Shown: piece by piece, positions 1 to 64,000 of the stretch | Layout of the letters: the number at the start of each line of letters is the position of its first letter | Position numbering within the stretch: the stretch's first letter is position 1 | Source: Actinotalea lenta | GTDB taxonomy: Bacteria > Actinomycetota > Actinomycetes > Actinomycetales > Cellulomonadaceae | Direction of reading: 5' to 3' | DNA: 64,000 bases | Assembly (NCBI RefSeq): GCF_030586465.1 | Contig: NZ_JAUQYP010000001.1 | Location: 124,001 to 188,000 of the forward strand | Notes under the pieces: model-generated | Database searches by the model: none | What the model saw: the letters and a program-made list of their open reading frames with translations, nothing else | What the model was told of the DNA's origin: nothing | Made by a program: the position numbers and the translations under genes

Positions 1-45
1 TCGCCGCGGCGTGAGCCCTCCCCTGGCCACGCCACCCGATCGGAG

Positions 46-80
46 GAGGGTGAAAAGACCCCGCTCGGGCACGCAGCCCG
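46..80 (-). terminator. possible terminator after glmS
   Basis: Just past the glmS stop on the minus strand a 5-bp stem (CGGGC/GCCCG, 66-70 with 76-80) is followed by a T-rich TCTTTTC at 58-52. The stem is short, so this is a weak call. Nothing else is recognisable in the first 84 bases. Confidence 0.3.
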
Positions 81-84
81 TGAC

Positions 85-1938
85 TCACTCCACGGTGACC
101 GACTTGGCCAGGTTGCGCGGCTGGTCCACGTCCAGACCCTTGGCCGACGCCAGCTCGCACGCGAAGATCTGCAGCGGCACCACCGCCAGCAGCGGCGCCA
201 GCAACGACGCGGTGCGCGGCACGAAGAACACCTGGTCCGCGAAGGGCAGCACGTCCTCGTCGCCTTCCTCGGCCACCACCAGGGTGCGGGCACCGCGGGC
301 GCGGATCTCCTGGATGTTCGAGACCACCTTCGCGTGCAACGAGTCCCGACCCCTGGGGCTCGGCACGATGATGAAGACCGGTTGGTCGGTCTCGATCAGA
401 GCGATGGGGCCGTGCTTGAGCTCTCCCGCGGCGAAGCCCTCGGCGTGGATGTAGGCGATCTCCTTGAGCTTGAGCGCGCCCTCCATGGCCACGGGGTAGC
501 CCACGTGCCGACCCAGGAACAGCACGGACGGCACGTCCTTCATGGCGACAGCGACCTCCCGGATGGCCCCTGCCGCGTCGAGCACCGCCTGGATCTTGTC
601 GGGGATCTCGCGCAGGTCGTCCAGGATCTCCGCGATCTCGTCCGGGTACTTGGTGCCGCGCAGCTGCGCGAGGTACAGCCCGAGGAGGTAGGCGGCGGTG
701 ATCTGGGCGAGGAACGCCTTGGTGGACGCCACCGCGACCTCCGGCCCGGCGTGCGTGTACAGCACCGCGTCGGACTCGCGCGGGATCGTCGACCCGTGCG
801 TGTTGACGATCGCGAGCACCGTGGCGCCCTGCTCGCGGGCGTGCCGGACCGCCATGAGGGTGTCCATCGTCTCCCCGGACTGCGACACCGCGACCACGAG
901 CGTCCTGGCGTCCACCACCGGGTCGCGGTACCGGAACTCGTGCGCGAGCTCGACCTCGACCGGGATCCGGCACCAGTGCTCGATCGCGTACTTCGCCACC
1001 TGCCCGGCGTACGCTGCGGTCCCGCACGCGACCACGATGATCTTGTCGACCCGTCGCAGCACCGCCTCGTCGACGCGGATCTCGTCCAGCACGAGGTGAC
1101 CCGCAGTGTCCGTCCGCCCGAGCAGCGTGTCGGCGACCGCGTGCGGCTGGTCGTGGATCTCCTTGTCCATGAACGAGCGGAAGCCGCCCTTCTCGGCCGC
1201 GGAGGCGTCCCAGTCCACCGTGTAGCGCCGCGGCGAGACGGGGGCACCGTCGAAGTCCACGACGTGCACCGAGTCCGGCGTCAGGGTGACGACCTGGTCC
1301 TGGCCCAGCTCCATCGCCTCCCGGGTGTGCGCGATGAAGGCCGCCACGTCGGAGCCCAGGAAGTTCTCCCCGTCGCCCAGTCCGACGACCAACGGCGAGT
1401 CGTGGCGCGTGCCCACCACGACGTCCGGGGCGTCGGCGTGCACCGCGAGCAGGGTGAACGTGCCACGCAACCGCCGGGCCACAGCGCGCATCGCCGCGGT
1501 CAGGTCACCGTCGTAGGCACGGCCGAGCAGGTGCGCGACCACCTCGGTGTCGGTCTCGCTGCGCAATGCGACGCCGTCCTCGGTGAGCTCCCGACGCAGC
1601 TGCGCGAAGTTCTCGATGATGCCGTTGTGGATGACCGCGACCTGCTGGTCCGCGGACAGGTGCGGGTGTGCGTTGACGTCGGTCGGCGCCCCGTGCGTGG
1701 CCCAGCGGGTGTGGCCGATCGCGGCCGTGGCCGGGGGCAGCGGCGTGCGCTCGAGCTCACCGGCCAGGTTCGCGAGCTTGCCGGCCTTCTTGGCCGTCGC
1801 CAGACCGCCCGGCGTGACGAGCGCGACGCCCGCCGAGTCGTAGCCCCGGTACTCGAGCCGGGCCAGGCCACCCATCACCACGTCCAGCGGCCGAGCATTC
1901 GGCGACTGCGCCCCCACGTACCCCACGATTCCGCACAT
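85..1938 (-). CDS. glmS: glutamine--fructose-6-phosphate aminotransferase (isomerizing)
   Basis: Makes glucosamine-6-phosphate from fructose-6-phosphate and glutamine, the entry step to UDP-GlcNAc and peptidoglycan. The 617-residue protein begins MCGIVGYVG, so the N-terminal nucleophile Cys2 is present. The glutaminase half (about 1-240) is followed by two SIS sugar-isomerase domains with the SQSGETMDT phosphate-binding motif, and the end [13 protein letters not shown] is the family C-terminus. The ATG at 1936-1938 was chosen because processing needs Cys at position 2; the frame runs further upstream without homology. glmM, the next enzyme of the pathway, lies 2.5 kb away on the same strand. 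No glmS ribozyme was seen in the 96-bp gap to the divergent coaA. Confidence 0.97.
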
Positions 1939-2034
1939 GGCCGCGAGTCTAGGTGGTGCCGCCCGGCGCATGCCCCGCACGGCCGCTCGAGCGGTCGGCG
2001 CACGAGCCCGGCAGGATCCGGCAGACTGGCCACC

Positions 2035-2982
2035 GTGCCGACGCTGGAGACGCCCACCCCGTACGTGGACCTGGACCGTCGCCAGTGGAGCCGACTGTCC
2101 GCGAGCACGCCGCTGCCCCTGACCAGCACGGACCTGGAGCGGCTGCGCGGGCTCGGAGACCCGATCGACCTCGCGGAGGTGGACGCGGTCTACCGGCCGA
2201 TCTCCCGGCTCCTGGCGCTGTACGTGCAGGCCACCCGGCAGCTGCACTCGGCCTCCTCGACCTTCCTCGGCGAGGGCACGGCCCGCACGCCGTACGTGAT
2301 CGGGATCGCGGGCTCGGTCGCCGTGGGCAAGTCCACCACCGCGCGCGTGCTGCGCGAGCTGCTGGCCCGCTGGCCCGAGACCCCGCGGGTCGAGCTGGTG
2401 ACCACGGACGGGTTCCTGCTGCCCAACGCGGAGCTCGAGCGCCGCGGGCTGATGCAGCGCAAGGGCTTCCCGGAGTCCTACGACCGGCGCGCGCTGCTGC
2501 GGTTCCTGGCAGCGGTCAAGGCCGGTAGCGCGGAGGCGCACGCGCCGGTCTACTCGCACCAGTCCTACGACATCATCCCGGGTGCCCGCGTGACCGTGCA
2601 CCGGCCCGACGTGCTCATCGTCGAGGGGCTCAACGTGCTCCAGCCCGCCCGACCGGCCGCCGCCGGCGAGTCCAGCCTCGCGGTGAGCGACTTCTTCGAC
2701 TTCTCGATCTACGTCGACGCGCGCACCCGTGACGTGCGGCGCTGGTACGTGGACCGCTTCCTGTCGCTGCGCCACACGGCGTTCTCCCGACCGGACTCCT
2801 ACTTCCACCGCTACGCGGCCCTCGACGACGCTGCTGCTACCGCGCGCGCCGAGGAGATCTGGGACGCCATCAACGAGCCGAACCTGGTGGCGAACATCCT
2901 GCCCACCCGGGGGCGGGCCACCCTGGTGCTGCGCAAGGGCCCGGACCACGCCGTCCAGCGGGTCCGGCTGCGCAAGCTCTGA
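2035..2982 (+). CDS. coaA: type I pantothenate kinase
   Basis: Phosphorylates pantothenate with ATP, the first and usually controlling step of coenzyme A synthesis in the cytosol. The 315-residue product has the P-loop GSVAVGKS at 93-100, then the family segments [34 protein letters not shown] and DFSIYVDA, all diagnostic for bacterial CoaA. The GTG at 2035 gives the usual N-terminus ([10 protein letters not shown]); a much longer upstream frame is only the antisense of glmS. It is transcribed away from glmS and converges on the DedA gene with 26 bp between stops. Confidence 0.96.
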
Positions 2983-3008
2983 CGGCCGCCCGCCCCGGGC
3001 GAGGTGCG

Positions 3009-3740
3009 TCAGCCCGCCAGACCCCCGCGAGGTCCGTCGCACGGGTCGACCACGGCGGGGCCCTGCGAAGCGATCGGCGGCACGGACGGGTCCACCGGCT
3101 CAGGAGCCGCCTGCGGGGTCACCGTGGTCCACCCCAGGCGACGCCCCAAGCGGGACAGCAGGGGGTCGGCGGCCATGCCCAGCAGCACACCACCGGCCAC
3201 ACCCACGAACACCGCGATCCACGGGGTGTCCCGGAAGAGCACCCCTGCGGTCGAGCCGAGCGCGACGGTGTAGACGGCCCAGGAGACGCCGGCGACCGCC
3301 GCGAACGCTGTGAACCGCGCCCGTGGGTAGCGCAGGCCACCCGCGGTCATGTTCACGGCGACGCGCCCCACCGGGATGTAGCGCGCCGCGATGATGAAGA
3401 CCGCGCCCCGCTCGTGCAAGGCGCGCTCCGCCCACGCCATGGCCTCCTGAGCACGGCGGCCGCGCACGAACCGGCGCCGGCGCAGGTCGGCACGCTTGCC
3501 GATCGAGTAGGCGACCTGGTCCCCCGTGAAGGCGCCGAGTGCCGCGACGATCGCGACCAGCCACCACGCGGGCGACCCGGTCGAGACCGCGAGCGAGGCG
3601 AGCGCGATCACCACGGTCTCGCTCGGTACGGGCGGGAAGAAGCCGTCGATGACCGCGAGCGCCCACAGCGCGAGGAAGACCCACGGCGTCCCCGTCAGGC
3701 CGAGCACCCAGTCCCCGAGTGTGCTCACCCAGCCACCCAT
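3009..3740 (-). CDS. DedA family (SNARE-associated) membrane protein
   Basis: A 243-residue integral membrane protein of the DedA/SNARE-associated Golgi family. Members are linked to undecaprenyl-phosphate or phospholipid recycling and proton-dependent transport, but the substrate here is unknown. Visible features are the early GFFPPVPSE motif, the GDQVAYSIGKR segment, the conserved ARYIPVGRVAVNMTAGG core, and about five hydrophobic stretches. The C-terminal tail after about residue 205 is Pro-rich and cytosolic in appearance. The ATG at 3738-3740 is preceded by GGAGG at good spacing. It stands alone, converging with coaA; the 144 bp up to def shows nothing definite. Confidence 0.9.
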   Translation of the reverse strand: MGGWVSTLGDWVLGLTGTPWVFLALWALAVIDGFFPPVPSETVVIALASLAVSTGSPAWWLVAIVAALGAFTGDQVAYSIGKRADLRRRRFVRGRRAQEAMAWAERALHERGAVFIIAARYIPVGRVAVNMTAGGLRYPRARFTAFAAVAGVSWAVYTVALGSTAGVLFRDTPWIAVFVGVAGGVLLGMAADPLLSRLGRRLGWTTVTPQAAPEPVDPSVPPIASQGPAVVDPCDGPRGGLAG

Positions 3741-3884
3741 GCAGCCTCCTCCATCGGCCTGACCACCGTACGGTCACGTCGACCCGGCCGGTATCGGGGA
3801 TCACCCTGAGGCTCCCATGGTCATCGTGCCGTGTCGCAGGGCCCGCGCGCATCATCCGTGAGGCGGACGTGAGACGGCCGAAGG

Positions 3885-4505
3885 TCAGGGCAGCGGGAAG
3901 CCGAGCTCGGTGGCGGCGCGCGCCGGGGTGGGGTCGCCGAGGTAGCGCGTGGCCTCGCTCGGCGCGACCAGGGACCGCAGCTCTGCCCCGTCGAGGTACA
4001 GGCGACCGTTCAGGTGATCGGTCTCGTGCTGCACGATCCGGGCCGGCCAGCCGGTGAGCACCTCGTCCAGCGCCGCCCCGGTCTCGTCCTGCCCGGTCAG
4101 TCGCACCGCGTGCCAGCGCGGCGTGACGGCCTGGTAGCCGGCGACGCTCAGGCAGCCTTCGAAGAACGCGACCCGCCGCTCGCCGACCGGCTCGTAGCGC
4201 GGGTTGACCAGGACGCGGAACGGCAGTGCGGTGCGCTCCCGCGCCTCGGCGATCGCGCCTGCGACCCAGGTGTCCTCCAGCACGGCCAGGGCCAGGGACA
4301 ACCCGACCTGCGGGGCCGCGAGGCCCACCCCCGGAGCGGCGTGCATCGTCTCGCGCATGGCCTCGATGAGCTCACCCAGCAGTGGCCCCGGGAGCTGGCC
4401 CGTCCACGGCTCGGCCACGCGCCGGAGCACGGGGTGGCCGGCCTGGACGATCGGCAACGGCCGCGGTCCGGCCAGGAGCTCGCCGACCTGATCGGCGAGC
4501 GTCAC
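3885..4505 (-). CDS. def: peptide deformylase
   Basis: Metalloprotease that removes the formyl group from the N-terminal Met of new proteins. All three motifs are present in the 206-residue product: GVGLAAPQ (59-66), EGCLS with metal-ligand Cys118, and QHETDH with His160, Glu161 and His164. The GTG start overlaps the glmM stop in a GTGA, so translation is probably coupled to glmM. The N-terminus is slightly longer than in E. coli Def, as in other actinobacterial enzymes. No methionyl-tRNA formyltransferase gene is adjacent. Confidence 0.96.
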
Positions 4506-5860
4506 AGCGCCAGCCGCTCGCGCACCACTCCCGCGAGCCGGTCCGCGAGGCGCTCGGCCTCGACGAGCGCGGCGGCCTCGACCATGACCCGCACCAGGGG
4601 CTCGGTCCCGGAAGGCCGCAGCAGCACCCGTCCCGTGCGCCCGAGCTCGCTCTCCGCAGCGGCCACCGCGGCCTGCACGGCGGGGTCGGCCACCCTGTTG
4701 CGATCCACGCCGGCGACGTTCACCAGGACCTGCGGAAGGCGCGGCACGGCCGCCGCCAGCTCAGCCAGCGGACGGCCTGCGGCGGCGACCGTCGCGGCCA
4801 GGTGCAACGCGGTCAGCGTGCCGTCCCCGGTCGTCGCGTACCGCGACATGATCACGTGCCCGGACTGCTCGCCGCCCAGGCCGAAGCCGCGTGCGCGCAT
4901 CTCCTCCAGGACGTACCGGTCGCCGACGGCCGTCTGCACCGTGGCGATCCCGGCCTCGGCCATCGCGAGCTGCAGGCCGAGGTTGCTCATGACGGTGGTC
5001 ACCAGGGTGTCCCCCGGCAGCTCGCCGCGGTCCCGCAGCGCGACCGCGAGGATGCCCATGATCTGGTCGCCGTCCACGAGCGACCCGGCGGCGTCCACGG
5101 CCAGGCACCGGTCGGCGTCCCCGTCGAACGCCACGCCGAGGTCCGCCTCCGCGGCCACCACGGACGCCTGGAGCTGCTCGGGGTGCGTGGAGCCGCACTT
5201 CTCGTTGATGTTGCGCCCGTCCGGAGAGGCGTTGATGACCACGACATCAGCGCCGGCGGCCCGCAGCGCAGCAGGTCCGACCTCGCTGGCGGCGCCGTTC
5301 GCACAGTCCACCACCACGCGCAGCCCACCCAACGGGGAGTCGCCGGCACCCGGCACCGTGCTGACCAGATGGTCGACGTACCGGTCGGCCGCCAGACCCA
5401 GGTCGCTGGACACCCGGCCCACGGCCGCCCCCACCGGCCGCTCCCAGGACTCGCCCATCTGTCGCTCGATGGCGTCCTCGAGCTCGTCGGCGAGCTTGTG
5501 CCCGCCGCGCGCGAAGAACTTGATGCCGTTGTCCGGCATCGGGTTGTGGGAGGCGGAGAGCATCACGCCCAGGTCCACGGCCAGCGCCCCGGTCAGGTGC
5601 GCCACCCCTGGGGTGGGCAGCACCCCGAGGTCGACGACGTCGACGCCGGCACTCGCCAGGCCGGCCATGACGGCGGATGCGAGGAACTCCCCCGACGCGC
5701 GCGGATCGCGGCCGACCACAGCGCGCGGGCGGTGCCCCTCGAACTCTCCGATGGACCCCAGCACGTGCGCTGCCGCCACGGACAGGTCCAGCGCCAGCTC
5801 AGCCGTGACCTCCCGGTTCGCGAGCCCCCGTACGCCGTCGGTTCCGAACAGCCGACCCAT
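4502..5860 (-). CDS. glmM: phosphoglucosamine mutase
   Basis: Converts glucosamine-6-phosphate to glucosamine-1-phosphate for UDP-GlcNAc synthesis, directly after GlmS. The 452-residue protein starts [12 protein letters not shown] and has the catalytic serine loop SASHNP (Ser104), the Mg-binding FDGDADR loop, the sugar-binding GGEQSGH motif, and the C-terminal phosphate site [11 protein letters not shown]. The ATG at 5858-5860 is preceded by GAGG; the frame extends upstream without homology. The gene lies downstream of rplM-rpsI, the usual actinobacterial arrangement, but a strong terminator at 5965-5997 separates it from rpsI. Confidence 0.97.
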
Positions 5861-5964
5861 CTGACCTCCTCGTCCTGCCCCGACACTGCCACATCCGCCT
5901 GGCCGCTCCCGCATCGCGCTGCGCGCGTCAGGGGCGATACACCCGCTCGCCGGGCCGGCGAGCA

Positions 5965-5997
5965 CGACGGCCCCGATGGAGACCATCGGGGCCGTCG
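5965..5997 (-). terminator. strong terminator after rpsI
   Basis: A perfect 15-bp inverted repeat (5965-5979 with 5983-5997; arms CGACGGCCCCGATGG and complement) with a 3-nt loop, 11 bp past the rpsI stop. It lacks a clear U-tract, as is common in high-GC actinobacteria. It should end the rplM-rpsI message before glmM. Confidence 0.8.
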
Positions 5998-6008
5998 GAG
6001 CGACTGGG

Positions 6009-6485
6009 TCAGCGCTTGGAGTACTGAGGGGCCTTGCGGGCCTTCTTCAGGCCGGCCTTCTTGCGCTCGACGGTGCGAGCGTCACGCGTGAGGAAACCGG
6101 CCTTCTTGAGCGCCGGACGGTTGTGCTCGGCGTCGATCGCGTTGAGCGCACGGGCGATGCCCAGTCGCAGCGCACCGGCCTGCCCGCTCACGCCGCCACC
6201 GGAGATCCGGGCGATCACGTCGAAGCGCCCCTCGACGTCGACGAGGGCCAGCGGCGAGTTCACCAGCTGCTGGTGCACCTTGTTGGGGAAGTAGTCCTCC
6301 AGGGTGCGGCCGTTGATGGTCCACGTCCCGGTGCCCGGCACGAGGCGGACGCGGGCGATGGCCTCCTTGCGGCGGCCGAGCGCCTGGCCGGGAGCCGTCA
6401 GGCTCTGGCCGCGGCCGGTGGGGGCCGCGCTCTCGGAGGTGTAGCTGGTGGGCGTCTCGCCCTCGAACTCGGTGGTCTCTGCCAC
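6009..6485 (-). CDS. rpsI: 30S ribosomal protein S9
   Basis: Small-subunit head protein whose C-terminal tail reaches the P-site tRNA. The 158-residue product has the S9 core ([37 protein letters not shown]) and ends [12 protein letters not shown], the conserved tail. About 30 residues of Thr/Ser/Glu-rich sequence precede the core, typical of actinobacterial S9. The GTG at 6483-6485 follows rplM by 41 bp, so the two are one operon. Confidence 0.97.
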
Positions 6486-6526
6486 GGGTGCTGTCCTTCG
6501 CGGTGGGTGGGCTGAGGGAGCCGGCG

Positions 6527-6970
6527 CTACTGCGCGACCTGGCTGATCTCGAACGGCTGGGGCTGCTGGGCGGCGTGCGGGTGCTCGGCGCCGGCGTAGA
6601 CCTTGAGCTTGCGCAGCTGCTGCCGCGCGAGGGAGGTCTTGGGGAGCATGCCGCGCACGGCCTTCTCCACGGCGCGCTCGGGCCGCGTGGAGAGCAGCTG
6701 CTCGTAGGAGACCGACCGGAGGCCGCCCGGGTAGCCGGAGTGCCGGTAGGCCAGCTTCTGCTCGCGCTTGGCACCCGTGAGGACGACCTTGTCGGCGTTG
6801 ATCACGATGACGAAGTCGCCCGTGTCCACGTGGGGGGCGAAGGTCGCCTTGTGCTTGCCGCGCAGCAGCGTCGCGACCTGGGTGGCCAGGCGGCCCAGGA
6901 CGACGCCGTCGGCGTCGATGACGTGCCAGGTCCGCTGGACGTCGCCGGGCTTCGGGGTGTACGTGCGCAC
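6527..6970 (-). CDS. rplM: 50S ribosomal protein L13
   Basis: Early-assembly protein of the large subunit. The 147-residue product contains [16 protein letters not shown], the [19 protein letters not shown] segment and the conserved basic and C-terminal L13 motifs ([17 protein letters not shown]). The start is a GTG at 6968-6970 giving [20 protein letters not shown], the family N-terminus; in-frame codons further up are unlikely. First gene of rplM-rpsI, with a probable promoter at 7081-7109. Confidence 0.97.
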
Positions 6971-7080
6971 GGTCGTACCTTCGTCTCGCTCGGTGAGGTG
7001 TCGACCCCCACGCGGTACCGTGAGGGCCGGGTCGGCGTCGTGGCGTGCCGGGGCACGACGATGACGCACAACGACGTATC

Positions 7081-7109
7081 AGGGTACCTGGGCAGGTGCG
7101 CCACGGCAA
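7081..7109 (-). promoter_or_regulatory. probable promoter of rplM-rpsI
   Basis: On the minus strand TTGCCG (7109-7104), a 17-bp spacer and TACCCT (7086-7081) resemble a housekeeping sigma promoter. It would give a leader of about 105 nt. The same TACCCT box occurs in the proposed rplJ promoter. Confidence 0.45.
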
Positions 7110-7186
7110 AACTCGCCTTGGCCACCCGGCGGCCGCACTCCCGGGCGGCTGGTCCTCATCGGCGCCGGAGCCCTAGCGTGCGGTCC

Positions 7187-7792
7187 GTGCCGACCCTCGC
7201 CACGCTCGTCGCCGGGCTGCTCACCGGGCTCTCCCTGATCGTCGTGATCGGGGCGCAGAACGCCTTCGTGCTGCGCCAGGGGCTGCGGCGCGAGCACGTC
7301 GGCGTGGTGGTGGCCGTGTGCACGGCGTCCGACGCGGTCCTGATCGGCGCAGGGGTGGCGGGGCTGGGCGCCGTGGTGCGGGCCGCGCCGGTCGCGCTGA
7401 CGGTCGCACGATGGGGTGGCGCTGCGTTCCTCACCGTGCTCGCGGTGGCCGCACTGCGCCGCGCTGCGGGCCGCGAGCAGCTCACGCCCTCGGCCGACGG
7501 GCCGGTACGGCTGCGCTCCGTCCTCGCGACCACGCTCGCGCTGACGTGGCTCAACCCGCACGTCTACCTGGACACCGTCGTGCTCCTCGGCGGCCTGTCC
7601 ACCCAGCACGATCCGCGCTGGGCGTTCGCGGCCGGGGCGGCGACCGGCAGCCTCGTGTGGTTCACGCTCCTGGGCTTCGGGGCAAGGAGGCTCGCGCCGC
7701 TCTTCGCACGCCCGACCGCGTGGCGTCTGCTGGACCTCGGGGTCGCCGCGGTGATGGTGACGGTCGCACTCCGCCTCGTGCTGTCCGGCTGA
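7187..7792 (+). CDS. LysE/ArgO family amino acid exporter
   Basis: A 201-residue, six-helix membrane protein of the LysE superfamily, which exports basic amino acids such as lysine or arginine; the exact substrate cannot be read from the sequence. The motif GLSLIVVIGAQNAFVLRQGLRREHV near the N-terminus and LTWLNPHVYLDTVVLLG in the middle are the LysE/ArgO signatures. The GTG at 7187-7189 sits just before the first helix; the longer upstream frame is the antisense of rplM. It is divergent from rplM. No adjacent LysG-type regulator was seen. Confidence 0.92.
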   Translation: MPTLATLVAGLLTGLSLIVVIGAQNAFVLRQGLRREHVGVVVAVCTASDAVLIGAGVAGLGAVVRAAPVALTVARWGGAAFLTVLAVAALRRAAGREQLTPSADGPVRLRSVLATTLALTWLNPHVYLDTVVLLGGLSTQHDPRWAFAAGAATGSLVWFTLLGFGARRLAPLFARPTAWRLLDLGVAAVMVTVALRLVLSG

Positions 7793-7831
7793 GCGGATGC
7801 GGGCTCGGCGACCCGGTGCAACCGTGGACGG

Positions 7832-8233
7832 ATGAGCAGCGACACACCTGGCACCCGCCCGGAGCCGGAAGGCGTCGCCGAGGGTGACACCGACCAGCTC
7901 ACCAAGGAGGACGAGCTCGTCCAGCGCGGCGTGGACGACCTCGCGGACGAGGGTTGGTCGCCCCCGGACCGGCCCAACCGTCACCTGGAGACCACCGAGG
8001 CCGAGGAGCTGGCCGGCGACTCCCTCGACGAGCGTCTGACCCAGGAGGAGCCCGAGGAGGGGACGGCGCCGGACCCCGCGCGCGAACCCGGTCGGGTCGG
8101 GCGCCTGGCCTCCGCCTCGTCGGACGCCGAGGGCGAGAGCAGCTGGAGTACCGCGGCGGTCGACGAGGGGGTGGCCGGAGGAGCCGCGAGCGCCGAAGAG
8201 GCCGCCATGCACCTCGACGACGACGAGCTGTAG
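7832..8233 (+). CDS. acidic DUF5709-like protein
   Basis: A 133-residue, strongly acidic protein without signal peptide or membrane segment. It carries the pattern I associate with the actinobacterial DUF5709 family: DQLTKEDELVQRGVDDLADEGWSPPDRP, then GDSLDERLTQEEPEE, and near the end GAASAEEAAMH. Function is unknown. The composition (many Glu and Asp) suggests a largely disordered cytosolic protein. It lies 39 bp after the LysE-type gene and converges with truA. Confidence 0.8.
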   Translation: MSSDTPGTRPEPEGVAEGDTDQLTKEDELVQRGVDDLADEGWSPPDRPNRHLETTEAEELAGDSLDERLTQEEPEEGTAPDPAREPGRVGRLASASSDAEGESSWSTAAVDEGVAGGAASAEEAAMHLDDDEL

Positions 8234-8247
8234 GCCCCGCTCCGCCC

Positions 8248-8262
8248 GCCGCCACCGGCGGC
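8248..8262. terminator. small hairpin between DUF5709-like gene and truA
   Basis: GCCGCC-ACC-GGCGGC forms a 6-bp GC stem in the 36-bp gap between two convergent stops. It could act as a terminator in both directions; the call is weak because the stem is short. Confidence 0.3.
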
Positions 8263-8269
8263 CCGGCAT

Positions 8270-9130
8270 CTAGCGGTCGGACTCCGGCGCGGCGCGGCGG
8301 GCCCGCGTCTGCTCCGCCCGCGAGGCCAGCTCCGCGTCCGGTGGGTAGACGACCTCCTCGAGCGTCAGGCCGTGCGCGGGCGCGACGTGCGCGGCCGGGT
8401 CGCGGCGCCGCGCCGCGAGCAGCTCCTCCGGCCACGACGGGGCGCGACGCCCCTCGCCCACGGCCAGCAGGGCACCGACGAGCGCCCGCACCATCGAGTG
8501 GCAGAACGCGTCCGCGCGCACCTCGACGACCACCAGGCCCGCGTCGGCACCACCCCCCGGACGCGACACGTCGAGCAGCTCGAGCGTCCGCACCGTGGTT
8601 GCGTCCGGCCGGGCCTTGCAGAACGCCGCGAAGTCGTGCAGCCCCACGAGCGGCCGGGCGGCTCTGGCCATCGCGTCGACGGCGAGCGGCAGCCGGTGGC
8701 GCACCACGTGACCGCGGCGCAACGGGTCCGCCAGGTGCGGCGCGTCGGCGAGCCGGTAGACGTAGCGGCGGCGCAGAGCGCCGAACCGAGCGTCGAACCC
8801 GGGGGCCGCGACACCCACGCGGTGCACCACGACATCCGGGGGTAGCACCCCGGCCAGCCGGCGCACCAGCGCCCCCGCCGGGTCGTCGAGGCGGCCGCGC
8901 ACGGCCTGCCACGCGTCGTCGTCGACGTCCAGGTGGGCGACCTGCCCGCGCGCGTGCACACCGGCGTCCGTCCGGCCCGCGACCGTCAGCCGGGGCGGCT
9001 CGCACCGCAGCACCGTGCCCAACGCCGCCTCCAGCGTGCCCTGCACGGTGCGCAGACCGGGCTGTGTCGCCCAGCCCGCGAAGCCGGTCCCGTCATAGGA
9101 CAGGTCCAGGCGTAGGCGCACGGTCACCAC
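8270..9130 (-). CDS. truA: tRNA pseudouridine(38-40) synthase
   Basis: Converts uridines 38-40 in the tRNA anticodon arm to pseudouridine. The 286-residue protein has [24 protein letters not shown] at the N-terminus and the catalytic loop [10 protein letters not shown] with Asp55. Later conserved parts are RYVYRL, FAAFCK and [11 protein letters not shown]. The start is one of two adjacent GTG codons (9128-9130 or 9125-9127). In many actinobacteria truA lies next to rplQ; here the kinase and hydrolase genes sit between them. Confidence 0.96.
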
Positions 9131-9169
9131 CCCACGCTACCGGCGGCCGAGGCGGGCTACGGTGCACCC

Positions 9170-9952
9170 ATGGCCGCACCCCCCTCGGAGCCGCACGTCC
9201 GGACCCTGGCGGTGGACTGCGGCGGCGGAGGGATCAAGGCGTCCGTGCTGGACGCGCAGGGCACCATGCACGTCCCGCCGATGCGCGTCCCCACGCCCTA
9301 CCCCCTGCCTCCCGATCGCCTGGTGGCCACCATCGCGGATCTCGCCGCGCAGCTGCCGCCTGCGGACCGCGGAACGGTCGGCATGCCGGGGATGCTGCGG
9401 CACGGCGTGGTCATCGCCACCCCGCACTACGTCACACGGTCCGGCCCAGGCACCCGGGTGCTCCCTGAGCTCCTCGCCGCGTGGGCCGGGACGGACATGG
9501 CAGCACTCGTCGGGCGGGCGCTCGGCTACCCGGTGCTCGTGCTCAACGACGCCGAGGTGCACGGCGCGGGCGTCATCTCCGGCGGCGGTCTCGAGCTCGT
9601 GCTCACGCTCGGCACCGGGCTCGGCAGTGCCGTGTTCGACGGCGGCGTGCTGGCCCCGCACCTGGAGCTCTCCCACGCCCCGGTGCGCCGCGGCGTCACG
9701 TACGACATGTACCTCGGGGAGGCCGAGCGTCGACGGCTGGGCGACGCCGCCTGGTCACGTCGCGTCCGACGGGCGCTGGAAGGCCTCCGCCCGGTCTTCC
9801 GCTGGGACAGACTCTACGTCGGAGGTGGTAACTCCCGACGGATCCGCCCCGCCGTCCTCGAGGCCCTGGGCGACGACGTCGTCATCGTGCCCAACTCGGC
9901 CGGCATCGTCGGCGGCGTGCGCGCCTGGGGGCTGCGACGCACCGGCGAGTGA
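9170..9952 (+). CDS. ppgK: ROK family kinase, probably polyphosphate glucokinase
   Basis: A 260-residue sugar kinase of the ROK/ASKHA fold. VDCGGGGIKASVLD at the N-terminus is the phosphate-1 loop, VLNDAEVHG holds the catalytic Asp, and LTLGTGLGSAVFDGG is the phosphate-2 loop. DRLYVGGGNSRRI lies near the adenosine site. Similarity to actinobacterial polyphosphate/ATP glucokinases (short length, TVGMPGMLRHG, no ROK zinc-binding CxCGxxGC motif) suggests glucose phosphorylation with polyphosphate, but another sugar or ATP alone cannot be excluded. The last 198 bp are overlapped on the other strand by the hydrolase gene. Confidence 0.82.
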   Translation: MAAPPSEPHVRTLAVDCGGGGIKASVLDAQGTMHVPPMRVPTPYPLPPDRLVATIADLAAQLPPADRGTVGMPGMLRHGVVIATPHYVTRSGPGTRVLPELLAAWAGTDMAALVGRALGYPVLVLNDAEVHGAGVISGGGLELVLTLGTGLGSAVFDGGVLAPHLELSHAPVRRGVTYDMYLGEAERRRLGDAAWSRRVRRALEGLRPVFRWDRLYVGGGNSRRIRPAVLEALGDDVVIVPNSAGIVGGVRAWGLRRTGE

Positions 9953-10720
9953 GCCGCCTGCGCACGAGACGTCCGACGGCGAGGCATGGCCGTCGACCTC
10001 GGCAAGCATCTCCAGCATGACCCGGGTGAAGGCGACCGGTCGGACGACGCTGACCAGGTGGGTCGCACCCGGGATCAGGACGCGCCTGGCATGCGGGGCC
10101 GCGCGCCGCGCCGCCCGCTCGCCGAGGCGGAAGTGGTCCCACCGTCCGTTGACCAGCCAGACCGGAACCCGCACGGAGTCGACGTCGGCCAGGTCCGCCC
10201 GCGAGTCGACCCGGGCCATCTCGCGCAGGGCGTCGACCATGACGTCCAGGGCGTAGCCCCCTGCTCCCAGGTCCGTGGCCCCGGGCTCGGGAACCGTCGC
10301 GGCCACTGCGGCGCGATTCAGCCACGCCCCACGGTCCGGCAGCCGGGCGATCGCCCGGGCGAGCGCGAGCCACGCGGTGGTCAGCGGGCCGCCGGGACGC
10401 GCGCTGCACCCGGCGGCCAGCACGCCCGCCACCCGAGGACCACGCCGTGCTGCCCAGTGCAGCGCGAGGTACCCACCGAGCGACAGACCGACCACGGCGA
10501 CCCGCCCACCCGGGCCGGCGAGCTCGTCGGCCGCCGCGTCCACGGCGGCCATCGCCGCCGCCACGGAGAAGCGCTGGGCCCTCCGGACGCCGTGCCCGGG
10601 CAGGTCGATCGCACGCACCGGCCGGCTGCCGGCCATGGCAGCCACCTGGGCGCGCCACATCGTCGACGACGTGCGCAACCCGTGCAGGAGCACGACCGGG
10701 ACAGGGGCTGCCTCGCTCAC
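9755..10720 (-). CDS. alpha/beta hydrolase with antisense-overlapping tail
   Basis: A 321-residue product. Residues about 5-240 form an alpha/beta hydrolase: VVLLHGLRTSSTMW (oxyanion region), AIDLPGHG, the nucleophile elbow GLSLGGYLAL, a late acid in NGRWDHF, and catalytic His in PGATHLV. Substrate is unknown. After about residue 245 the sequence (SPSDVSCAGGSLAGASQ onward, roughly 75 residues) has no hydrolase character and most of it is the antisense of the 3' end of the kinase gene. Either the gene truly runs through, or a stop was lost by mutation or sequencing error. GTG start; 45 bp after rplQ, so possibly co-transcribed with it. Confidence 0.8.
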   Translation of the reverse strand: MSEAAPVPVVLLHGLRTSSTMWRAQVAAMAGSRPVRAIDLPGHGVRRAQRFSVAAAMAAVDAAADELAGPGGRVAVVGLSLGGYLALHWAARRGPRVAGVLAAGCSARPGGPLTTAWLALARAIARLPDRGAWLNRAAVAATVPEPGATDLGAGGYALDVMVDALREMARVDSRADLADVDSVRVPVWLVNGRWDHFRLGERAARRAAPHARRVLIPGATHLVSVVRPVAFTRVMLEMLAEVDGHASPSDVSCAGGSLAGASQPPGAHAADDAGRVGHDDDVVAQGLEDGGADPSGVTTSDVESVPAEDRAEAFQRPSDAT

Positions 10721-10765
10721 CGTCCCACGCTACGTCGCCCGGATACGGCCCTTCGACGTTCGGCG

Positions 10766-11374
10766 TCAGGCCTTGTCGTCGGCGTCCTCGACGGGTGCGC
10801 CCTGCTCGGCGGCGTCCGCGACGTCGGCCTCCTCGGCGGCGGCCTCGTCAGCGGTGACCTCCTCCGGCTCCGCCTCGTCCACGACCGGGGTGGCCTGCTC
10901 GGCGGCGTCCGCCTCCGGGACCTCGGCCTCGACGGGCTCGGCCGTGGGCGCGGCCTTCGCAGCGGCCCTCTTGGTGGCCTTCTCCGCCTCGCGGACCGTG
11001 GCCTGCTTGGGGCTCACCGGCTCCAGCACCAGCTCGATGACCGCCATCGGGGCGTTGTCGCCCTTGCGCGGACCGATCTTGGTGATCCGGGTGTAGCCGC
11101 CGTGCCGCTCGGCCATCGCCGGCGCGATCTCGGTGAAGAGCTCGTGCACCACGGCCTTGTCCCGGACCACGGTCAGCACGCGGCGCCGGGCGTGCAGGTC
11201 ACCGCGCTTGGCGAAGGTGATCATGCGCTCGGCGAGCGGGCGCAGGCGCTTGGCCTTGGCCTCCGTCGTGGTGATCCGCCGGTGCTCGAACAGGCTGGTC
11301 GCCAGGTTGGCGAGGATCCGGCGCTCGTGGGCCGGGCCGCCGCCGAGCCGCGGGCCCTTGGTGGGCGTGGGCAT
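10766..11374 (-). CDS. rplQ: 50S ribosomal protein L17 with acidic tail
   Basis: Large-subunit protein near the tunnel exit. The first about 125 residues are canonical L17 ([49 protein letters not shown]). About 75 further residues are Ala/Glu/Val-rich with almost no hydrophobic core, giving 202 residues against about 120-130 in E. coli. Such low-complexity tails occur in actinobacterial L17. It ends the infA-rpmJ-rpsM-rpsK-rpoA-rplQ series, 49 bp after rpoA. Confidence 0.97.
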
Positions 11375-11423
11375 CTCGTACTCCTTGGTTCTCCGCCGGC
11401 CGCCGCACGGCGACCGTCACACG

Positions 11424-12419
11424 TCAGGACAGGTCGTCGTCGGCGTAGTCGCCGTCGTAGTAGGAGCTCGGGTCGAAGTCGAGCGGGCTGTCCTTGAGGT
11501 TCAGACCCAGGCCGCTGAGCTTCTCCTTGACCTCCGTGATGGACTTCGCACCGAAGTTGCGGATGTCCAGCAGGTCCGCCTCGGACCGCGCCACGAGCTC
11601 GCCCACGGTGTGGATGCCCTCACGCTTGAGGCAGTTGTAGGACCGGATGGTCAGCTGGAGCTCCTCGATGGGCAGCGCCAGGTCCGCCGCGAGCGCCGCA
11701 TCCGTCGGCGACGGGCCGATCTCGATGCCCTCCGCCTCGACGTTGAGCTCGCGGGCCAGCCCGAACAGCTCGACCAGGGTCTTGCCGGCCGAGGCCAGCG
11801 CGTCCCGCGGCGCGATCGCCGGCTTGGTCTCGACGTCGACGATCAGCCGGTCGAAGTCGGTGCGCTGCTCGACACGCGTCGCCTCGACCTTGTACGTCAC
11901 CTTGAGCACAGGCGAGTAGATCGAGTCGACGGGGATGCGACCGATCTCGGCGTCGAACGGCTTGTTCTGCGCCGCAGAGACGTAGCCGCGGCCGCGCTCG
12001 ACCGTGAGCTCGACCTCGAGCTTGCCCTTGCCGTTCAGCGTGGCGATGTGCAGGTCGGGGTTGTGCACCTCGACGCCCGCCGGTGGCGTGATGTCGGCCG
12101 CGGTCACCTCGCCCGGGCCCTGCTTGCGCAGGTACATCACCACGGGCTCGTCGTTCTCCGAGGAGACCACGAGGTCCTTGATGTTCAGGATGAGCTCGGT
12201 GACGTCCTCCTTCACACCGACGATGGTGCTGAACTCGTGCAGCACGCCGTCGATGCGCAGGCTGGTCACCGCAGCCCCGGGGATCGAGGACAACAGGGTC
12301 CGGCGCAGCGAGTTGCCGAGCGTGTAACCGAACCCGGGCTCGAGCGGCTCGATGACGAACCGCGAGCGGTACTCCGAGATGACCTCTTCGGTCAGGGTGG
12401 GGCGCTGTGCGATGAGCAC
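11424..12419 (-). CDS. rpoA: DNA-directed RNA polymerase alpha subunit
   Basis: Scaffold for polymerase assembly; the C-terminal domain contacts promoter DNA and activators. The 331-residue protein has the N-terminal dimerisation domain ([29 protein letters not shown]), a linker after about residue 230, and the alphaCTD with [17 protein letters not shown] and [18 protein letters not shown] start, 90 bp downstream of rpsK. In many bacteria rpsD lies between these two genes; here it is absent. Confidence 0.99.
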
Positions 12420-12509
12420 GTCAGGATTCCTCTCAGTGTGCGTCCGCCATATGACGCATCACGAACGAACCCGTCGGACCTCGGTCCGCCCGACGGGGAC
12501 AAACCAGGG

Positions 12510-12917
12510 TCAGACGCGGCGACGCTTGGGGGGTCGGCAGCCGTTGTGCGCCTGCGGGGTGACGTCGGAGATCGAGCCGACCTCCAGACCGGTGGCCTGG
12601 AGCGAGCGGATCGCGGTCTCGCGACCCGAGCCGGGGCCCTTCACCAGGACGTCGACCTTCTTCATCCCGTGCTCCTGGGCGCGCCGCGCGGCCGCTTCCG
12701 CCGCGAGCTGCGCGGCGAACGGGGTCGACTTGCGCGAGCCCTTGAACCCGACCTGACCCGAGGAGGCCCACGCCACGACGGCGCCGGAGGGGTCGGTGAT
12801 CGACACGATCGTGTTGTTGAAGGTGGACTTGATGTGGGCGACACCCACGGCGATGTTCTTCTTCTCCTTGCGGCGCGGCTTGCGCGCGGCGCCGGCGGAG
12901 CGGGTCTTGGGAGGCAT
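12510..12917 (-). CDS. rpsK: 30S ribosomal protein S11
   Basis: Platform protein lining the E site. The 135-residue product has [37 protein letters not shown], the glycine-rich [15 protein letters not shown] and ends [12 protein letters not shown], the canonical basic tail. It lies between rpsM and rpoA, 66 bp after rpsM. Confidence 0.98.
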
Positions 12918-12983
12918 CTACTGTCCTTCGCTGGGTCGTCGAGGTCTGGGGCCGGCGGCCGGACGGGCCGCCAGGCGGGGCTG

Positions 12984-13364
12984 CTACTTCTTGCCGGCCT
13001 TCTTCTTGCCGGCCACGGTGCGCTTCGGACCCTTGCGGGTGCGGGCGTTGGTCTTGGTCCGCTGACCGCGCACCGGGAGGCCGCGGCGGTGCCGCAGGCC
13101 CTCGTAGCTGCCGATCTCGACCTTGCGGCGGATGTCCGCGGCAACCTCCCGGCGCAGGTCACCTTCGAGCTTGTAGCTGCCCTCGAGGTGGTCGCGCAGC
13201 GCGACCAGCTCGGCGTCACCGAGGTCGCGCACACGAAGGTCGCCGCTGATGCCGGTGGCCTCGAGCGTCTGGCGCGCGCGGGTGCGGCCGACGCCGTAGA
13301 TGTAGGTGAGCGCAACCTCGAGCCGCTTCTCGCGGGGGAGGTCGACGCCGACGAGACGTGCCAT
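12984..13364 (-). CDS. rpsM: 30S ribosomal protein S13
   Basis: Head protein that contacts P-site tRNA and the large subunit through bridge B1. The 126-residue product begins [26 protein letters not shown] and has the [25 protein letters not shown] tail. ATG start. The 199 bp between it and rpmJ contain no gene and no convincing hairpin. Confidence 0.98.
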
Positions 13365-13563
13365 CTGGGTACTCCTGGTCCTGCTCGGAGGTCGTCCGCA
13401 CGGCCCTCCCTTGCGGGCCCCGGCCTCCGACCGGGGGTTGGCGCCCGGGCTCCTGCCGGAGCCGTGACGCTGGCCGTACGCTGATCCGGTCGCCCCTACG
13501 GGGCGCCGGGTGCCGACAGGCCGAGGCCCGACGGCTGTCCGACGCGAGGCCGGACGGCAGGGC

Positions 13564-13677
13564 TCAGCCCTGGCGCTGCTTGTGCCGCTGGTTCTCGCAG
13601 ATGACCATGACGCGGCCGTGCCGCCGGATCACCTTGCACTTGTCGCAGACCTTCTTGACGCTGGGCTTGACCTTCAT
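13564..13677 (-). CDS. rpmJ: 50S ribosomal protein L36 (zinc-type)
   Basis: A 37-residue protein read directly from the sequence: starts [19 protein letters not shown] and ends RHKQRQG. Cys11, Cys14, Cys27 and His32 form the zinc site, so this is the zinc-binding (C+) form rather than the zinc-independent paralogue. It stands between infA and rpsM in the conserved order. The ATG is at 13675-13677 and is preceded by GGAGGAACG, a good ribosome binding site. Confidence 0.96.
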
Positions 13678-13770
13678 GCTCGTTCCTCCGCCGCCGCACG
13701 CGCGGATGCGACGGGCGGCCGTTGTCGTCGTCCGGACCGACCTGGCTGGCCACCCCGGTGCTGGTGGGAC

Positions 13771-13992
13771 TTACTTGTAGCGGTAGACGATCCGACCGCG
13801 AGACAGGTCGTACGGGCTCAGCTCGACCACCACCCGGTCCTCGGGGAGGATCCGGATGTAGTGCTGTCGCATCTTGCCCGAGATGTGGGCGAGCACCTTG
13901 TGCCCGTTGGCCAGCTCCACGCGGAACATCGCGTTCGGCAGAGCCTCGACCACGCTGCCCTCGATCTCGATGACGCCGTCCTTCTTGGCCAT
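13771..13992 (-). CDS. infA: translation initiation factor IF-1
   Basis: OB-fold factor that occupies the ribosomal A site during initiation. The 73-residue product ([20 protein letters not shown] to [12 protein letters not shown]) matches the family over its whole length. The ATG at 13990-13992 gives the usual N-terminus; the longer upstream frame has no homology. It is the first gene of this operon, with a probable promoter at 14108-14137. Confidence 0.98.
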
Positions 13993-14107
13993 GTCCTCCG
14001 CTAACGTCGTGCTGCTCGGCGCCCCCACAACCCGCGCGCGGTCGCGGACCGCGGTCGGACGGGGACGGGACGCGGAGCTCAGCCGGAGCACACGCACCCG
14101 ACGGACG

Positions 14108-14137
14108 ATCCTACGCCATCGACCGCCCTTGTGCGAA
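14108..14137 (-). promoter_or_regulatory. probable promoter of infA operon
   Basis: Minus-strand TTCGCA (14137-14132), an 18-bp spacer and TAGGAT (14113-14108) fit a housekeeping sigma promoter; leader about 110 nt. It lies just beyond the hairpin at the end of map. Confidence 0.42.
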
Positions 14138-14154
14138 ACCGCCCCCGCCCCGCT

Positions 14155-14205
14155 GTGATCAAGGAACTCGCGCTCGCGTCGCGCGGGCACGACGTCCTTG
14201 ATCAC
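14155..14205. repeat. 11-bp perfect inverted repeat at map stop
   Basis: GTGATCAAGGA (14155-14165) pairs with TCCTTGATCAC (14195-14205) across a 29-nt GC-rich interior that can itself fold. The right arm contains the map stop codon. It may end the secY-adk-map transcript, or bind a dimeric regulator upstream of the infA promoter. Confidence 0.6.
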
Positions 14206-15038
14206 CACTCAGGAGGTGGGGTGGGGGTGGGGGCGAGGTTGAAGGGGGCCAGGCCCGCCGCGCCGCCGTCCTCCGCCGTCAGGACCCACACGCCGTCGGG
14301 ACCGATCGCGACGGTGTGCTCCCAGTGCGCTGCTCGCTGCCCGTCCTCGGTGACCACTGTCCAGTCGTCGTCCAGCACCCGAGTGGTGCGAGCCCCGCGG
14401 GTCAGCATCGGCTCGATCGCCACGCACATCCCCGGCTTCAGTCGCGCGCCGCGGTCCCGGGTGCGGTAGTTGAGCACGTCCGGCGGCTGGTGCATCGCGG
14501 TACCGATGCCGTGACCCACGTACTCCTGGACGATGCCGTACGGCACCGGCTCCCCCTCGACCACCTGCTCCACGGCATCGCCGACCACCCCGACGCGATC
14601 GCCGCCGGCGAGCGCGGCGATCGCCGCCCACATCGCCCGCTCGGTCGTCGCGGACAGCGCCAGGTCGGCAGGGTCCGCGTCGTCGACCACCATGGTGAAG
14701 GCAGCATCCCCGTGCCAACCGTCCACGATCGCACCCGCGTCCACGGAGACCACGTCCCCGGGCCGGATCACGCGGGGTCCTGGGATGCCGTGCACGATCT
14801 CCTCGTTGACGGACACGCAGACCACCGCCGGATACCCGTGGTACCCGAGGAACGAGGAGGTCGCGCCGGCCTCGTCCAGCACCTGCGCCGCGACAGCGTC
14901 GAGGTCCGCCGTGGTCACGCCCGGCGCGACAGCCTCGCGCACGGCGCGGTGCATCCGGGCGACGACCAGCCCGGCGGCGCGCATCGCTGCCACCTGCTCG
15001 GGTGTCTTGATCTCGATCCGCTCGCGCCCGAGCATCAC
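14202..15038 (-). CDS. map: type I methionine aminopeptidase
   Basis: Removes N-terminal Met after deformylation. The 278-residue protein shows all five metal ligands: DAG and GD in [17 protein letters not shown], His in [12 protein letters not shown], Glu in AIEPML, and Glu in HWEHTVAI. The C-terminal 15 residues are Pro/Thr-rich (PTPTPPPEW). The start is either the GTG at 15036-15038 or the directly following ATG at 15033-15035; both overlap the adk stop, so translation is coupled. Part of secY-adk-map. Confidence 0.97.
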
Positions 15039-15613
15039 TGCCGCACGCCGGTGACGGCGACGGCTACCCGCTCGGCGATCTCCTCGATCTCTCCTGTGCC
15101 GTCGACCGTGATCAGCAGTCCGCGGTCGGCGTACGCAGCAGTGAGCGGCGCGGTGCGCTCGGCGTAGATGTCCAGGCGACGGGCGATCGCGTCCGCGGTG
15201 TCGTCCTCGCGGCCCTCGAGCTCGGCCCGGCGTGTCATGCGCGCCATCAGCTCTTCACGGTCCGCCGTCAGCTCGATCACCGCGTCCAGCCGCGCACCGT
15301 GGTCCGCCAGGATGCGGTCCAGCTCGGCGACCTGGGCCGCATTGCGGGGGTAACCGTCCAGGATGAAGCCGTCGGCGACGTCGGGATGGTCGAGCCGGCG
15401 CCGCACCATGGCGTTGGTGACGTCGTCGGGCACCAGCTCGCCACGCGCGGTGTACCCGCGCGCGAGCTGACCGAGGTCGTCGCCCGCGCTCATGTGCGAA
15501 CGGAACAGGTCCCCCGTCGAGATCGTCGGGACCCCGAGTCGATCCGCGAGGAGGGACGCCTGCGTGCCCTTGCCGGAGCCCTGCGGGCCCATGATGACCA
15601 GACGAAGACTCAT
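15035..15613 (-). CDS. adk: adenylate kinase
   Basis: Interconverts AMP, ADP and ATP. The 192-residue enzyme has the P-loop GPQGSGKGTQ (9-18), AMP-binding TISTGDLFR, DGYPRNAAQ and the LID-side arginines. The LID is the short form without a zinc-binding Cys cluster, the common actinobacterial type. The ATG overlaps the secY stop in ATGA, and its own stop overlaps map. Confidence 0.98.
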   Translation of the reverse strand: MSLRLVIMGPQGSGKGTQASLLADRLGVPTISTGDLFRSHMSAGDDLGQLARGYTARGELVPDDVTNAMVRRRLDHPDVADGFILDGYPRNAAQVAELDRILADHGARLDAVIELTADREELMARMTRRAELEGREDDTADAIARRLDIYAERTAPLTAAYADRGLLITVDGTGEIEEIAERVAVAVTGVRQ

Positions 15614-16908
15614 CTCAAGAAACCTTCGTAGTGCCGCTGCTGGAGCTGTGCCTCGATCTGCTTCACAGTCTCCATGCCGACACCGACGACGATCAGGATG
15701 GAAGTCCCACCGAACGGGATGTTCGTGCCCACGTTGAGCAAGATGAACGTCACGACCGGGATCAGCGCCACCAGCGCCAGGTACACCGAGCCGGGTGCCG
15801 TGATTCGGGAGATCACGTAGTCGAGGTACTCCGCGGTCGGCCGGCCCGCCCGGATGCCCGGGATGAAGCCGCCGTACTTCTTCATGTTGTCCGCGACCTC
15901 GTCAGGGTTGAACGTGATCGCGGTGTAGAAGTACGCGAAGAAGATGATCAGGCCGATGTACAGCGTGATGTGCAGCGGCGCGCTCGCCGGGACGATGTAG
16001 TTGGAGACCCAGATCACCCAGCCGGAACGGGCGTCGCCGAACTGCGCCAGCAGGCCCGGCACGGCCAGCAGCGAGGACGCGAAGATCACGGGGATCACGC
16101 CGGACATGTTGATCTTGATCGGGATGTAGGTGCTCGATCCCCCGTACATCCGTCTGCCGACCATCCGCTTGGCGTACTGCACGGGCACGCGCCGCTGGGA
16201 CTGCTCGACGAACACGACCAGCCCGATCACCAGGACCACGACCGCGAGCACCACGATGAACTTGCTCACGCCGTTGTCGCCGCCGGCGATCGACCACATG
16301 GCGGTCGGGAAGCGCGCCGCGATCTGCGTGAAGATCAGCAGCGACATGCCGTTGCCGATGCCCCGCTCCGTGATGAGCTCGCCGAGCCACATGATCAGCG
16401 CGGTCCCGGCCGTCATCGTGATCACCATGATGAGGATCGTGATGATGCTGGGGTTCGGGATCACCTTGACCGAGCAGCTGGGGAACAAGGCCCCGTTGCG
16501 CGCGATCGTCACGATGGTGGTCGACTGCAGGATCGCCAGCCCGATCGTGAGGTAGCGCGTGTACTGCGTGAGCTTCGCGGTTCCGGACTGGCCCTCCTGG
16601 TGCAGGGCCTCGAACCGCGGGATGACCACCCGCAGCAGCTGGATGATGATGCTCGCCGTGATGTACGGCATGATCCCGAGCGCGAACACGGCCAGCTGGA
16701 GCAACGCTCCACCGCTGAACAGGTTCACCAGGCCGAGCAGGTCGTTCGCGCCCTGGCTCTGGTTCACACAGGTCTGGACGTTGCCGTAGTCGACACCGGG
16801 CGTCGGCAGGAACGACCCGACCCGGAACACGATCATGATGCCGATCGTGAAGAGCAGCTTGCGCCGCAGATCGGGCGTCCGGAAGGCCCGGGCGAATGCG
16901 CTGAGCAC
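15610..16908 (-). CDS. secY: preprotein translocase subunit SecY
   Basis: Pore subunit of the SecYEG channel in the cytoplasmic membrane. The 432-residue protein has ten hydrophobic helices, starts with LSAFARAFRTPDLRRKLLFTIG and shows the plug and lateral-gate segments (LGIMPYITASIIIQLL) and RMYGGSSTYIPIKIN. The GTG at 16906-16908 is preceded by AGGAGG. A terminator-like hairpin separates it from rplO, so it probably has its own promoter, although I could not identify one in the 57 bp between hairpin and gene. Confidence 0.98.
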   Translation of the reverse strand: MLSAFARAFRTPDLRRKLLFTIGIMIVFRVGSFLPTPGVDYGNVQTCVNQSQGANDLLGLVNLFSGGALLQLAVFALGIMPYITASIIIQLLRVVIPRFEALHQEGQSGTAKLTQYTRYLTIGLAILQSTTIVTIARNGALFPSCSVKVIPNPSIITILIMVITMTAGTALIMWLGELITERGIGNGMSLLIFTQIAARFPTAMWSIAGGDNGVSKFIVVLAVVVLVIGLVVFVEQSQRRVPVQYAKRMVGRRMYGGSSTYIPIKINMSGVIPVIFASSLLAVPGLLAQFGDARSGWVIWVSNYIVPASAPLHITLYIGLIIFFAYFYTAITFNPDEVADNMKKYGGFIPGIRAGRPTAEYLDYVISRITAPGSVYLALVALIPVVTFILLNVGTNIPFGGTSILIVVGVGMETVKQIEAQLQQRHYEGFLR

Positions 16909-16964
16909 CTGTCCTCCTGCTCCGCACGTGGCGTGGTCGGCCACGCGGCGGGGTCGAGCGGGGC

Positions 16965-16996
16965 GTGGCCCCTCGGCGATCGTGCCGAGGGGCCAC
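16965..16996 (-). terminator. terminator between rplO and secY
   Basis: Perfect 13-bp inverted repeat (16965-16977 with 16984-16996, arm GTGGCCCCTCGGC) with a 6-nt loop, 57 bp past the rplO stop. It marks the end of the spc operon or acts as an attenuator before secY. Confidence 0.7.
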
Positions 16997-17053
16997 CCTA
17001 GCCGAGTTGTGGGGGTGGTGGGGTGGACCTACCGTGCGGCGGTCCGCCCCGGG

Positions 17054-17800
17054 TCACGCCTGCTCGACCGAACCGCCCGCGGCGACGATCTTCTGTGCGG
17101 CCGATGCCGAGACCTTCTGCACGGCGACGCTGAGCTTGACGTTCACGTCACCGGTCCCCAGGACCTTCACCGGCGCACCCTTGCGAACCGCGCCCTTGGC
17201 CACCAGGTCCGCCACCGTGACCTCGCCGCCCTCGGGGTACAGCGTGGCGAGCTTGTCCAGGTTGACCACCTGGTACTCGACACGGAACGGGTTGGTGAAC
17301 CCGCGCAGCTTCGGGAGCCGCATGTGCATCGGCATCTGGCCGCCCTCGAAGCGCTCGGGGACCTGGTACCGCGCCTTGGTGCCCTTGGTGCCGCGACCCG
17401 CAGTCTTGCCCTTGGACGCCTCACCGCGACCCACGCGGGTCTTGGCGGTGTGCGAGCCGGGCGCCGGACGCAGGTGGTGCACCTTGAGCATGCCGATGCC
17501 GGACTCCGCCGCCGGCTCGGAAGCCTTGGACGCCGAGGCCTTCGCAGCCGGCTTCTTGGTGGCGGGCTTCTTGGCGGCAGCCTCCGCAACGGGCTCGTCG
17601 CCGGCGGCCTTCGGCGCAGCGGGCTCGTCCGCAGCGGCCTTCCGCGCGGCGGGCTTCTTCGCCGCGGGCTTCTTGGCAGCCGGCTTCTCGGTCGTCGCCG
17701 GCTTGTCCGCAGCAGCCTTGGCGGTGCTGCGGCGCGCCGGCGCCTTCTTCTCCGGGGTCTGCTCCTCGGCGGCCTGGGCCGCCTCGTCCTTGTCAGCCAT
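17054..17800 (-). CDS. rplO: 50S ribosomal protein L15 with long basic N-terminal extension
   Basis: The C-terminal 145 residues, from Met104 ([24 protein letters not shown]), are a complete L15 with [10 protein letters not shown] and [14 protein letters not shown]. Before them are 103 residues rich in Ala, Lys and Pro with KKPAAKK repeats, resembling histone H1-like tails. I kept the upstream ATG because it lies 2 bp after the rpmD stop, whereas starting at Met104 (17491) would leave a gap of about 310 bp in a tightly packed operon. The extension should sit on the ribosome surface or bind RNA; its role is unknown. Confidence 0.93.
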
Positions 17801-17802
17801 GG

Positions 17803-17988
17803 TCAGTCGACCTCCTCGACGGTGACGAGGTGCGTCACCGTAGTGACCATGCCGCGGATCTCCGGACGGTCCTCCTTGACGACGATGTCGCCGATGCGCT
17901 TGAGGCCGAGGCTCCGCAGCGTGTCACGCTGGTTCTGCTTGCCGCCGATGGCGGACTTGGTCTGGGTCACCTTGAGACGCGGCATCAT
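17803..17988 (-). CDS. rpmD: 50S ribosomal protein L30
   Basis: A 60-61 residue protein starting [20 protein letters not shown] with the L30 motif [12 protein letters not shown]. Two tandem ATGs (17988 and 17985) are possible starts; the first overlaps the rpsE stop in ATGA, the second shares one base with it. Member of the spc operon. Confidence 0.95.
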
Positions 17989-18614
17989 GCACCAGCCTTC
18001 GCCTCGAGCCCGGCGGCCTTCGCACGAAGCATCGCCGCCGGGGCCACGTGGTCCAGCGGCAGACCGCGGCGCGCGGCCACGGCCTCCGGCTCCTCGAGCG
18101 AGCGCAGGGCCTCCACGGTGGCGTGCACGATGTTGATCGCGTTGGACGACCCCATCGACTTGCTGAGCACGTCGTGGATCCCGGCGCACTCGAGCACGGC
18201 GCGGACGGGGCCACCCGCGATCACACCGGTACCGGGCGACGCGGGGCGCAGGAACACGACGCCTGCGGCGGCCTCGCCGGTGATCGGGTGCGGGATCGTG
18301 CCCTGGATGCGCGGCACGCGGAAGAAGCTCTTCTTGGCCTCCTCCACGCCCTTGGCGATCGCCGAGGGCACCTCCTTGGCCTTGCCGTAGCCGACACCCA
18401 CGGTCCCGTCACCGTCGCCCACGACGACGAGCGCCGTGAAGCTGAAGCGCCGGCCGCCCTTGACGACCTTGGACACGCGGTTGATCGTGACGACGCGCTC
18501 GACGAAGGCGCTCTTCTCGGCCTGGTCGCGGCGGTTGTCGCGACGGTCGCCGCCGCGCTCGCGACGGTCGCCGCCGGACTGTGCGCCGGCGTTGCTGCGC
18601 TGCGGTGCAGCCAT
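17985..18614 (-). CDS. rpsE: 30S ribosomal protein S5
   Basis: Decoding-fidelity protein with a double-stranded RNA-binding N-domain. The core ([74 protein letters not shown]) is intact. About 35 Arg/Asp-rich residues precede it and a short Ala/Lys tail follows, giving 209 residues against 167 in E. coli. ATG at 18612-18614. The spectinomycin-loop region shows no obvious deletion. Confidence 0.97.
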
Positions 18615-18648
18615 CAGTGCTTCCTCTGCTTCCGAACGGTCTCGAACA

Positions 18649-19020
18649 TCACAGGGCCAGACCACCCTCCCGGGCTCCCTCGGCCACCGCGGCGACCCGG
18701 CCGTGGTACTTGTTGCCACCACGGTCGAAGACCACGGCGCTGATCCCGGCGGCCTTGGCCCGCTCCGCGACCAGCTCGCCGACCCGGCGGGCCTTGGCCG
18801 TCTTGTCGCCGTCCAGCGCGCGCAGGTCGGCCTCCAGCGTGGAGGCCGACGCCAACGTATGACCGAGGGCGTCGTCGACGACCTGGACGACCATGTGCCG
18901 GCTGGACCGGGTGACCACGAGTCGCGGCCGCGCGGCGGTGCCGACGACCTTCTTGCGCAGCCGCTGGTGACGGCGTGCGCGGGCAATGGCCTTGCCCTTG
19001 CCACGAACGGTGATAGCCAC
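18649..19020 (-). CDS. rplR: 50S ribosomal protein L18
   Basis: 5S rRNA-binding protein of the central protuberance. The 123-residue product has [27 protein letters not shown] and [26 protein letters not shown], the conserved C-terminus. It lies 2 bp after rplF, in the spc operon. Confidence 0.97.
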
Positions 19021-19022
19021 GA

Positions 19023-19559
19023 CTACTTCCCAGCCTTTCCGGCCTTGCGACGGACCTGCTCGCCCGCGTACCGCACGCCCTTGCCCTTGTACGGCTCGGG
19101 CTTGCGGATCTTGCGGATGTTCGCGGCGGTCTCGCCGACCTGCTGCTTGTCGATGCCGCTGACCGAGAACTTGGTCGGCGACTCGACCGTGAACGTGATG
19201 CCCTCGGGGGCCGCGACGACCACCGGGTGGCTGAACCCGAGCGCGAACTCCAGGTCGCTGCCCTTCGCCGTCACGCGGTACCCGGTGCCGACGATCTCGA
19301 GGCGCTTGGTGTAGCCCTCGGTCACGCCGGTGACCAGGTTCGCCAGCAGCGTTCGGGTCAGGCCGTGCAGCGAGCGCGACATGCGCTCGTCGTCCGGCCG
19401 GGTCACCACGAGGGTGCCCTCGTTCTGGGCGACCTTGATGGGCGCCGGGACGGTGTGGCTCAGGGTGCCCCTGGGCCCCTTCACCGTCACCGTGGCACCG
19501 TCGATCGCGACGTCCACGCCGGTCGGAACCGGGACCGGGACCTTGCCGATTCGAGACAT
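19023..19559 (-). CDS. rplF: 50S ribosomal protein L6
   Basis: Binds near the sarcin-ricin loop at the factor-binding site. The 178-residue product starts [17 protein letters not shown], has [12 protein letters not shown] and ends with [15 protein letters not shown], the L6 signature, followed by [14 protein letters not shown]. Usual length. Confidence 0.98.
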
Positions 19560-19586
19560 GGGCTGGCTCCTCTCCTGGTTCTCAGA

Positions 19587-19985
19587 TCACCAGACGTAGG
19601 CGAGGACTTCCCCACCCACGCCCTTCGTGGCGGCCTGCCGGTCGGTGAGCAGCCCGGACGACGTGGACAGGATCGCCACGCCCAGGCCGCCCAGCACGCG
19701 CGGCAGATTGGTCGACTTGGCATACACGCGCAGTCCGGGCTTCGACACCCGGCGCACGCCCGCGAGCGAACGCTCGCGGCTCGGGCCGTACTTCAGGCTG
19801 ATGGTGAGCGTCTTGCCCACCGGCGCGTCCGCCACGCTCCAGCCGGCGATGTACCCCTCGGCCTTGAGGATCTCCGCGATGTTCCCCTTCAGCTTGGAGT
19901 AGGGCATCGACACGGAGTCGTGGTACGCCGAGTTCGCGTTACGCAGACGTGTGAGCATGTCTGCGATCGGGTCGGTCATGGTCAT
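19587..19985 (-). CDS. rpsH: 30S ribosomal protein S8
   Basis: Binds the central domain of 16S rRNA and, in E. coli, represses the spc operon by binding its mRNA. The 132-residue product starts [22 protein letters not shown] and ends [19 protein letters not shown] and GEVLAYVW. The ATG at 19983-19985 was chosen over a second one 6 nt downstream. No S8-binding mRNA mimic could be identified by eye near rplE. Confidence 0.97.
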
Positions 19986-20040
19986 CGGGCTCGTGCCCTT
20001 CCTCGCCGCGGTATCCCCCCAGGGACCAACGGCGTCGTTG

Positions 20041-20226
20041 TTACCAGCTGCTCTTGGTGACGCCGGGCAGCTCGCCGCGGTGCGCCATCTCGCGCACACA
20101 GATGCGGCAGAGCCCGAACTTGCGGTACACGGCGCGCGGACGACCGCAACGCTGGCACCTGCTGTAGGAGCGGACGCCGAACTTCTGCTTGCCGGCCGCC
20201 TTGTTGATGAGCGCAGTCTTGGCCAT
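20041..20226 (-). CDS. rpsZ: 30S ribosomal protein S14, zinc type (type Z)
   Basis: A 61-residue S14 of the short zinc form with Cys24, Cys27, Cys40 and Cys43 (SRCQRCGRP and GLCRICVRE). It assembles in the small-subunit head. A zinc-free longer paralogue, if any, would be elsewhere. It is 1 bp after rplE and 55 bp before rpsH. Confidence 0.97.
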
Positions 20227-20227
20227 C

Positions 20228-20797
20228 TCAGTCCTCCTTGAAGGGGAAGCCCAGCCTGCGCAGCAGCGAGCGGCCCTCGTCGTCGGTGGTCGCCGAGGTG
20301 ACGACGGTGATGTCCATCCCGCGCACCCGGTCGGTCTTGTCGGGGTCGATCTCGTGGAACATCAGCTGCTCGTTCAGGCCGAACGTGTAGTTCCCGCGGC
20401 CGTCGAACTGCTTGGCCGACAGTCCCCGGAAGTCCCGGATCCGGGGCAGCGCGAGCGAGATCAACCGGTCGCAGAACTCCCACATCCGGTCGCCACGCAG
20501 CGTGACGTGCGCACCGATCGGCATGCCCTCGCGCAGCTTGAACTGGGCGATCGACTTTCGGGCCTTGGTCACCTGGGGCTTCTGGCCCGTGATCGCCGCG
20601 AGGTCGCGCACGGCCCCGTCGATGAGCTTGGAGTCCTTGGCGGCCTCCCCCACACCCATGTTGACCACGATCTTGACGAGCGTGGGGGTCTGGTTGACGT
20701 TGGCGTACCCGAACTCCTCGCGCAGCGCCGGAGCGATCTCGCCGGAGTAGCGGGCCTTGAGCCGGGGAGCCGGAGCGGTGTCGGTCGTGGTGCTCAT
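20228..20797 (-). CDS. rplE: 50S ribosomal protein L5
   Basis: 5S rRNA-binding protein that also touches P-site tRNA. The 189-residue product has [47 protein letters not shown], and [29 protein letters not shown]. The ATG shares one base with the rplX stop (TGATG). The C-terminus ([16 protein letters not shown]) is canonical. Confidence 0.98.
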
Positions 20798-21138
20798 CAG
20801 ATGTCCTTACCGGAGCGCTTGGCGACGCGGACCCGCACGGTCCGCATGCGACCGTCGCGCTCGATCTCCTCGGTGCGGTACCCGACCCGGGTGCCCTTCT
20901 TCGTCTCCGGGTCGACCACCATGACGTTGCTGACGTGGACCGGTGCCTCGACGGTCTCGATGCCCCCGGTCTGCGTGCCGCGGTTGGACTGACCGGCCTT
21001 GACGTGCCTGGTCACCCGCTGCACGCCCTCGACGACCACGCGGTCGCTGTCCGTGAGGACCTCGAGCACCCGCCCGGTCTTGCCCTTGTCGCGGCCGGCG
21101 ATGACGACGACCTGGTCGCCCTTCTTGATCTTCGCCAT
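20797..21138 (-). CDS. rplX: 50S ribosomal protein L24
   Basis: Early assembly initiator near the tunnel exit. The 113-residue product begins [24 protein letters not shown], the KOW motif, and continues with [19 protein letters not shown]. It ends with a short basic tail. It lies 2 bp after rplN. Confidence 0.97.
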
Positions 21139-21140
21139 GG

Positions 21141-21509
21141 TCAGAGCACCTCCGGCGCCAGCGAGATGATCTTCATGAACTTCTTGTCGCGCAGCTCTCG
21201 GCCCACCGGGCCGAAGATGCGGGTGCCGCGCGGCTCACCGTCGTTCCGAAGGATCACTGCGGCGTTCTCGTCGAACTTGATGTACGAGCCGTCCGGCCGG
21301 CGGCGCTCCTTGGTGGTGCGCACGACCACGGCCTTGACCACGTCGCCCCGCTTGACGTTGCCGCCGGGGATCGCGTCCTTGACCGTCGCGACGATCACGT
21401 CGCCGATACCGGCGTAGCGGCGGCCCGAGCCGCCGAGCACACGGATGCAGAGGATCTGCTTGGCACCCGTGTTGTCGGCGACCTTGAGTCGCGACTCCTG
21501 CTGGATCAT
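21141..21509 (-). CDS. rplN: 50S ribosomal protein L14
   Basis: Interface protein next to helix 95. The 122-residue product starts [28 protein letters not shown] and has [27 protein letters not shown] and [16 protein letters not shown]. Length and sequence are standard; it is 70 bp after rpsQ. Confidence 0.98.
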
Positions 21510-21579
21510 TGCTTCTGCTCCTGTTGTCTGCCGGTTCTCGCCGCGTGGGCCGCGAGCCTTGCCGAACGGATGGGGTGGG

Positions 21580-21858
21580 CTACTTGGCCTTCTCGATGAT
21601 CTCCACCACGCGCCAGCGCTTGGTCGCCGACAGCGGGCGGGTCTCCATGATCAGGACGAGGTCGCCCGACCCGGCCGCGTTGGCCTCGTCGTGCGCCTTC
21701 ACCTTGCTGGTCCGGCGCATGACCTTGCCGTAGAGCGGGTGCTTGACCCGGTCCTCGACCTCGACCACGACCGTCTTGTCCATCTTGTCGCTGACCACGT
21801 AGCCCCGCCGCGTCTTGCGGTACGGGCGGTGCTCAGCGGCCACCTTCTCTGCGCTCAT
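21580..21858 (-). CDS. rpsQ: 30S ribosomal protein S17
   Basis: 16S rRNA-binding primary assembly protein. The 92-residue product has [42 protein letters not shown], and [16 protein letters not shown]. The ATG at 21856-21858 has GAGAGG at good spacing. A GTG at 21874-21876 would overlap the rpmC stop as GTGA and add six residues (MSERST); it has no ribosome binding site, so I rank it second. Confidence 0.96.
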
Positions 21859-21872
21859 CGTTGACCTCTCGC

Positions 21873-22115
21873 TCACTGCGCGCTCGAGCCGGGCGCGGTG
21901 CGGATGCCGAGCTCGCGCTCGCGCAGGATCGTGTAGATCCGCGCGATGTCGCGCCGGACGGCCTTGAGGCGCCCGTGGCTCTCCAGCTGGCCGGTGGCCG
22001 ACTGGAACCGGAGGTTGAACAGCTCCTCCTTGGCCTTCTTCAGCTCCGCGACGAGGGTGTCCTCGTCCATGGCGTCCAGCTCCGAGGGAGCCAGCGCCTT
22101 CGTCCCGATTGCCAT
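21873..22115 (-). CDS. rpmC: 50S ribosomal protein L29
   Basis: Tunnel-exit helical hairpin protein. The 80-residue product has [48 protein letters not shown], the full L29 core. Its ATG shares one base with the rplP stop. Confidence 0.97.
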
Positions 22116-22534
22116 CAGTTGCCACCACCCTCGCGGACCACGAACCGGCACTTCATCGGGAGCTTGTGCATCGCGCGGCGCATCGCCTCGCGTGCCAGGG
22201 GCTCCGGGACACCGGCCAGCTCGAACATGACACGGCCCGGCTTGACGTTCGCGACCCACCACTCGGGCGAGCCCTTGCCGGAACCCATCCGGGTCTCCGC
22301 CGGCTTCTTGGTCAGCGGCCGGTCGGGGTAGATGTTGATCCAGACCTTCCCGCCACGCTTGACGTGACGGGTCATCGCGATACGAGCAGCCTCGATCTGG
22401 CGGTTCGTGACGTAGGCCGGCTCGAGCGCCTGGATGCCGAAGTCGCCGAACGCGATCGTGGTGCCACCCTTGGCCATGCCGGAGCGCTTCGGGTGGTGCT
22501 GCTTGCGGTGCTTGAGCCTGCGTGGGATCAGCAT
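22115..22534 (-). CDS. rplP: 50S ribosomal protein L16
   Basis: Helps position A-site tRNA. The 139-residue product starts [24 protein letters not shown] and has [45 protein letters not shown], the family core. Usual length; 3 bp after rpsC. Confidence 0.98.
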
Positions 22535-22537
22535 GAC

Positions 22538-23347
22538 TCAGGCCTCCGTTCCGGACTCGGTGGACGCCGGAGCGTCGGCCGCGGGCGCCTGCTCGGCCGG
22601 TGCCGAGGCGGCGGCCGGGGCCTCACGGCGCGGACGGCGGTCGCCACGGTCTCCGCGCGGGCCGCGCGAGCGGGGTGCCGCGGAGGCCTGCTCGCGCGCG
22701 AACTCGCGCTCGGTCATGTCGCCCTTGTAGATCCAGACCTTCACGCCGATCTGGCCGAAGGTGGTCTTGGCCTCGTAGAGACCGAAGTCGATGTTCGCGC
22801 GCAGGGTGTGCAGCGGCACCCGCCCCTCGCGGTAGAACTCCGACCGGCTCATCTCGGCGCCGCCCAGGCGGCCCGAGCACTGCACCCGGACGCCCTTGGC
22901 GCCGGCGCGCTGCGCGGACTGCATTCCCTTGCGCATGGCGCGACGGAACGAGACGCGGCTGGCGAGCTGCTCCGCGATGCCCTGGGCGACCAGCTGCGCC
23001 TCGAGCTCGGCGTTCTTGACCTCGAGGATGTTCAGCTGGACCTGCTTGCCGGTGAGCTTCTCCAGCTCACCGCGGATCCGGTCCGCCTCGGCGCCGCGGC
23101 GGCCGATGACGATGCCGGGGCGCGCGGTGTGGATGTCGACGCGGACCCGGTCGCGGGTGCGCTCGATCTCCACCTTCGCGATGCCGGCACGCTCGAGACC
23201 CGTGCCCATCAGCTTGCGGATCGCGACGTCCTCACGGACGTAGTCGCGGTACCTCTGCCCCGGACGGGTGCTGTCGGCGAACCAGCGCGACCGGTGGTCG
23301 GTGGTGATGCCGAGGCGGTACCCGTGCGGGTTGACCTTCTGTCCCAC
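22538..23347 (-). CDS. rpsC: 30S ribosomal protein S3
   Basis: mRNA-entry protein with an N-terminal KH domain ([36 protein letters not shown]) and a C-terminal domain ([31 protein letters not shown]). About 50 residues at the end are Arg/Gly then Ala/Pro rich, a low-complexity tail common in actinobacterial S3; total 269 residues against 233 in E. coli. Its start shares one base with the rplV stop. Confidence 0.97.
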
Positions 23348-23715
23348 TATCGGGTCCTCTCCTTCGTCGGGGCCGGCGCGACGACCACCGTGATGTGGCT
23401 CGTGCGCTTGAGGATGCGGGTGGCACGTCCCTGGGCCCGCGGGCGGAACCGCTTGAGCGACGGTCCCTCGTCCACGAACGCCTCGGAGACCACGAGCGAC
23501 GAGGCGTCGAACGCCTCGCCCGCGCGGTCCGCCTTGACCCGGGCGTTCGCGATGGCCGACTCGACCACCTTGCGCACCGTCTCACCCGCGGCCTGCGGGG
23601 CGAACCGCAGCGTCGCCACGGCCTCCTCGGCCTGCTTGCCACGGATGAGGTCCACGACGCGCCGGGCCTTCATGGGCGTGACACGGACGAACCGCGCCTG
23701 CGCCTTGGCTTCCAT
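23347..23715 (-). CDS. rplV: 50S ribosomal protein L22
   Basis: Its beta-hairpin lines the peptide exit tunnel. The 122-residue product has [79 protein letters not shown]. The hairpin tip appears normal, with no insertion of the kind seen in macrolide-resistant strains. Confidence 0.97.
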
Positions 23716-23751
23716 TGCTGTCCTGCTTTCTTCGTCGTCGATCGCGGGCCG

Positions 23752-24033
23752 TCAGCGACGGCGGCCCTTGCGGTCGTCCTTCTCGTGGCCGCGGAAGGTC
23801 CGCGTCGGGGCGAACTCGCCGAGCTTGTGGCCGACCATCGACTCGGTGACGAACACCGGGACGTGCTTGCGGCCGTCGTGCACGGCGAAGGTGTGACCCA
23901 GGAAGTCGGGGGTGATCATCGACCGGCGAGACCAGGTCTTGATGACCGTCTTGGAGCCCTTCTCGTTCTGAACGTCCACCTTCTTCTGCAGGTGGTCGTC
24001 GACGAAGGGGCCCTTCTTGAGGCTGCGCGGCAT
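23752..24033 (-). CDS. rpsS: 30S ribosomal protein S19
   Basis: Head protein paired with S13. The 93-residue product starts [20 protein letters not shown] and has [48 protein letters not shown]. The ATG at 24031-24033 follows rplB by 11 bp. Confidence 0.97.
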
Positions 24034-24044
24034 CAGTGGACTCC

Positions 24045-24881
24045 TCAGCGCTTCTTGCCGGTGCGACGGCGACGGACGATGAGCTTGTCGCTCTCCTTGT
24101 GCGGGTGGCGCGTGCGACCCTCGGGCTGGCCCCACGGGCTGACCGGGTGCCGGCCGCCGGAGGTCCTGCCCTCACCACCACCGTGCGGGTGGTCCACCGG
24201 GTTCATGACGACACCGCGGACGGTCGGGCGCTTGCCCTTCCACCGCATGCGGCCGGCCTTGCCCCAGCTGATGTTGGACTGCTCGGCGTTGCCGACCTCA
24301 CCGACCGTGGCACGGCACCGGGCGTCGACGTTGCGGATCTCCCCGGAGGGCATCCGCAGCTGCGCGTACGGCCCGTCCTTGGCGACGAGCTGCACGCTCG
24401 CGCCCGCGGACCGGGCGATCTTCGCGCCGCCACCGGGCTTGAGCTCGATGGCGTGCACGACGGTGCCCGTGGGGATGTTGCGCAGCGGCAGGTTGTTGCC
24501 CGGCTTGATGTCGGCACCCGGGCCGTTCTCCACCGTGTCGCCCTGCGACAGCCGGCTCGGCGCGAGGATGTAGCGCTTCTCGCCGTCGGCGTAGTGCAGG
24601 AGCGCGATCCGGGCGGTCCGGTTCGGGTCGTACTCGATGTGCGCGACCTTGGCCGGCACGCCGTCCTTGTCGTGACGACGGAAGTCGATCACCCGGTAGG
24701 CGCGCTTGTGGCCACCGCCCTGGTGCCGGACGGTGATCCGGCCCGAGCTGTTGCGACCGCCGTTCTTCGGCAGCGGGCGAACCAGCGACTTCTCCGGGGT
24801 CGAGCGGGTGATCTCGGCGAAGTCGGCGACGCTGGAGCCGCGGCGACCCGGTGTCGTCGGCTTGTACTTGCGGATTCCCAT
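24045..24881 (-). CDS. rplB: 50S ribosomal protein L2
   Basis: Largest L-protein near the peptidyl-transferase centre. The 278-residue product has [35 protein letters not shown], and [19 protein letters not shown], including the conserved histidine implicated in peptidyl transfer, then [19 protein letters not shown]. Start ATG at 24879-24881; frame upstream has no homology. Confidence 0.98.
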
Positions 24882-24912
24882 GCTTGCGTCCTTGATCTGT
24901 GCAGGCCCGGCC

Positions 24913-25215
24913 TCAGCCGACCGGTCCGCCGAAGATGTCGATGGTGCCCTCGCGCAGGGTGACGACCGCACGCTTGGTGTCCTTGCGCTTGCCGAGCCCG
25001 TTGCGGGTGCGGCGCACCTTGCCCTTGCGGTTGATCGTGTTGACCGAGGCGACCTTCACGCCGAACACCTGCTCCACGGCGATCTTGATCTCGGTCTTGT
25101 TGGCCTGCGGGTCGACCAGGAAGGTGTACTTCCCCTCGTCGAGCAGGCCGTAGCTCTTCTCGGAGACCACCGGCGCGACGAGCACGTCGCGGGGGTCCTT
25201 GTTCAGCGCGGTCAC
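24913..25215 (-). CDS. rplW: 50S ribosomal protein L23
   Basis: Docking site at the tunnel exit for trigger factor and SRP. The 100-residue product has [54 protein letters not shown] start overlaps the rplD stop as GTGA. Confidence 0.97.
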
Positions 25216-25907
25216 TTGCTCTCCTCCGCCTCGAGCTCGGCGGCCTCGGTGGACGTCGCCACGGCCTTGGCACCACGCCCGGTGGGCCGGGTCAAGAAGG
25301 CCTCGAGCGCCGCGCTGGTGAACACGACGTCGTCGCTGACCAGCACGTCGTACGTGTTGAGCTGGTCAGCCGTGAGCAGGTGCACCCGGCCGACGTTGCG
25401 CAGCGACTTCCACGACGCCTCGTCGGCGCGGTCCAGGACCACGAGGACGTTGCGGCGCGGGGTCAGCGTGTCCAGCACCGCCAGTGCGTCCTTGGTCGAG
25501 GGCGTGTCCTGCACGAACCCGGCGACCACGTGCACGCGCCCGGCGCGCGCCCGGTCGGACAGCGCCCCGCGCAGCGCAGCGGCCTTCATCTTCTTGGGCG
25601 TGCGCTGGCTGTAGTCGCGCGGCTGCGGCCCGTGCACCGTGCCACCACCGGCGAACTGCGGCGCGCGGGTCGAGCCCTGGCGCGCCCGTCCGGTGCCCTT
25701 CTGGCGGTACGGCTTCTTGCCACCACCGGACACCATGCCGCGGGTCTTCGTCGCGTGCGTACCCTGCCGGGCCGCCGCGAGCTGGGCCACCACGACCTGG
25801 TGGATCAGCGGGACGTTGGTCTGGACGTCGAAGACGTCGGCCGGGAGCTCGGCGGTCCCGGACTTCTTGCCCGTGGCGTCCGTGACGTCGACGGTCAGCG
25901 TGGTCAT
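25212..25907 (-). CDS. rplD: 50S ribosomal protein L4
   Basis: Tunnel-constriction protein; in E. coli also the repressor of the S10 operon. The 231-residue product has the loop [43 protein letters not shown] and the globular [18 protein letters not shown] part. The C-terminus has a short acidic tail. No E. coli-type S10 leader was recognised by eye. Confidence 0.97.
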
Positions 25908-25908
25908 C

Positions 25909-26565
25909 TCACGCCCCCTTCGCAGCGGTGCGCACCAGCACGAGCCCGCCCTTGGGGCCGGGGACGGCGCCCTTGACGAGCACCAGGCCCTTCTCGGCGT
26001 CGACGGCGTGCACGGTGAGGTTCTGGGTGGTCTGGCGCACGTGGCCCATCCGGCCGGCCATCCGCAGGCCCTTGAAGACCCGCGACGGCGTCGACGCGCC
26101 ACCGATCGAGCCGGGCTTGCGGTGGTTGCGGTGCGCGCCGTGCGAGGCGCCGACGCCGGAGAAGCCGTGACGCTTCATCACACCGGCGGTGCCCTTGCCC
26201 TTGGTGGTGCCGACGACGTCGACCACCTGACCGGCGCTGAACGCCTCGGCGGTCAGCTCCTGGCCGGCGGTGTACTGCTCGGCGTCCGGGGTGCGCACCT
26301 CGACGAGGTGCCGGCGCGGCGTCACGCCGGCCTTCTCGAAGTGGCCCTTGAGCGGCTGCGAGACCTTGCGCGGGTCGATCGCGCCGTAGCCGAGCTGCAC
26401 GGCCGCATAGCCGTCGGTCTGTGCGTCGCGCACCTGCGTGACGACGTTGGTCCCGACCTGGACGACCGTGACCGGCACGAGCCGGCCGGCCTCGTCCCAG
26501 ACCTGGGTCATGCCGAGCTTCGTGCCCAGCAGCGCCGTGATCGGCGTGGTGGAAGTCGTGGTCAT
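25909..26565 (-). CDS. rplC: 50S ribosomal protein L3
   Basis: Core assembly protein reaching the peptidyl-transferase centre. The 218-residue product has [59 protein letters not shown] and [13 protein letters not shown]. The usual length; one base separates its stop from the rplD start, and rpsJ ends 13 bp upstream. Confidence 0.98.
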
Positions 26566-26578
26566 CGTGATCTCCCGC

Positions 26579-26887
26579 TCAGAGCTTGATCTCGATGTTC
26601 ACGTCCGCCGGCAGGTCGAGACGCATGAGCGAGTCGACGGCCTTCGGCGTGGGATCGATGATGTCGATGAGGCGCTTGTGGGTGCGCATCTCGAAGTGCT
26701 CGCGGCTGTCCTTGTACTTGTGCGGCGACCGGATGACGCAGAACACGTTCTTCTCCGTCGGCAGCGGCACCGGGCCCACGACCGTCGCGCCGGCACGGGT
26801 CACGGTGTCGACGATCTTGCGCGCCGAGCTGTCGATGACCTCGTGGTCGTAGGACTTGAGCCGGATGCGGATCTTCTGTCCCGCCAT
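26579..26887 (-). CDS. rpsJ: 30S ribosomal protein S10
   Basis: Head protein and, with NusB, an antitermination factor. The 102-residue product is [34 protein letters not shown] to [12 protein letters not shown], fully canonical. The ATG is at 26885-26887; longer upstream frames are unsupported. First gene of the S10 operon, which runs on into spc genes without a clear break until rplO. Confidence 0.98.
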
Positions 26888-26925
26888 GGCGTCGTCTGAC
26901 TCTCTCTCTCGTACCGCTGGAACCC

Positions 26926-26948
26926 GACCCCCGCACTCGGGCGTGTCG
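26926..26948 (-). promoter_or_regulatory. 23-nt element shared by rpsJ and rpsL leaders
   Basis: On the minus strand the element starts CGACACGCCCG and ends TGCGGGGGTC. It matches 31651-31673 upstream of rpsL at 22 of 23 positions. The single difference (A here, G there) falls in the loop of a small CCCG/CGGG hairpin, so RNA structure would be preserved. It lies 39 nt before the rpsJ start. It could be an autoregulatory RNA element or a promoter element. Confidence 0.6.
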
Positions 26949-27133
26949 CTCCGGGCGACGCACCTCTGCGCTGCGCACCACCGGTGCGAGGTCGTTGGAT
27001 GCTGAGCGAGCCGGTGCACCCGCACGAGGCGGGGCTCCATGGCCCACAAGCTGTGTCCCGGGCCGCGCTCCGCGCCCTGCTCCGGATCCTTCCCGGGCAG
27101 TTCGCGGCGCACCCGGCGCCGGGCAACCTGAAC

Positions 27134-27164
27134 AGTGTGCCAGACACCGACCGCTTCTGACCAA
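27134..27164 (-). promoter_or_regulatory. weak promoter candidate for S10 operon
   Basis: Minus-strand TTGGTC (27164-27159), a 19-bp spacer and CACACT (27139-27134). The spacing is long, so the call is tentative; it would give a leader near 240 nt. Confidence 0.28.
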
Positions 27165-27240
27165 TCCGCGTCCGCACCCGTCCTGGACGGGCGCCGGTCC
27201 CGGACCGGCCGCCAGCGGTCAGCGCCGGCGGACGGCAGAG

Positions 27241-27271
27241 CGAGGGCCCGGGCTCACCGCCCGGGCCCTCG
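27241..27271 (-). terminator. strong terminator after tuf
   Basis: Perfect 13-bp inverted repeat (27241-27253 with 27259-27271, arm CGAGGGCCCGGGC) and 5-nt loop, 7 bp past the tuf stop. It ends the rpsL-rpsG-fusA-tuf message and insulates the S10 promoter region. Confidence 0.8.
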
Positions 27272-27277
27272 CCCGGC

Positions 27278-28468
27278 TCACTTGAGGATCTTGGTGACTC
27301 GACCCGAGCCGACGGTCCGGCCACCCTCACGGATGGCGAAGCCGAGGCCCTCCTCCATGGCGATCGGCTGGATGAGCTCGACCGTCATCTCGGTGTTGTC
27401 GCCGGGCATGACCATCTCGGTGCCCTCGGGCAGCGTGATGACGCCGGTGACGTCGGTCGTCCGGAAGTAGAACTGCGGACGGTAGTTCGAGTAGAACGGG
27501 TTGTGCCGGCCGCCCTCGTCCTTGGCCAGGACGTAGACCTGGGCCTCGAAGTTGGTGTGCGGGGTGATGGTGCCCGGCTTGGCGACGACCTGACCGCGCT
27601 CCACCTCCTCGCGCTTGATGCCGCGCAGCAGCAGCCCGCAGTTCTCGCCGGCCCACGCCTCGTCCATCGACTTGTGGAACATCTCGATGCCGGTGACCGT
27701 GGTCTTCTGCGGCTCGCGGATGCCGAGGATCTCGACCTCCGAGTTGATCGGAAGCTTCCCGCGGTCGACCTTGCCGGTGACCACGGTGCCGCGGCCGGTG
27801 ATGGTGAAGACGTCCTCGATCGGCATGAGGAACGGCTTGTCCATGTCGCGGACCGGGTCCGGGATGGAGTTGTCGACCGCGTCGAGCAGCTCCTCGACGG
27901 ACTTGGTCCACTCCGGGTCGCCCTCGAGCGCCTTGAGGCCGGACACCCGGATCACGGGGGCGTTGTCACCGTCGAAGCCCTGCGAGGACAGCAGCTCGCG
28001 GACCTCCATCTCGACGAGCTCGAGGATCTCCTCGTCGTCGACCATGTCGGCCTTGTTCAGCGCGACCAGCAGGTAGGGCACGCCCACCTGGCGGGCGAGC
28101 AGCACGTGCTCACGCGTCTGGGCCATGGGGCCGTCGGTCGCCGCGACCACGAGGATCGCGCCGTCCATCTGCGCCGCACCGGTGATCATGTTCTTGATGT
28201 AGTCGGCGTGACCGGGCGCGTCGACGTGCGCGTAGTGCCGCTTGTCGGTCTCGTACTCGACGTGCGCGATGTTGATCGTGATACCGCGCTGCTTCTCCTC
28301 CGGCGCCTTGTCGATCTCGTCGAACGGCGTGAAGGGGTTCAGGTCCGGGTACTTGTCGTGCAGCACCTTCGAGATCGCAGCGGTCAACGTCGTCTTGCCG
28401 TGGTCGACGTGACCGATGGTCCCGATGTTCACGTGCGGCTTGGTCCGCTCGAACTTGGCCTTCGCCAC
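27278..28468 (-). CDS. tuf: elongation factor Tu
   Basis: GTPase that brings aminoacyl-tRNA to the ribosome. The 396-residue protein has P-loop GHVDHGKT (19-26), [36 protein letters not shown], domain 2 ([13 protein letters not shown]) and domain 3 ([19 protein letters not shown]). No change stands out at kirromycin-contact regions by eye. Last gene of the str operon, 113 bp after fusA. Confidence 0.99.
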
Positions 28469-28581
28469 TGTTGTCCTCCTCGGACTGGGTAGTTGTGCCG
28501 AACGGTGCAGGTGCCCTTCGACGCCTGCGGGGCGTTGCGGTCGCTACAGGTTGATGGGTTGGGTGTGATCGACCTGTGGGA

Positions 28582-30684
<2,103 letters not shown>

Positions 30685-30718
30685 GGTGTGGGGCCCTTCC
30701 TGGGTCAACCCGCCGGAC

Positions 30719-31188
30719 TTACCAGCGGTAGTGCGCGAACGCCTTGTTCGACTCGGCCATCTTGTGCATGTCCTCGCGGCGCTTGACCGCAGCGCCCAGG
30801 CCGTTGGAGGCGTCGAGGATCTCGTTCATGAGCCGCTCGGTCATGGTCTTCTCGCGACGGGCGCGGGAGAAGTCCACCAGCCAGCGCAGCGCGAGCGTGG
30901 TCTGCCGGGAGGCGCGAACCTCGACCGGGACCTGGTACGTCGCACCGCCGACTCGGCGGGAGCGGACCTCGAGGGACGGCCGGACGTTGTCCAGCGCACG
31001 CTTGAGGATCGTCACCGGGTCCTGACCGGTCTTCTCCCGCGCACCCTCGAGGGCGCCGTACACGGTCGCCTCCGCCACGGACTTCTTGCCGTCCAGCAGC
31101 ACCTTGTTGATGAGCTGGGTGACGAGCGGCGACCCGTACACCGGGTCGATGATGAGCGGCCGCTTCGGGGCCGGGCCCTTGCGAGGCA

Positions 31189-31189
<1 letters not shown>
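30719..31189 (-). CDS. rpsG: 30S ribosomal protein S7
   Basis: Primary binding protein of the head and mRNA-exit channel. The 156-residue product starts [37 protein letters not shown] and has [17 protein letters not shown] and [19 protein letters not shown]. The ATG shares one base with the rpsL stop. Confidence 0.98.
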
Positions 31190-31563
<374 letters not shown>

Positions 31564-31650
31564 TACGTCTCCGTCTTCTTGGCTGTCATGACCGGTGGCC
31601 CGGCCTGGTCCGAGGATTCCCGGACCTGTGGTCGGCTATACCCGCTCCCT

Positions 31651-31673
31651 GACCCCCGCACCCGGGCGTGTCG
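31651..31673 (-). promoter_or_regulatory. 23-nt element shared by rpsL and rpsJ leaders
   Basis: Minus-strand copy begins CGACACGCCCG and ends TGCGGGGGTC; see the twin at 26926-26948. It lies 88 nt before the rpsL start and, by the proposed promoter, inside the transcript. Confidence 0.6.
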
Positions 31674-31834
31674 GGCCACCTGAGCGCGGCGCCGTCCACC
31701 GGAATTCCGGGGCGGTGGGCCGCGCGGTGGTGGATCGACCACCCGGCACCGTCCCGACGCCCGGTGGATCTGGCGATCCGGTGGCGCCGTGCCGATGCAC
31801 GCGCGAGGGCCCGACGACGCGGGCACAGGGACTC

Positions 31835-31863
31835 AAGATACCGGGTGCCCTCAGGACCGTCAA
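31835..31863 (-). promoter_or_regulatory. promoter of rpsL-rpsG-fusA-tuf
   Basis: Minus-strand TTGACG (31863-31858), exactly 17 bp, then TATCTT (31840-31835). This is among the best housekeeping-sigma matches in the window. Expected transcript start near 31828. Confidence 0.65.
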
Positions 31864-31896
31864 AGCGGGCCGGGCGCGGTCCGTGCCCGCGCACGG

Positions 31897-31932
31897 CGGA
31901 GGGGCCGCACCGGATCCGGTGCGACCCCTCCG
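31897..31932 (-). terminator. strong terminator after rpoC
   Basis: Inverted repeat 31897-31912 with 31917-31932, centred on the palindrome 31906-31923 (CGCACCGGATCCGGTGCG), with one C/A mismatch. It lies 5 bp past the rpoC stop. Confidence 0.8.
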
Positions 31933-31937
31933 CGACG

Positions 31938-34900
31938 TCAGCGCAGGTCGCCGAAGTCGATGTCCTCGAGCGGGATCGCCTCGCCGCTGCCCATGCCGAG
32001 CGGCGGGAAGTCGATCTCGTCGTAGCCGAAGCTCGGGTAGAGCTCCGCCTTGGCCTCCTCGGTGGGCTCCACCTCGACGTTGCGGTACCGGGACAGGCCG
32101 GTCCCCGCCGGGATGAGCTTTCCGATGATGACGTTCTCCTTCAGACCCATCAGGGCGTCGCTGCGGCCGCTCATCGCCGCCTCGGTCAGCACCCGGGTCG
32201 TCTCCTGGAAGGAGGCGGCCGAGAGCCACGAGTCGGTGGCGAGCGACGCCTTGGTGATGCCCATCAGCTCGGGGCGGCCCGAGGCCGGCTGCCCGCCCTC
32301 GGCCACCGCCTTGCGGTTGGCGTCCTCGAACCGGCCGCGCTCGGCCAGCTCGCCGGGGAGCAGGTCGGTGCTGCCGGAGTCCAGCACGGTCACGCGCCGC
32401 AGCATCTGCCGCACGATGACCTCGATGTGCTTGTCGTGGATGTCCACACCCTGCGACCGGTAGGTCTCCTGGACCTCGTCCACCAGGTGCTTCTGGGTCG
32501 CGCGCGGCCCGAGGATGCGGAGCACCTTCTTGGGGTCCACCGCGCCCTGCACCAGGAGCTGCCCGACCTCGACGTGGTCACCGTCCTCGATCAGCAGCCG
32601 GGACCGCTTGGTGAGCGGGTAGGCCACCTCGTCGGTGCCGTCGTCCGGGGTGAGCACGATGCGGCGGGTGCGCTCGTCCTCCTCGATCGCCACCCGACCG
32701 GAGTACTCCGCGATGGTGCCCTCACCCTTGGGGGTGCGGGCCTCGAAGAGCTCCTGGACACGCGGCAGACCCTGCGTGATGTCGTCGGCCGAGGCCACCC
32801 CACCGGTGTGGAAGGTCCGCATCGTCAGCTGCGTACCCGGCTCGCCGATCGACTGGGCCGCGATGATGCCCACGGCCTCGCCGATGTCGACCAGCTTGCC
32901 GGTGGCCAGCGACCGCCCGTAGCACCGCGAGCACGTCCCGACGCGGGACTCGCACGTGAGCACGGACCGCACCTTGACCTCCGTCACGCCCGCGGCGATG
33001 GCCGCGTCGATCAGCAGGTCGCCGGCGTCGTCCCCGGCACGGGCCACCACGGTCCCGTCCTCGGCGACCACGTCGCTGGCCAGCGTGCGTGCGTACACGC
33101 TCGTCTCGACCTTCTCGTGACGCACCAGGGTGCCGTCGGGCAGCGTGGTCGCGACCGGCAGCACGAGGCCGCGCTCCGTCCCGCAGTCCTCCTCGCGGAC
33201 GATGACGTCCTGGGACACGTCCACCAGACGACGGGTCAGGTACCCGGAGTCGGCGGTCCGCAGCGCGGTGTCCGCCAGACCCTTCCGCGCGCCGTGCGTC
33301 GCGATGAAGTACTCCAGGACCGACAGGCCCTCGCGGTAGTTGGACTTGATCGGGCGGGGCATGATCTCGCCCTTCGGGTTGGCCACCAGGCCACGCATAC
33401 CGGCGATCTGCCGCACCTGCATCCAGTTGCCTCGGGCGCCCGAGCCGACCATCCGGTACAGCGTGTTGCGCACCGGGAAGTTCGACTGCATCGCCTTGGC
33501 GACCTCGTCGGTGGCCTGGGTCCAGATCTCGATGAGCTCCTGCCGACGCTCGTCGTCCGTGATCAGGCCCTTGTCGAACTGGCCCTGGATCTTTGCGGCG
33601 CGAGCCTCGTAGTCCTCGAGGATCTGCTGCTTGGTCGGCGGGATCGGCACGTCGGAGATCGCGATGGTCACACCCGAGCGGGTGGCCCAGCGGTAGCCGG
33701 CGTCCTTGAGCGCGTCCAGGCTCGCCGCGACCTCGACCTTGGGGTACCGCTCGGCCAGGTCGTTGACGATGCCCGACAGCCGCTTCTTGTCGACGGCCGT
33801 GTTGACGTACGGGTAGTCCACGGGCAGCAGCTCGTTGAACAACGCGCGGCCCAGCGTGGTCTTGACCAGCGCCGACTCCCCCGGGGCCCAGTCCTCCGGC
33901 AGGCCGAAGTCCTGCTCGCCCGGCACGAGGTCGCTCATCCGCAGCGTGATCTCGGCGTTCAGGTCCAGGGTTCCCTGGTCGAACGCCATCATCGCCTCGG
34001 ACACCGAGCCGAACGCCCGGCCCTCGCCGGTCGCCTCGGGCCGGTCCGCCGTGAGGTGGAACAGGCCGATGATCATGTCCTGCGAGGGCATGGTCACGGG
34101 CCGGCCGTCGGACGGCTTGAGGATGTTGTTGGACGAGAGCATGAGGATGCGAGCCTCGGCCTGCGCCTCGGCGGACAGCGGCAGGTGGACCGCCATCTGG
34201 TCGCCGTCGAAGTCCGCGTTGAACGCGCCGCACACCAGCGGGTGCAGGTGGATGGCCTTGCCCTCTACGAGCACCGGCTCGAAGGCCTGGATGCCGAGGC
34301 GGTGCAGCGTGGGTGCACGGTTCAGCAGCACCGGGTGCTCGGTGATGACCTCCTCGAGCACGTCCCACACCTGCGGGCGGGCCCGCTCGACCATCCGCTT
34401 GGCCGACTTGATGTTCTGCGCGTGGTTGAGGTCCACCAGCCGCTTCATCACGAACGGCTTGAACAGCTCCAGGGCCATCTGCTTGGGCAGGCCGCACTGG
34501 TGCAGCTTGAGCTCGGGGCCCACCACGATGACCGAACGGCCCGAGTAGTCCACCCGCTTGCCGAGCAGGTTCTGCCGGAACCGGCCCTGCTTGCCCTTGA
34601 GCATGTCGGAGATCGACTTCAGCGGCCGGTTGCCCGGGCCGGTGACCGGGCGCCCGCGGCGACCGTTGTCGAACAGCGCGTCGACGGCCTCCTGGAGCAT
34701 CCGCTTCTCGTTGTTGACGATGATCTCCGGCGCGCCCAGGTCCAGCAGGCGCTTGAGCCGGTTGTTCCGGTTGATCACGCGGCGGTACAGGTCGTTCAGG
34801 TCCGAGGTGGCGAACCGGCCGCCGTCGAGCTGGACCATCGGACGCAGGTCCGGCGGGATGACCGGCACGGCGTCCAGCACCATGGCCTGGGGCGAGTTGG

Positions 34901-35816
34901 TGGTGGTGAGGAAGGCGTTGACCACCTTGAGGCGCTTGAGGGCGCGGGTCTTGCGCTGGCCCCGGCCGTTGCGGATGACGTCGCGCAGCGACTCGGCCTC
35001 GGCCTCCAGGTCGAAGCTCTCCAGGCGCTTCTGGATCGCCGCGGCGCCCATCGAGCCCTTGAAGTAGTTGCCGTAGCGGTCCACCAGCTGGCGGTACAGC
35101 AGCTCGTCGCCCTCGAGGTCGGCGACCTTCAGGTTCTTGAAGCGGTCCCACACCTGGTCGACACGGTCCAGCTCGGCGTCGGCACGCTTGCGGATCTGCG
35201 CCATCTCGCGCTCGGCCGAGTCGCGCACCTTGCGGCGCGCGTCCGCCTTGGCGCCCTCCGCCTCGAGCTCGGCCAGGTCGGACTCGAGCACCTGGGCACG
35301 CGCGTCGATGTCGGCGTCGCGACGCTTGGCGATCTCCTGCTTCTCCAGGTCGATCTCGTTCTGGAGGTTCGGCAGGTCCTCGGTGCGGCCCTCCTCATCG
35401 ATCTCGGTGATCATGTAGGCCGCGAAGTAGATGACCTTCTCCAGGTCCTTCGGGGCCAGGTCGAGCAGGTAGCCCAGGCGCGAGGGGACGCCCTTGAAGA
35501 ACCAGATGTGGGTCACCGGGGCGGCGAGCTCGATGTGGCCCATCCGCTCACGGCGGACCTTCGAGCGCGTCACCTCGACGCCGCAGCGCTCGCAGATGAT
35601 GCCCTTGAAGCGCACCCGCTTGTACTTGCCGCAGTAGCACTCCCAGTCCCGGGTGGGACCGAAGATCTTCTCGCAGAACAGCCCGTCCTTCTCCGGCTTC
35701 AGGGTCCGGTAGTTGATGGTCTCGGGCTTCTTGACCTCGCCGTGCGACCACGCGCGGATGTCCTCCGCGGTGGCCAGGCCGATGCGCAGCTCGTCGAAGA
35801 CGTTGACGTCGAGCAA
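31938..35816 (-). CDS. rpoC: DNA-directed RNA polymerase beta' subunit
   Basis: Catalytic subunit that holds the active-site Mg. The 1292-residue protein starts (from TTG) [21 protein letters not shown], has the N-terminal zinc ribbon [23 protein letters not shown], the catalytic loop [14 protein letters not shown], the bridge helix/trigger loop region ([17 protein letters not shown]) and the second Cys cluster [24 protein letters not shown] before the TTG supports that start, which is common for actinobacterial rpoC. It is 94 bp after rpoB. Confidence 0.98.
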
Positions 35817-35910
35817 GGTGTCCTACTTCCTTCGTGTGAAGTTCACGCAGTCTGTGTCCTGCGGTCACGCACGTGACCGCGAAGGGAACCGCCGAGCGGC
35901 TCCGACGAGC

Positions 35911-39408
<3,498 letters not shown>

Positions 39409-39549
39409 GAGGGGTCCTTCCCGGATCGAGGTGCGGCGCATGGCCCGGCAGGCACGACCCCCCGGCCGCTGAGCCTTCGGCACCGCTCAGGCACGGTGAC
39501 GGACGCTCGGGTTATACGGGGTCGCGGACACAGGTCAGCGCAAAGCGCT

Positions 39550-39577
39550 AGCATACTCAGTTCCGCCAGGATGTCCA
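39550..39577 (-). promoter_or_regulatory. probable promoter of rpoBC
   Basis: Minus-strand TGGACA (39577-39572), a 16-bp spacer and TATGCT (39555-39550). It would give a leader of about 135 nt before rpoB. The region up to the rplL terminators is otherwise without features. Confidence 0.45.
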
Positions 39578-39651
39578 GCCCGCCACGCTGTAGGTGCGCT
39601 ACGATGCGCGCCCGCGCGCGGCCTCCTCGCCGCAGGGGGCCCCTCGACCGG

Positions 39652-39687
39652 CGAGGCCCGCACCCCGGGGGCGGGGTGCGGGCCTCG
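39652..39687 (-). terminator. strong terminator after rplL
   Basis: Perfect 15-bp stem (39652-39666 with 39673-39687, arm CGAGGCCCGCACCCC) with a 6-nt loop, 37 bp past the rplL stop. Confidence 0.8.
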
Positions 39688-39690
39688 TGT

Positions 39691-39716
39691 CCCGGCCGGC
39701 TCAGCGGCCGGCCGGG
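39691..39716 (-). terminator. second hairpin after rplL
   Basis: Perfect 10-bp inverted repeat (39691-39700 with 39707-39716, arm CCCGGCCGGC), directly before the longer stem. The two form a tandem terminator between rplL and rpoB. Confidence 0.6.
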
Positions 39717-39723
39717 GCGGTGA

Positions 39724-40113
39724 TCACTTGACGGTGACCGTGGCGCCGGCGCCCTCGAGGGCGGCCTTGGCCTTGTCCGCGGCCTCCTTGTTGACGGCCT
39801 CCAGGACCGGCTTCGGGGCCCCGTCGACGAGGTCCTTCGCCTCCTTCAGGCCCAGGCTGGTCAGCGCACGGACCTCCTTGATGACCTGGATCTTCTTGTC
39901 GCCGGCGGCCTCGAGGATGACGTCGAACTCCGACTTCTCCTCCTCCTCCTCGACAGCGGCGGCGCCGCCGGCGGCGGCCGGGGCGGCGGCGGCGACCGGA
40001 GCGGCCGCGGTGACCTCGAAGGTCTCCTCGAAGGCCTTCACGAACTCGTTGAGCTCGATGAGGGTGAGCTCCTTGAACGCGTCGATGAGCTCGGCGGTGG
40101 TGAGCTTCGCCAT
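39724..40113 (-). CDS. rplL: 50S ribosomal protein L7/L12
   Basis: Stalk protein that recruits GTPase factors. The 129-residue product has the dimerisation N-domain [30 protein letters not shown], an Ala/Gly-rich hinge and the C-domain [44 protein letters not shown]. It lies 67 bp after rplJ. Confidence 0.98.
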
Positions 40114-40180
40114 GGTGGCGTGTCCTTCCGTTGTGCCCTGCTCGCGCGAGCAGGTGGGTGGGGTGGGATGGAGGGGCGGC

Positions 40181-40711
40181 TCAGGCCGCCGACTCCTCGG
40201 TGGCCCGCTTCTCGCGCAGGGCATCGATGGTGCGCACGGCCTGGGAGGTCGGCGCGGTGAACAGGTAGGCGGCCTGGTACAGCTTGGCCTTCATGGCGCC
40301 GGCCGCCTTGGCCAGCAGGACCTCGCGGGACTCGAGGTCCGCGAGCGTGGTGATCTCGTCCGCGGTCATCGGGCGGCCGTCCATGACGCCCCCCTTGACC
40401 ACGAGCTGAGGGTGGGCCTTGGCGAAGTCACGCAGCCCCTTCGCGACGGCGACCGCGTCACCGTCGACGAACGCGATCGCTGACGGCCCCTTGAGCTGGA
40501 CGTCGAGACCCTCGACGCCCGCCTCACGGGCCGCGATCGCGGACAGCGTGTTCTTCACCACGGCGTAGGTGGCGTTCCCGCGCAGCGCCGTGCGCAGCTC
40601 CTTGAGCTGGGACACGGTGAGCCCGCGGTACTCGGTCAGCACGACCGCGCTGGACTCGCGGAACCTGTCCGCGAGCTCGGCGACGGCGGCCGCCTTGTCC
40701 GGCCTCGCCAT
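40181..40711 (-). CDS. rplJ: 50S ribosomal protein L10
   Basis: Stalk base that binds L7/L12 dimers. The 176-residue product starts [40 protein letters not shown] and has [14 protein letters not shown] and the C-terminal L12-binding helix. The ATG at 40709-40711 has GGAGTG before it. In this genome rplJL is separated from rplKA by 7.8 kb, so it needs its own promoter. Confidence 0.97.
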
Positions 40712-40759
40712 GGCACTCCTTCCGATGAGTGGAGCCGCAGGCGAGGCCTCGCATGAGAA

Positions 40760-40785
40760 GAGCCCCGTGCGCAGGCACGGGGCTC
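40760..40785 (-). promoter_or_regulatory. leader hairpin of rplJ
   Basis: Perfect 11-bp stem (40760-40770 with 40775-40785, arm GAGCCCCGTGC) with a 4-nt loop, followed on the minus strand by TTCTC. It lies 48 nt before rplJ, where other bacteria have the L10 leader that L10-L12 binds to repress itself; it could be an attenuator or part of such a site. Confidence 0.5.
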
Positions 40786-40908
40786 GCATCATCCGGGAGC
40801 ACATGGCTCCGGACCGGAGTCTCTCACCTGCGCGGGCCTCCGCTCGGAGCGGGACTTCGGTCTGCCGCCACGGGGACGGCCGACGACCTGCGGTCTTGGG
40901 CAGCGGTC

Positions 40909-40938
40909 AGGGTACGCGACCGTGCGGGCCCGCGACAA
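40909..40938 (-). promoter_or_regulatory. candidate promoter of rplJL
   Basis: Minus-strand TTGTCG (40938-40933), 18 bp, TACCCT (40914-40909). Leader about 190 nt, containing the hairpin. Confidence 0.38.
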
Positions 40939-41072
40939 CTCGCGGACCGCCGCCGGGCCCGCCAGCGCGACGCAGGCGGATCGTCGGTACACGTCACACG
41001 GGGGTCTCGGCTGACTCTAGGAGGGATGAAGGCCGCGTAGCGCCGCGGAAGACGACCACCGGGAGCCCCGTC

Positions 41073-41879
41073 ATGACCGCCCTGTCGCACCACCGCCCTG
41101 GCCCCACCGAGGAACGCCCCGGCGAGACGCCGGACACGGTGAGGGCCGGGCCGGTGGACCTGCGCGCCTGGCTCGGGGGGACGGGGCGCCCACAGCTCGA
41201 CGTCCCGCTGGCCCCGACGCCGCCACGCCTCGCCGGGGCTCGTACCCCGCGGGTGGCGCTCGTCGGTGGTGGGGTGGACCGGCAGCACCCGGACCTGGCC
41301 GGCGCGCACGTGGTGGTGTGGCCGGGCGGCCGCGGGCTCGCGCCGGACGTCACCGCGACGGCGTACGCGTCACTCCTGGTCGGCCAGGGTGTGGCGCACG
41401 CGCGTGGCCTGGTGCCCGACGCCGTGCTGCTGGTCGCAGCGGTGGAGCACCCGGACGAGCCGAGCACGGACGCGGCGACCGCCCGGGCCGTCCGATGGTG
41501 CGTCGGTGCGGGCGCCGAGGTGATCGTCCTGCCCTATGGGCGCAGGCGACTGGGCCGCCGCCTGACAGTCACGCTGCACGCGGCGATGGCGCACGGCACG
41601 CGGGTGTTTGCAGCGGCGGGCGACCTGGGCCCCGACATCCTGACGTTCCCCGGCTCCGTCACGGGCGTGGTCGCGGTGACCGCCCACGACGGTTCCCGGC
41701 TGCTCGCGGGGTGCTCCGCGTGCGCCGACATCGCCGCCCCCGGGGCCGACGTCCCGGCGGCCGGGCCCCGCTCCCGGACGAGGCTGCGTGGGTCGGGGGC
41801 GGCGACCGTGCTCGCCGCCGGGGCCCACCTCACGGCCGTCGCGGCCGAGCCCGACACCGCGCCCCTCCTGCTGCGTTGA
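41073..41879 (+). CDS. subtilase-fold pseudoprotease (S8-like, catalytically dead)
   Basis: A 268-residue cytosolic protein without signal peptide. From about residue 58 it follows the subtilisin (S8) pattern: VALVGGGVDRQHPDLAG, VTATAYASLLVGQGVAHARGLVPDAVLLVAAV, RVFAAAGDLGP, GVVAVTAHD, CADIAAPGADV and RGSGAATVLAAGAHLTAV. At the positions of the triad and oxyanion hole it has Gly65 for Asp, Thr94 for His, Asp184 for Asn and Gly242 for Ser. The reading frame is intact, so this looks like a retained pseudoenzyme rather than a decayed gene. It converges on the CHAT gene with 25 bp between stops. ATG at 41073 chosen; GGGAG lies upstream. Binding partner is unknown. Confidence 0.8.
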   Translation: MTALSHHRPGPTEERPGETPDTVRAGPVDLRAWLGGTGRPQLDVPLAPTPPRLAGARTPRVALVGGGVDRQHPDLAGAHVVVWPGGRGLAPDVTATAYASLLVGQGVAHARGLVPDAVLLVAAVEHPDEPSTDAATARAVRWCVGAGAEVIVLPYGRRRLGRRLTVTLHAAMAHGTRVFAAAGDLGPDILTFPGSVTGVVAVTAHDGSRLLAGCSACADIAAPGADVPAAGPRSRTRLRGSGAATVLAAGAHLTAVAAEPDTAPLLLR

Positions 41880-41904
41880 GCTCGTCAGCGCCGATCCGGC
41901 GCAC

Positions 41905-44454
41905 TCAGGGGCGCGTCGCGAAGCAGGCGAGAGGTACGGGGTCACCGGGGTCCACCGCCGCGAGCGCCTGCGACGCTGTCGCCCCGGTCCGCAGCGCCCG
42001 GTGGACGGTCGGCATGAGGTGCGCCGCGACGTCGTCCCGCAGCGGGGCCAACGCGGCAACCACGGCGTCGGCGCCGAGCCGCAGCAGGACGCTCGCCAGC
42101 CCGAGCACCTCGCCGCCAGGTCGCACCGTGGCTCGGCCCACCTCGCACGCGGACAGCACGACGACGGACCCGCACAGGTCGATCCCTTCGAGCTCGTGGG
42201 CGAACAGCGGTCCATCGACCAGCCGGAGCCAGGAGAACAGCGGGTTGTCGGGCTCGTGGCGGCCGTGGGCCGCCAGGTGCACGACACCGGCTCCGGCCAG
42301 CCCCGCCGCGGTCGCGCGCGCAGTGGCAGCGGTCCCGGTCAGGGCCTCGGTCCCCCAGATCCGGGCCACCGCCTCGACCTCCTGCGCCGCGTCCACCAGC
42401 CCCGGGCCTGCGACGACGAACGCTCCCGCGTGCCGCCGGGGCGGTGCCCCCACCCCGAGTCTGGTGCCCACGCTGGTGGGCAGCCCGCGACGCGACGGCA
42501 GCAGTCCCCACGGTAGGGTCACGAGCTCGCCGCCCACCGCGAGGTGCATGGGGCCGTCCACACCGAGCGGAGCCAGCAGGGTCGCGTCCGCCCAGGCGAG
42601 CCCGCGGTCCAGAGAGCCGCGGACCACCTGGCGCATCGGTACCGGCAGGTGGGCCGCCGAGAGCGCGTGCAGGTCCGCGCCGATCCGACGCGCGACGCGG
42701 CTCACCTCGTCGGCCTCAGCGAGATGGTGCAGGCGCGCACCGCTGGCGTCGACCACCACCGCGTGCACGGCACCGTCGAGCGTCACCACGTCCACCACAG
42801 CGCCCTCGGTGCCCGCACGCCCGGCGATCAGTGCCTCCGCGGTCGGCGCCTCGGGCGGACCGAGCTCGCCGTCCAGGTGCCACGACCGCTGGCGGGCGGC
42901 CGCGCGCAGGCGGACGATCTCGCGCTGCGTTGCGCGCTCGGCCGCGGCATCCGGCGGCAGGGCTCGTTCGCGCTCGACGGCGAACCGCAGCTCGGCGAGC
43001 AGGTCGGCGAGCACGGGATCCGCCGGGGGACGAACCCTCGCAGGGCCGGCGAAGGTCGCCCGCCCGCGCTCCGTCGCCTCGAGCACCGCGCGCGGGTCCT
43101 GGGCACGCAGCGCGGCCCTGAGCTCGACCGCGGCCAGGCGCTCACCGATCACCGCTGCTGCGGTCACCGCCTCGACCGAGCCGAACTGGCGTCGGTGCTC
43201 GGCGAGCAAGGCCTGCCCTGCCGCGACCTGTCGGCGGCCGGCCGCGGCGAGGCCCGAGTCGAAGTCGAGCTGGGCGGCGACCGCGCGCCATCCGAGCGCC
43301 AGGGTGAGGGGCTCGCGGCCGGTCAGGCGGCCGGCGGCCGCCAGAGCGTCACGCGCCTCGCGAGACCGACCCGCCGATGCCAGGGCGGCCGCCCGTACGA
43401 GCCGGGCCTGGCGGGCACTCGTGCGATCACCACCGGCCCGCTCGGTCCGGTCCGCGAGGTCAGCCGCGCGGCGCGCGAGGCGAAGGCGCACCCCGGGGCC
43501 GGCCCCGTCCCGCAGGGCGAGCTCGAGCCCGGCTCGCAGCTCCGCGAGCTCGGCCCGCGCCAGCCATGGCAGGTTCCCGCGCCGCGCCAGCCGCCGCCGG
43601 GCCTGCTGGGCCCAGCGGCGGCCCTCGTCCGGACGGCGCAGCAGCACCGCGCACGCCGAGCGCGAGATCTCCACCTGGGCCAGGTCCAGCGCCAGTCGCT
43701 GGTCGGCGAAGATGCGCCCCGCGCGCGCGAGCGTCTCGTCCGCCTCCGTCACGAGGCCGGCCTCGAGCAGCACCTGGGCGCGGTCCAGCAACGGGATGGC
43801 TTCCGACCCGCCCTCGCTGTCCTCGGCAGCGGCCGCCATCGTGGCCAGCGCGCGCGGAAGGTCCCCGGCCAGGAACTGCGCGTAACCCAGGTTGTGCCGC
43901 GCCTTGAACGCGAGGCGACCGTCACCGATGGTCTCGGCGCGCTCCGCGCACTGCACGAGGTCCGCCTGTGCCCGGCCGATCTCGCCCCGCTCGAGGAGGA
44001 GGGTGCTGCGGTTGAGGAGGATGCAGCACGCATCCACCGGATCGGCCAGGTCCAGCCGGGCCACCGCGGCGTCATGGTCGGCCAGAGACCTCCCTGCGTC
44101 CCCCGCACGCAGCCAGAGCAGGCCGCGCTGGCCGAGCACCGCCACCGCCGTGCCCGCGTCACGTGCGTCGGCGGCGTCACGTTCTGCCTCGTCGAGCATG
44201 GCCAGGGCCTCGTGGATGTCGGCACGCAGCTCGAAGTCGCTCATCACGAGCCCGAGGAGCGCCCGGGCCCGCACCCGTCGCGCCTGAGTCGACCGCTCAC
44301 CCGCAGTCGGGCCCCCGTCGCCCAGCGCCTCGAGGCGGCGCAGCGCCGCACGGAACCGCGCCGACGCAGCCGCCGGACGCCCGTCGGCGTTCGCGGCGAG
44401 ACCGGCGGCGAGTGCTCGCTGCGCCTCGGCCAGCGGGTCAGGTCCGGCGGCCAT
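41905..44454 (-). CDS. TPR-like/CHAT domain protease
   Basis: A 849-residue cytosolic protein. The N-terminal roughly 500 residues are Ala/Leu/Arg-rich helical repeats with TPR-like spacing (LGYAQFLAGDLPRALATM, NRSTLLLERGEIGRAQADLVQ). The C-terminal about 300 residues are a CHAT domain of the caspase/separase clan: VVHLAAHGRHEPDNPL carries the catalytic His (about 730), and VVVLSACEVGRATV the catalytic Cys (about 770). Known TPR-CHAT proteases cleave specific partners on a signal; target and trigger here are not known. The ATG at 44452-44454 shares a base with the S8 gene stop (TGATG); an ATG 42 nt upstream is an alternative. Confidence 0.88.
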   Translation of the reverse strand: MAAGPDPLAEAQRALAAGLAANADGRPAAASARFRAALRRLEALGDGGPTAGERSTQARRVRARALLGLVMSDFELRADIHEALAMLDEAERDAADARDAGTAVAVLGQRGLLWLRAGDAGRSLADHDAAVARLDLADPVDACCILLNRSTLLLERGEIGRAQADLVQCAERAETIGDGRLAFKARHNLGYAQFLAGDLPRALATMAAAAEDSEGGSEAIPLLDRAQVLLEAGLVTEADETLARAGRIFADQRLALDLAQVEISRSACAVLLRRPDEGRRWAQQARRRLARRGNLPWLARAELAELRAGLELALRDGAGPGVRLRLARRAADLADRTERAGGDRTSARQARLVRAAALASAGRSREARDALAAAGRLTGREPLTLALGWRAVAAQLDFDSGLAAAGRRQVAAGQALLAEHRRQFGSVEAVTAAAVIGERLAAVELRAALRAQDPRAVLEATERGRATFAGPARVRPPADPVLADLLAELRFAVERERALPPDAAAERATQREIVRLRAAARQRSWHLDGELGPPEAPTAEALIAGRAGTEGAVVDVVTLDGAVHAVVVDASGARLHHLAEADEVSRVARRIGADLHALSAAHLPVPMRQVVRGSLDRGLAWADATLLAPLGVDGPMHLAVGGELVTLPWGLLPSRRGLPTSVGTRLGVGAPPRRHAGAFVVAGPGLVDAAQEVEAVARIWGTEALTGTAATARATAAGLAGAGVVHLAAHGRHEPDNPLFSWLRLVDGPLFAHELEGIDLCGSVVVLSACEVGRATVRPGGEVLGLASVLLRLGADAVVAALAPLRDDVAAHLMPTVHRALRTGATASQALAAVDPGDPVPLACFATRP

Positions 44455-46142
44455 CAGTGCGGGGTGAGCCCCGTGGTCTCGGTGATCGCCCGCCATGCTG
44501 CCGCGCAGCGCCGCTCGGTCGACTCCCCCCAGGCCGCGGGCTCGGCCGGTGACTGCTCCTCGCGCTCGCGCAGCAACGCCTCGGCGAGGTCGCCGCCCAG
44601 CACCGGCGCGCTGAACGAGGTCCCGCTCCAGATCCCGAAACCGCCGGCGAACGAGTCCGGGTCGACGGTCCGCCGGATCTCACCGCGGTGGCCGCCCGCC
44701 AGGTCCCGGGTCGCGCTGAGCGCGCCGGTGAGCTCGACCGGCATGGTGCTCACCACATCGGCGCCAGGCCGGACGCACGTGACCCATGGACCGTCGTTGC
44801 TGAACAGCGCCGTGCTGCCGTCCGGGTTCTGGGCGCCCACCGCGAGCAGGGGCGGCACGGTCGGGTCGAGCGGCGCGGCCGGGGTCGGCGGGTGCCAGTG
44901 CGCCAGCCGCGGGGCGAAGGCTGCGGGGTGCATCGGCCGGGTTGTGCCGTCGTTGCCTGCCGAGGCGACGATCGCGACCCCGGCCCTGGCCAGACCGAGC
45001 AGCACCCTGCCGAGTGGACCGTCGAAGTCCACGTCCTCCGGCCGCTCGTGGTAGTACCCGAACGAGAGCACGAGCACGTCGATCGGCAGGTAGCCCTTGC
45101 GGCCGCTGACCCCGAGCAGGTGGTACGTGAGCAGCCGGCGCAGGCTGCGCATCAGGTCGTGCTCCTCGATGGCACCCGAGCCGCCGTACAGCGCCGCGGA
45201 GACGATCACCGCGTCGGGGCAGCGCTGGTGCACGAGCCCGCTGATGAACGTGCCGTGCCCGGTGGCGGCGTCCAGGGGTCCCGTGAGCGGGGCCACGGTC
45301 ATCCCGCGTCCCTCGGTCGCGCCGGGCGTCCCCACCGGCACGCCGAGCACCTGCGGGTCGCGCACCACGACGGAGTCGGGGAACCACGGGTGCGTGCGGG
45401 TCCCGGTGTCCAGCAGCGCGACCACCGGCCGCGTCGTCCCGTCGGCGGACCGCAGGACGTCCGCACCGTCCGCGTGCCGCCGGTGAGGACGCGGACCGAC
45501 CCAGGCTGTGGGCGTGCGCCCACCCGAGCCCGGCACGGCGTACTCGGTCAGACCCGCGTACGGCAGCGGCTGGGTGAACGGCAGCGGCTGGGTGAACGGC
45601 AGCGGCTGGGTGAACGGCAGCGGCTGGGTGAACGGCAGCGGCTGGGTGAACGGCAGCGGCTGGGTGAAGGGGTTCCCGCCGATCCCGACGGTGGCGGCCA
45701 GGACGTGGTCGAGGGCCGCGACCGCCGGCGCCCCCGTCTTGTCCACCAGGTCCTCCAGCAGCGGCCACGCGTCCACCGGGTGCCGGACCTCACCGGGCTC
45801 CGCGCTGATCCGCACGCCGAACCCGGCATGCTCCAGGACGAACGCGTAGGCGTCGTCCGGCAGGTCCGCCCGGCCGAGGACCTCGAGCTCGCGCACGTCC
45901 CTCGGATCGACGCTGACCACCCAGCCGCGCTCCCGGGCGAGCTCGGCGAGCGTGGCGAGCTCGCTGCCACGCAGCTCCGGCGTGCCGGCCAGGAGCACGG
46001 TGTCCTCGAAGTACGACGTCGTCATCGGCCGCGCCGAGTCCGCGCGGCGAACCGCGGTTGCCGGGTCGAGCATGCGGACCCGACCTGCGAGCGGATCGTG
46101 CGGGTCGGGCTCCGCCGACCCCGGGACCTTCGGTGCGACCAT
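44454..46142 (-). CDS. intracellular S8 subtilisin-like protease with FTQPLP repeats
   Basis: A 562-residue serine protease with the triad Asp245 (VALLDTGTRTHP), His296 (GHGTFISGLV), Ser509 (SGTSFSAPVLGG) and oxyanion Asn397 (SAGNDG). No signal peptide is present, unlike most subtilases. Residues about 40-155 form an N-terminal domain I do not recognise, and 159-194 are six exact FTQPLP units that act as a Pro-rich linker. The ATG at 46140-46142 has GGGGAGGAG at good spacing. It is 34 bp after the 160-residue protein gene and coupled to the CHAT gene. Self-cleavage or cleavage of a partner is possible but not shown. Confidence 0.9.
   Translation of the reverse strand: MVAPKVPGSAEPDPHDPLAGRVRMLDPATAVRRADSARPMTTSYFEDTVLLAGTPELRGSELATLAELARERGWVVSVDPRDVRELEVLGRADLPDDAYAFVLEHAGFGVRISAEPGEVRHPVDAWPLLEDLVDKTGAPAVAALDHVLAATVGIGGNPFTQPLPFTQPLPFTQPLPFTQPLPFTQPLPFTQPLPYAGLTEYAVPGSGGRTPTAWVGPRPHRRHADGADVLRSADGTTRPVVALLDTGTRTHPWFPDSVVVRDPQVLGVPVGTPGATEGRGMTVAPLTGPLDAATGHGTFISGLVHQRCPDAVIVSAALYGGSGAIEEHDLMRSLRRLLTYHLLGVSGRKGYLPIDVLVLSFGYYHERPEDVDFDGPLGRVLLGLARAGVAIVASAGNDGTTRPMHPAAFAPRLAHWHPPTPAAPLDPTVPPLLAVGAQNPDGSTALFSNDGPWVTCVRPGADVVSTMPVELTGALSATRDLAGGHRGEIRRTVDPDSFAGGFGIWSGTSFSAPVLGGDLAEALLREREEQSPAEPAAWGESTERRCAAAWRAITETTGLTPH
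45562..45669 (-). repeat. six tandem 18-bp units in the S8 protease gene
   Basis: Plus-strand unit GGCAGCGGCTGGGTGAAC repeats six times with only the last base of the final copy changed. It stays in frame and encodes the FTQPLP series. Near-identity at the DNA level suggests recent expansion and possible length variation by slippage. Confidence 0.97.
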
Positions 46143-46176
46143 CGACGTCTCCTCCCCTGCGGGCCGCGACGGCTCG

Positions 46177-46659
46177 CTACAGCTCGATCACCGGCGTGCT
46201 GACGGCCGGCCCCGTGCCGTCGGACCGGCGCAGCACCAGGCTGGCCGGGCCCGTCGGCACGTCCTCCAGGACGAAGCACCCCTCGTCGTCCGACTCGGTC
46301 CGGATCTCGCCGTCCGGGCGGAACAGTGCGACGTCGCACCGCACAGCCGGTGCGATCCATCCGTCGACCCGGATCCCGCCCGCACCGGGCGACAGGGTGA
46401 TCATGACCGTGCACGGGTCCGCCGTGAAGGTCACGGTCCGCGCCGTGACGGTCTCCTCGCCGCGCAGCGCCGGTTCGGGGGTCTGCAACCGGACCAGTTC
46501 GACCAGCTCCGACTCCAGCCCGTCGAGCGTGATCGCGAACAGTGCACGGTCCGCCAGACCGTCCGGCACGGGGTCCACCGTGCGCACGACCCGGCCCAGC
46601 CGCGCCAGCAGGGTCCGGTCGCGGGCGTCCATCGGCTCGTCCGGCGAGTACTCCGTCAT
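46177..46659 (-). CDS. sigma-coupled beta-rich protein of unknown function
   Basis: A 160-residue soluble protein. Residues 12-60 are predicted helical (RDRTLLARLGRVVRTVDPVPDGLADRALFAITLDGLESELVELV); residues 72-160 are beta-strand rich with VTFTADPCTVMITL, GWIAPAVRCDVALFRPDG, and DDEGCFVLEDVPTGPASLVLRR, a pattern like carboxypeptidase-regulatory/Ig-like folds. I do not recognise a named family. The ATG overlaps the sigma stop as ATGA, so production is coupled to the sigma factor; it could modulate that factor, but it has no membrane segment and no classic anti-sigma zinc motif (HxxxCxxC). Confidence 0.75.
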   Translation of the reverse strand: MTEYSPDEPMDARDRTLLARLGRVVRTVDPVPDGLADRALFAITLDGLESELVELVRLQTPEPALRGEETVTARTVTFTADPCTVMITLSPGAGGIRVDGWIAPAVRCDVALFRPDGEIRTESDDEGCFVLEDVPTGPASLVLRRSDGTGPAVSTPVIEL

Positions 46660-47276
46660 GACCATTCCCATCTGTCGTCCTGGTCGAGCAGCGCCCGCAG
46701 CTTGGCCAGGCATCGTCCGCGCGTCACGCCGACGGCGGTCACCTTCATCCCGGTCACCTCCGCGATCGCGCGGTAGTCGGGCCGGTCGGCAGCCGCGACG
46801 CACCGCAGGATCTGCCGACACCGTTCTGGCAGCCTGGCGAACACCCGCCACAGGGTGCGGTCGCGCTCGGTCTCCAGCAGGTGTCGCTCCGGACCGACGC
46901 CGGCGTCGGGCACCTCGCCCGCCTCGTCGATGTCGTCCGGCAAGGGCCGCGCCCGCGCCGCGGCGGCTCGGGTGCCGCGCACCGCGGACCACGCTGCTCG
47001 ACGGGCGCTGACCAGCAGCCAGGCCAGCGCGGCCTGCGGTTCGCGGATCGTCTCGGCGTGCCGGACGAACGAGACCCAGACGCCCTGGACCACGTCCTCG
47101 GCCTGCTCACGGGCCACGCCCTGCCCCCGCACCACGTGCCAGAGCAGAGGGGTGGCATCTCGGACGAAGGCCTCGAAGGCTCCGGTTCGCCCCTCGCGGT
47201 ACTCCACCAGCGCACGCGCGCCGCGCTCGCCGAGCGTCATTGCGTGCGCCTGATCTGTCACCGTCGGGTGCTCCAT
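46656..47276 (-). CDS. ECF-type RNA polymerase sigma factor
   Basis: A 206-residue sigma-70 family protein. Region 2 spans about 36-100 (FEAFVRDATPLLWHVVRGQGV, EDVVQGVWVSFVRH), and region 4 about 145-197 (LPERCRQILRCVAA, DYRAIAEVTGMKVTAVGVTRGRCLAKLR) with a helix-turn-helix. Region 3 is missing, as in ECF sigmas. ATG start, no strong ribosome binding site. It heads a four-gene operon (sigma, 160-residue protein, S8 protease, CHAT protein). Its promoter target is unknown; a dyad GCGTG-ACG-CACGC lies upstream near 47322-47334. Confidence 0.9.
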   Translation of the reverse strand: MEHPTVTDQAHAMTLGERGARALVEYREGRTGAFEAFVRDATPLLWHVVRGQGVAREQAEDVVQGVWVSFVRHAETIREPQAALAWLLVSARRAAWSAVRGTRAAAARARPLPDDIDEAGEVPDAGVGPERHLLETERDRTLWRVFARLPERCRQILRCVAAADRPDYRAIAEVTGMKVTAVGVTRGRCLAKLRALLDQDDRWEWS

Positions 47277-47469
47277 GGGGGCAAGCCGTCCTGTCGACCT
47301 CGGGGTGCGAGACTACGGGGAGCGTGACGCACGCCACAAGGCGCAGGGCGCACCGCTCCTACCCATGACGGAGGACGGGACCGAGCGCCGGTGACACCCA
47401 CGCTGCGAGGTGACATGTGATCTCGGTCACGCACGCTCGCCTGACCCTCGACCGGACCAAGGAGAGCCT

Positions 47470-48411
47470 GTGCCCCATCCCCTGGACACCGCCGGAGCCG
47501 TGGAGCTCGCCGTCGTGGACCGCGACGGGCTGCCCGAGTCCCGCCACCTGGGTGCTGCCGCGCTGGTCGACGCCGACGGCCGGCTGATCGAGTCGCACGG
47601 AGACATGGCCGCCGCCGTCTACCCGAGATCGGCCCTCAAGCCATTCCAGGCTGAGGTCTCCCTGGCGGCCGGCGCACCGCTGGAGCCGGTGCAGCGCGTG
47701 CTCGCCTGCGCCAGCCACGCGGGCACAGACGAGCACGTCGCGGTGGTCTCGCACGTGCTGCGCGACGCCGGGCTGGACGAGGGTGCGCTGGGCTGCCCCG
47801 TAGCCGCCCCGCTCGACCCCACCACGGCCGCGCGGGTCGAGACGAGCCGGCTCCGTATGAACTGCTCCGGCAAGCACGCTGCGTTCCTCTCGGCCTGCGT
47901 CACCGCGGGCTGGGACACCGCGACCTACCTCGAACCGTCCCACCCGCTGCAGCGGGCCGTGCTCGCGAGCGTGCAGGACCGGTGCGGTGAGCACGTCGCG
48001 CACACCGGCACCGACGGGTGCGGGGCCCCGGCCCACGCGCTCACCCTGCCAGCCCTGGCGCGCGGCGCCTCCCGACTGCTCGGGCCGGGCAGCGCCCTGG
48101 CGGACGACGTCCGCGCGCACCCGTGGGCCCTGGACGGCCCGGGTCGGGCGAACACCCGAACGGTGGAGGCCACAGGGGCGGTGGCCAAGGTGGGCGCCGA
48201 GGGGTACCTGCTCGTGGTCGCCCCCGGCGGCGCCGCGGTCAGCCTCAAGGTGCTGGACGGTTCGCAGCGCGTGACGACGTTCGTCGCGCTGTCCCTGCTG
48301 GCGCGCGCCGGGGCGCTGGACCCCGACGTGGTGGCGCCGCTGCTCGCCGAGCTCACGCCCCCGCCCACGGGTGGCGGGCACGTCGTCGGCAGCTGGCGGC
48401 TGAGCGTGTAG
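47470..48411 (+). CDS. L-asparaginase II family protein
   Basis: A 313-residue protein of the thermolabile asparaginase family first described in Rhizobium, unrelated to the E. coli type. Conserved elements are YPRSALKPFQAE, CASHAGTDEHVAVV, MNCSGKHAAFLSAC, GTDGCGAPAHALTL and GRANTRTVE. It would hydrolyse asparagine to aspartate and ammonia in the cytosol. GTG at 47470-47472 has AAGGAG at good spacing. It faces away from the sigma operon and converges with rplA. Confidence 0.9.
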   Translation: MPHPLDTAGAVELAVVDRDGLPESRHLGAAALVDADGRLIESHGDMAAAVYPRSALKPFQAEVSLAAGAPLEPVQRVLACASHAGTDEHVAVVSHVLRDAGLDEGALGCPVAAPLDPTTAARVETSRLRMNCSGKHAAFLSACVTAGWDTATYLEPSHPLQRAVLASVQDRCGEHVAHTGTDGCGAPAHALTLPALARGASRLLGPGSALADDVRAHPWALDGPGRANTRTVEATGAVAKVGAEGYLLVVAPGGAAVSLKVLDGSQRVTTFVALSLLARAGALDPDVVAPLLAELTPPPTGGGHVVGSWRLSV

Positions 48412-48415
48412 CACA

Positions 48416-48445
48416 GCGGCCCGGCCCCCGAGGGGACCGGGCCGC
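48416..48445. terminator. bidirectional terminator between asparaginase gene and rplA
   Basis: Inverted repeat 48416-48429 with 48432-48445 (outer arm GCGGCCCGG, one C/A mismatch). It lies 5 bp past the asparaginase stop and 44 bp past the rplA stop. Confidence 0.75.
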
Positions 48446-48488
48446 AGTCACGTGCGGTGCGCCGGCTCGCGGCGTGGAGACTCGACCG

Positions 48489-49208
48489 TCAGGCCACGTC
48501 CTCCTCGACGAGCAGCCCGCGCGTCTTGTTCGGGTCGAGCGGGACGCTCGGGCCCATCGTCGTGGCGACGAACGCCTTGGTGATGTAGCGCCCCTTGGAG
48601 GCCGACGGCTTGAGCCGCAGCACCTCCTCCAGCGCCGCGGCGTAGTTCTCCACCAGCGCGGTGTCGGAGAAGGACACCTTGCCGATGATGAAGTGCAGGT
48701 TCGCGTGCTTGTCGACGCGGAACTCGATCTTGCCGCCCTTGATGTCGGACACGGCCTTGGCCACGTCCATCGTCACGGTGCCGGTCTTCGGGTTCGGCAT
48801 CAGACCCCGCGGGCCGAGCACCTTGCCGAGCCGGCCGACCTTGCCCATCAGGTCCGGGGTGGCGACCGCTGCGTCGAAGTCGGTGTAGCCGTCCGCGACC
48901 TTGGCGATCAGGTCGTCCGCACCCACCTCGTCCGCGCCGGCGTCGATCGCCTGCTGGGCGCGGTCGCCCTGGGCGAAGACGATGACCCGCGCGGTCTTGC
49001 CGGTGCCGTGGGGCAGGTTGACGGTGCCACGGACCATCTGGTCGGCCTTGCGGGGGTCGACTCCGAGCCGGAAGGCGACCTCGACGGTCGCGTCGTACTT
49101 GGCGGTGGAGGTCTTCTGCGCCAGGCGGATCGCCTCGAGCGGCGGGTACAGCCGAGTCTTGTCGATCGTCGCCGCCGCGGCGCGGTAGGCCTTGCCGTGC
49201 TGTGCCAT
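48489..49208 (-). CDS. rplA: 50S ribosomal protein L1
   Basis: L1-stalk protein that releases E-site tRNA; in E. coli it represses its own operon. The 239-residue product starts [31 protein letters not shown] and has [44 protein letters not shown] and [19 protein letters not shown] at 49206-49208. It is 79 bp after rplK. Confidence 0.98.
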
Positions 49209-49287
49209 GGTCTCTCCTTCGAGTCGTGGTCGTCGGGCCGCACAGGGCCCTGCCACTGGGAGGACGGGCCGGTCGGCCCGCCCCGGG

Positions 49288-49719
49288 TCAGTCGTTGACC
49301 GTGATGCCCATCGAGCGGGCGGTACCGGCGATGATCTTGGCCGCGGCCTCGATGTCGTTGGCGTTCAGGTCAGCCATCTTGGTCTCGGCGATCTCGCGCA
49401 CCTGGGCGCCCGTGATCGAGGCGACCTTGGTGGTGTGCGGGGTCGGAGAACCCTTGGGGACACCGGCGGCCTTCTTGATCAGCTCGGCGGCCGGCGGAGT
49501 CTTGAGGATGAAGGTGAAGGACCGGTCCTCGTAGACCGTGATCTCCACCGGCACGACGTTGCCACGCTGCGACTCCGTCGCGGCGTTGTACGCCTTGCAG
49601 AACTCCATGATGTTGACGCCGTGCTGACCCAGCGCAGGCCCGATGGGCGGCGCGGGGTTCGCGGCACCGGCGTTGATCTGGAGCTTGATCAGGCCGGCGA
49701 CCTTCTTCTTCGGGGGCAT
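49288..49719 (-). CDS. rplK: 50S ribosomal protein L11
   Basis: GTPase-centre protein and thiostrepton target. The 143-residue product has [45 protein letters not shown] and [35 protein letters not shown]. The proline-rich N-domain that binds thiostrepton is wild type in appearance. It follows nusG by 94 bp. Confidence 0.98.
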
Positions 49720-49813
49720 GTGCCTTCCGTTCCACCTCGTGGGCCGACGCCGTGGGCGATGACCCGGTTGCAGTGCCGGCGAGCGGTTGCCCGCCGGCGG
49801 GTGCGTCGTCCGG

Positions 49814-50569
49814 TCAGATCTTGGCGACCTGGTTGAACGACAGCTCGACCGGGGTCTCCCGGCCGAAGATCGAGACGAGGACCTTGAGCTTCTGCGCCTC
49901 GGCGTTGATCTCCGAGATCGTCGCGGGCAGCGTGTCGAACGGGCCGTCCGTGACGGTGACCGACTCGCCGACGGAGAAATCCACCTGGATCGCCGGGGCG
50001 CCTGCCGCGGCCTTCGCGGGGGTCTTCTCCGGTGCGGGCGCGAGCGTCGGGGCGAGCATCGAGAACACCTCGTCCAGCATGAGCGGGACCGGCTGGTGGG
50101 TCTGCCCGACGAAGCCCGTGACCCCCGGGGTGTGCCGGACGGCGCCCCACGACTCGTCGGTCAGGTCCATGCGCACCAGCACGTAGCCGGGGATGCGGAC
50201 CTTGCGCACCACCTTGCGCTGGGAGTTCTTGATCTCCACGACCTCCTCCATGGGGACCTCCACCTGGTAGATGAAGTCCTCCATGTTGAGGCTCTGGATC
50301 CGGTTCTCGAGGTTCGCCTTCACGCGGTTCTCGTAGCCGGCGTAGGAGTGGATGACGTACCAGTCGCCGGGCTGGCGACGCAGCTGCGCCTTGTACTCAG
50401 CGACCGGGTCGACGACCTCGTCCTCGACGTCCTCGGGAGCAGCGTCCCCGTCGGTGGTCTGCGCCTCGGCGTCCTCGCCCTCCGCGGGCTCGGCAGCCTG
50501 CTCGGCCGTCGCCTCGGCGTCGTCCGGCACGGCGAGCTCGTCCTGCGGCTCGGGAGACTCCTGGGACAC
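49814..50569 (-). CDS. nusG: transcription termination/antitermination factor NusG
   Basis: Links polymerase to the ribosome and Rho. The 251-residue protein has an acidic disordered N-terminal extension of about 65 residues, the NGN domain ([39 protein letters not shown]), an Ala/Pro linker of about 25 residues, and the KOW domain ([24 protein letters not shown]). Both additions are usual in actinobacteria. GTG start at 50567-50569; 47 bp after secE. Confidence 0.97.
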
Positions 50570-50616
50570 GGTGCGAACCTGCTTTCTGTCGATGACGGTG
50601 GCGGGCAGGGCGGGCG

Positions 50617-50865
50617 TCAGCCGCCGAACACCCAGCCGACCAGCGTTCCCACGCCGAGGTCGACGAGCGTGACGAACGCCATGACGATGGCGACGAACAC
50701 CAGCACGACGGCGGTGTAACGCAGGAGCTCGGCCCGGGTCGGCCGGACCACCTTCTTCAGCTCGGCGATGACCTGGCGGAAGAACAGGGCGATCCGCGCG
50801 AACAGCCCTCGGCGCGCGCCGTCCTTCGACGACGCCTTGCCGCTGGTGCGGGCCCGTTCGCTCAC
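50617..50865 (-). CDS. secE: preprotein translocase subunit SecE
   Basis: Small essential channel subunit. The 82-residue product has a basic N-terminus, the amphipathic [28 protein letters not shown] motif and one membrane helix ([23 protein letters not shown]). GTG start. It lies in the conserved order tRNA-Trp, secE, nusG, rplK, rplA. Confidence 0.96.
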
Positions 50866-50947
50866 GTCACGTCCTCAGATCTCGTCGTTCTCCCCCGGCC
50901 CCGACGACCGCCCGAGCGGTTCGTGGTGCGGGACCTGCGATCACACG

Positions 50948-51020
50948 CAGGGCAGGAGGGACTCGAACCCACAACCGCCGGTTTTGGAGACCGGTGCGCT
51001 ACCAATTGCGCCACTGCCCT
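50948..51020 (-). tRNA. tRNA-Trp (CCA)
   Basis: A 73-nt cloverleaf. Acceptor arm AGGGCAG/CTGCCCT closes perfectly, the anticodon loop reads CTCCAAA with CCA, the T loop is GGTTCGAGTCC, and the discriminator is G. No CCA end is encoded. It lies 82 bp upstream of secE. Confidence 0.97.
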
Positions 51021-51082
51021 ATGGCTTCGACATCCGGCTGCGGGCGCGCCGCAACATGGCGGACGTCAACCGCCGACGCACG

Positions 51083-51112
51083 AGTGTACGTGCTCGGCAG
51101 GCCCAGGTCGAA
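51083..51112 (-). promoter_or_regulatory. possible promoter of tRNA-Trp-secE-nusG
   Basis: Minus-strand TTCGAC (51112-51107), 18 bp, TACACT (51088-51083). The -10 is good, the -35 is poor. Confidence 0.32.
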
Positions 51113-51181
51113 CCCCGCCCGGCGCAGAACGCGGCCTCGTGTGCGGATCGCGGCCTCCGGCGCGGAACGCGGCGCGTCGGA

Positions 51182-51227
51182 CGCCGCACCCTGCGCCCGG
51201 CGCCGCACCCTGCGCCCGACGCCGCAC
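51182..51227. repeat. 19-bp tandem repeat upstream of aminotransferase
   Basis: CGCCGCACCCTGCGCCCG plus one base (G or A) occurs at 51182-51200 and 51201-51219, with an 8-bp partial third copy. It lies in the 287-bp gap between tRNA-Trp and the aminotransferase; no gene is seen there. Confidence 0.85.
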
Positions 51228-51307
51228 TTCGTGTTCTGCGCCGTGCGCGGGCGCGGCAGTGTGGGATGCGGGTACTGCGCGCAGGACGGCTCTGCGAGGA
51301 TGGGCCC

Positions 51308-52528
51308 GTGAGCGAGCACCCGACCACCAAGCCCCGCATCTCGACCCGCATCGGCTCGATCGCCGAGTCCGCCACGCTTGCCGTGGACGCCAAGGCGAAG
51401 GCGCTCAAGGCTGCCGGCCGTCCCGTCATCGGGTTCGGCGCCGGTGAGCCGGACTTCCCGACTCCGGACTACGTGGTCGCCGCCGCCGTCGCGGCCTGCT
51501 CGGTGCCGGCCAACCACCGCTACACGCCCGCTGCCGGTCTGCCGGACCTGCGCCAGGCCGTGGCGGACAAGACCCAGCGGGACTCGGGGTACGAGGTGGC
51601 GCCCTCCCAGGTCCTCATCACCAACGGCGGCAAGCAGGCGGTCTACGAGGCCTTCGCGACACTCGTGGACCCCGGGGACGAGGTGCTGCTGCCGGCGCCG
51701 TACTGGACCACCTACCCCGAGGCCATCCGGCTGGCCGGCGGGACACCGGTGGAGGTGTTCGCGGGCGCGGACCAGGGCTACCTGGTGACCGTCGACCAGC
51801 TGGAGGCGGCGCGCACCGAGCGGACGAAGGCGCTGCTGTTCTGCTCGCCGTCCAACCCGACCGGGGCCGTGTACTCCCCCGAGCAGACCGAGGCGATCGG
51901 CCGCTGGGCTCTCGAGCACGGCATCTGGGTCATCACCGACGAGATCTACGAGCACCTGGTCTACGACGACGCGGTGTTCACCCCGATCGTGCGTGCCGTG
52001 CCGGAGCTGGCCGACACGACCGTCGTGCTCAACGGCGTCGCCAAGACCTACGCGATGACCGGTTGGCGAGTCGGCTGGATGATCGGCCCGGCCGACGTCA
52101 TCAAGGCCGCGACCAACCTGCAGTCCCACCTGTCCTCGAACGTGGCGAACGTGTCCCAGCGCGCTGCGATCGCGGCCGTGACCGGGGACCTGTCGGCCGT
52201 GGCCAGGATGCGCGAGGCCTTCGACCGCCGACGCCGGACCATCGTGGAGATGCTGTCCGCCATCGACGGCGTGACCTGCCCGACGCCGAAGGGCGCCTTC
52301 TACGTCTACCCGAGCGTCGAGGGTGTCCTGGGCCGGACCATCCGAGGCGTGACCCCCACGACGTCGGCCGAGCTCGCGGGGCTGATCCTGGAGGAGGTCG
52401 AGGTCGCCGTGGTGCCCGGAGAGGCCTTCGGGCCGAGTGGTTACCTGCGACTGTCCTACGCGCTGGGCGACGACGACCTGGTCGAGGGCGTGGGCCGGAT
52501 CGCGACGTTGCTCGCCGAAGCGCACTGA
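51308..52528 (+). CDS. class I aminotransferase, probably aspartate aminotransferase
   Basis: A 406-residue PLP enzyme of fold type I, family I-gamma. It has SPSNPTG (Asn183), [11 protein letters not shown] with Asp211 and Tyr214, and the PLP lysine Lys246 in [16 protein letters not shown]; a C-terminal Arg in LRLSYA would bind the substrate carboxylate. The overall pattern fits bacterial aspartate/prephenate aminotransferase; prephenate use is not excluded. GTG at 51308-51310 is preceded by GAGGA. It is followed at 28 bp by a hydrolase gene. Confidence 0.93.
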
Positions 52529-52556
52529 GCGGTCGCGCGAGCCGGAGCCGCCCTGG

Positions 52557-53150
52557 ATGCGCGCCGCGGGGCTGCTGCTGACGCCCGGGTCCAACGGGGA
52601 CCCGGACCATCCGCCGCTGGTCGCGGTGCAGGCTGCTGTCGAGGCGCGCACCGGTGTCCCGGTGCGACGCTTCGGGTTCGGCTCACCCGGGCGAGGGGGT
52701 CGCGGCCCCGCGCCGGCGCGCACGGCCGTGGCTCGGATTCGTGCCGAGGCCGACCGTTGGGCGGCAGAGCTCGGTGTGGAGCCCGGACGGCTCCTCCTGG
52801 GTGGTCGGTCCTTCGGCGGGCGCATGGCGTCTGTCGCCGTCGCTGCGGGGCAGGCTGCCGCCGGGCTCGTGCTGCTCAGCTATCCCCTGCACCCGCCCGG
52901 CCGGCGCGACGGGTGGCGAGTCGAGCACCTCCCGCGGATCGAGGTGCCCGTCCTGGCGGTCTCCGGCGCGAACGACCCGTACGGCTCGCCCGAGGAGCTG
53001 TCGGTTGCGTTCGCCGACCTCGGCGGCCCGGTGCAGCACGTGACGGTCGCCGGGGCACACGTGCCGCGCGACCCGCAGGAGGTCGCGGACGCGGTCGCGG
53101 CGTGGGTCGCGGCGTCGAGCGGTCAGTCGCAGCCGGGGCCGTCGGGGTAG
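52557..53150 (+). CDS. alpha/beta hydrolase of the KANL3/Tex30 type
   Basis: A 197-residue cytosolic protein. AGLLLTPGSNGDPDHPPLVAVQ, the nucleophile elbow LGGRSFGGRMASV, LVLLSYPLHPPGR, PVLAVSGANDPYG and HVTVAGAHVP match the small alpha/beta hydrolase family that includes KANL3/Tex30. The substrate is unknown. ATG at 52557. Its last 28 bp overlap the convergent PKD-protein gene. Confidence 0.85.
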   Translation: MRAAGLLLTPGSNGDPDHPPLVAVQAAVEARTGVPVRRFGFGSPGRGGRGPAPARTAVARIRAEADRWAAELGVEPGRLLLGGRSFGGRMASVAVAAGQAAAGLVLLSYPLHPPGRRDGWRVEHLPRIEVPVLAVSGANDPYGSPEELSVAFADLGGPVQHVTVAGAHVPRDPQEVADAVAAWVAASSGQSQPGPSG

Positions 53151-54124
53151 CGGGAGCAGGGGCCGGCGACCAGGTGGGCGCGCAGTTCGACGATCTCGAA
53201 GGGATCGCTGGTCGAGGTCGTGGTCGCCATCCCCGGAACCTCACGCACCGTCGGGTCCGAGGCGACGGTGTAGGTCGCCGCCCACGTGGTGGTCAACCTC
53301 ACCTGCCCGGTCCCCACGTGCCGGTAGGTGTAGGACACGTCCTGGTCCGGGTAGGGATGACCCGGGCTCGACGTGGTGAACGGCGCCCCCTCCCCACCGT
53401 CGGCGCCGAAGTCCCACGTGAACGCCACCGGGCTCACCGTGAACCGCACCGGAACCCCCAGCAACGTCGTGGACAGCACCTGCGGTGCCGGGTCGGTGTA
53501 GGCGATCGTCTCCATCTGCACCAGTACCGGACCGGCCCCCGGCTGCACCGCCAGCGACGACGGGGTCAACGGCAGCCGCCGGAACTCCCTCAGCACCTGA
53601 TCGGCCGACGGCTCCGCCCCACCAGCACAACGAAGATCCGCAACCATCTCCCACGCCGACCACGCGGCGTCCTCCGACTCACGGACCCGGCGCCACCACG
53701 GCAGCACCACCTCCGCCAGTCCACACACGTCCGAATGGTCGTGCACCACCCCCGCGGCACACGGCCACAGCCCCTCGAACCCCTCACCCGCCGAGAACGT
53801 CCCGCACGCCTCCGCATGGATGAACTGCACCAAAGCGGGACCGGACCCTGATGGTTGAGGCTCGACGGGCTGAGCACCGCCCTGCTGCTCATCGGTCACC
53901 CACGTGTCGATGCCGTTGTCCTTCGCCTTGGCCGTCGGCCCCCGATGCACCGGTGGGCCGTCGGGTGACGTCGTGCTGGCCGACGAGCCAGTCGGGGTGG
54001 AGGCGACGCTCGACGAGCCTGCAGCTGCGTGTCCCGGAGCGCCAACGGCCAGACCCGCGACCATGACAATGGTCAGGCCGACTCTGGGAAGGAAGCGTCG
54101 AGGCCCCTCCAGGATGCGGGTCAA
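53123..54124 (-). CDS. secreted protein with PKD-like domain
   Basis: A 333-residue predicted exported protein. The N-terminus has basic residues and a hydrophobic run (GLTIVMVAGLAVGAPGHAAAG), so a signal peptide with cleavage near residue 35. A Ser/Thr/Pro linker follows. Four-plus Cys (ACGTF, LWPCA, DVCGL, RCAGG) could form disulphides. Residues about 220-290 (PVAFTWDFGADGGEG to YTYRHVGTGQVRLTTTWAATY) look like a PKD domain. The TTG start at 54122-54124 overlaps the upstream lipoprotein stop (TTGA), so it is coupled; no ATG gives a full signal peptide. Role unknown. Confidence 0.78.
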   Translation of the reverse strand: MTRILEGPRRFLPRVGLTIVMVAGLAVGAPGHAAAGSSSVASTPTGSSASTTSPDGPPVHRGPTAKAKDNGIDTWVTDEQQGGAQPVEPQPSGSGPALVQFIHAEACGTFSAGEGFEGLWPCAAGVVHDHSDVCGLAEVVLPWWRRVRESEDAAWSAWEMVADLRCAGGAEPSADQVLREFRRLPLTPSSLAVQPGAGPVLVQMETIAYTDPAPQVLSTTLLGVPVRFTVSPVAFTWDFGADGGEGAPFTTSSPGHPYPDQDVSYTYRHVGTGQVRLTTTWAATYTVASDPTVREVPGMATTTSTSDPFEIVELRAHLVAGPCSRYPDGPGCD

Positions 54125-54753
54125 TGCGCGTCCTCGATCAACGCGGCCACGTCCTCATCTGCTCCGAAGCGCTGGCCTGCACGCATGACCCAGTCCGGCC
54201 CTTCGCGGTGCAGGATGAGAAGCATCTGCGCCGGTTCAGCCGTGTAGTCGGAATCCCATTCCCCGTCGCTCGCATAGACATGGACCGTGGGCATGGAGAC
54301 ATCCAGGATCACTCCGTAGGCGAGCGGGTTGAGCTCTTGGACGCGGGACACCGACGCATGGACATTGCCGTCCTGGCGGTAGATGAAGCCGTCCGTGACT
54401 GCCTGGCGAGCCTCGGCGACCTCACCCGAGCAGAACTCGCAGTCGTCGGTGCTCAGTCGCTCCCACTCGGTGGTGTCGTTGGTCTCCAGGACGTAGCGGT
54501 ACAGGTCGCGCAGGAACCACACCGCGGCGGCCTGCGCTCCCTTCTCCCCGGTCCCGGCCCACAGCTCGGGCTTGTCGGGCAACGCCACTGCCGGCGCCAT
54601 CGTCGGCACCGGGCTCGAGACGGGCACGGACACCGCGACCGCCGGACCCGCCGCCGTCGGACCCGGGCGCACGGGGCCGCGCCCTGGGCTGCACCCCGCC
54701 GAACCCAGCAGTACCAGCACCGCCAGCACACCGGCAGCCCACGTCCGTCGCAT
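54121..54753 (-). CDS. DUF6318-like lipoprotein
   Basis: A 210-residue lipoprotein: signal ending in the lipobox LGSAGC with Cys21. After a Pro/Val-rich spacer the domain (ELWAGTGEKGAQAAAVWFLRDLYRYVLETNDTTEWERLS, DDCEFCSGEV) matches what I recall as DUF6318, an actinobacterial lipoprotein domain without known function. Two close Cys (DCEFC) probably form a disulphide. ATG at 54751-54753. It is translationally coupled to the PKD protein, so both may act together at the cell surface. Confidence 0.82.
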   Translation of the reverse strand: MRRTWAAGVLAVLVLLGSAGCSPGRGPVRPGPTAAGPAVAVSVPVSSPVPTMAPAVALPDKPELWAGTGEKGAQAAAVWFLRDLYRYVLETNDTTEWERLSTDDCEFCSGEVAEARQAVTDGFIYRQDGNVHASVSRVQELNPLAYGVILDVSMPTVHVYASDGEWDSDYTAEPAQMLLILHREGPDWVMRAGQRFGADEDVAALIEDAH

Positions 54754-54883
54754 CGCGCCCCCCGCACCCGTCCCCTGACCCGGCGCGCACGACCCTGCCA
54801 CACACCCCCCGGCGGATGTGGCCGATCCACAGGCCAGATCCAGCCCCGCAGCCGGTCGGCCGAGCGACGCATCCACCGATCGG

Positions 54884-54911
54884 TTGACCTCAGGACTGGC
54901 CGAAGGATGCT
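54884..54911 (+). promoter_or_regulatory. possible promoter of ABC/two-component operon
   Basis: TTGACC (54884-54889), a 16-bp spacer and GATGCT (54906-54911), 37 bp before the ATPase start. The 194-bp region is shared with the divergent lipoprotein gene. Confidence 0.38.
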
Positions 54912-54947
54912 GACGCCCGGTGGGGCGACCGAGCCAGGCTTGCAGCC

Positions 54948-55790
54948 ATGAACGAACCAGCCGTCCTCGTACAGGACCTCCAGAAGACCTACGGCGTCAA
55001 GCGCGCCGTGGACGGCCTCGACCTGCGGGTCGAGCGCGGCGAGATCTTCGCCGTGCTCGGCCCGAACGGGGCCGGCAAGACCACCACCGTCGAGATCCTC
55101 GAGGGCTACCGCAAGCGGGACCGCGGCAAGGTCCGGGTGCTCGGCACCGACCCCGAGCACGGCAGCCGTGGGTGGCGCAGCCGCATCGGGATCGTCCTGC
55201 AGTCCGCGGACGACCACGCCGAGCTCACGGTGCGCGAGATGGTCACCCACATGTCCACCTGCTACCCCAGCGCCAGGGACGTGGACGAGGTCATCGCCGC
55301 GGTCGGGCTGACGGACAAGGCCAAGGCCCGCACCCGCCAGCTCTCCGGCGGCCAGCGCCGCCGGCTGGACGTCGCCCTGGGCATCGTCGGCCGGCCCGAG
55401 CTGCTGTTCCTGGACGAGCCGACCACCGGGTTCGACCCGGAGGCGCGTCGGTCCTTCTGGGACCTGATCTCCGGTCTGCGCTCCGACGGCACCACCGTGC
55501 TGCTCACCACGCACTACCTGGACGAGGCCGAGCACCTCGCCGACCGGATCGCCGTGGTCCGCGACGGCCGTGTCGTCGCCCTCGACACCCCGGCGGCGAT
55601 CGGCTCGAGAGCCCAGCAGGAGGCCACCGTCCGGTGGGACGACGGCACCCGCCACGAGCAGCGCACCGCAACCCCCACGACCCTCGTCGCCGACCTCGCC
55701 GCCCACTACGGTGGCGAGGTGCCAGGCCTCGAGGTGCACCGCCCCACGCTCGAGGACGTCTACCTCGGGCTCGTCGGAGAGGCAGCCTGA
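54948..55790 (+). CDS. ABC-2 type exporter ATP-binding protein
   Basis: A 280-residue ATPase of the DrrA type. Walker A GPNGAGKTT (38-46), signature LSGGQ (132-136), Walker B LLFLDEPT (152-159), and the H-loop in LTTHYLDEAEHLADR. A C-terminal regulatory extension ends PTLEDVYLGLVGEAA. The substrate is unknown. Its stop is shared with the permease start (TGATG); a histidine kinase and response regulator follow, so it is probably a drug or envelope-stress exporter under their control. Confidence 0.95.
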   Translation: MNEPAVLVQDLQKTYGVKRAVDGLDLRVERGEIFAVLGPNGAGKTTTVEILEGYRKRDRGKVRVLGTDPEHGSRGWRSRIGIVLQSADDHAELTVREMVTHMSTCYPSARDVDEVIAAVGLTDKAKARTRQLSGGQRRRLDVALGIVGRPELLFLDEPTTGFDPEARRSFWDLISGLRSDGTTVLLTTHYLDEAEHLADRIAVVRDGRVVALDTPAAIGSRAQQEATVRWDDGTRHEQRTATPTTLVADLAAHYGGEVPGLEVHRPTLEDVYLGLVGEAA

Positions 55791-56662
55791 TGACCACCCT
55801 GACCCGCACCACCACGTCGGCCCCCGCCGCCACGCGCTCGACCCGGATGCCCTCCACGGCCGCCCTCGCGCTGGCGCGGACCCGCGTCGAGCTCCTCCAG
55901 TTCTTCCGCGAGCGCGACGCCGTCGTGTTCGTCTTCGCCTACCCGATCATCATGCTGGGGATCTTCGCCACGGTCTTCGGGCAGGACGGCGCAACCGTCG
56001 GCCCGCAGGGCAGCCCCGGGGTCGCGTTCGCCCAGTACTTCCTGCCCGGCATGGTCGCCACCGGCGTGCTGCTGTCGAGCTTCCAGAACATGGCCACCTC
56101 GATCGCCGTGGAGCGCGACGAGGGCGGCCTGAAGAGGCTGCGCGGCACCCCGATGCCCCCCGCCGCGTACTTCGGCGGCAAGGTCGGCTCTGTGCTGGTC
56201 TCGAGCCTGATCCAGCTCACGCTGCTGCTGGGCGCGGCGACCACGATGTTCGGCGTCGAGCTTCCGACCAGCGCGGACCGCTGGTGGACGTTGGCGTGGG
56301 TGTTCCTGCTGGGGACCGCGGCCGGGACGGTGTGCGGCGTCGCGTTCTCCTCCGTGCCGCGCAGTGGTCGCAGCGCCTCGGCCGTCGTGGTGCCGATCGT
56401 GCTGGTCCTGCAGTTCACCTCCGGGGTGTTCTTCCAGTTCGACCAGCTGCCCGGATGGATGCAGACCGTCAGCGGGCTCTTCCCGCTCAAGTGGATCGCG
56501 CAGGGGATGCGCTCAGTGTTCCTGCCGGACTGGGCGCTGCAGATGGAGCCGGGCGGCTCGTGGCAGCACGGCGCGACGGCCGGAGTCCTCGCCGGCTACC
56601 TGGTGGCCGGTCTGGTGCTCGGTGTGCTGACGTTCCGCTGGCGCCGGCGGGACGACGGATGA
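55790..56662 (+). CDS. ABC-2 type exporter permease
   Basis: A 290-residue membrane protein with six hydrophobic helices after a 35-residue Thr/Ala-rich N-terminus. The YPIIMLGIFATVFG first helix, QYFLPGMVATGVLLSSFQNMATSIAVERDEGGLKRLRGTPM and LPGWMQTVSGLFPLKWIAQGMR are characteristic of ABC-2 permeases (ABC2_membrane). It pairs with the upstream ATPase. Confidence 0.94.
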   Translation: MTTLTRTTTSAPAATRSTRMPSTAALALARTRVELLQFFRERDAVVFVFAYPIIMLGIFATVFGQDGATVGPQGSPGVAFAQYFLPGMVATGVLLSSFQNMATSIAVERDEGGLKRLRGTPMPPAAYFGGKVGSVLVSSLIQLTLLLGAATTMFGVELPTSADRWWTLAWVFLLGTAAGTVCGVAFSSVPRSGRSASAVVVPIVLVLQFTSGVFFQFDQLPGWMQTVSGLFPLKWIAQGMRSVFLPDWALQMEPGGSWQHGATAGVLAGYLVAGLVLGVLTFRWRRRDDG

Positions 56663-57963
56663 CCCGCGCGTCACGGGCCGCGGCCGGACGATCCGAGCGG
56701 TCGTCCGGCCTCGGGCCGTCCCTGGCCGACCCGGACGACCGGTCGAGGTTCTGGCACCGGTCCATGCGCGGGTGGGACGTCGCGTTCTACCTCATGACGG
56801 GGTTGACGGCGTTCGCGGTGCTGGCCATCGAGGACTCGAGCGGCCCGTCCGTCGCGGTGGCGCTCGCGGTGCTCGCCGGCCTGGTGCTCGCGTACGTGGG
56901 GATCGGCCGACGGGCTGCGCTGACCGACAACCGTCGCCTGGTCTGGCTGTACCTGGCGATCCTGCTAGTGGCGGTCACGGTCGTGTCCGCAGCCAGCATC
57001 GCCGGCAGCGTGCTGCTCTTCGTCGGCTTCTCGCAGATCTGGTTCTTCGCGCCGAACCGCCGGGCGGGCGTCGGCCTCGTCGTGGCGCTCGCGGTGGCCG
57101 TGTTCACCGCGATCGGGGTCCGGTCCGGCGTGCACACGCCACAAGAGCTCGGCGCACTGCTCACCCAGGGCGGCGTCACGATCGCGTTCGCGGTCCTCCT
57201 CGGCCTGTGGGTCACGCAGATCGCGGAGCGCAGCGAAGAGCGCGCTGCGCTGGTCGAGCGCCTCGAGGCCGCACAGACCGAGCTCGCCCACTCCCACCAC
57301 GCAGCGGGTGTGATGGCCGAGCGCGAGCGCATGGCGCAGGAGATCCACGACACCCTGGCCCAGGGCTTCACCAGCATCGTGATGCTCAGCCAGGCCATCC
57401 GTTCCGACGTGGAGCGGGACCGCCCCGAGTCCGCCCTGCAGCGGCTGGACCTGGTAGAGCGCACCGCGCGGGAGAACCTCGCGGAGGCCAGAGCACTCGT
57501 CGCCGCGTTCGCCCCGGTGGGGCTGTCCGACGGTCAGGTCGGCGAGGCGCTGCGCCGACTCGCCGACCGGTTCGCCGACGAGACCGGTCTGGCGGTGCAG
57601 GTGCACCTACCGCAGGCCATGCCGGCCGTGGGCCGCGAGCGCGAGGTGATCCTGCTGCGCGCCGCGCAGGAGGCCCTCACCAACGTCCGCCGGCATGCCG
57701 ATGCGTCGTCGGTGCTGCTCATGGCGTCCCCGACCCAGGACGGCGGCGTGACCCTCGAGGTGGCGGACGACGGGCGGGGCATCCCGGCGGAGGCCGCCGA
57801 GGGCTTCGGCCTGCGCGGGATGCGCGACCGGGTCACCTCCGGCGGCGGGGACCTGGACGTCAGCTCGCGCAGCGGCGGTGGGACACGCGTGCTGGTCACC
57901 CTGCCGGGCGTGCCCTCGGACGGGGCCGAGCGACCCGAGGAGCAGGAGGAGGAACGAGCATGA
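56659..57963 (+). CDS. NarL-type sensor histidine kinase
   Basis: A 434-residue sensor. Residues about 40-190 hold five or six membrane helices; a HisKA_3 dimerisation domain with His230 in MAERERMAQEIHDTLAQGF follows, then HATPase_c with LRAAQEALTNVRRHADASSV, VADDGRGIP and GFGLRGMRDRV. The signal is unknown; the large membrane part suggests sensing within or at the membrane. ATGA overlap with the permease stop and with the regulator start. Confidence 0.95.
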   Translation: MTRASRAAAGRSERSSGLGPSLADPDDRSRFWHRSMRGWDVAFYLMTGLTAFAVLAIEDSSGPSVAVALAVLAGLVLAYVGIGRRAALTDNRRLVWLYLAILLVAVTVVSAASIAGSVLLFVGFSQIWFFAPNRRAGVGLVVALAVAVFTAIGVRSGVHTPQELGALLTQGGVTIAFAVLLGLWVTQIAERSEERAALVERLEAAQTELAHSHHAAGVMAERERMAQEIHDTLAQGFTSIVMLSQAIRSDVERDRPESALQRLDLVERTARENLAEARALVAAFAPVGLSDGQVGEALRRLADRFADETGLAVQVHLPQAMPAVGREREVILLRAAQEALTNVRRHADASSVLLMASPTQDGGVTLEVADDGRGIPAEAAEGFGLRGMRDRVTSGGGDLDVSSRSGGGTRVLVTLPGVPSDGAERPEEQEEERA

Positions 57964-58586
57964 GCGTGCGCGTGGTGGTCGTCGACGACCACCCGGTGGT
58001 GCGGGCCGGGATCGTCGGGCTGCTCGCCGCCGAGGAGGATCTCGACGTCGTCGCCGAGGGCGCGGACGGCAGCGAGGCGCTCGCGCTCGTCGAGCAGCAC
58101 CGTCCCGACGTCGTGCTCATGGACCTGCGGATGCCGCGGGTCGACGGGGCCACCGCGACCGCCCAGCTGCAGCAGTCCCACCCCGACGTGAACGTCGTCG
58201 TGCTGACCACCTACGAGTCGGACGCCGACATCCTTCGGGCCGTCGAGGCCGGTGCGACCGGCTACCTGCTCAAGGACGCTCCGCGCCAGGACCTGGTGGA
58301 GGCGGTGCGAGCAGCGGCCCGCGGCGAGACCGTGCTCGCGCCGTCCGTCGCGCGGCGCCTCGTGGCCCAGGTGCGCGGCAACGACCAGCGGCTGACCGCA
58401 CGCGAGCTGGAGGTGCTGGCGGCCGTGGCCCGTGGACGCTCGAACGCGCAGATCGGGACCGAGCTGTTCATCAGCGAGGCCACCGTCAAGACGCACCTGC
58501 TGCGGGTGTTCACCAAGCTCGGCGTGGACGACCGCACCCGTGCCGTCACCGTCGCGATCGAACGAGGGATCCTGCCGTCGCGGTGA
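57960..58586 (+). CDS. NarL/LuxR-type response regulator
   Basis: A 208-residue regulator: receiver domain with VVVDDHPVVRAG, phosphoacceptor Asp55 (VVLMDLRMPRVDG) and Lys105 (YLLKDAP), then a LuxR HTH (LTARELEVLAAVARGRSNAQIG, ISEATVKTHLLRVFTKLGVDDRTRAV). It should be phosphorylated by the preceding kinase and probably controls the exporter genes. Ends 3 bp before the convergent HdeD-like gene. Confidence 0.96.
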   Translation: MSVRVVVVDDHPVVRAGIVGLLAAEEDLDVVAEGADGSEALALVEQHRPDVVLMDLRMPRVDGATATAQLQQSHPDVNVVVLTTYESDADILRAVEAGATGYLLKDAPRQDLVEAVRAAARGETVLAPSVARRLVAQVRGNDQRLTARELEVLAAVARGRSNAQIGTELFISEATVKTHLLRVFTKLGVDDRTRAVTVAIERGILPSR

Positions 58587-58589
58587 GGC

Positions 58590-59159
58590 TCACACCGTGG
58601 CCGACCGCCCCACCGTGATCGCGTGCATCACCTGCACGATGCCGACCACCACGAGCGCCGCCCCGAGGAGCCACCACAGGACCAGGGTGCTCAGGATCGG
58701 CGAGAACAGCAGGACCACACCACCCACGATGCTGACCACGCCGTTCACGACGGCCCAGGGCGTCGACGGGGCGTAGCGCGCCAGCACGATCGTCCCGATG
58801 CCCTGCACCACCCACACTGCGCCGATCATGATGCCGAGCAGCGTGGCCAGGAACGCCGTGGTCGCGCGCAGGTTGGTCAGCGCAAGCACGGCCACGACGA
58901 CGAAGACGAGGCCGAGCGCGACGTACCCGAGGCGCCACCAGCCGCCGCCACCACGGGCCCCCAGCACCCCGATCGCGACGTAGAGGAGCCCGGCGAGCAC
59001 CCCGTAGACCGCGACCACCCCGGCCACGACGGCGGCGGTGCGGCCCGGCCAGATCAGGACGAGCAGGCCGACGCCGACCGCGACCACCCCGGTCATCCCC
59101 AGGAGGGTGCGCAGCACCCCGGCGTCCTTGGCGCTGATGACGACGTTGGGCTGTGACAT
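58590..59159 (-). CDS. HdeD-like (DUF308) membrane protein
   Basis: A 189-residue protein with six predicted membrane helices (LLGMTGVVAVGVGLLVLIWPG, LLYVAIGVLG, LGYVALGLVFVVVAVLALT and others) and the repeated short-helix pattern of HdeD/DUF308, a family tied to acid resistance in E. coli. Role here is unknown. ATG start; converges with the response regulator. Confidence 0.9.
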   Translation of the reverse strand: MSQPNVVISAKDAGVLRTLLGMTGVVAVGVGLLVLIWPGRTAAVVAGVVAVYGVLAGLLYVAIGVLGARGGGGWWRLGYVALGLVFVVVAVLALTNLRATTAFLATLLGIMIGAVWVVQGIGTIVLARYAPSTPWAVVNGVVSIVGGVVLLFSPILSTLVLWWLLGAALVVVGIVQVMHAITVGRSATV

Positions 59160-59257
59160 GGCGACCCCCGTTGGTCCCGACGTCCGACATGGTCGATTAT
59201 GGCGTGCGGACCCTCGCCCGGACAGCCGTCACGAGCGCGGTTTGGCAGACTGCGGAC

Positions 59258-60298
59258 GTGCGCGACCTGGCTGCTCTTCCCAAGGCGCACCTCCACCTGC
59301 ACTTCACCGGCTCGATGCGCGGGTCGACGCTCGCGGCGATGGCCGCCGACCGCGGCGTGCGGCTGCCGCACGCACTGACCGACGGCGTCGTGCGCGCACC
59401 GGTGGACGAGCGCGGCTGGTTCCGCTTCCAGCGCCTCTACGACGCTGCGCGGGCCTGCGTGCGCACCGAGGCGGACATGCGTCGCATCGTCGCCGAGGCC
59501 GCGACCGACGACGCGGCCGAAGGCTCGGGGCGGCTCGAGATCCAGGTGGACCCCACCTCCTACGCCCCGCACGTGGGCGGCATCACCCCCGCGCTCGAGA
59601 TCGTGCTGGACGAGGCCCGCGCGGCCACCCGTCGAACCGGTGTCGAGGTCGCCGTGATCGTGGCGGGTTCGCGGACCCGTCACCCGCTGGAGGCCCGCAC
59701 GCTGGCGAGGCTTGCCGCGCAGTACGCGGGGGACGGGCCGGGCGAGGTGGTCGGCTTCGGGCTCAGCAACGACGAGCGGCGCGGGGACACCGCGGAGTTC
59801 GCCGCGGCGTTCGCGATCGCCCGGCAGGCGGGACTGGCGGCGGTCCCGCACGGCGGCGAGCTGCTGGGGCCGGACCACGTGGTGCAGGTGGTCGAGCACC
59901 TCGACCCCGACCGGATCGGGCACGGCGTGCGCTCGGCGGAGGACCCGGCCGTGCTGCAGTGGTTGGTGGACCGGGGCGTCGCGCTCGAGGTGTGCCCGGC
60001 ATCGAACGTGTCGCTCGGGGTGTTCGCGGAGGACCGGCACGTCCCGCTGCGCACCCTGGTCGCAGCCGGCGCGACGCTCGCGCTGGGCGCCGACGACCCG
60101 CTGCTGTTCGGCTCGCGACTGGTGGACCAGTACGTGCTGGCCCGCCAGGTGCACGGCTTCTCCGACCACGAGCTGGCCGAGCTGGCGCGCGGCTCGATCC
60201 ACGCGTCCCGTGCGTCGCAGGCGACGAAGGCGCGGCTGCTCGCCGGGGTGGACGCCTGGCTGGCGGCACCCGCATCGCGGTCAGCTAGTCCCGGCTGA
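59258..60298 (+). CDS. add: adenosine deaminase
   Basis: A 346-residue metal-dependent deaminase of the adenosine/AMP family. Zinc ligands lie in HLHLHFTG (His13, His15), PHGGE (His and the catalytic Glu) and the late ALGADDPLLF Asp; RIGHG and EVCPASN are also conserved. It turns adenosine into inosine; use of adenine or another nucleoside is possible. GTG at 59258-59260 gives the typical N-terminus (RDLAALPKAHLHLH). Its last 14 bp overlap the convergent permease gene. Confidence 0.93.
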   Translation: MRDLAALPKAHLHLHFTGSMRGSTLAAMAADRGVRLPHALTDGVVRAPVDERGWFRFQRLYDAARACVRTEADMRRIVAEAATDDAAEGSGRLEIQVDPTSYAPHVGGITPALEIVLDEARAATRRTGVEVAVIVAGSRTRHPLEARTLARLAAQYAGDGPGEVVGFGLSNDERRGDTAEFAAAFAIARQAGLAAVPHGGELLGPDHVVQVVEHLDPDRIGHGVRSAEDPAVLQWLVDRGVALEVCPASNVSLGVFAEDRHVPLRTLVAAGATLALGADDPLLFGSRLVDQYVLARQVHGFSDHELAELARGSIHASRASQATKARLLAGVDAWLAAPASRSASPG

Positions 60299-61040
60299 GG
60301 CGCCAGCCGGCCACCGCCGCGCCGGCCAGCCCCACCGCGCCCAGCACGCCGAGCAGACGCAGGTTCCAGCCGGGGCCGAACCACACGTCCTGGAGCGCGG
60401 TGACGAGCGGGCGCAACGGGGTCCAGTCGCCCACGGTCGCCATCGCGTCGGGGAGCACGGCCTCCGGCGGCCCCGCACCGCCGACCATGAACACCACGAA
60501 CCAGACCAGGATCCCGGCACCCTGCGCGGCCCGGGCGGTCGGGAGCGCCGCGCCCAGCGCGAGCCCGACCAGCGCGAAAGCGAGCGCACCCACGACCGCG
60601 GTGACCACCACGCCGAGCACGTCGTCGGCGGTGTCGGGCCCGATGGTCGGGATGGCCGTGGCGACCACGAGCGCGCCGCCCAGGAGGGAGAGCACCGTCG
60701 CGACCGTCACCTGCCCGAACAGGACCGCGCCGACCGGGATGCCGGCGCCCCGCACGCGCCGCAGCACCCCGCGCTCCCGGTAGCCGGCCAGGTGGGTGGG
60801 CAGGATGATCAGCCCCACCGACGCGGCCGCGAGCGCGATGTACGCCGGGGTGTAGTACGTCGCGCCGCCGACGCCGCGGAACACGTCACCGCCCTGGTCC
60901 GGGGTGTCCCCGAACACCGAGCCGAGCACCAGGACGAACACGGCGGGGAGCGCCAGCGCGAACACGACCGTCGTCGGCTCGCGCACGAGCAGCCACAGCT
61001 CGGTGCGCGCGGACTCGCCCCACGGTCGCATGCGCGTCAC
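60285..61040 (-). CDS. ABC-2 type exporter permease
   Basis: A 251-residue membrane protein with six hydrophobic segments. LWLLVREPTTVVFALALPAVFVLVLGSVFG, ILPTHLAGYRERGVLRRVRGAGIPVGAVLFGQ and the C-terminal helix are ABC-2 features. GTG at 61038-61040 overlaps the ATPase stop as GTGA; an ATG 9 nt on is the alternative. Pairs with the ATPase upstream; substrate unknown. Confidence 0.92.
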   Translation of the reverse strand: MTRMRPWGESARTELWLLVREPTTVVFALALPAVFVLVLGSVFGDTPDQGGDVFRGVGGATYYTPAYIALAAASVGLIILPTHLAGYRERGVLRRVRGAGIPVGAVLFGQVTVATVLSLLGGALVVATAIPTIGPDTADDVLGVVVTAVVGALAFALVGLALGAALPTARAAQGAGILVWFVVFMVGGAGPPEAVLPDAMATVGDWTPLRPLVTALQDVWFGPGWNLRLLGVLGAVGLAGAAVAGWRLSRD

Positions 61041-61951
61041 CTCCGCTCGGCCCCGACCAGGGCCAGGTAGGCGTCCTCGAGGGTCGGCTGGTGCACGCGC
61101 AGGTCCGTGGGGACCGTCCCCCGCCCGACCAGCAGATGCCCCAGGTGCAGGAGAGCGGCAGCGTCGCCACGCACCTCGTACGCCCGCCCACGCCGGCCCA
61201 CCGAGGTCACGCCGGGCAGCGCCCCGAGCTCGGCGTCGTCGAGGTCGGCGGTGAAGGTCGCCGTCACCCCGCCGCCGTGCGCCGCGACCAGCTCGGCCGG
61301 GGTCCCCGCCGCCACCACCGCGCCGTCGCGTACGACGACGAGCCGGTCGCACAGCCGCTCCGCCTCGTCCAGGAAGTGCGTCACGAGGACCACCGTCGTG
61401 CCGAGCTCGCGCAGCCGGGCGATCAGCCGCCAGGCCTCGCGCCGGGCCTCGGGGTCCAGACCCGTGGTCATCTCGTCGAGGAACACCAGCCGCGGTCGGT
61501 TCACCAGTGCGAGGGCGATGAACAGCCGCTGCCGCTGCCCGCCGGACAGCGTCCCGAACGCCGCCGATCTCTTGGCCGCCAGCCCCCAGTCCGCCAGGAG
61601 CGCGTCGACGTCCGCACGGCCCTCGCCGACGGACGCGAACAGCCGCACTGCCTCGACCACCCGCAACCGGTCGGGTAGCGCGGAGTCCTGGAGCTGGCTG
61701 CCGATCAGCCGCCGCAGCTGGCGCACCTGGGTGCGCGGGTCCAGACCCAGGACGGTCAGGTCACCGCCGTCGGGCCTGCGCAGGCCCTGCAGGCACTCGA
61801 CCGTCGTGGTCTTGCCGGAACCGTTGGGGCCGAGGATGCCCAGCACCTCGCCGCGCTCGACCTCGAAGGAGACGTCCGCCACCGCACGCACGGTCCCGTA
61901 GGACTTGCGCAGGCCGTGCACCACGACGTCCGGCGTCCCCGCGGCGCGCAC
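61037..61951 (-). CDS. ABC-2 type exporter ATP-binding protein
   Basis: A 304-residue ATPase: Walker A GPNGSGKTT (41-49), LSGGQRQRL, Walker B LVFLDEMTTG with Met in place of the usual Pro, H-loop VTHFLDEAERL, and the extension PTLEDAYLALVGAERR. The start chosen is GTG 61949-61951 (RAAGTPDVVVHGLRKSYG); a GTG 54 nt upstream (62003-62005) would add 18 residues. The 169 bp between it and murB shows no other gene. Confidence 0.93.
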   Translation of the reverse strand: MRAAGTPDVVVHGLRKSYGTVRAVADVSFEVERGEVLGILGPNGSGKTTTVECLQGLRRPDGGDLTVLGLDPRTQVRQLRRLIGSQLQDSALPDRLRVVEAVRLFASVGEGRADVDALLADWGLAAKRSAAFGTLSGGQRQRLFIALALVNRPRLVFLDEMTTGLDPEARREAWRLIARLRELGTTVVLVTHFLDEAERLCDRLVVVRDGAVVAAGTPAELVAAHGGGVTATFTADLDDAELGALPGVTSVGRRGRAYEVRGDAAALLHLGHLLVGRGTVPTDLRVHQPTLEDAYLALVGAERR

Positions 61952-62120
61952 GGCTCCACGGTAGAGGCGCCGGCCGGCCCCCGTACGGGCTTTGGGCGAT
62001 CCCACCGGGCTCGACCGTGCGAGGTGGCCGCCATACCCGGCGAAGGGTGCAGCGAATCCGTCGGATGGCGACGGTAGCGCTGCACTCCTGCGGCCCCAGG
62101 CGGCGCAGGCGGCGCAGGCG

Positions 62121-63224
62121 TCAGAGGTGCACGTTCACCAGGACCGGCTCGGGCTCGAGCTCGACTCCGAACGCCTCGCGGACGCCGCCGCGGACCGTTC
62201 GCGCGAGGGCCACGAGCTCCGCGGTCGAACCGCCGCCGCGGTGGGTCAGCGCGAGGGAGTGCTTGGTCGAGACCCCGACGGCGCCCGGCAGGCCGAAGCC
62301 CTTCCCGAACCCGGCGTGCTCGATGAGCCATGCCGCACTGGTCTTGACCAGACCCGGGTCGATCTCGCCGAGGCTGGGTCCGGTCGTGCGCTCCGGGCGG
62401 GCGGCCCGTACCGGGTAGCGCGGAGCCCCCTCGGGCAGCGCGTCGGCGACGTCGGCCGGGACCACGGGGTTGGTGAAGAACGAGCCGGCGCTCCAGGTGT
62501 CGTGGTCGGTGGGGTCGATGACCATGCCCTTGCCGGAACGCAGCGCCAGGACGGCGTCGCGCACGTCGGTCATCGGGGCGCGCTCCCCCACCCGGACGCC
62601 GAGTCGCGCCGCGAGCTCGGCATACCCGATCGGCGCGGACAGGGTGCCGAGCCGCAGCTGGAAGCCCACCTCGAGCACGACGTACCGGGGCGTAGGGCCC
62701 CAGCCGTCCTCGCGCATCGAGCGCTTGAGCACCGAGGTGCGGTAGCCGAAGCCGAGCTCACCGGTCGCGAAGGTGCGGTGCCGGCCCTCGGCACGGTCCC
62801 AGGTACGCACCGTCGAGACCACCCCGGCGACCTCCTGGCCGTACGCGCCGACGTTCTGCACGGGCGTCGCACCCGTCGAGCCCGGGATGCCCGCGAGCGC
62901 CTCGACGCCCACCCAGCCCTCAGCCACGGCACGCTCGACCACGACCGACCACGGCGTGCCGGCCGGCACGGTCGCGCTGGCGCCGCCACAGCTGTCGACC
63001 GCGTCCACGTGCACGCCCGAGCGCACGTCGTGCACGACCAACCCGGGGAAGCCCTCGTCGGCGACCACCAGGTTCGACCCGCCGCCCAGGACCAGTACGG
63101 GCTCCCCGGCCGCGTCGGCCGTCCGGACCGCATCGACCAGCGCGTCGGCGGAGTCGACCTCGAGGTACCGGCCGGCGGGACCGCCCAGGTGCAGGGTCGT
63201 CAGGTCGGCGAGCAGGGGTTGCAC
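62121..63224 (-). CDS. murB: UDP-N-acetylenolpyruvoylglucosamine reductase
   Basis: Flavin enzyme that makes UDP-MurNAc, the second committed step of peptidoglycan synthesis. The 367-residue product has TTLHLGGPAGRYLEVDSAD, LVLGGGSNLVVADEGFPG, GIPGSTGATPVQNVGAYGQEV, catalytic Ser in SAGSFFTNP, and the late SLALTHRGGGSTAELVALA with Glu. The long Tyr-loop insert marks the type I form. GTG start at 63222-63224; 24 bp after the MFS gene stop. Confidence 0.97.
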   Translation of the reverse strand: MQPLLADLTTLHLGGPAGRYLEVDSADALVDAVRTADAAGEPVLVLGGGSNLVVADEGFPGLVVHDVRSGVHVDAVDSCGGASATVPAGTPWSVVVERAVAEGWVGVEALAGIPGSTGATPVQNVGAYGQEVAGVVSTVRTWDRAEGRHRTFATGELGFGYRTSVLKRSMREDGWGPTPRYVVLEVGFQLRLGTLSAPIGYAELAARLGVRVGERAPMTDVRDAVLALRSGKGMVIDPTDHDTWSAGSFFTNPVVPADVADALPEGAPRYPVRAARPERTTGPSLGEIDPGLVKTSAAWLIEHAGFGKGFGLPGAVGVSTKHSLALTHRGGGSTAELVALARTVRGGVREAFGVELEPEPVLVNVHL

Positions 63225-63248
63225 GCCGTCACCCTACGCGCGGCCGGG

Positions 63249-64000
63249 TCAGCGAGCGCCGCCGGCGGCCGTCGGCAGCGGCCTGGCGGCTGGGATCACC
63301 AGCAGGCCCACGAGCACCGGGACCGTCACCGCGAGGAGGGCGTGCCGGTAGCCGACCGCGCCGGCCAGCAGCCCGAGCAGCGGCGGACCGGCGAGGAAGG
63401 CGCTGTAGCCGATGGTGGCGACCACGGCCACCCGCGCGGGCGCGCGCCGCGGGTCGTCCGACGCCGCGCTCATCCCCACCGGGAAGCCGAGCGCTGCCCC
63501 CATCCCCCACAGGGCGACGCCGACCGCCGCGAGCCACAATGCCGGAGCGAGGCCGAACAGCAGCAGCCCCACCAGGGACAGGGCGGCGACGATGCGCAGC
63601 ACGACGACTCGGCCGTACCGGTCCAGCAGACCGGTGCCGAGCAGCCGCATCGCCGTCATCGCGGTCACGAAGAGCCCGAAGCCGAGCGCACCGACGTCGT
63701 TGCCCACGTCGAAGCCGTCCACCACCGCAAGGCTCACCCAGTCGTTCGCCGAGCCCTCGGTGATCGCGGCCGCGAGCACGACCAGCCCGATGAGGACGGT
63801 GCGGGGCTCGAGCCACGCGCTGCGCGGGCGCCCGACCGCGTCGTCGGGGTGGGCCGCGTGCGTGCCGGCCGGCAGGAACCAGCGTGAGCACACCACGAGG
63901 GCGAGGTAGCCCAGGGGGAGCGCTATGCCCAGGTGTACGACGAGCGGCGCGTGCAGGCTCGCGGCCAGGGCGCCGATCCCGGCGCCGGCCATGGTCCCGA
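63249..64000 (-). CDS. MFS transporter, 5' end cut by window edge
   Basis: Only the last about 250 codons are inside the window; the frame continues past 64000. Seven hydrophobic segments are visible (LGIALPLGYLALVVC, VLIGLVVLAAAITEG, LGFGLFVTAMTAMRLLG, VGVALWGMGAALGFPVGM and others). ADNWVSL-like SANDWVSLAVVDG and RLLGTGLLDRYG are typical of the actinobacterial multidrug/FucP-like MFS proteins. Substrate unknown. Confidence 0.88.
   Translation of the reverse strand, partial: GTMAGAGIGALAASLHAPLVVHLGIALPLGYLALVVCSRWFLPAGTHAAHPDDAVGRPRSAWLEPRTVLIGLVVLAAAITEGSANDWVSLAVVDGFDVGNDVGALGFGLFVTAMTAMRLLGTGLLDRYGRVVVLRIVAALSLVGLLLFGLAPALWLAAVGVALWGMGAALGFPVGMSAASDDPRRAPARVAVVATIGYSAFLAGPPLLGLLAGAVGYRHALLAVTVPVLVGLLVIPAARPLPTAAGGAR

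Follow-up and report, generated by a model that had tools for sequence, protein, structure and literature searches.

A widespread actinobacterial sigma factor-protease module in which sequence evidence suggests that one protease recognises a species-specific tag on another

ECF54 is an actinobacterial group of ECF sigma factors (Huang 2015 and Casas-Pastor 2021, as cited in PMC8999054) whose genomic context has been recorded as including carboxypeptidase, subtilase and CHAT neighbours, and for which control of the sigma factor by proteolysis has been proposed, with no experiment (PMC8999054). In the type III-E CASP/craspase systems (Cas7-11, Csx29, Csx30 and CASP-sigma), Csx29 is a TPR-CHAT protein, and its cleavage target, Csx30, inhibits the sigma factor (PMC10028731). 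Pro-subtilisins such as pro-Tk-subtilisin (2e1p) and pro-subtilisin E (3whi) consist of a prodomain and a subtilisin catalytic domain. Finally, in RRNPP quorum sensing, peptides of five to seven residues are bound by TPR receptors.

The locus described here lies in a 64,000-nucleotide stretch of Actinotalea lenta DNA (the window). Its core of four genes, coding for an ECF-type sigma factor, a 160-residue protein (x160), an S8 protease and a TPR-CHAT protein, matches the ECF54 context, likewise an actinobacterial ECF sigma factor with carboxypeptidase-type, subtilase and CHAT neighbours, and is not a discovery; the match is one of gene context, in which the sigma factor, S8 and CHAT are clear and x160 shows a weak CarboxypepD_reg similarity. 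The first-pass annotation had not seen described the combination of these genes with a fifth one, coding for a pseudoprotease. The four-gene part of that combination is not new, since PMC8999054 already lists it for ECF54; the link to the pseudoprotease does appear to be additional. Beyond the ECF54 core, a promoter shared with the co-regulated pseudoprotease gene, an array of hexapeptides in the S8 protein and the covariation of this array with the TPR part of the CHAT protein appear to be new, as none of them is described in the accessible literature, outside which the primary papers on ECF54 fall.

The module resembles craspase in joining a TPR-CHAT protease, an ECF-type sigma factor and a third protein, and differs from it in several respects. 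An S8 enzyme provides it with a second protease; x160, a small protein made of a hairpin and an Ig-like domain, has no detected relation to Csx30; and the CHAT protein matches the NCBIfam Csx29 model only weakly, with an E-value of 3e-5 and a score of 22.9 bits where the cut-off is 300. Moreover, no CRISPR gene, Cas7-11 or crRNA array was recognised in the neighbourhoods of the loci read. The presence of a TPR-CHAT protease beside a sigma regulator makes for a reasonable analogy, and the scheme of the first-pass annotation, in which a triggered protease would cleave a partner and so release the sigma factor or another effector, is plausible. The S8 protein has the prodomain and catalytic domain of pro-subtilisins, but carries between them a tandem array of units of five to seven residues, and no signal peptide was seen. 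With RRNPP signalling the module would share the idea of a TPR groove recognising a peptide of five to seven residues, which we propose from covariation; here, however, the peptide forms repeats within a protease, with no exported precursor, and the TPR and CHAT protease domains belong to one protein.

Overall, the analysis suggests that the module is a widespread, unstudied four-gene unit of actinobacteria in which a species-specific tag on one protease is recognised by the other. Our main reading, to which we give a probability of about 0.55, is that the repeats serve as the docking site of the TPR-CHAT protein on the S8 zymogen and that the two proteases form a self-amplifying switch controlling the sigma factor. 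It is supported by the operon, by intact active sites, by the shared promoter, by repeats that selection appears to hold identical and by the covariation between TPR and repeats.

The coordinates and reading frames that the first-pass annotation gave for the five-gene region were confirmed, and its gene calls (an ECF sigma factor, a 160-residue protein, an active S8 protease, a CHAT protein and a dead subtilase) are borne out by Pfam matches and catalytic residues. The sigma gene (46656..47276, minus strand) encodes 206 amino acids with sigma-2 and sigma-4 regions, recognised from Pfam and NCBIfam matches (Sigma70_r2, 7e-8; sigma70-ECF model, 1e-17, above cut-off) and from syntenic orthologues. 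Through an ATGA overlap it is joined to the x160 gene (46177..46659, minus strand), whose 160-residue product combines an N-terminal helical hairpin (residues 12-28 and 35-59) with a seven-strand Ig-like sandwich (74-145). After a gap of 34 bp comes the S8 gene (44454..46142, minus strand; 562 aa; Pfam Peptidase_S8, 3e-11). The CHAT gene (41905..44496, minus strand; Pfam CHAT, 2.3e-25) encodes 863 amino acids, or 849 if its start is at 44454, in a TGATG overlap with the S8 gene, and bears a caspase-like His744/Cys784 dyad. Facing it, 25 bp beyond its stop, lies the pseudosubtilase gene (41073..41879, plus strand; 268 aa; Pfam Peptidase_S8, 2e-7), situated between CHAT and rplJ and conserved in the genus. 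Judged by sequence, the active sites of both S8 and CHAT are intact: the S8 triad and oxyanion asparagine (D245, H296, N397 and S509) are invariant in 50/50 homologues, and the CHAT dyad in 17/17. A Pfam search with the CHAT protein of the window gave no TPR match; the family profile, however, closely matches TPR structures and TPR_12 matches occur in relatives, which supports the TPR-like part proposed at first. The first-pass annotation had noted neither the shared promoter nor the hexapeptide array encoded within the S8 gene. An asparaginase-like gene (47410-48411, plus strand) adjoins the sigma operon in divergent orientation, a pairing that, among the loci read, is common only to the window and its closest relative (L031).

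Conservation of the four-gene core extends across Actinomycetota. Named genomes were scanned with the S8 alignment as query, and all four genes were present in 74 of the 80 actinobacterial loci thus obtained, a recurrence far beyond chance, though one that measures association and not prevalence because S8 served as the query; the exact order sigma-x160-S8-CHAT was found in 62 of the 80. A long S8 form was encoded by 63/246 genomes of one family (about a quarter) and 11/250 of another. In relatives across the family, the four genes stand in the same order between nusG-rplK-rplA and rplJ-rplL-rpoB. The order rplK-rplA-rplJ-rplL-rpoB is interrupted by the module at rplA/rplJ in many genera of the family (window 40181-49719; L029-L044), an unusually stable insertion point for a regulatory unit. 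In other classes, gene order varies (S8-sigma-x160-CHAT, or a divergent CHAT gene) while the adjacency of sigma and x160 is kept. The idea that the genes form one unit is thus upheld by the four-gene order conserved across Actinomycetota and by the predicted sigma promoter of the dead subtilase gene; as to whether the neighbourhood is conserved beyond a few relatives, this holds widely for the four-gene core, whereas the pseudosubtilase is limited to the genus of the window. In distant actinobacterial classes (L165, L166, L169, L172 and L173), the sigma-x160 pair was present and S8 and CHAT were not found in the stretch read, which suggests that no part of the module is older than this pair. 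The S8 match of one locus (L267, G870:C111) contains one in-frame TGA, perhaps because the gene is disrupted or was misassembled.

A role in defence, which had been put forward for this locus, finds no support here. TPR-CHAT proteins do act in craspase and in other bacterial death systems, and PADLOC gave a weak BovA match for the CHAT protein; it gave no substantial match, searches of phages and plasmids returned one phage match and one match to a chromosome-sized "plasmid", and throughout a family the module keeps to one position, in the rplA-rplJ region. As none of these searches yielded anything of substance, we regard an anti-phage or abortive-infection system as very unlikely.

An unsupervised motif search upstream of 15 sigma genes recovered one shared motif, with a total score of 434 against 272-285 for shuffled sequences. 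Its conserved form, GTCACR-N16-CTCY, precedes both the operon and the pseudosubtilase gene. In the window, the predicted sigma promoter of the operon (GTCACC-N16-CTCC; 47370..47395, minus strand) lies 119 bp upstream of the sigma start, and that of the pseudosubtilase (GTCACA-N16-CTCT; 40993..41018, plus strand) 80 bp upstream of its start. Across eight loci, amounting to 376 kb of strand-bases, there are 15 matches to the core GTCAC[ACG]N16CTC[CT]. Of these, 14 are correctly oriented and precede a sigma or pseudosubtilase gene by 30-190 bp, which makes the dead subtilase a probable member of a small regulon of the sigma factor. In whole genomes of six relatives, the strict motif was matched 0-4 times each, mostly at the sigma and pseudosubtilase promoters; a large regulon was dismissed in view of these few matches, several of the extra ones falling inside unrelated genes. 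In other genera, a GTATCR variant of the motif precedes the sigma operon. Only two relatives, both outside those six (L198 and L199; G011:C6 and G008:C395), carry a gene for a 723-residue M66-like metallopeptidase, with the predicted sigma promoter in its strict form about 130 bp upstream, a possible third member of the predicted regulon. In another locus (L204, G031:C1:4370130), a second ECF sigma gene is preceded, at about 150 bp, by a copy of the GTATC-type motif that may be there by chance.

The facing gene reads as that of a maintained pseudoprotease, since its catalytic residues are lost (His in 8/8 orthologues, Ser in 7/8, Asp in 5/8) yet the orthologues remain 48-59% identical to the copy of the window. 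It was found only in the genus of the window, in nine genomes, all nine of which also contain the operon. That it is simply a decayed duplicate of the S8 gene in the operon was ruled out by this conservation in nine genomes, by the predicted promoter of its own and by an S8 similarity that is only distant.

The likeliest partner of the sigma factor is x160, because it is encoded beside the sigma gene. Genes for anti-sigma factors or co-regulators usually adjoin their sigma gene. The adjacency is kept in nearly all loci, including those in whose surroundings S8 and CHAT were not detected, and x160 is thus a probable candidate regulator, conceivably an inhibitor, of the sigma factor. Its CarboxypepD_reg match (0.035) is below the Pfam cut-off and its model has an Ig-like fold; neither sequence nor fold searches gave a match to a known anti-sigma domain. 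The proposal made for ECF54 on the basis of conserved context (PMC8999054, section 3.3) dispenses with an anti-sigma factor altogether: the neighbouring proteases would inactivate the sigma factor by degrading it directly. Against such a scheme, x160 adjoins the sigma gene in nearly every arrangement, and the sigma factor shows no covariation with the repeat unit; we hold it to be doubtful. It concerns the output step, however, and direct degradation and docking of the two proteases can hold together.

The repeats on which docking would take place are a tandem array forming the disordered stretch between the two domains of the S8 protein. The S8 model comprises a confident N-terminal, prodomain-like domain (residues 22-149), a disordered repeat linker (153-208) and the catalytic domain, and its best matches among solved structures include pro-subtilisins, aligned over both domains. 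In the window, the array consists of six copies of PFTQPL (45564..45671, minus strand), encoded by 18-bp units with one silent difference; a genome search found no hexapeptide array elsewhere in the same genome. Arrays were detected in 87/117 S8 homologues and in two further sets (17/20 and 45/50), nearly always with a period of six and sometimes of five or seven. A protein with an array has 3-12 identical hexapeptide copies, and the unit differs among species; the 56 distinct hexapeptide units conform to a class pattern, [N/H]-P-[F/Y/L/M]-x-polar-small.

Copies within a protein differ far more at silent than at replacement sites, with pS 0.45, pN 0.025 and pN/pS 0.055 over 78 arrays, and similarly in the second (0.52, 0.023 and 0.044) and third sets (0.54, 0.022 and 0.040), although detection of arrays by exact repetition lowers pN. 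Had the copies arisen by recent duplication, they would still agree at silent sites; as these have diverged, the sequence evidence supports selection holding the copies of a protein alike. The array of the window is itself silent on selection because its copies are nearly identical DNA, and recent slippage alone, while true of these copies, is ruled out for the family by pN/pS across the three sets. These data bear on the view that the array is a mere flexible spacer or self-cleavage linker whose sequence is incidental, any covariation with the TPR part reflecting phylogenetic hitch-hiking. Tandem repeats do arise by slippage, the array is predicted to be disordered and some lineages are devoid of it, but the purifying selection that keeps copies identical after silent-site divergence, replicated in two further sets, and the conserved residue-class pattern argue against an incidental sequence. 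The array is not indispensable, since it is absent or degenerate in S8 proteins of the Promicromonosporaceae type. Lineages with an array-less S8 carry two tandem CHAT genes after the S8 gene (L040, L044, L109 and L110).

Covariation was examined by independent contrasts over 84 taxa, in which the charge of the unit was compared with that of every column in all four proteins. Complementarity is strongest at a cluster of columns in the TPR part of CHAT (191, 226, 186, 232 and 230; best r -0.61), and family-wise P values against units simulated on the tree were 0.0005 for CHAT, 0.05 for S8, 0.07 for x160 and 0.89 for the sigma factor. When charge is ignored, the TPR half of CHAT tracks unit identity more than the caspase half does, a difference reached in 0/400 simulations at either rate. 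Raw mutual information, which takes no account of charge sign, places columns 191 and 232 at the top, in that order, with z values of 4.6-4.8 that are borderline against a family-wise 95% bound of 4.66. Both columns correspond to position 2 of consecutive TPR motifs, as assigned by hand on the TPR consensus, and in the window they are occupied by C158 (44023..44025, minus strand) and K198 (43903..43905, minus strand). Position 2 is among the peptide-contacting positions in solved TPR complexes (PMC1261162). Column 191 holds K or R mostly with acidic units, and N, D or S with basic units. The idea that the array is a substrate read by the active site of CHAT or S8 was set aside, given the little covariation in the caspase half and in the S8 catalytic domain.

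The charge rule was fixed before further genomes were fetched, and CHAT sequences already used were removed. In this out-of-sample set, some genomes of which belong to clades sampled earlier, column 191 was K or R with 12/14 acidic and 0/6 basic units (Fisher P 0.0007, relatedness ignored), and column 232 followed with 13/14 and 1/6 (Fisher P 0.002, relatedness ignored). Phylogenetic hitch-hiking could find some comfort in the borderline unsigned test. Congeners with units of opposite charge nevertheless have opposite TPR residues: in one genus, a PYGRTN unit goes with T and a PYEQTN unit with R (L295/L296), and in Nocardioides, a PHNRGN unit goes with D and the units PHNEPT and PHNQPD with K (L146 versus L105/L122). 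An incidental spacer is, in our estimation, an unlikely explanation. Whether a charge code linking position 5 of the unit to position 2 of the TPR motifs sets species-specific recognition between CHAT and S8, and so insulates a self-amplifying, sigma-controlling cascade, is in our view evenly balanced.

The same covariation is open to a different reading, in which the repeats are a multi-copy peptide precursor: S8 would cut its own linker, and the freed hexapeptides would activate CHAT by binding its TPR domain in an RRNPP-like manner. The unit length of five to seven residues fits this scheme, as do copies that are identical within a protein and differ between species, and Rap phosphatase is among the TPR structure matches. 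Most units contain a proline followed by a hydrophobic residue, a pattern after which subtilisins can cut. Contiguous, spacer-free units are equally expected for docking, however, and neither a signal peptide or exporter nor a separate precursor gene was seen. The S8 catalytic domain, moreover, covaries little with the unit. Release of peptides from the array thus seems improbable to us.

From the evidence favouring docking we infer a physical contact between the proteases and an order of zymogen activation. The TPR groove of CHAT would dock on the hexapeptide repeats that connect the inhibitory prodomain of S8 to its catalytic domain, where several identical repeats might raise avidity or let one S8 zymogen gather several CHAT molecules. 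Docking could place CHAT at a linker that, once cut, releases the S8 domain; alternatively, it could hold both proteases in check. A trigger would then start a two-protease cascade removing a partner of the sigma factor, perhaps x160, and the freed sigma factor would raise expression of its own operon, in a positive loop, together with that of the pseudosubtilase. The latter might act as a brake, capping the response by binding a partner, such as a protease or its ligand, without cutting.

If this proposal is true, an annotated but unstudied neighbourhood becomes a testable proteolytic circuit, for which a likely protein-protein contact, specificity-setting residues, a reporter promoter and a co-regulated pseudoprotease are in hand. 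It would also constitute a second, CRISPR-free case of TPR-CHAT proteases tied to sigma factors. More than 50 natural peptide units with matching TPR sequences provide a resource on the evolution of TPR peptide specificity. Finally, one locus (L130, L159 and L161) harbours two S8-CHAT pairs whose hexapeptides differ, being HPMYDG or HPLYDG in one pair and PFTSGG in the other, and offers a natural test of insulation between pairs.

Follow-up and report, generated by a model that had tools for sequence, protein, structure and literature searches.

A predicted subtilisin-like pseudoprotease beside a sigma factor/S8/CHAT operon of Actinotalea

Why should a protein with the fold of a subtilase and none of its catalytic residues be kept beside genes for proteases whose catalytic residues are intact? 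This question is raised by a gene of Actinotalea lenta that lies in a stretch of 64,000 nucleotides, which was analysed as a whole and is referred to below as the window. The initial annotation considered the gene to encode a subtilase-fold protein that may bind the neighbouring S8 or CHAT enzyme, and it added that the convergent position of the gene may limit both transcripts.

41073..41879, + strand: pseudo-subtilase gene, 268 aa; open frame, Pfam S8 match at 2e-7, nine orthologues in the genus, AlphaFold2 model matching subtilases

We give an even chance to the explanation that this gene is a lineage-specific pseudo-subtilase in the regulon of the adjacent sigma/CarboxypepD-like/S8/CHAT operon, and that its product would serve as a non-catalytic, co-induced regulatory partner of the module's proteases. 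The parts of this explanation that can be read directly from the sequences are the subtilase fold, the loss of the triad in 9/9 orthologues, the purifying selection, the fixed synteny and the shared promoter motif.

The frame is intact, as had been claimed, and comprises 268 codons and a stop codon. The PF00082 Peptidase_S8 profile matches the protein at 2e-7 with 31.1 bits (cut-off 21.8), which places it in family S8. Among the sequences of solved structures, thermitase was matched by phmmer at 7.6e-9, and the PatA profile matched at 1e-5; the NCBIfam model of the cyanobactin PatA/PatG protease (TIGR03895) gave 24.5 bits against a cut-off of 421, far below what membership in that family requires. 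AlphaFold2, supplied with the nine orthologues, produced five models, a single one of which was good (pLDDT 80.8, pTM 0.82; the remaining four reached 61.5-66.4). A Foldseek search with this model returned PagA/PatA at 1e-14 to 1e-11, and VIA-align superposed it on PatA S218A with a Z score of 23.9 and 3.0 A over 215 residues; PagA/PatA and the subtilisins are the closest solved structures. The predicted fold is therefore that of a subtilisin, in agreement with the initial annotation. Residues 1-50 form one short helix (H30-36) and are mostly of low confidence, and no extra domain was modelled; with 268 aa in total, the protein does not have the prodomain and jelly-roll domain that characterize the Csp family. 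PatA/PagA cyanobactin and thermitase-type S8 proteases, the closest in fold and sequence, are active proteases, whereas the pseudo-subtilase has lost its triad and is surrounded by the sigma/S8/CHAT operon and ribosomal genes, with no RiPP cluster. The PADLOC anti-phage defence models gave no match to the protein at E 0.01, no plasmid match was found, and Rfam returned no family at the locus apart from one chance-level match at 48411-48455.

According to the alignment with thermitase and the alignment of the orthologues, G65, T94, D184 and G242 were correctly assigned to the Asp, His, Asn and Ser positions. The residues found at these positions in the nine orthologous loci (L001-L009) are listed in order.

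41265..41267, + strand: codon 65, Gly at the catalytic Asp; L001-L009: G G D G D D H D A
41352..41354, + strand: codon 94, Thr at the catalytic His; L001-L009: T R H Q Q L L R G
41622..41624, + strand: codon 184, Asp at the oxyanion Asn; L001-L009: D D N D D D D D T
41796..41798, + strand: codon 242, Gly at the catalytic Ser; L001-L009: G A G G A S A S A

The window protein retains none of the four residues (the Asp/His/Ser triad and the oxyanion Asn) and does not qualify as an active S8 peptidase. In the orthologue alignment the full Asp/His/Ser triad occurs in 0/9 sequences; an orthologue with intact catalytic residues, which would have spoken against the pseudoprotease reading, was thus not found among the nine. 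The expected conservation of the replacements holds for the loss of the complete triad, which is common to 9/9 orthologues, and not for the four individual substitutions, which vary among them. Asp, His and Asn are kept in L003, which has Gly for Ser, and Asp and Ser are kept in L006 and L008. These sequences might be taken as a sign of residual or unusual catalytic activity in some orthologues; however, Asp, His and Ser occur together in no orthologue and the window protein lacks all four residues, and we consider such activity very improbable. The mosaic of retained residues looks, from the sequences, like a series of independent losses. With Asp as the ancestral residue, the protein tree requires five or more losses of it, a parsimony count made by hand on a tree with several weakly supported nodes (0.34-0.76); for the oxyanion position, an ancestral N184D with one reversal in L003 could be the alternative. 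The His column is the tenth most variable of the 192 columns of the nine-orthologue alignment, and the motifs HPDL, LVGQG, GLVP, FP..V, APG, VP.AG and VLAA are invariant or nearly so.

In active subtilases, the SLGG strand and loop bind the substrate. The thermitase and orthologue alignments place a different segment at this position.

41526..41561, + strand: VLPYGRRRLGRR, residues 152-163, in place of the substrate-binding 'SLGG' strand and loop

The strand and loop of the pseudo-subtilase read LPFGRRRLGRR, and P154, R157, R159 and R162 are invariant in 9/9 orthologues. Because of the invariant proline and three arginines at the SLGG position, we infer that the cleft may have been rebuilt for binding. 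What such a cleft would bind is a separate matter. The protein might sense a ligand or peptide and pass the signal to the module, its dead cleft holding a peptide or an anionic signal by means of the proline and the three arginines. This suggestion agrees with the conservation of VLPFGRRRLGRR at the SLGG substrate position of active subtilases while the catalytic columns vary freely, and CspC and CspA are reported to act as signal receptors. However, a sensor that is made after activation of the sigma factor would need to act by feedback, and the arginine cluster fits protein binding equally well. We therefore consider a sensor unlikely, and return to the regulatory partner of the proteases as the preferred explanation.

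Is the gene maintained, and how far does it extend? Orthologues are present in nine of the 19 Actinotalea genomes and share 50-62% identity with the window protein when all nine are aligned. dN is lower than dS in 36/36 orthologue pairs (NG86), the ratios being rough because dS is near saturation, and the codons are thus under purifying selection. The pairwise identity among the nine (46-69%) is similar to that of S8 and CHAT. Therefore, the gene is not evolving like a dying gene, and the nine orthologues are under purifying selection without the triad, as befits a pseudoprotease. A pseudogene is ruled out by the frame, which is intact in 9/9, and by dN<dS. A recent duplicate of the operon S8 is also ruled out, because BLASTP gave an E value of 0.17, that is, no detectable similarity. 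Furthermore, the gene does not appear to represent a widespread family, as no orthologue was found outside Actinotalea in 221 genomes of the family and 396 genomes sampled across the order. With a profile of the nine, the family genomes gave the orthologues of the genus at E 1.6e-105 or better, followed by a 1455-aa frame at 6e-26, and the order genomes gave only a larger S8 protein with an intact-looking triad at 5e-23; these searches scored 6-11 candidates per genome among the matches listed, and diverged members could be missed. The tenth match in the genus, in G010, is a different S8 in a 1091-aa frame in which the motifs are present. For eight of ten non-orthologous S8 loci, the motif script returned a GTS-type active-site motif; outside those eight, L103 was read by eye and L018 was left out. 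In open-licence PMC papers, no mention was found of the gene, of a pseudo-subtilase in a CHAT/ECF54 locus or of an Actinotalea pseudoprotease.

The neighbouring genes are the following.

46656..47276, - strand: ECF-like sigma factor gene (sigma70-ECF superfamily, 1e-17)
46177..46665, - strand: 162-aa protein with a pair of helices at the N terminus, a beta domain and a weak match to CarboxypepD_reg (0.098)
44454..46142, - strand: S8 peptidase; triad intact (D245, H296, N397, S509), linker made of PFTQPLP-type repeats
41905..44496, - strand: CHAT-domain protein that has the catalytic H744 and C784; its gene and that of the pseudo-subtilase are convergent
40181..40711, - strand: rplJ (L10), the divergent neighbour of the pseudo-subtilase, followed by rplL and rpoB

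The D/H/N/S residues of the operon S8 are kept in 17/17 copies examined (L033 and L038 being outside the set), and the His and Cys of CHAT in 19/19 resolved copies. Judged from these residues, catalysis is dispensable in the pseudo-subtilase, and only there among the protease-type proteins of the module. The 162-aa protein, which was modelled with a pLDDT of 77.9 and a pTM of 0.55 and returned nothing in Foldseek at E 0.001 or better, might be an anti-sigma factor. The CHAT protein matches BovA of PADLOC weakly (3.8e-4). ECF54 loci contain sigma factor, carboxypeptidase-like, subtilase and CHAT genes, and proteolytic control of the sigma factor has been proposed for them (PMC8999054). The present operon resembles these loci by gene content, its sigma gene being accompanied by genes for a carboxypeptidase-like protein, a subtilase and a CHAT protein, of which the carboxypeptidase-like match is weak (0.098). 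In the parts of the description available, no additional dead subtilase is named (PMC8999054); among the loci compared here, only those of Actinotalea have the convergent gene in addition.

The pseudo-subtilase lies beside the sigma–CarboxypepD-like–S8–CHAT operon, and between CHAT and rplJ-rplL-rpoB, in 9/9 carriers; in G008 and G015 contig ends cut off part of the operon. The orthologous CHAT occurs in the same nine Actinotalea genomes and no others, and the orthologous S8 is present in these nine as well. The orthologues of all three genes are either all present or all absent in 18 of the 19 genomes of the genus. The nineteenth, G010, has a divergent S8 and, elsewhere in the genome, a divergent CHAT (37%), and no orthologue of the pseudo-subtilase; nine genomes of the genus have no CHAT. 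All nine genomes without the operon also lack the pseudo-subtilase, including G007, in a single contig. Thus the pseudoprotease reading of the initial annotation stands in the sense of a maintained protein with the subtilisin fold and with a genetic link to the S8/CHAT operon.

In other genera the operon occurs at the same rplJ site without the pseudo-subtilase (G019, G028, G025, G024, G031, G027 and G020). Since these relatives of the module, G019 and those of six other genera of Cellulomonadaceae, do without the gene, it is not essential to the module. In the CHAT-rplJ gap of G027, a gene that by eye is of the MFS transporter type is present (L036, 10931-12286). An MFS gene where Actinotalea has the pseudo-subtilase means that this gap accepts insertions, and it might be argued on this basis that the pseudo-subtilase is a bystander, kept by its linkage to the rplJ locus and with a function unrelated to proteases. 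Nevertheless, the gene is absent from every operon-less genome of the genus and shares a promoter motif with the sigma gene, and we regard a bystander as quite improbable.

The history of the operon in G019 is a side issue. In the operon tree, G019 (L030, L078), which has no pseudo-subtilase, is placed beside G014 inside the Actinotalea clade with a support of 1.00, whereas rpoB places it outside this clade. Gene loss, operon transfer and an artefact of missing data in the tree are possible explanations.

The argument for a co-induced partner depends on the promoters of the two transcription units.

40993..41020, + strand: ECF-type promoter-like motif GTCACA-N16-CTCTAG, located 80 bp before the pseudo-subtilase start codon; the weakest of the nine
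47368..47395, - strand: motif of the same kind, GTCACC-N16-CTCCGT, in front of the sigma gene

Upstream of the sigma gene, the motif reads GTCACA-N16-CTCCTG in the genus and G019 and GTATCA-N16-CTCT in the six other genera of the family. A GTCACA-N16/17-CTCY motif in the right orientation precedes the pseudo-subtilase gene in 9/9 genomes. Although the motif was first spotted by eye and the statistics are post hoc, the weight matrix was then built from eight sigma-gene sites alone. When the 250 bp upstream of the pseudo-subtilase gene were scored with this matrix, the best site fell between -59 and -106 in 9/9. Seven of the nine sites score above all 127,944 positions of the window; the score of the L006 site is reached by 3 positions and that of the window's own site by 32. 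Of 400 dinucleotide shuffles, 27 reached the score of the window's own site, one each those of L002 and L006, and none those of the other six. The opposite strand scored 1.4-6.8, compared with 8.6-23.3 for the pseudo-subtilase sites, and in 7/7 related loci without the pseudo-subtilase no motif site lies between CHAT and rplJ. These sites indicate that the pseudo-subtilase probably belongs to the regulon of the sigma factor; for the genome of the window, whose own site is weak, orthology is the basis of this assignment.

The motif is not confined to the locus. A looser pattern has 43 matches in the genome of the window, compared with 18 for the reversed control. The exact GTCACA-N16/17-CTCCTG has 21 matches in 19 genomes; eight are at the locus (three sigma, five pseudo-subtilase) and 13, across 10 genomes, are away from it, compared with two for the reversed control. 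Therefore, the motif has other users and is not unique to this regulon. Two of the 13 off-locus sites lie 103-106 bp upstream of an M66-like metallopeptidase gene (HEAGH) that is present in only two of the 19 genomes of the genus (L083, 1501-3028, in G011; L095, 1501-3028, in G008), and the sigma regulon possibly includes this metallopeptidase as a third protease. In addition, a second conserved promoter-like element, TTGTGG followed after about 17 bp by a TACGCT-like sequence, lies between the ECF-type motif and the sigma gene, downstream of the motif, in L022, L025, L026, L028 and L030, and suggests dual promoters for the sigma operon.

The proposal that the convergent position limits both transcripts is unsupported. 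The motif predicts that the two genes are switched on jointly, and they overlap tail to tail in only 5/9 genomes (by 72-204 bp). In the other four the stop codons are separated by 15-37 bp; the distance in the window is 25 bp, and no consensus terminator was found there between the convergent stops. Interference at the 3′ ends of the co-induced convergent genes could nevertheless occur.

According to the preferred explanation, that of a co-induced regulatory partner, the released sigma factor would transcribe the operon that encodes it and also, from the opposite side, the pseudo-subtilase gene. The pseudo-subtilase would bind a protease of the module or a protease substrate by way of the remodelled cleft, in which the proline and the three arginines are invariant, and would restrain or retarget proteolysis as a feedback once the response is on. 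As for the protease, we lean weakly to CHAT over S8. Across nine taxa, the distance matrix of the pseudo-subtilase correlates with that of CHAT at r 0.81 (partial r 0.63 after rpoB) and with that of S8 at r 0.35 (partial r 0.04), figures that derive from only nine taxa and from fragmentary S8 alignments; the lean is weak because CHAT is the adjacent gene and adjacency confounds the comparison. An alternative is that the protein is a heterodimer partner, stabiliser or decoy of the active S8 of the operon, in the way that intracellular subtilisins and Csp proteins dimerise with relatives. The fold it shares with the S8 catalytic domain, the intracellular-subtilisin structures 7y6m and 2xrm among its close folds, and the precedent of the CspC:CspA complex are consistent with this proposal, but the sequence similarity to the operon S8 is not detectable and the distances do not track S8 beyond rpoB. 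We consider an S8 partner somewhat unlikely. We also hold, tentatively and with more doubt than confidence, a broader version of the preferred explanation, in which, within one genus, a subtilisin lost catalysis separately in several lineages at least and was kept as a sigma-regulated, non-catalytic controller of the CHAT/subtilisin module, the cleft being rebuilt around the invariant proline and three arginines so that it accommodates a protease, the tail of a substrate or an anionic signal. It would then be a pseudoprotease feedback device outside spore germination.

CspC and CspA of Clostridioides difficile are the nearest functional analogues, with a subtilisin fold and a lost triad as in the pseudo-subtilase. 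CspC is a subtilisin-like pseudoprotease of solved structure with Thr for His and Gly for Ser, the same replacements as in the window protein (PMC6636752), although it retains the Asp that the window protein has lost. It works as a CspC:CspA complex, a heterodimer that integrates signals (PMC12880746). The dead Csp paralogues act beside the active CspB in a regulated proteolytic pathway, a setting like the present one; they differ in having a prodomain and a jelly-roll domain and in belonging to spores, whereas the pseudo-subtilase is a bare domain of ~210 residues in an actinobacterial sigma/S8/CHAT module. Craspase/CASP is a further likeness, as its CHAT protease, the CRISPR-linked Csx29, acts on the inhibitor of a sigma factor (PMC10028731), and the TPR-CHAT protein Csx29, together with Csx30, is coupled to a sigma factor with a motif in its own locus (PMC10028731). 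However, no CRISPR effector is among the genes here, and Craspase/CASP is described, in what is available of the account, without a pseudo-subtilase.

Subtilisin-like pseudoproteases as such are known, and it is the setting of this one that is new, with the fixed adjacency to the operon in nine carriers and the motif common to the sigma and pseudo-subtilase promoters. Subtilisin-like pseudoproteases with an assigned role are few, and the bacterial examples in the open-licence PMC texts available are the Csp proteins of C. difficile and relatives. Nine orthologues that lost different residues, beside active S8 and CHAT proteins and apparently under one sigma factor, constitute a natural experiment on a protease fold after catalysis, and the gene offers a handle on ECF54-type modules, since it can be deleted or used as bait with the enzymes untouched. 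In this soil bacterium and its near relatives, a dead subtilisin is kept beside a predicted stress-signalling set of sigma factor, subtilisin and caspase-like protease, apparently induced by the same sigma factor, and it probably steers or restrains proteases instead of cutting.

Two minor observations concern the operon. Tandem CHAT genes occur within one operon in L034 (8606-13882, G024) and L037 (8708-14058, G020), with His and Cys in all four. The six-residue repeat linker of the operon S8 (about 45558-45680, - strand) is near-perfect and is also present in the S8 genes of L020-L038. Its unit is uniform within a species and varies between species (PFTQPL, PYTEPH, PYTQPH, PFTDPH, PYTDPH and PYTESH; NPFHST in G010 and GYGDGV in G052), a pattern that looks like concerted evolution.
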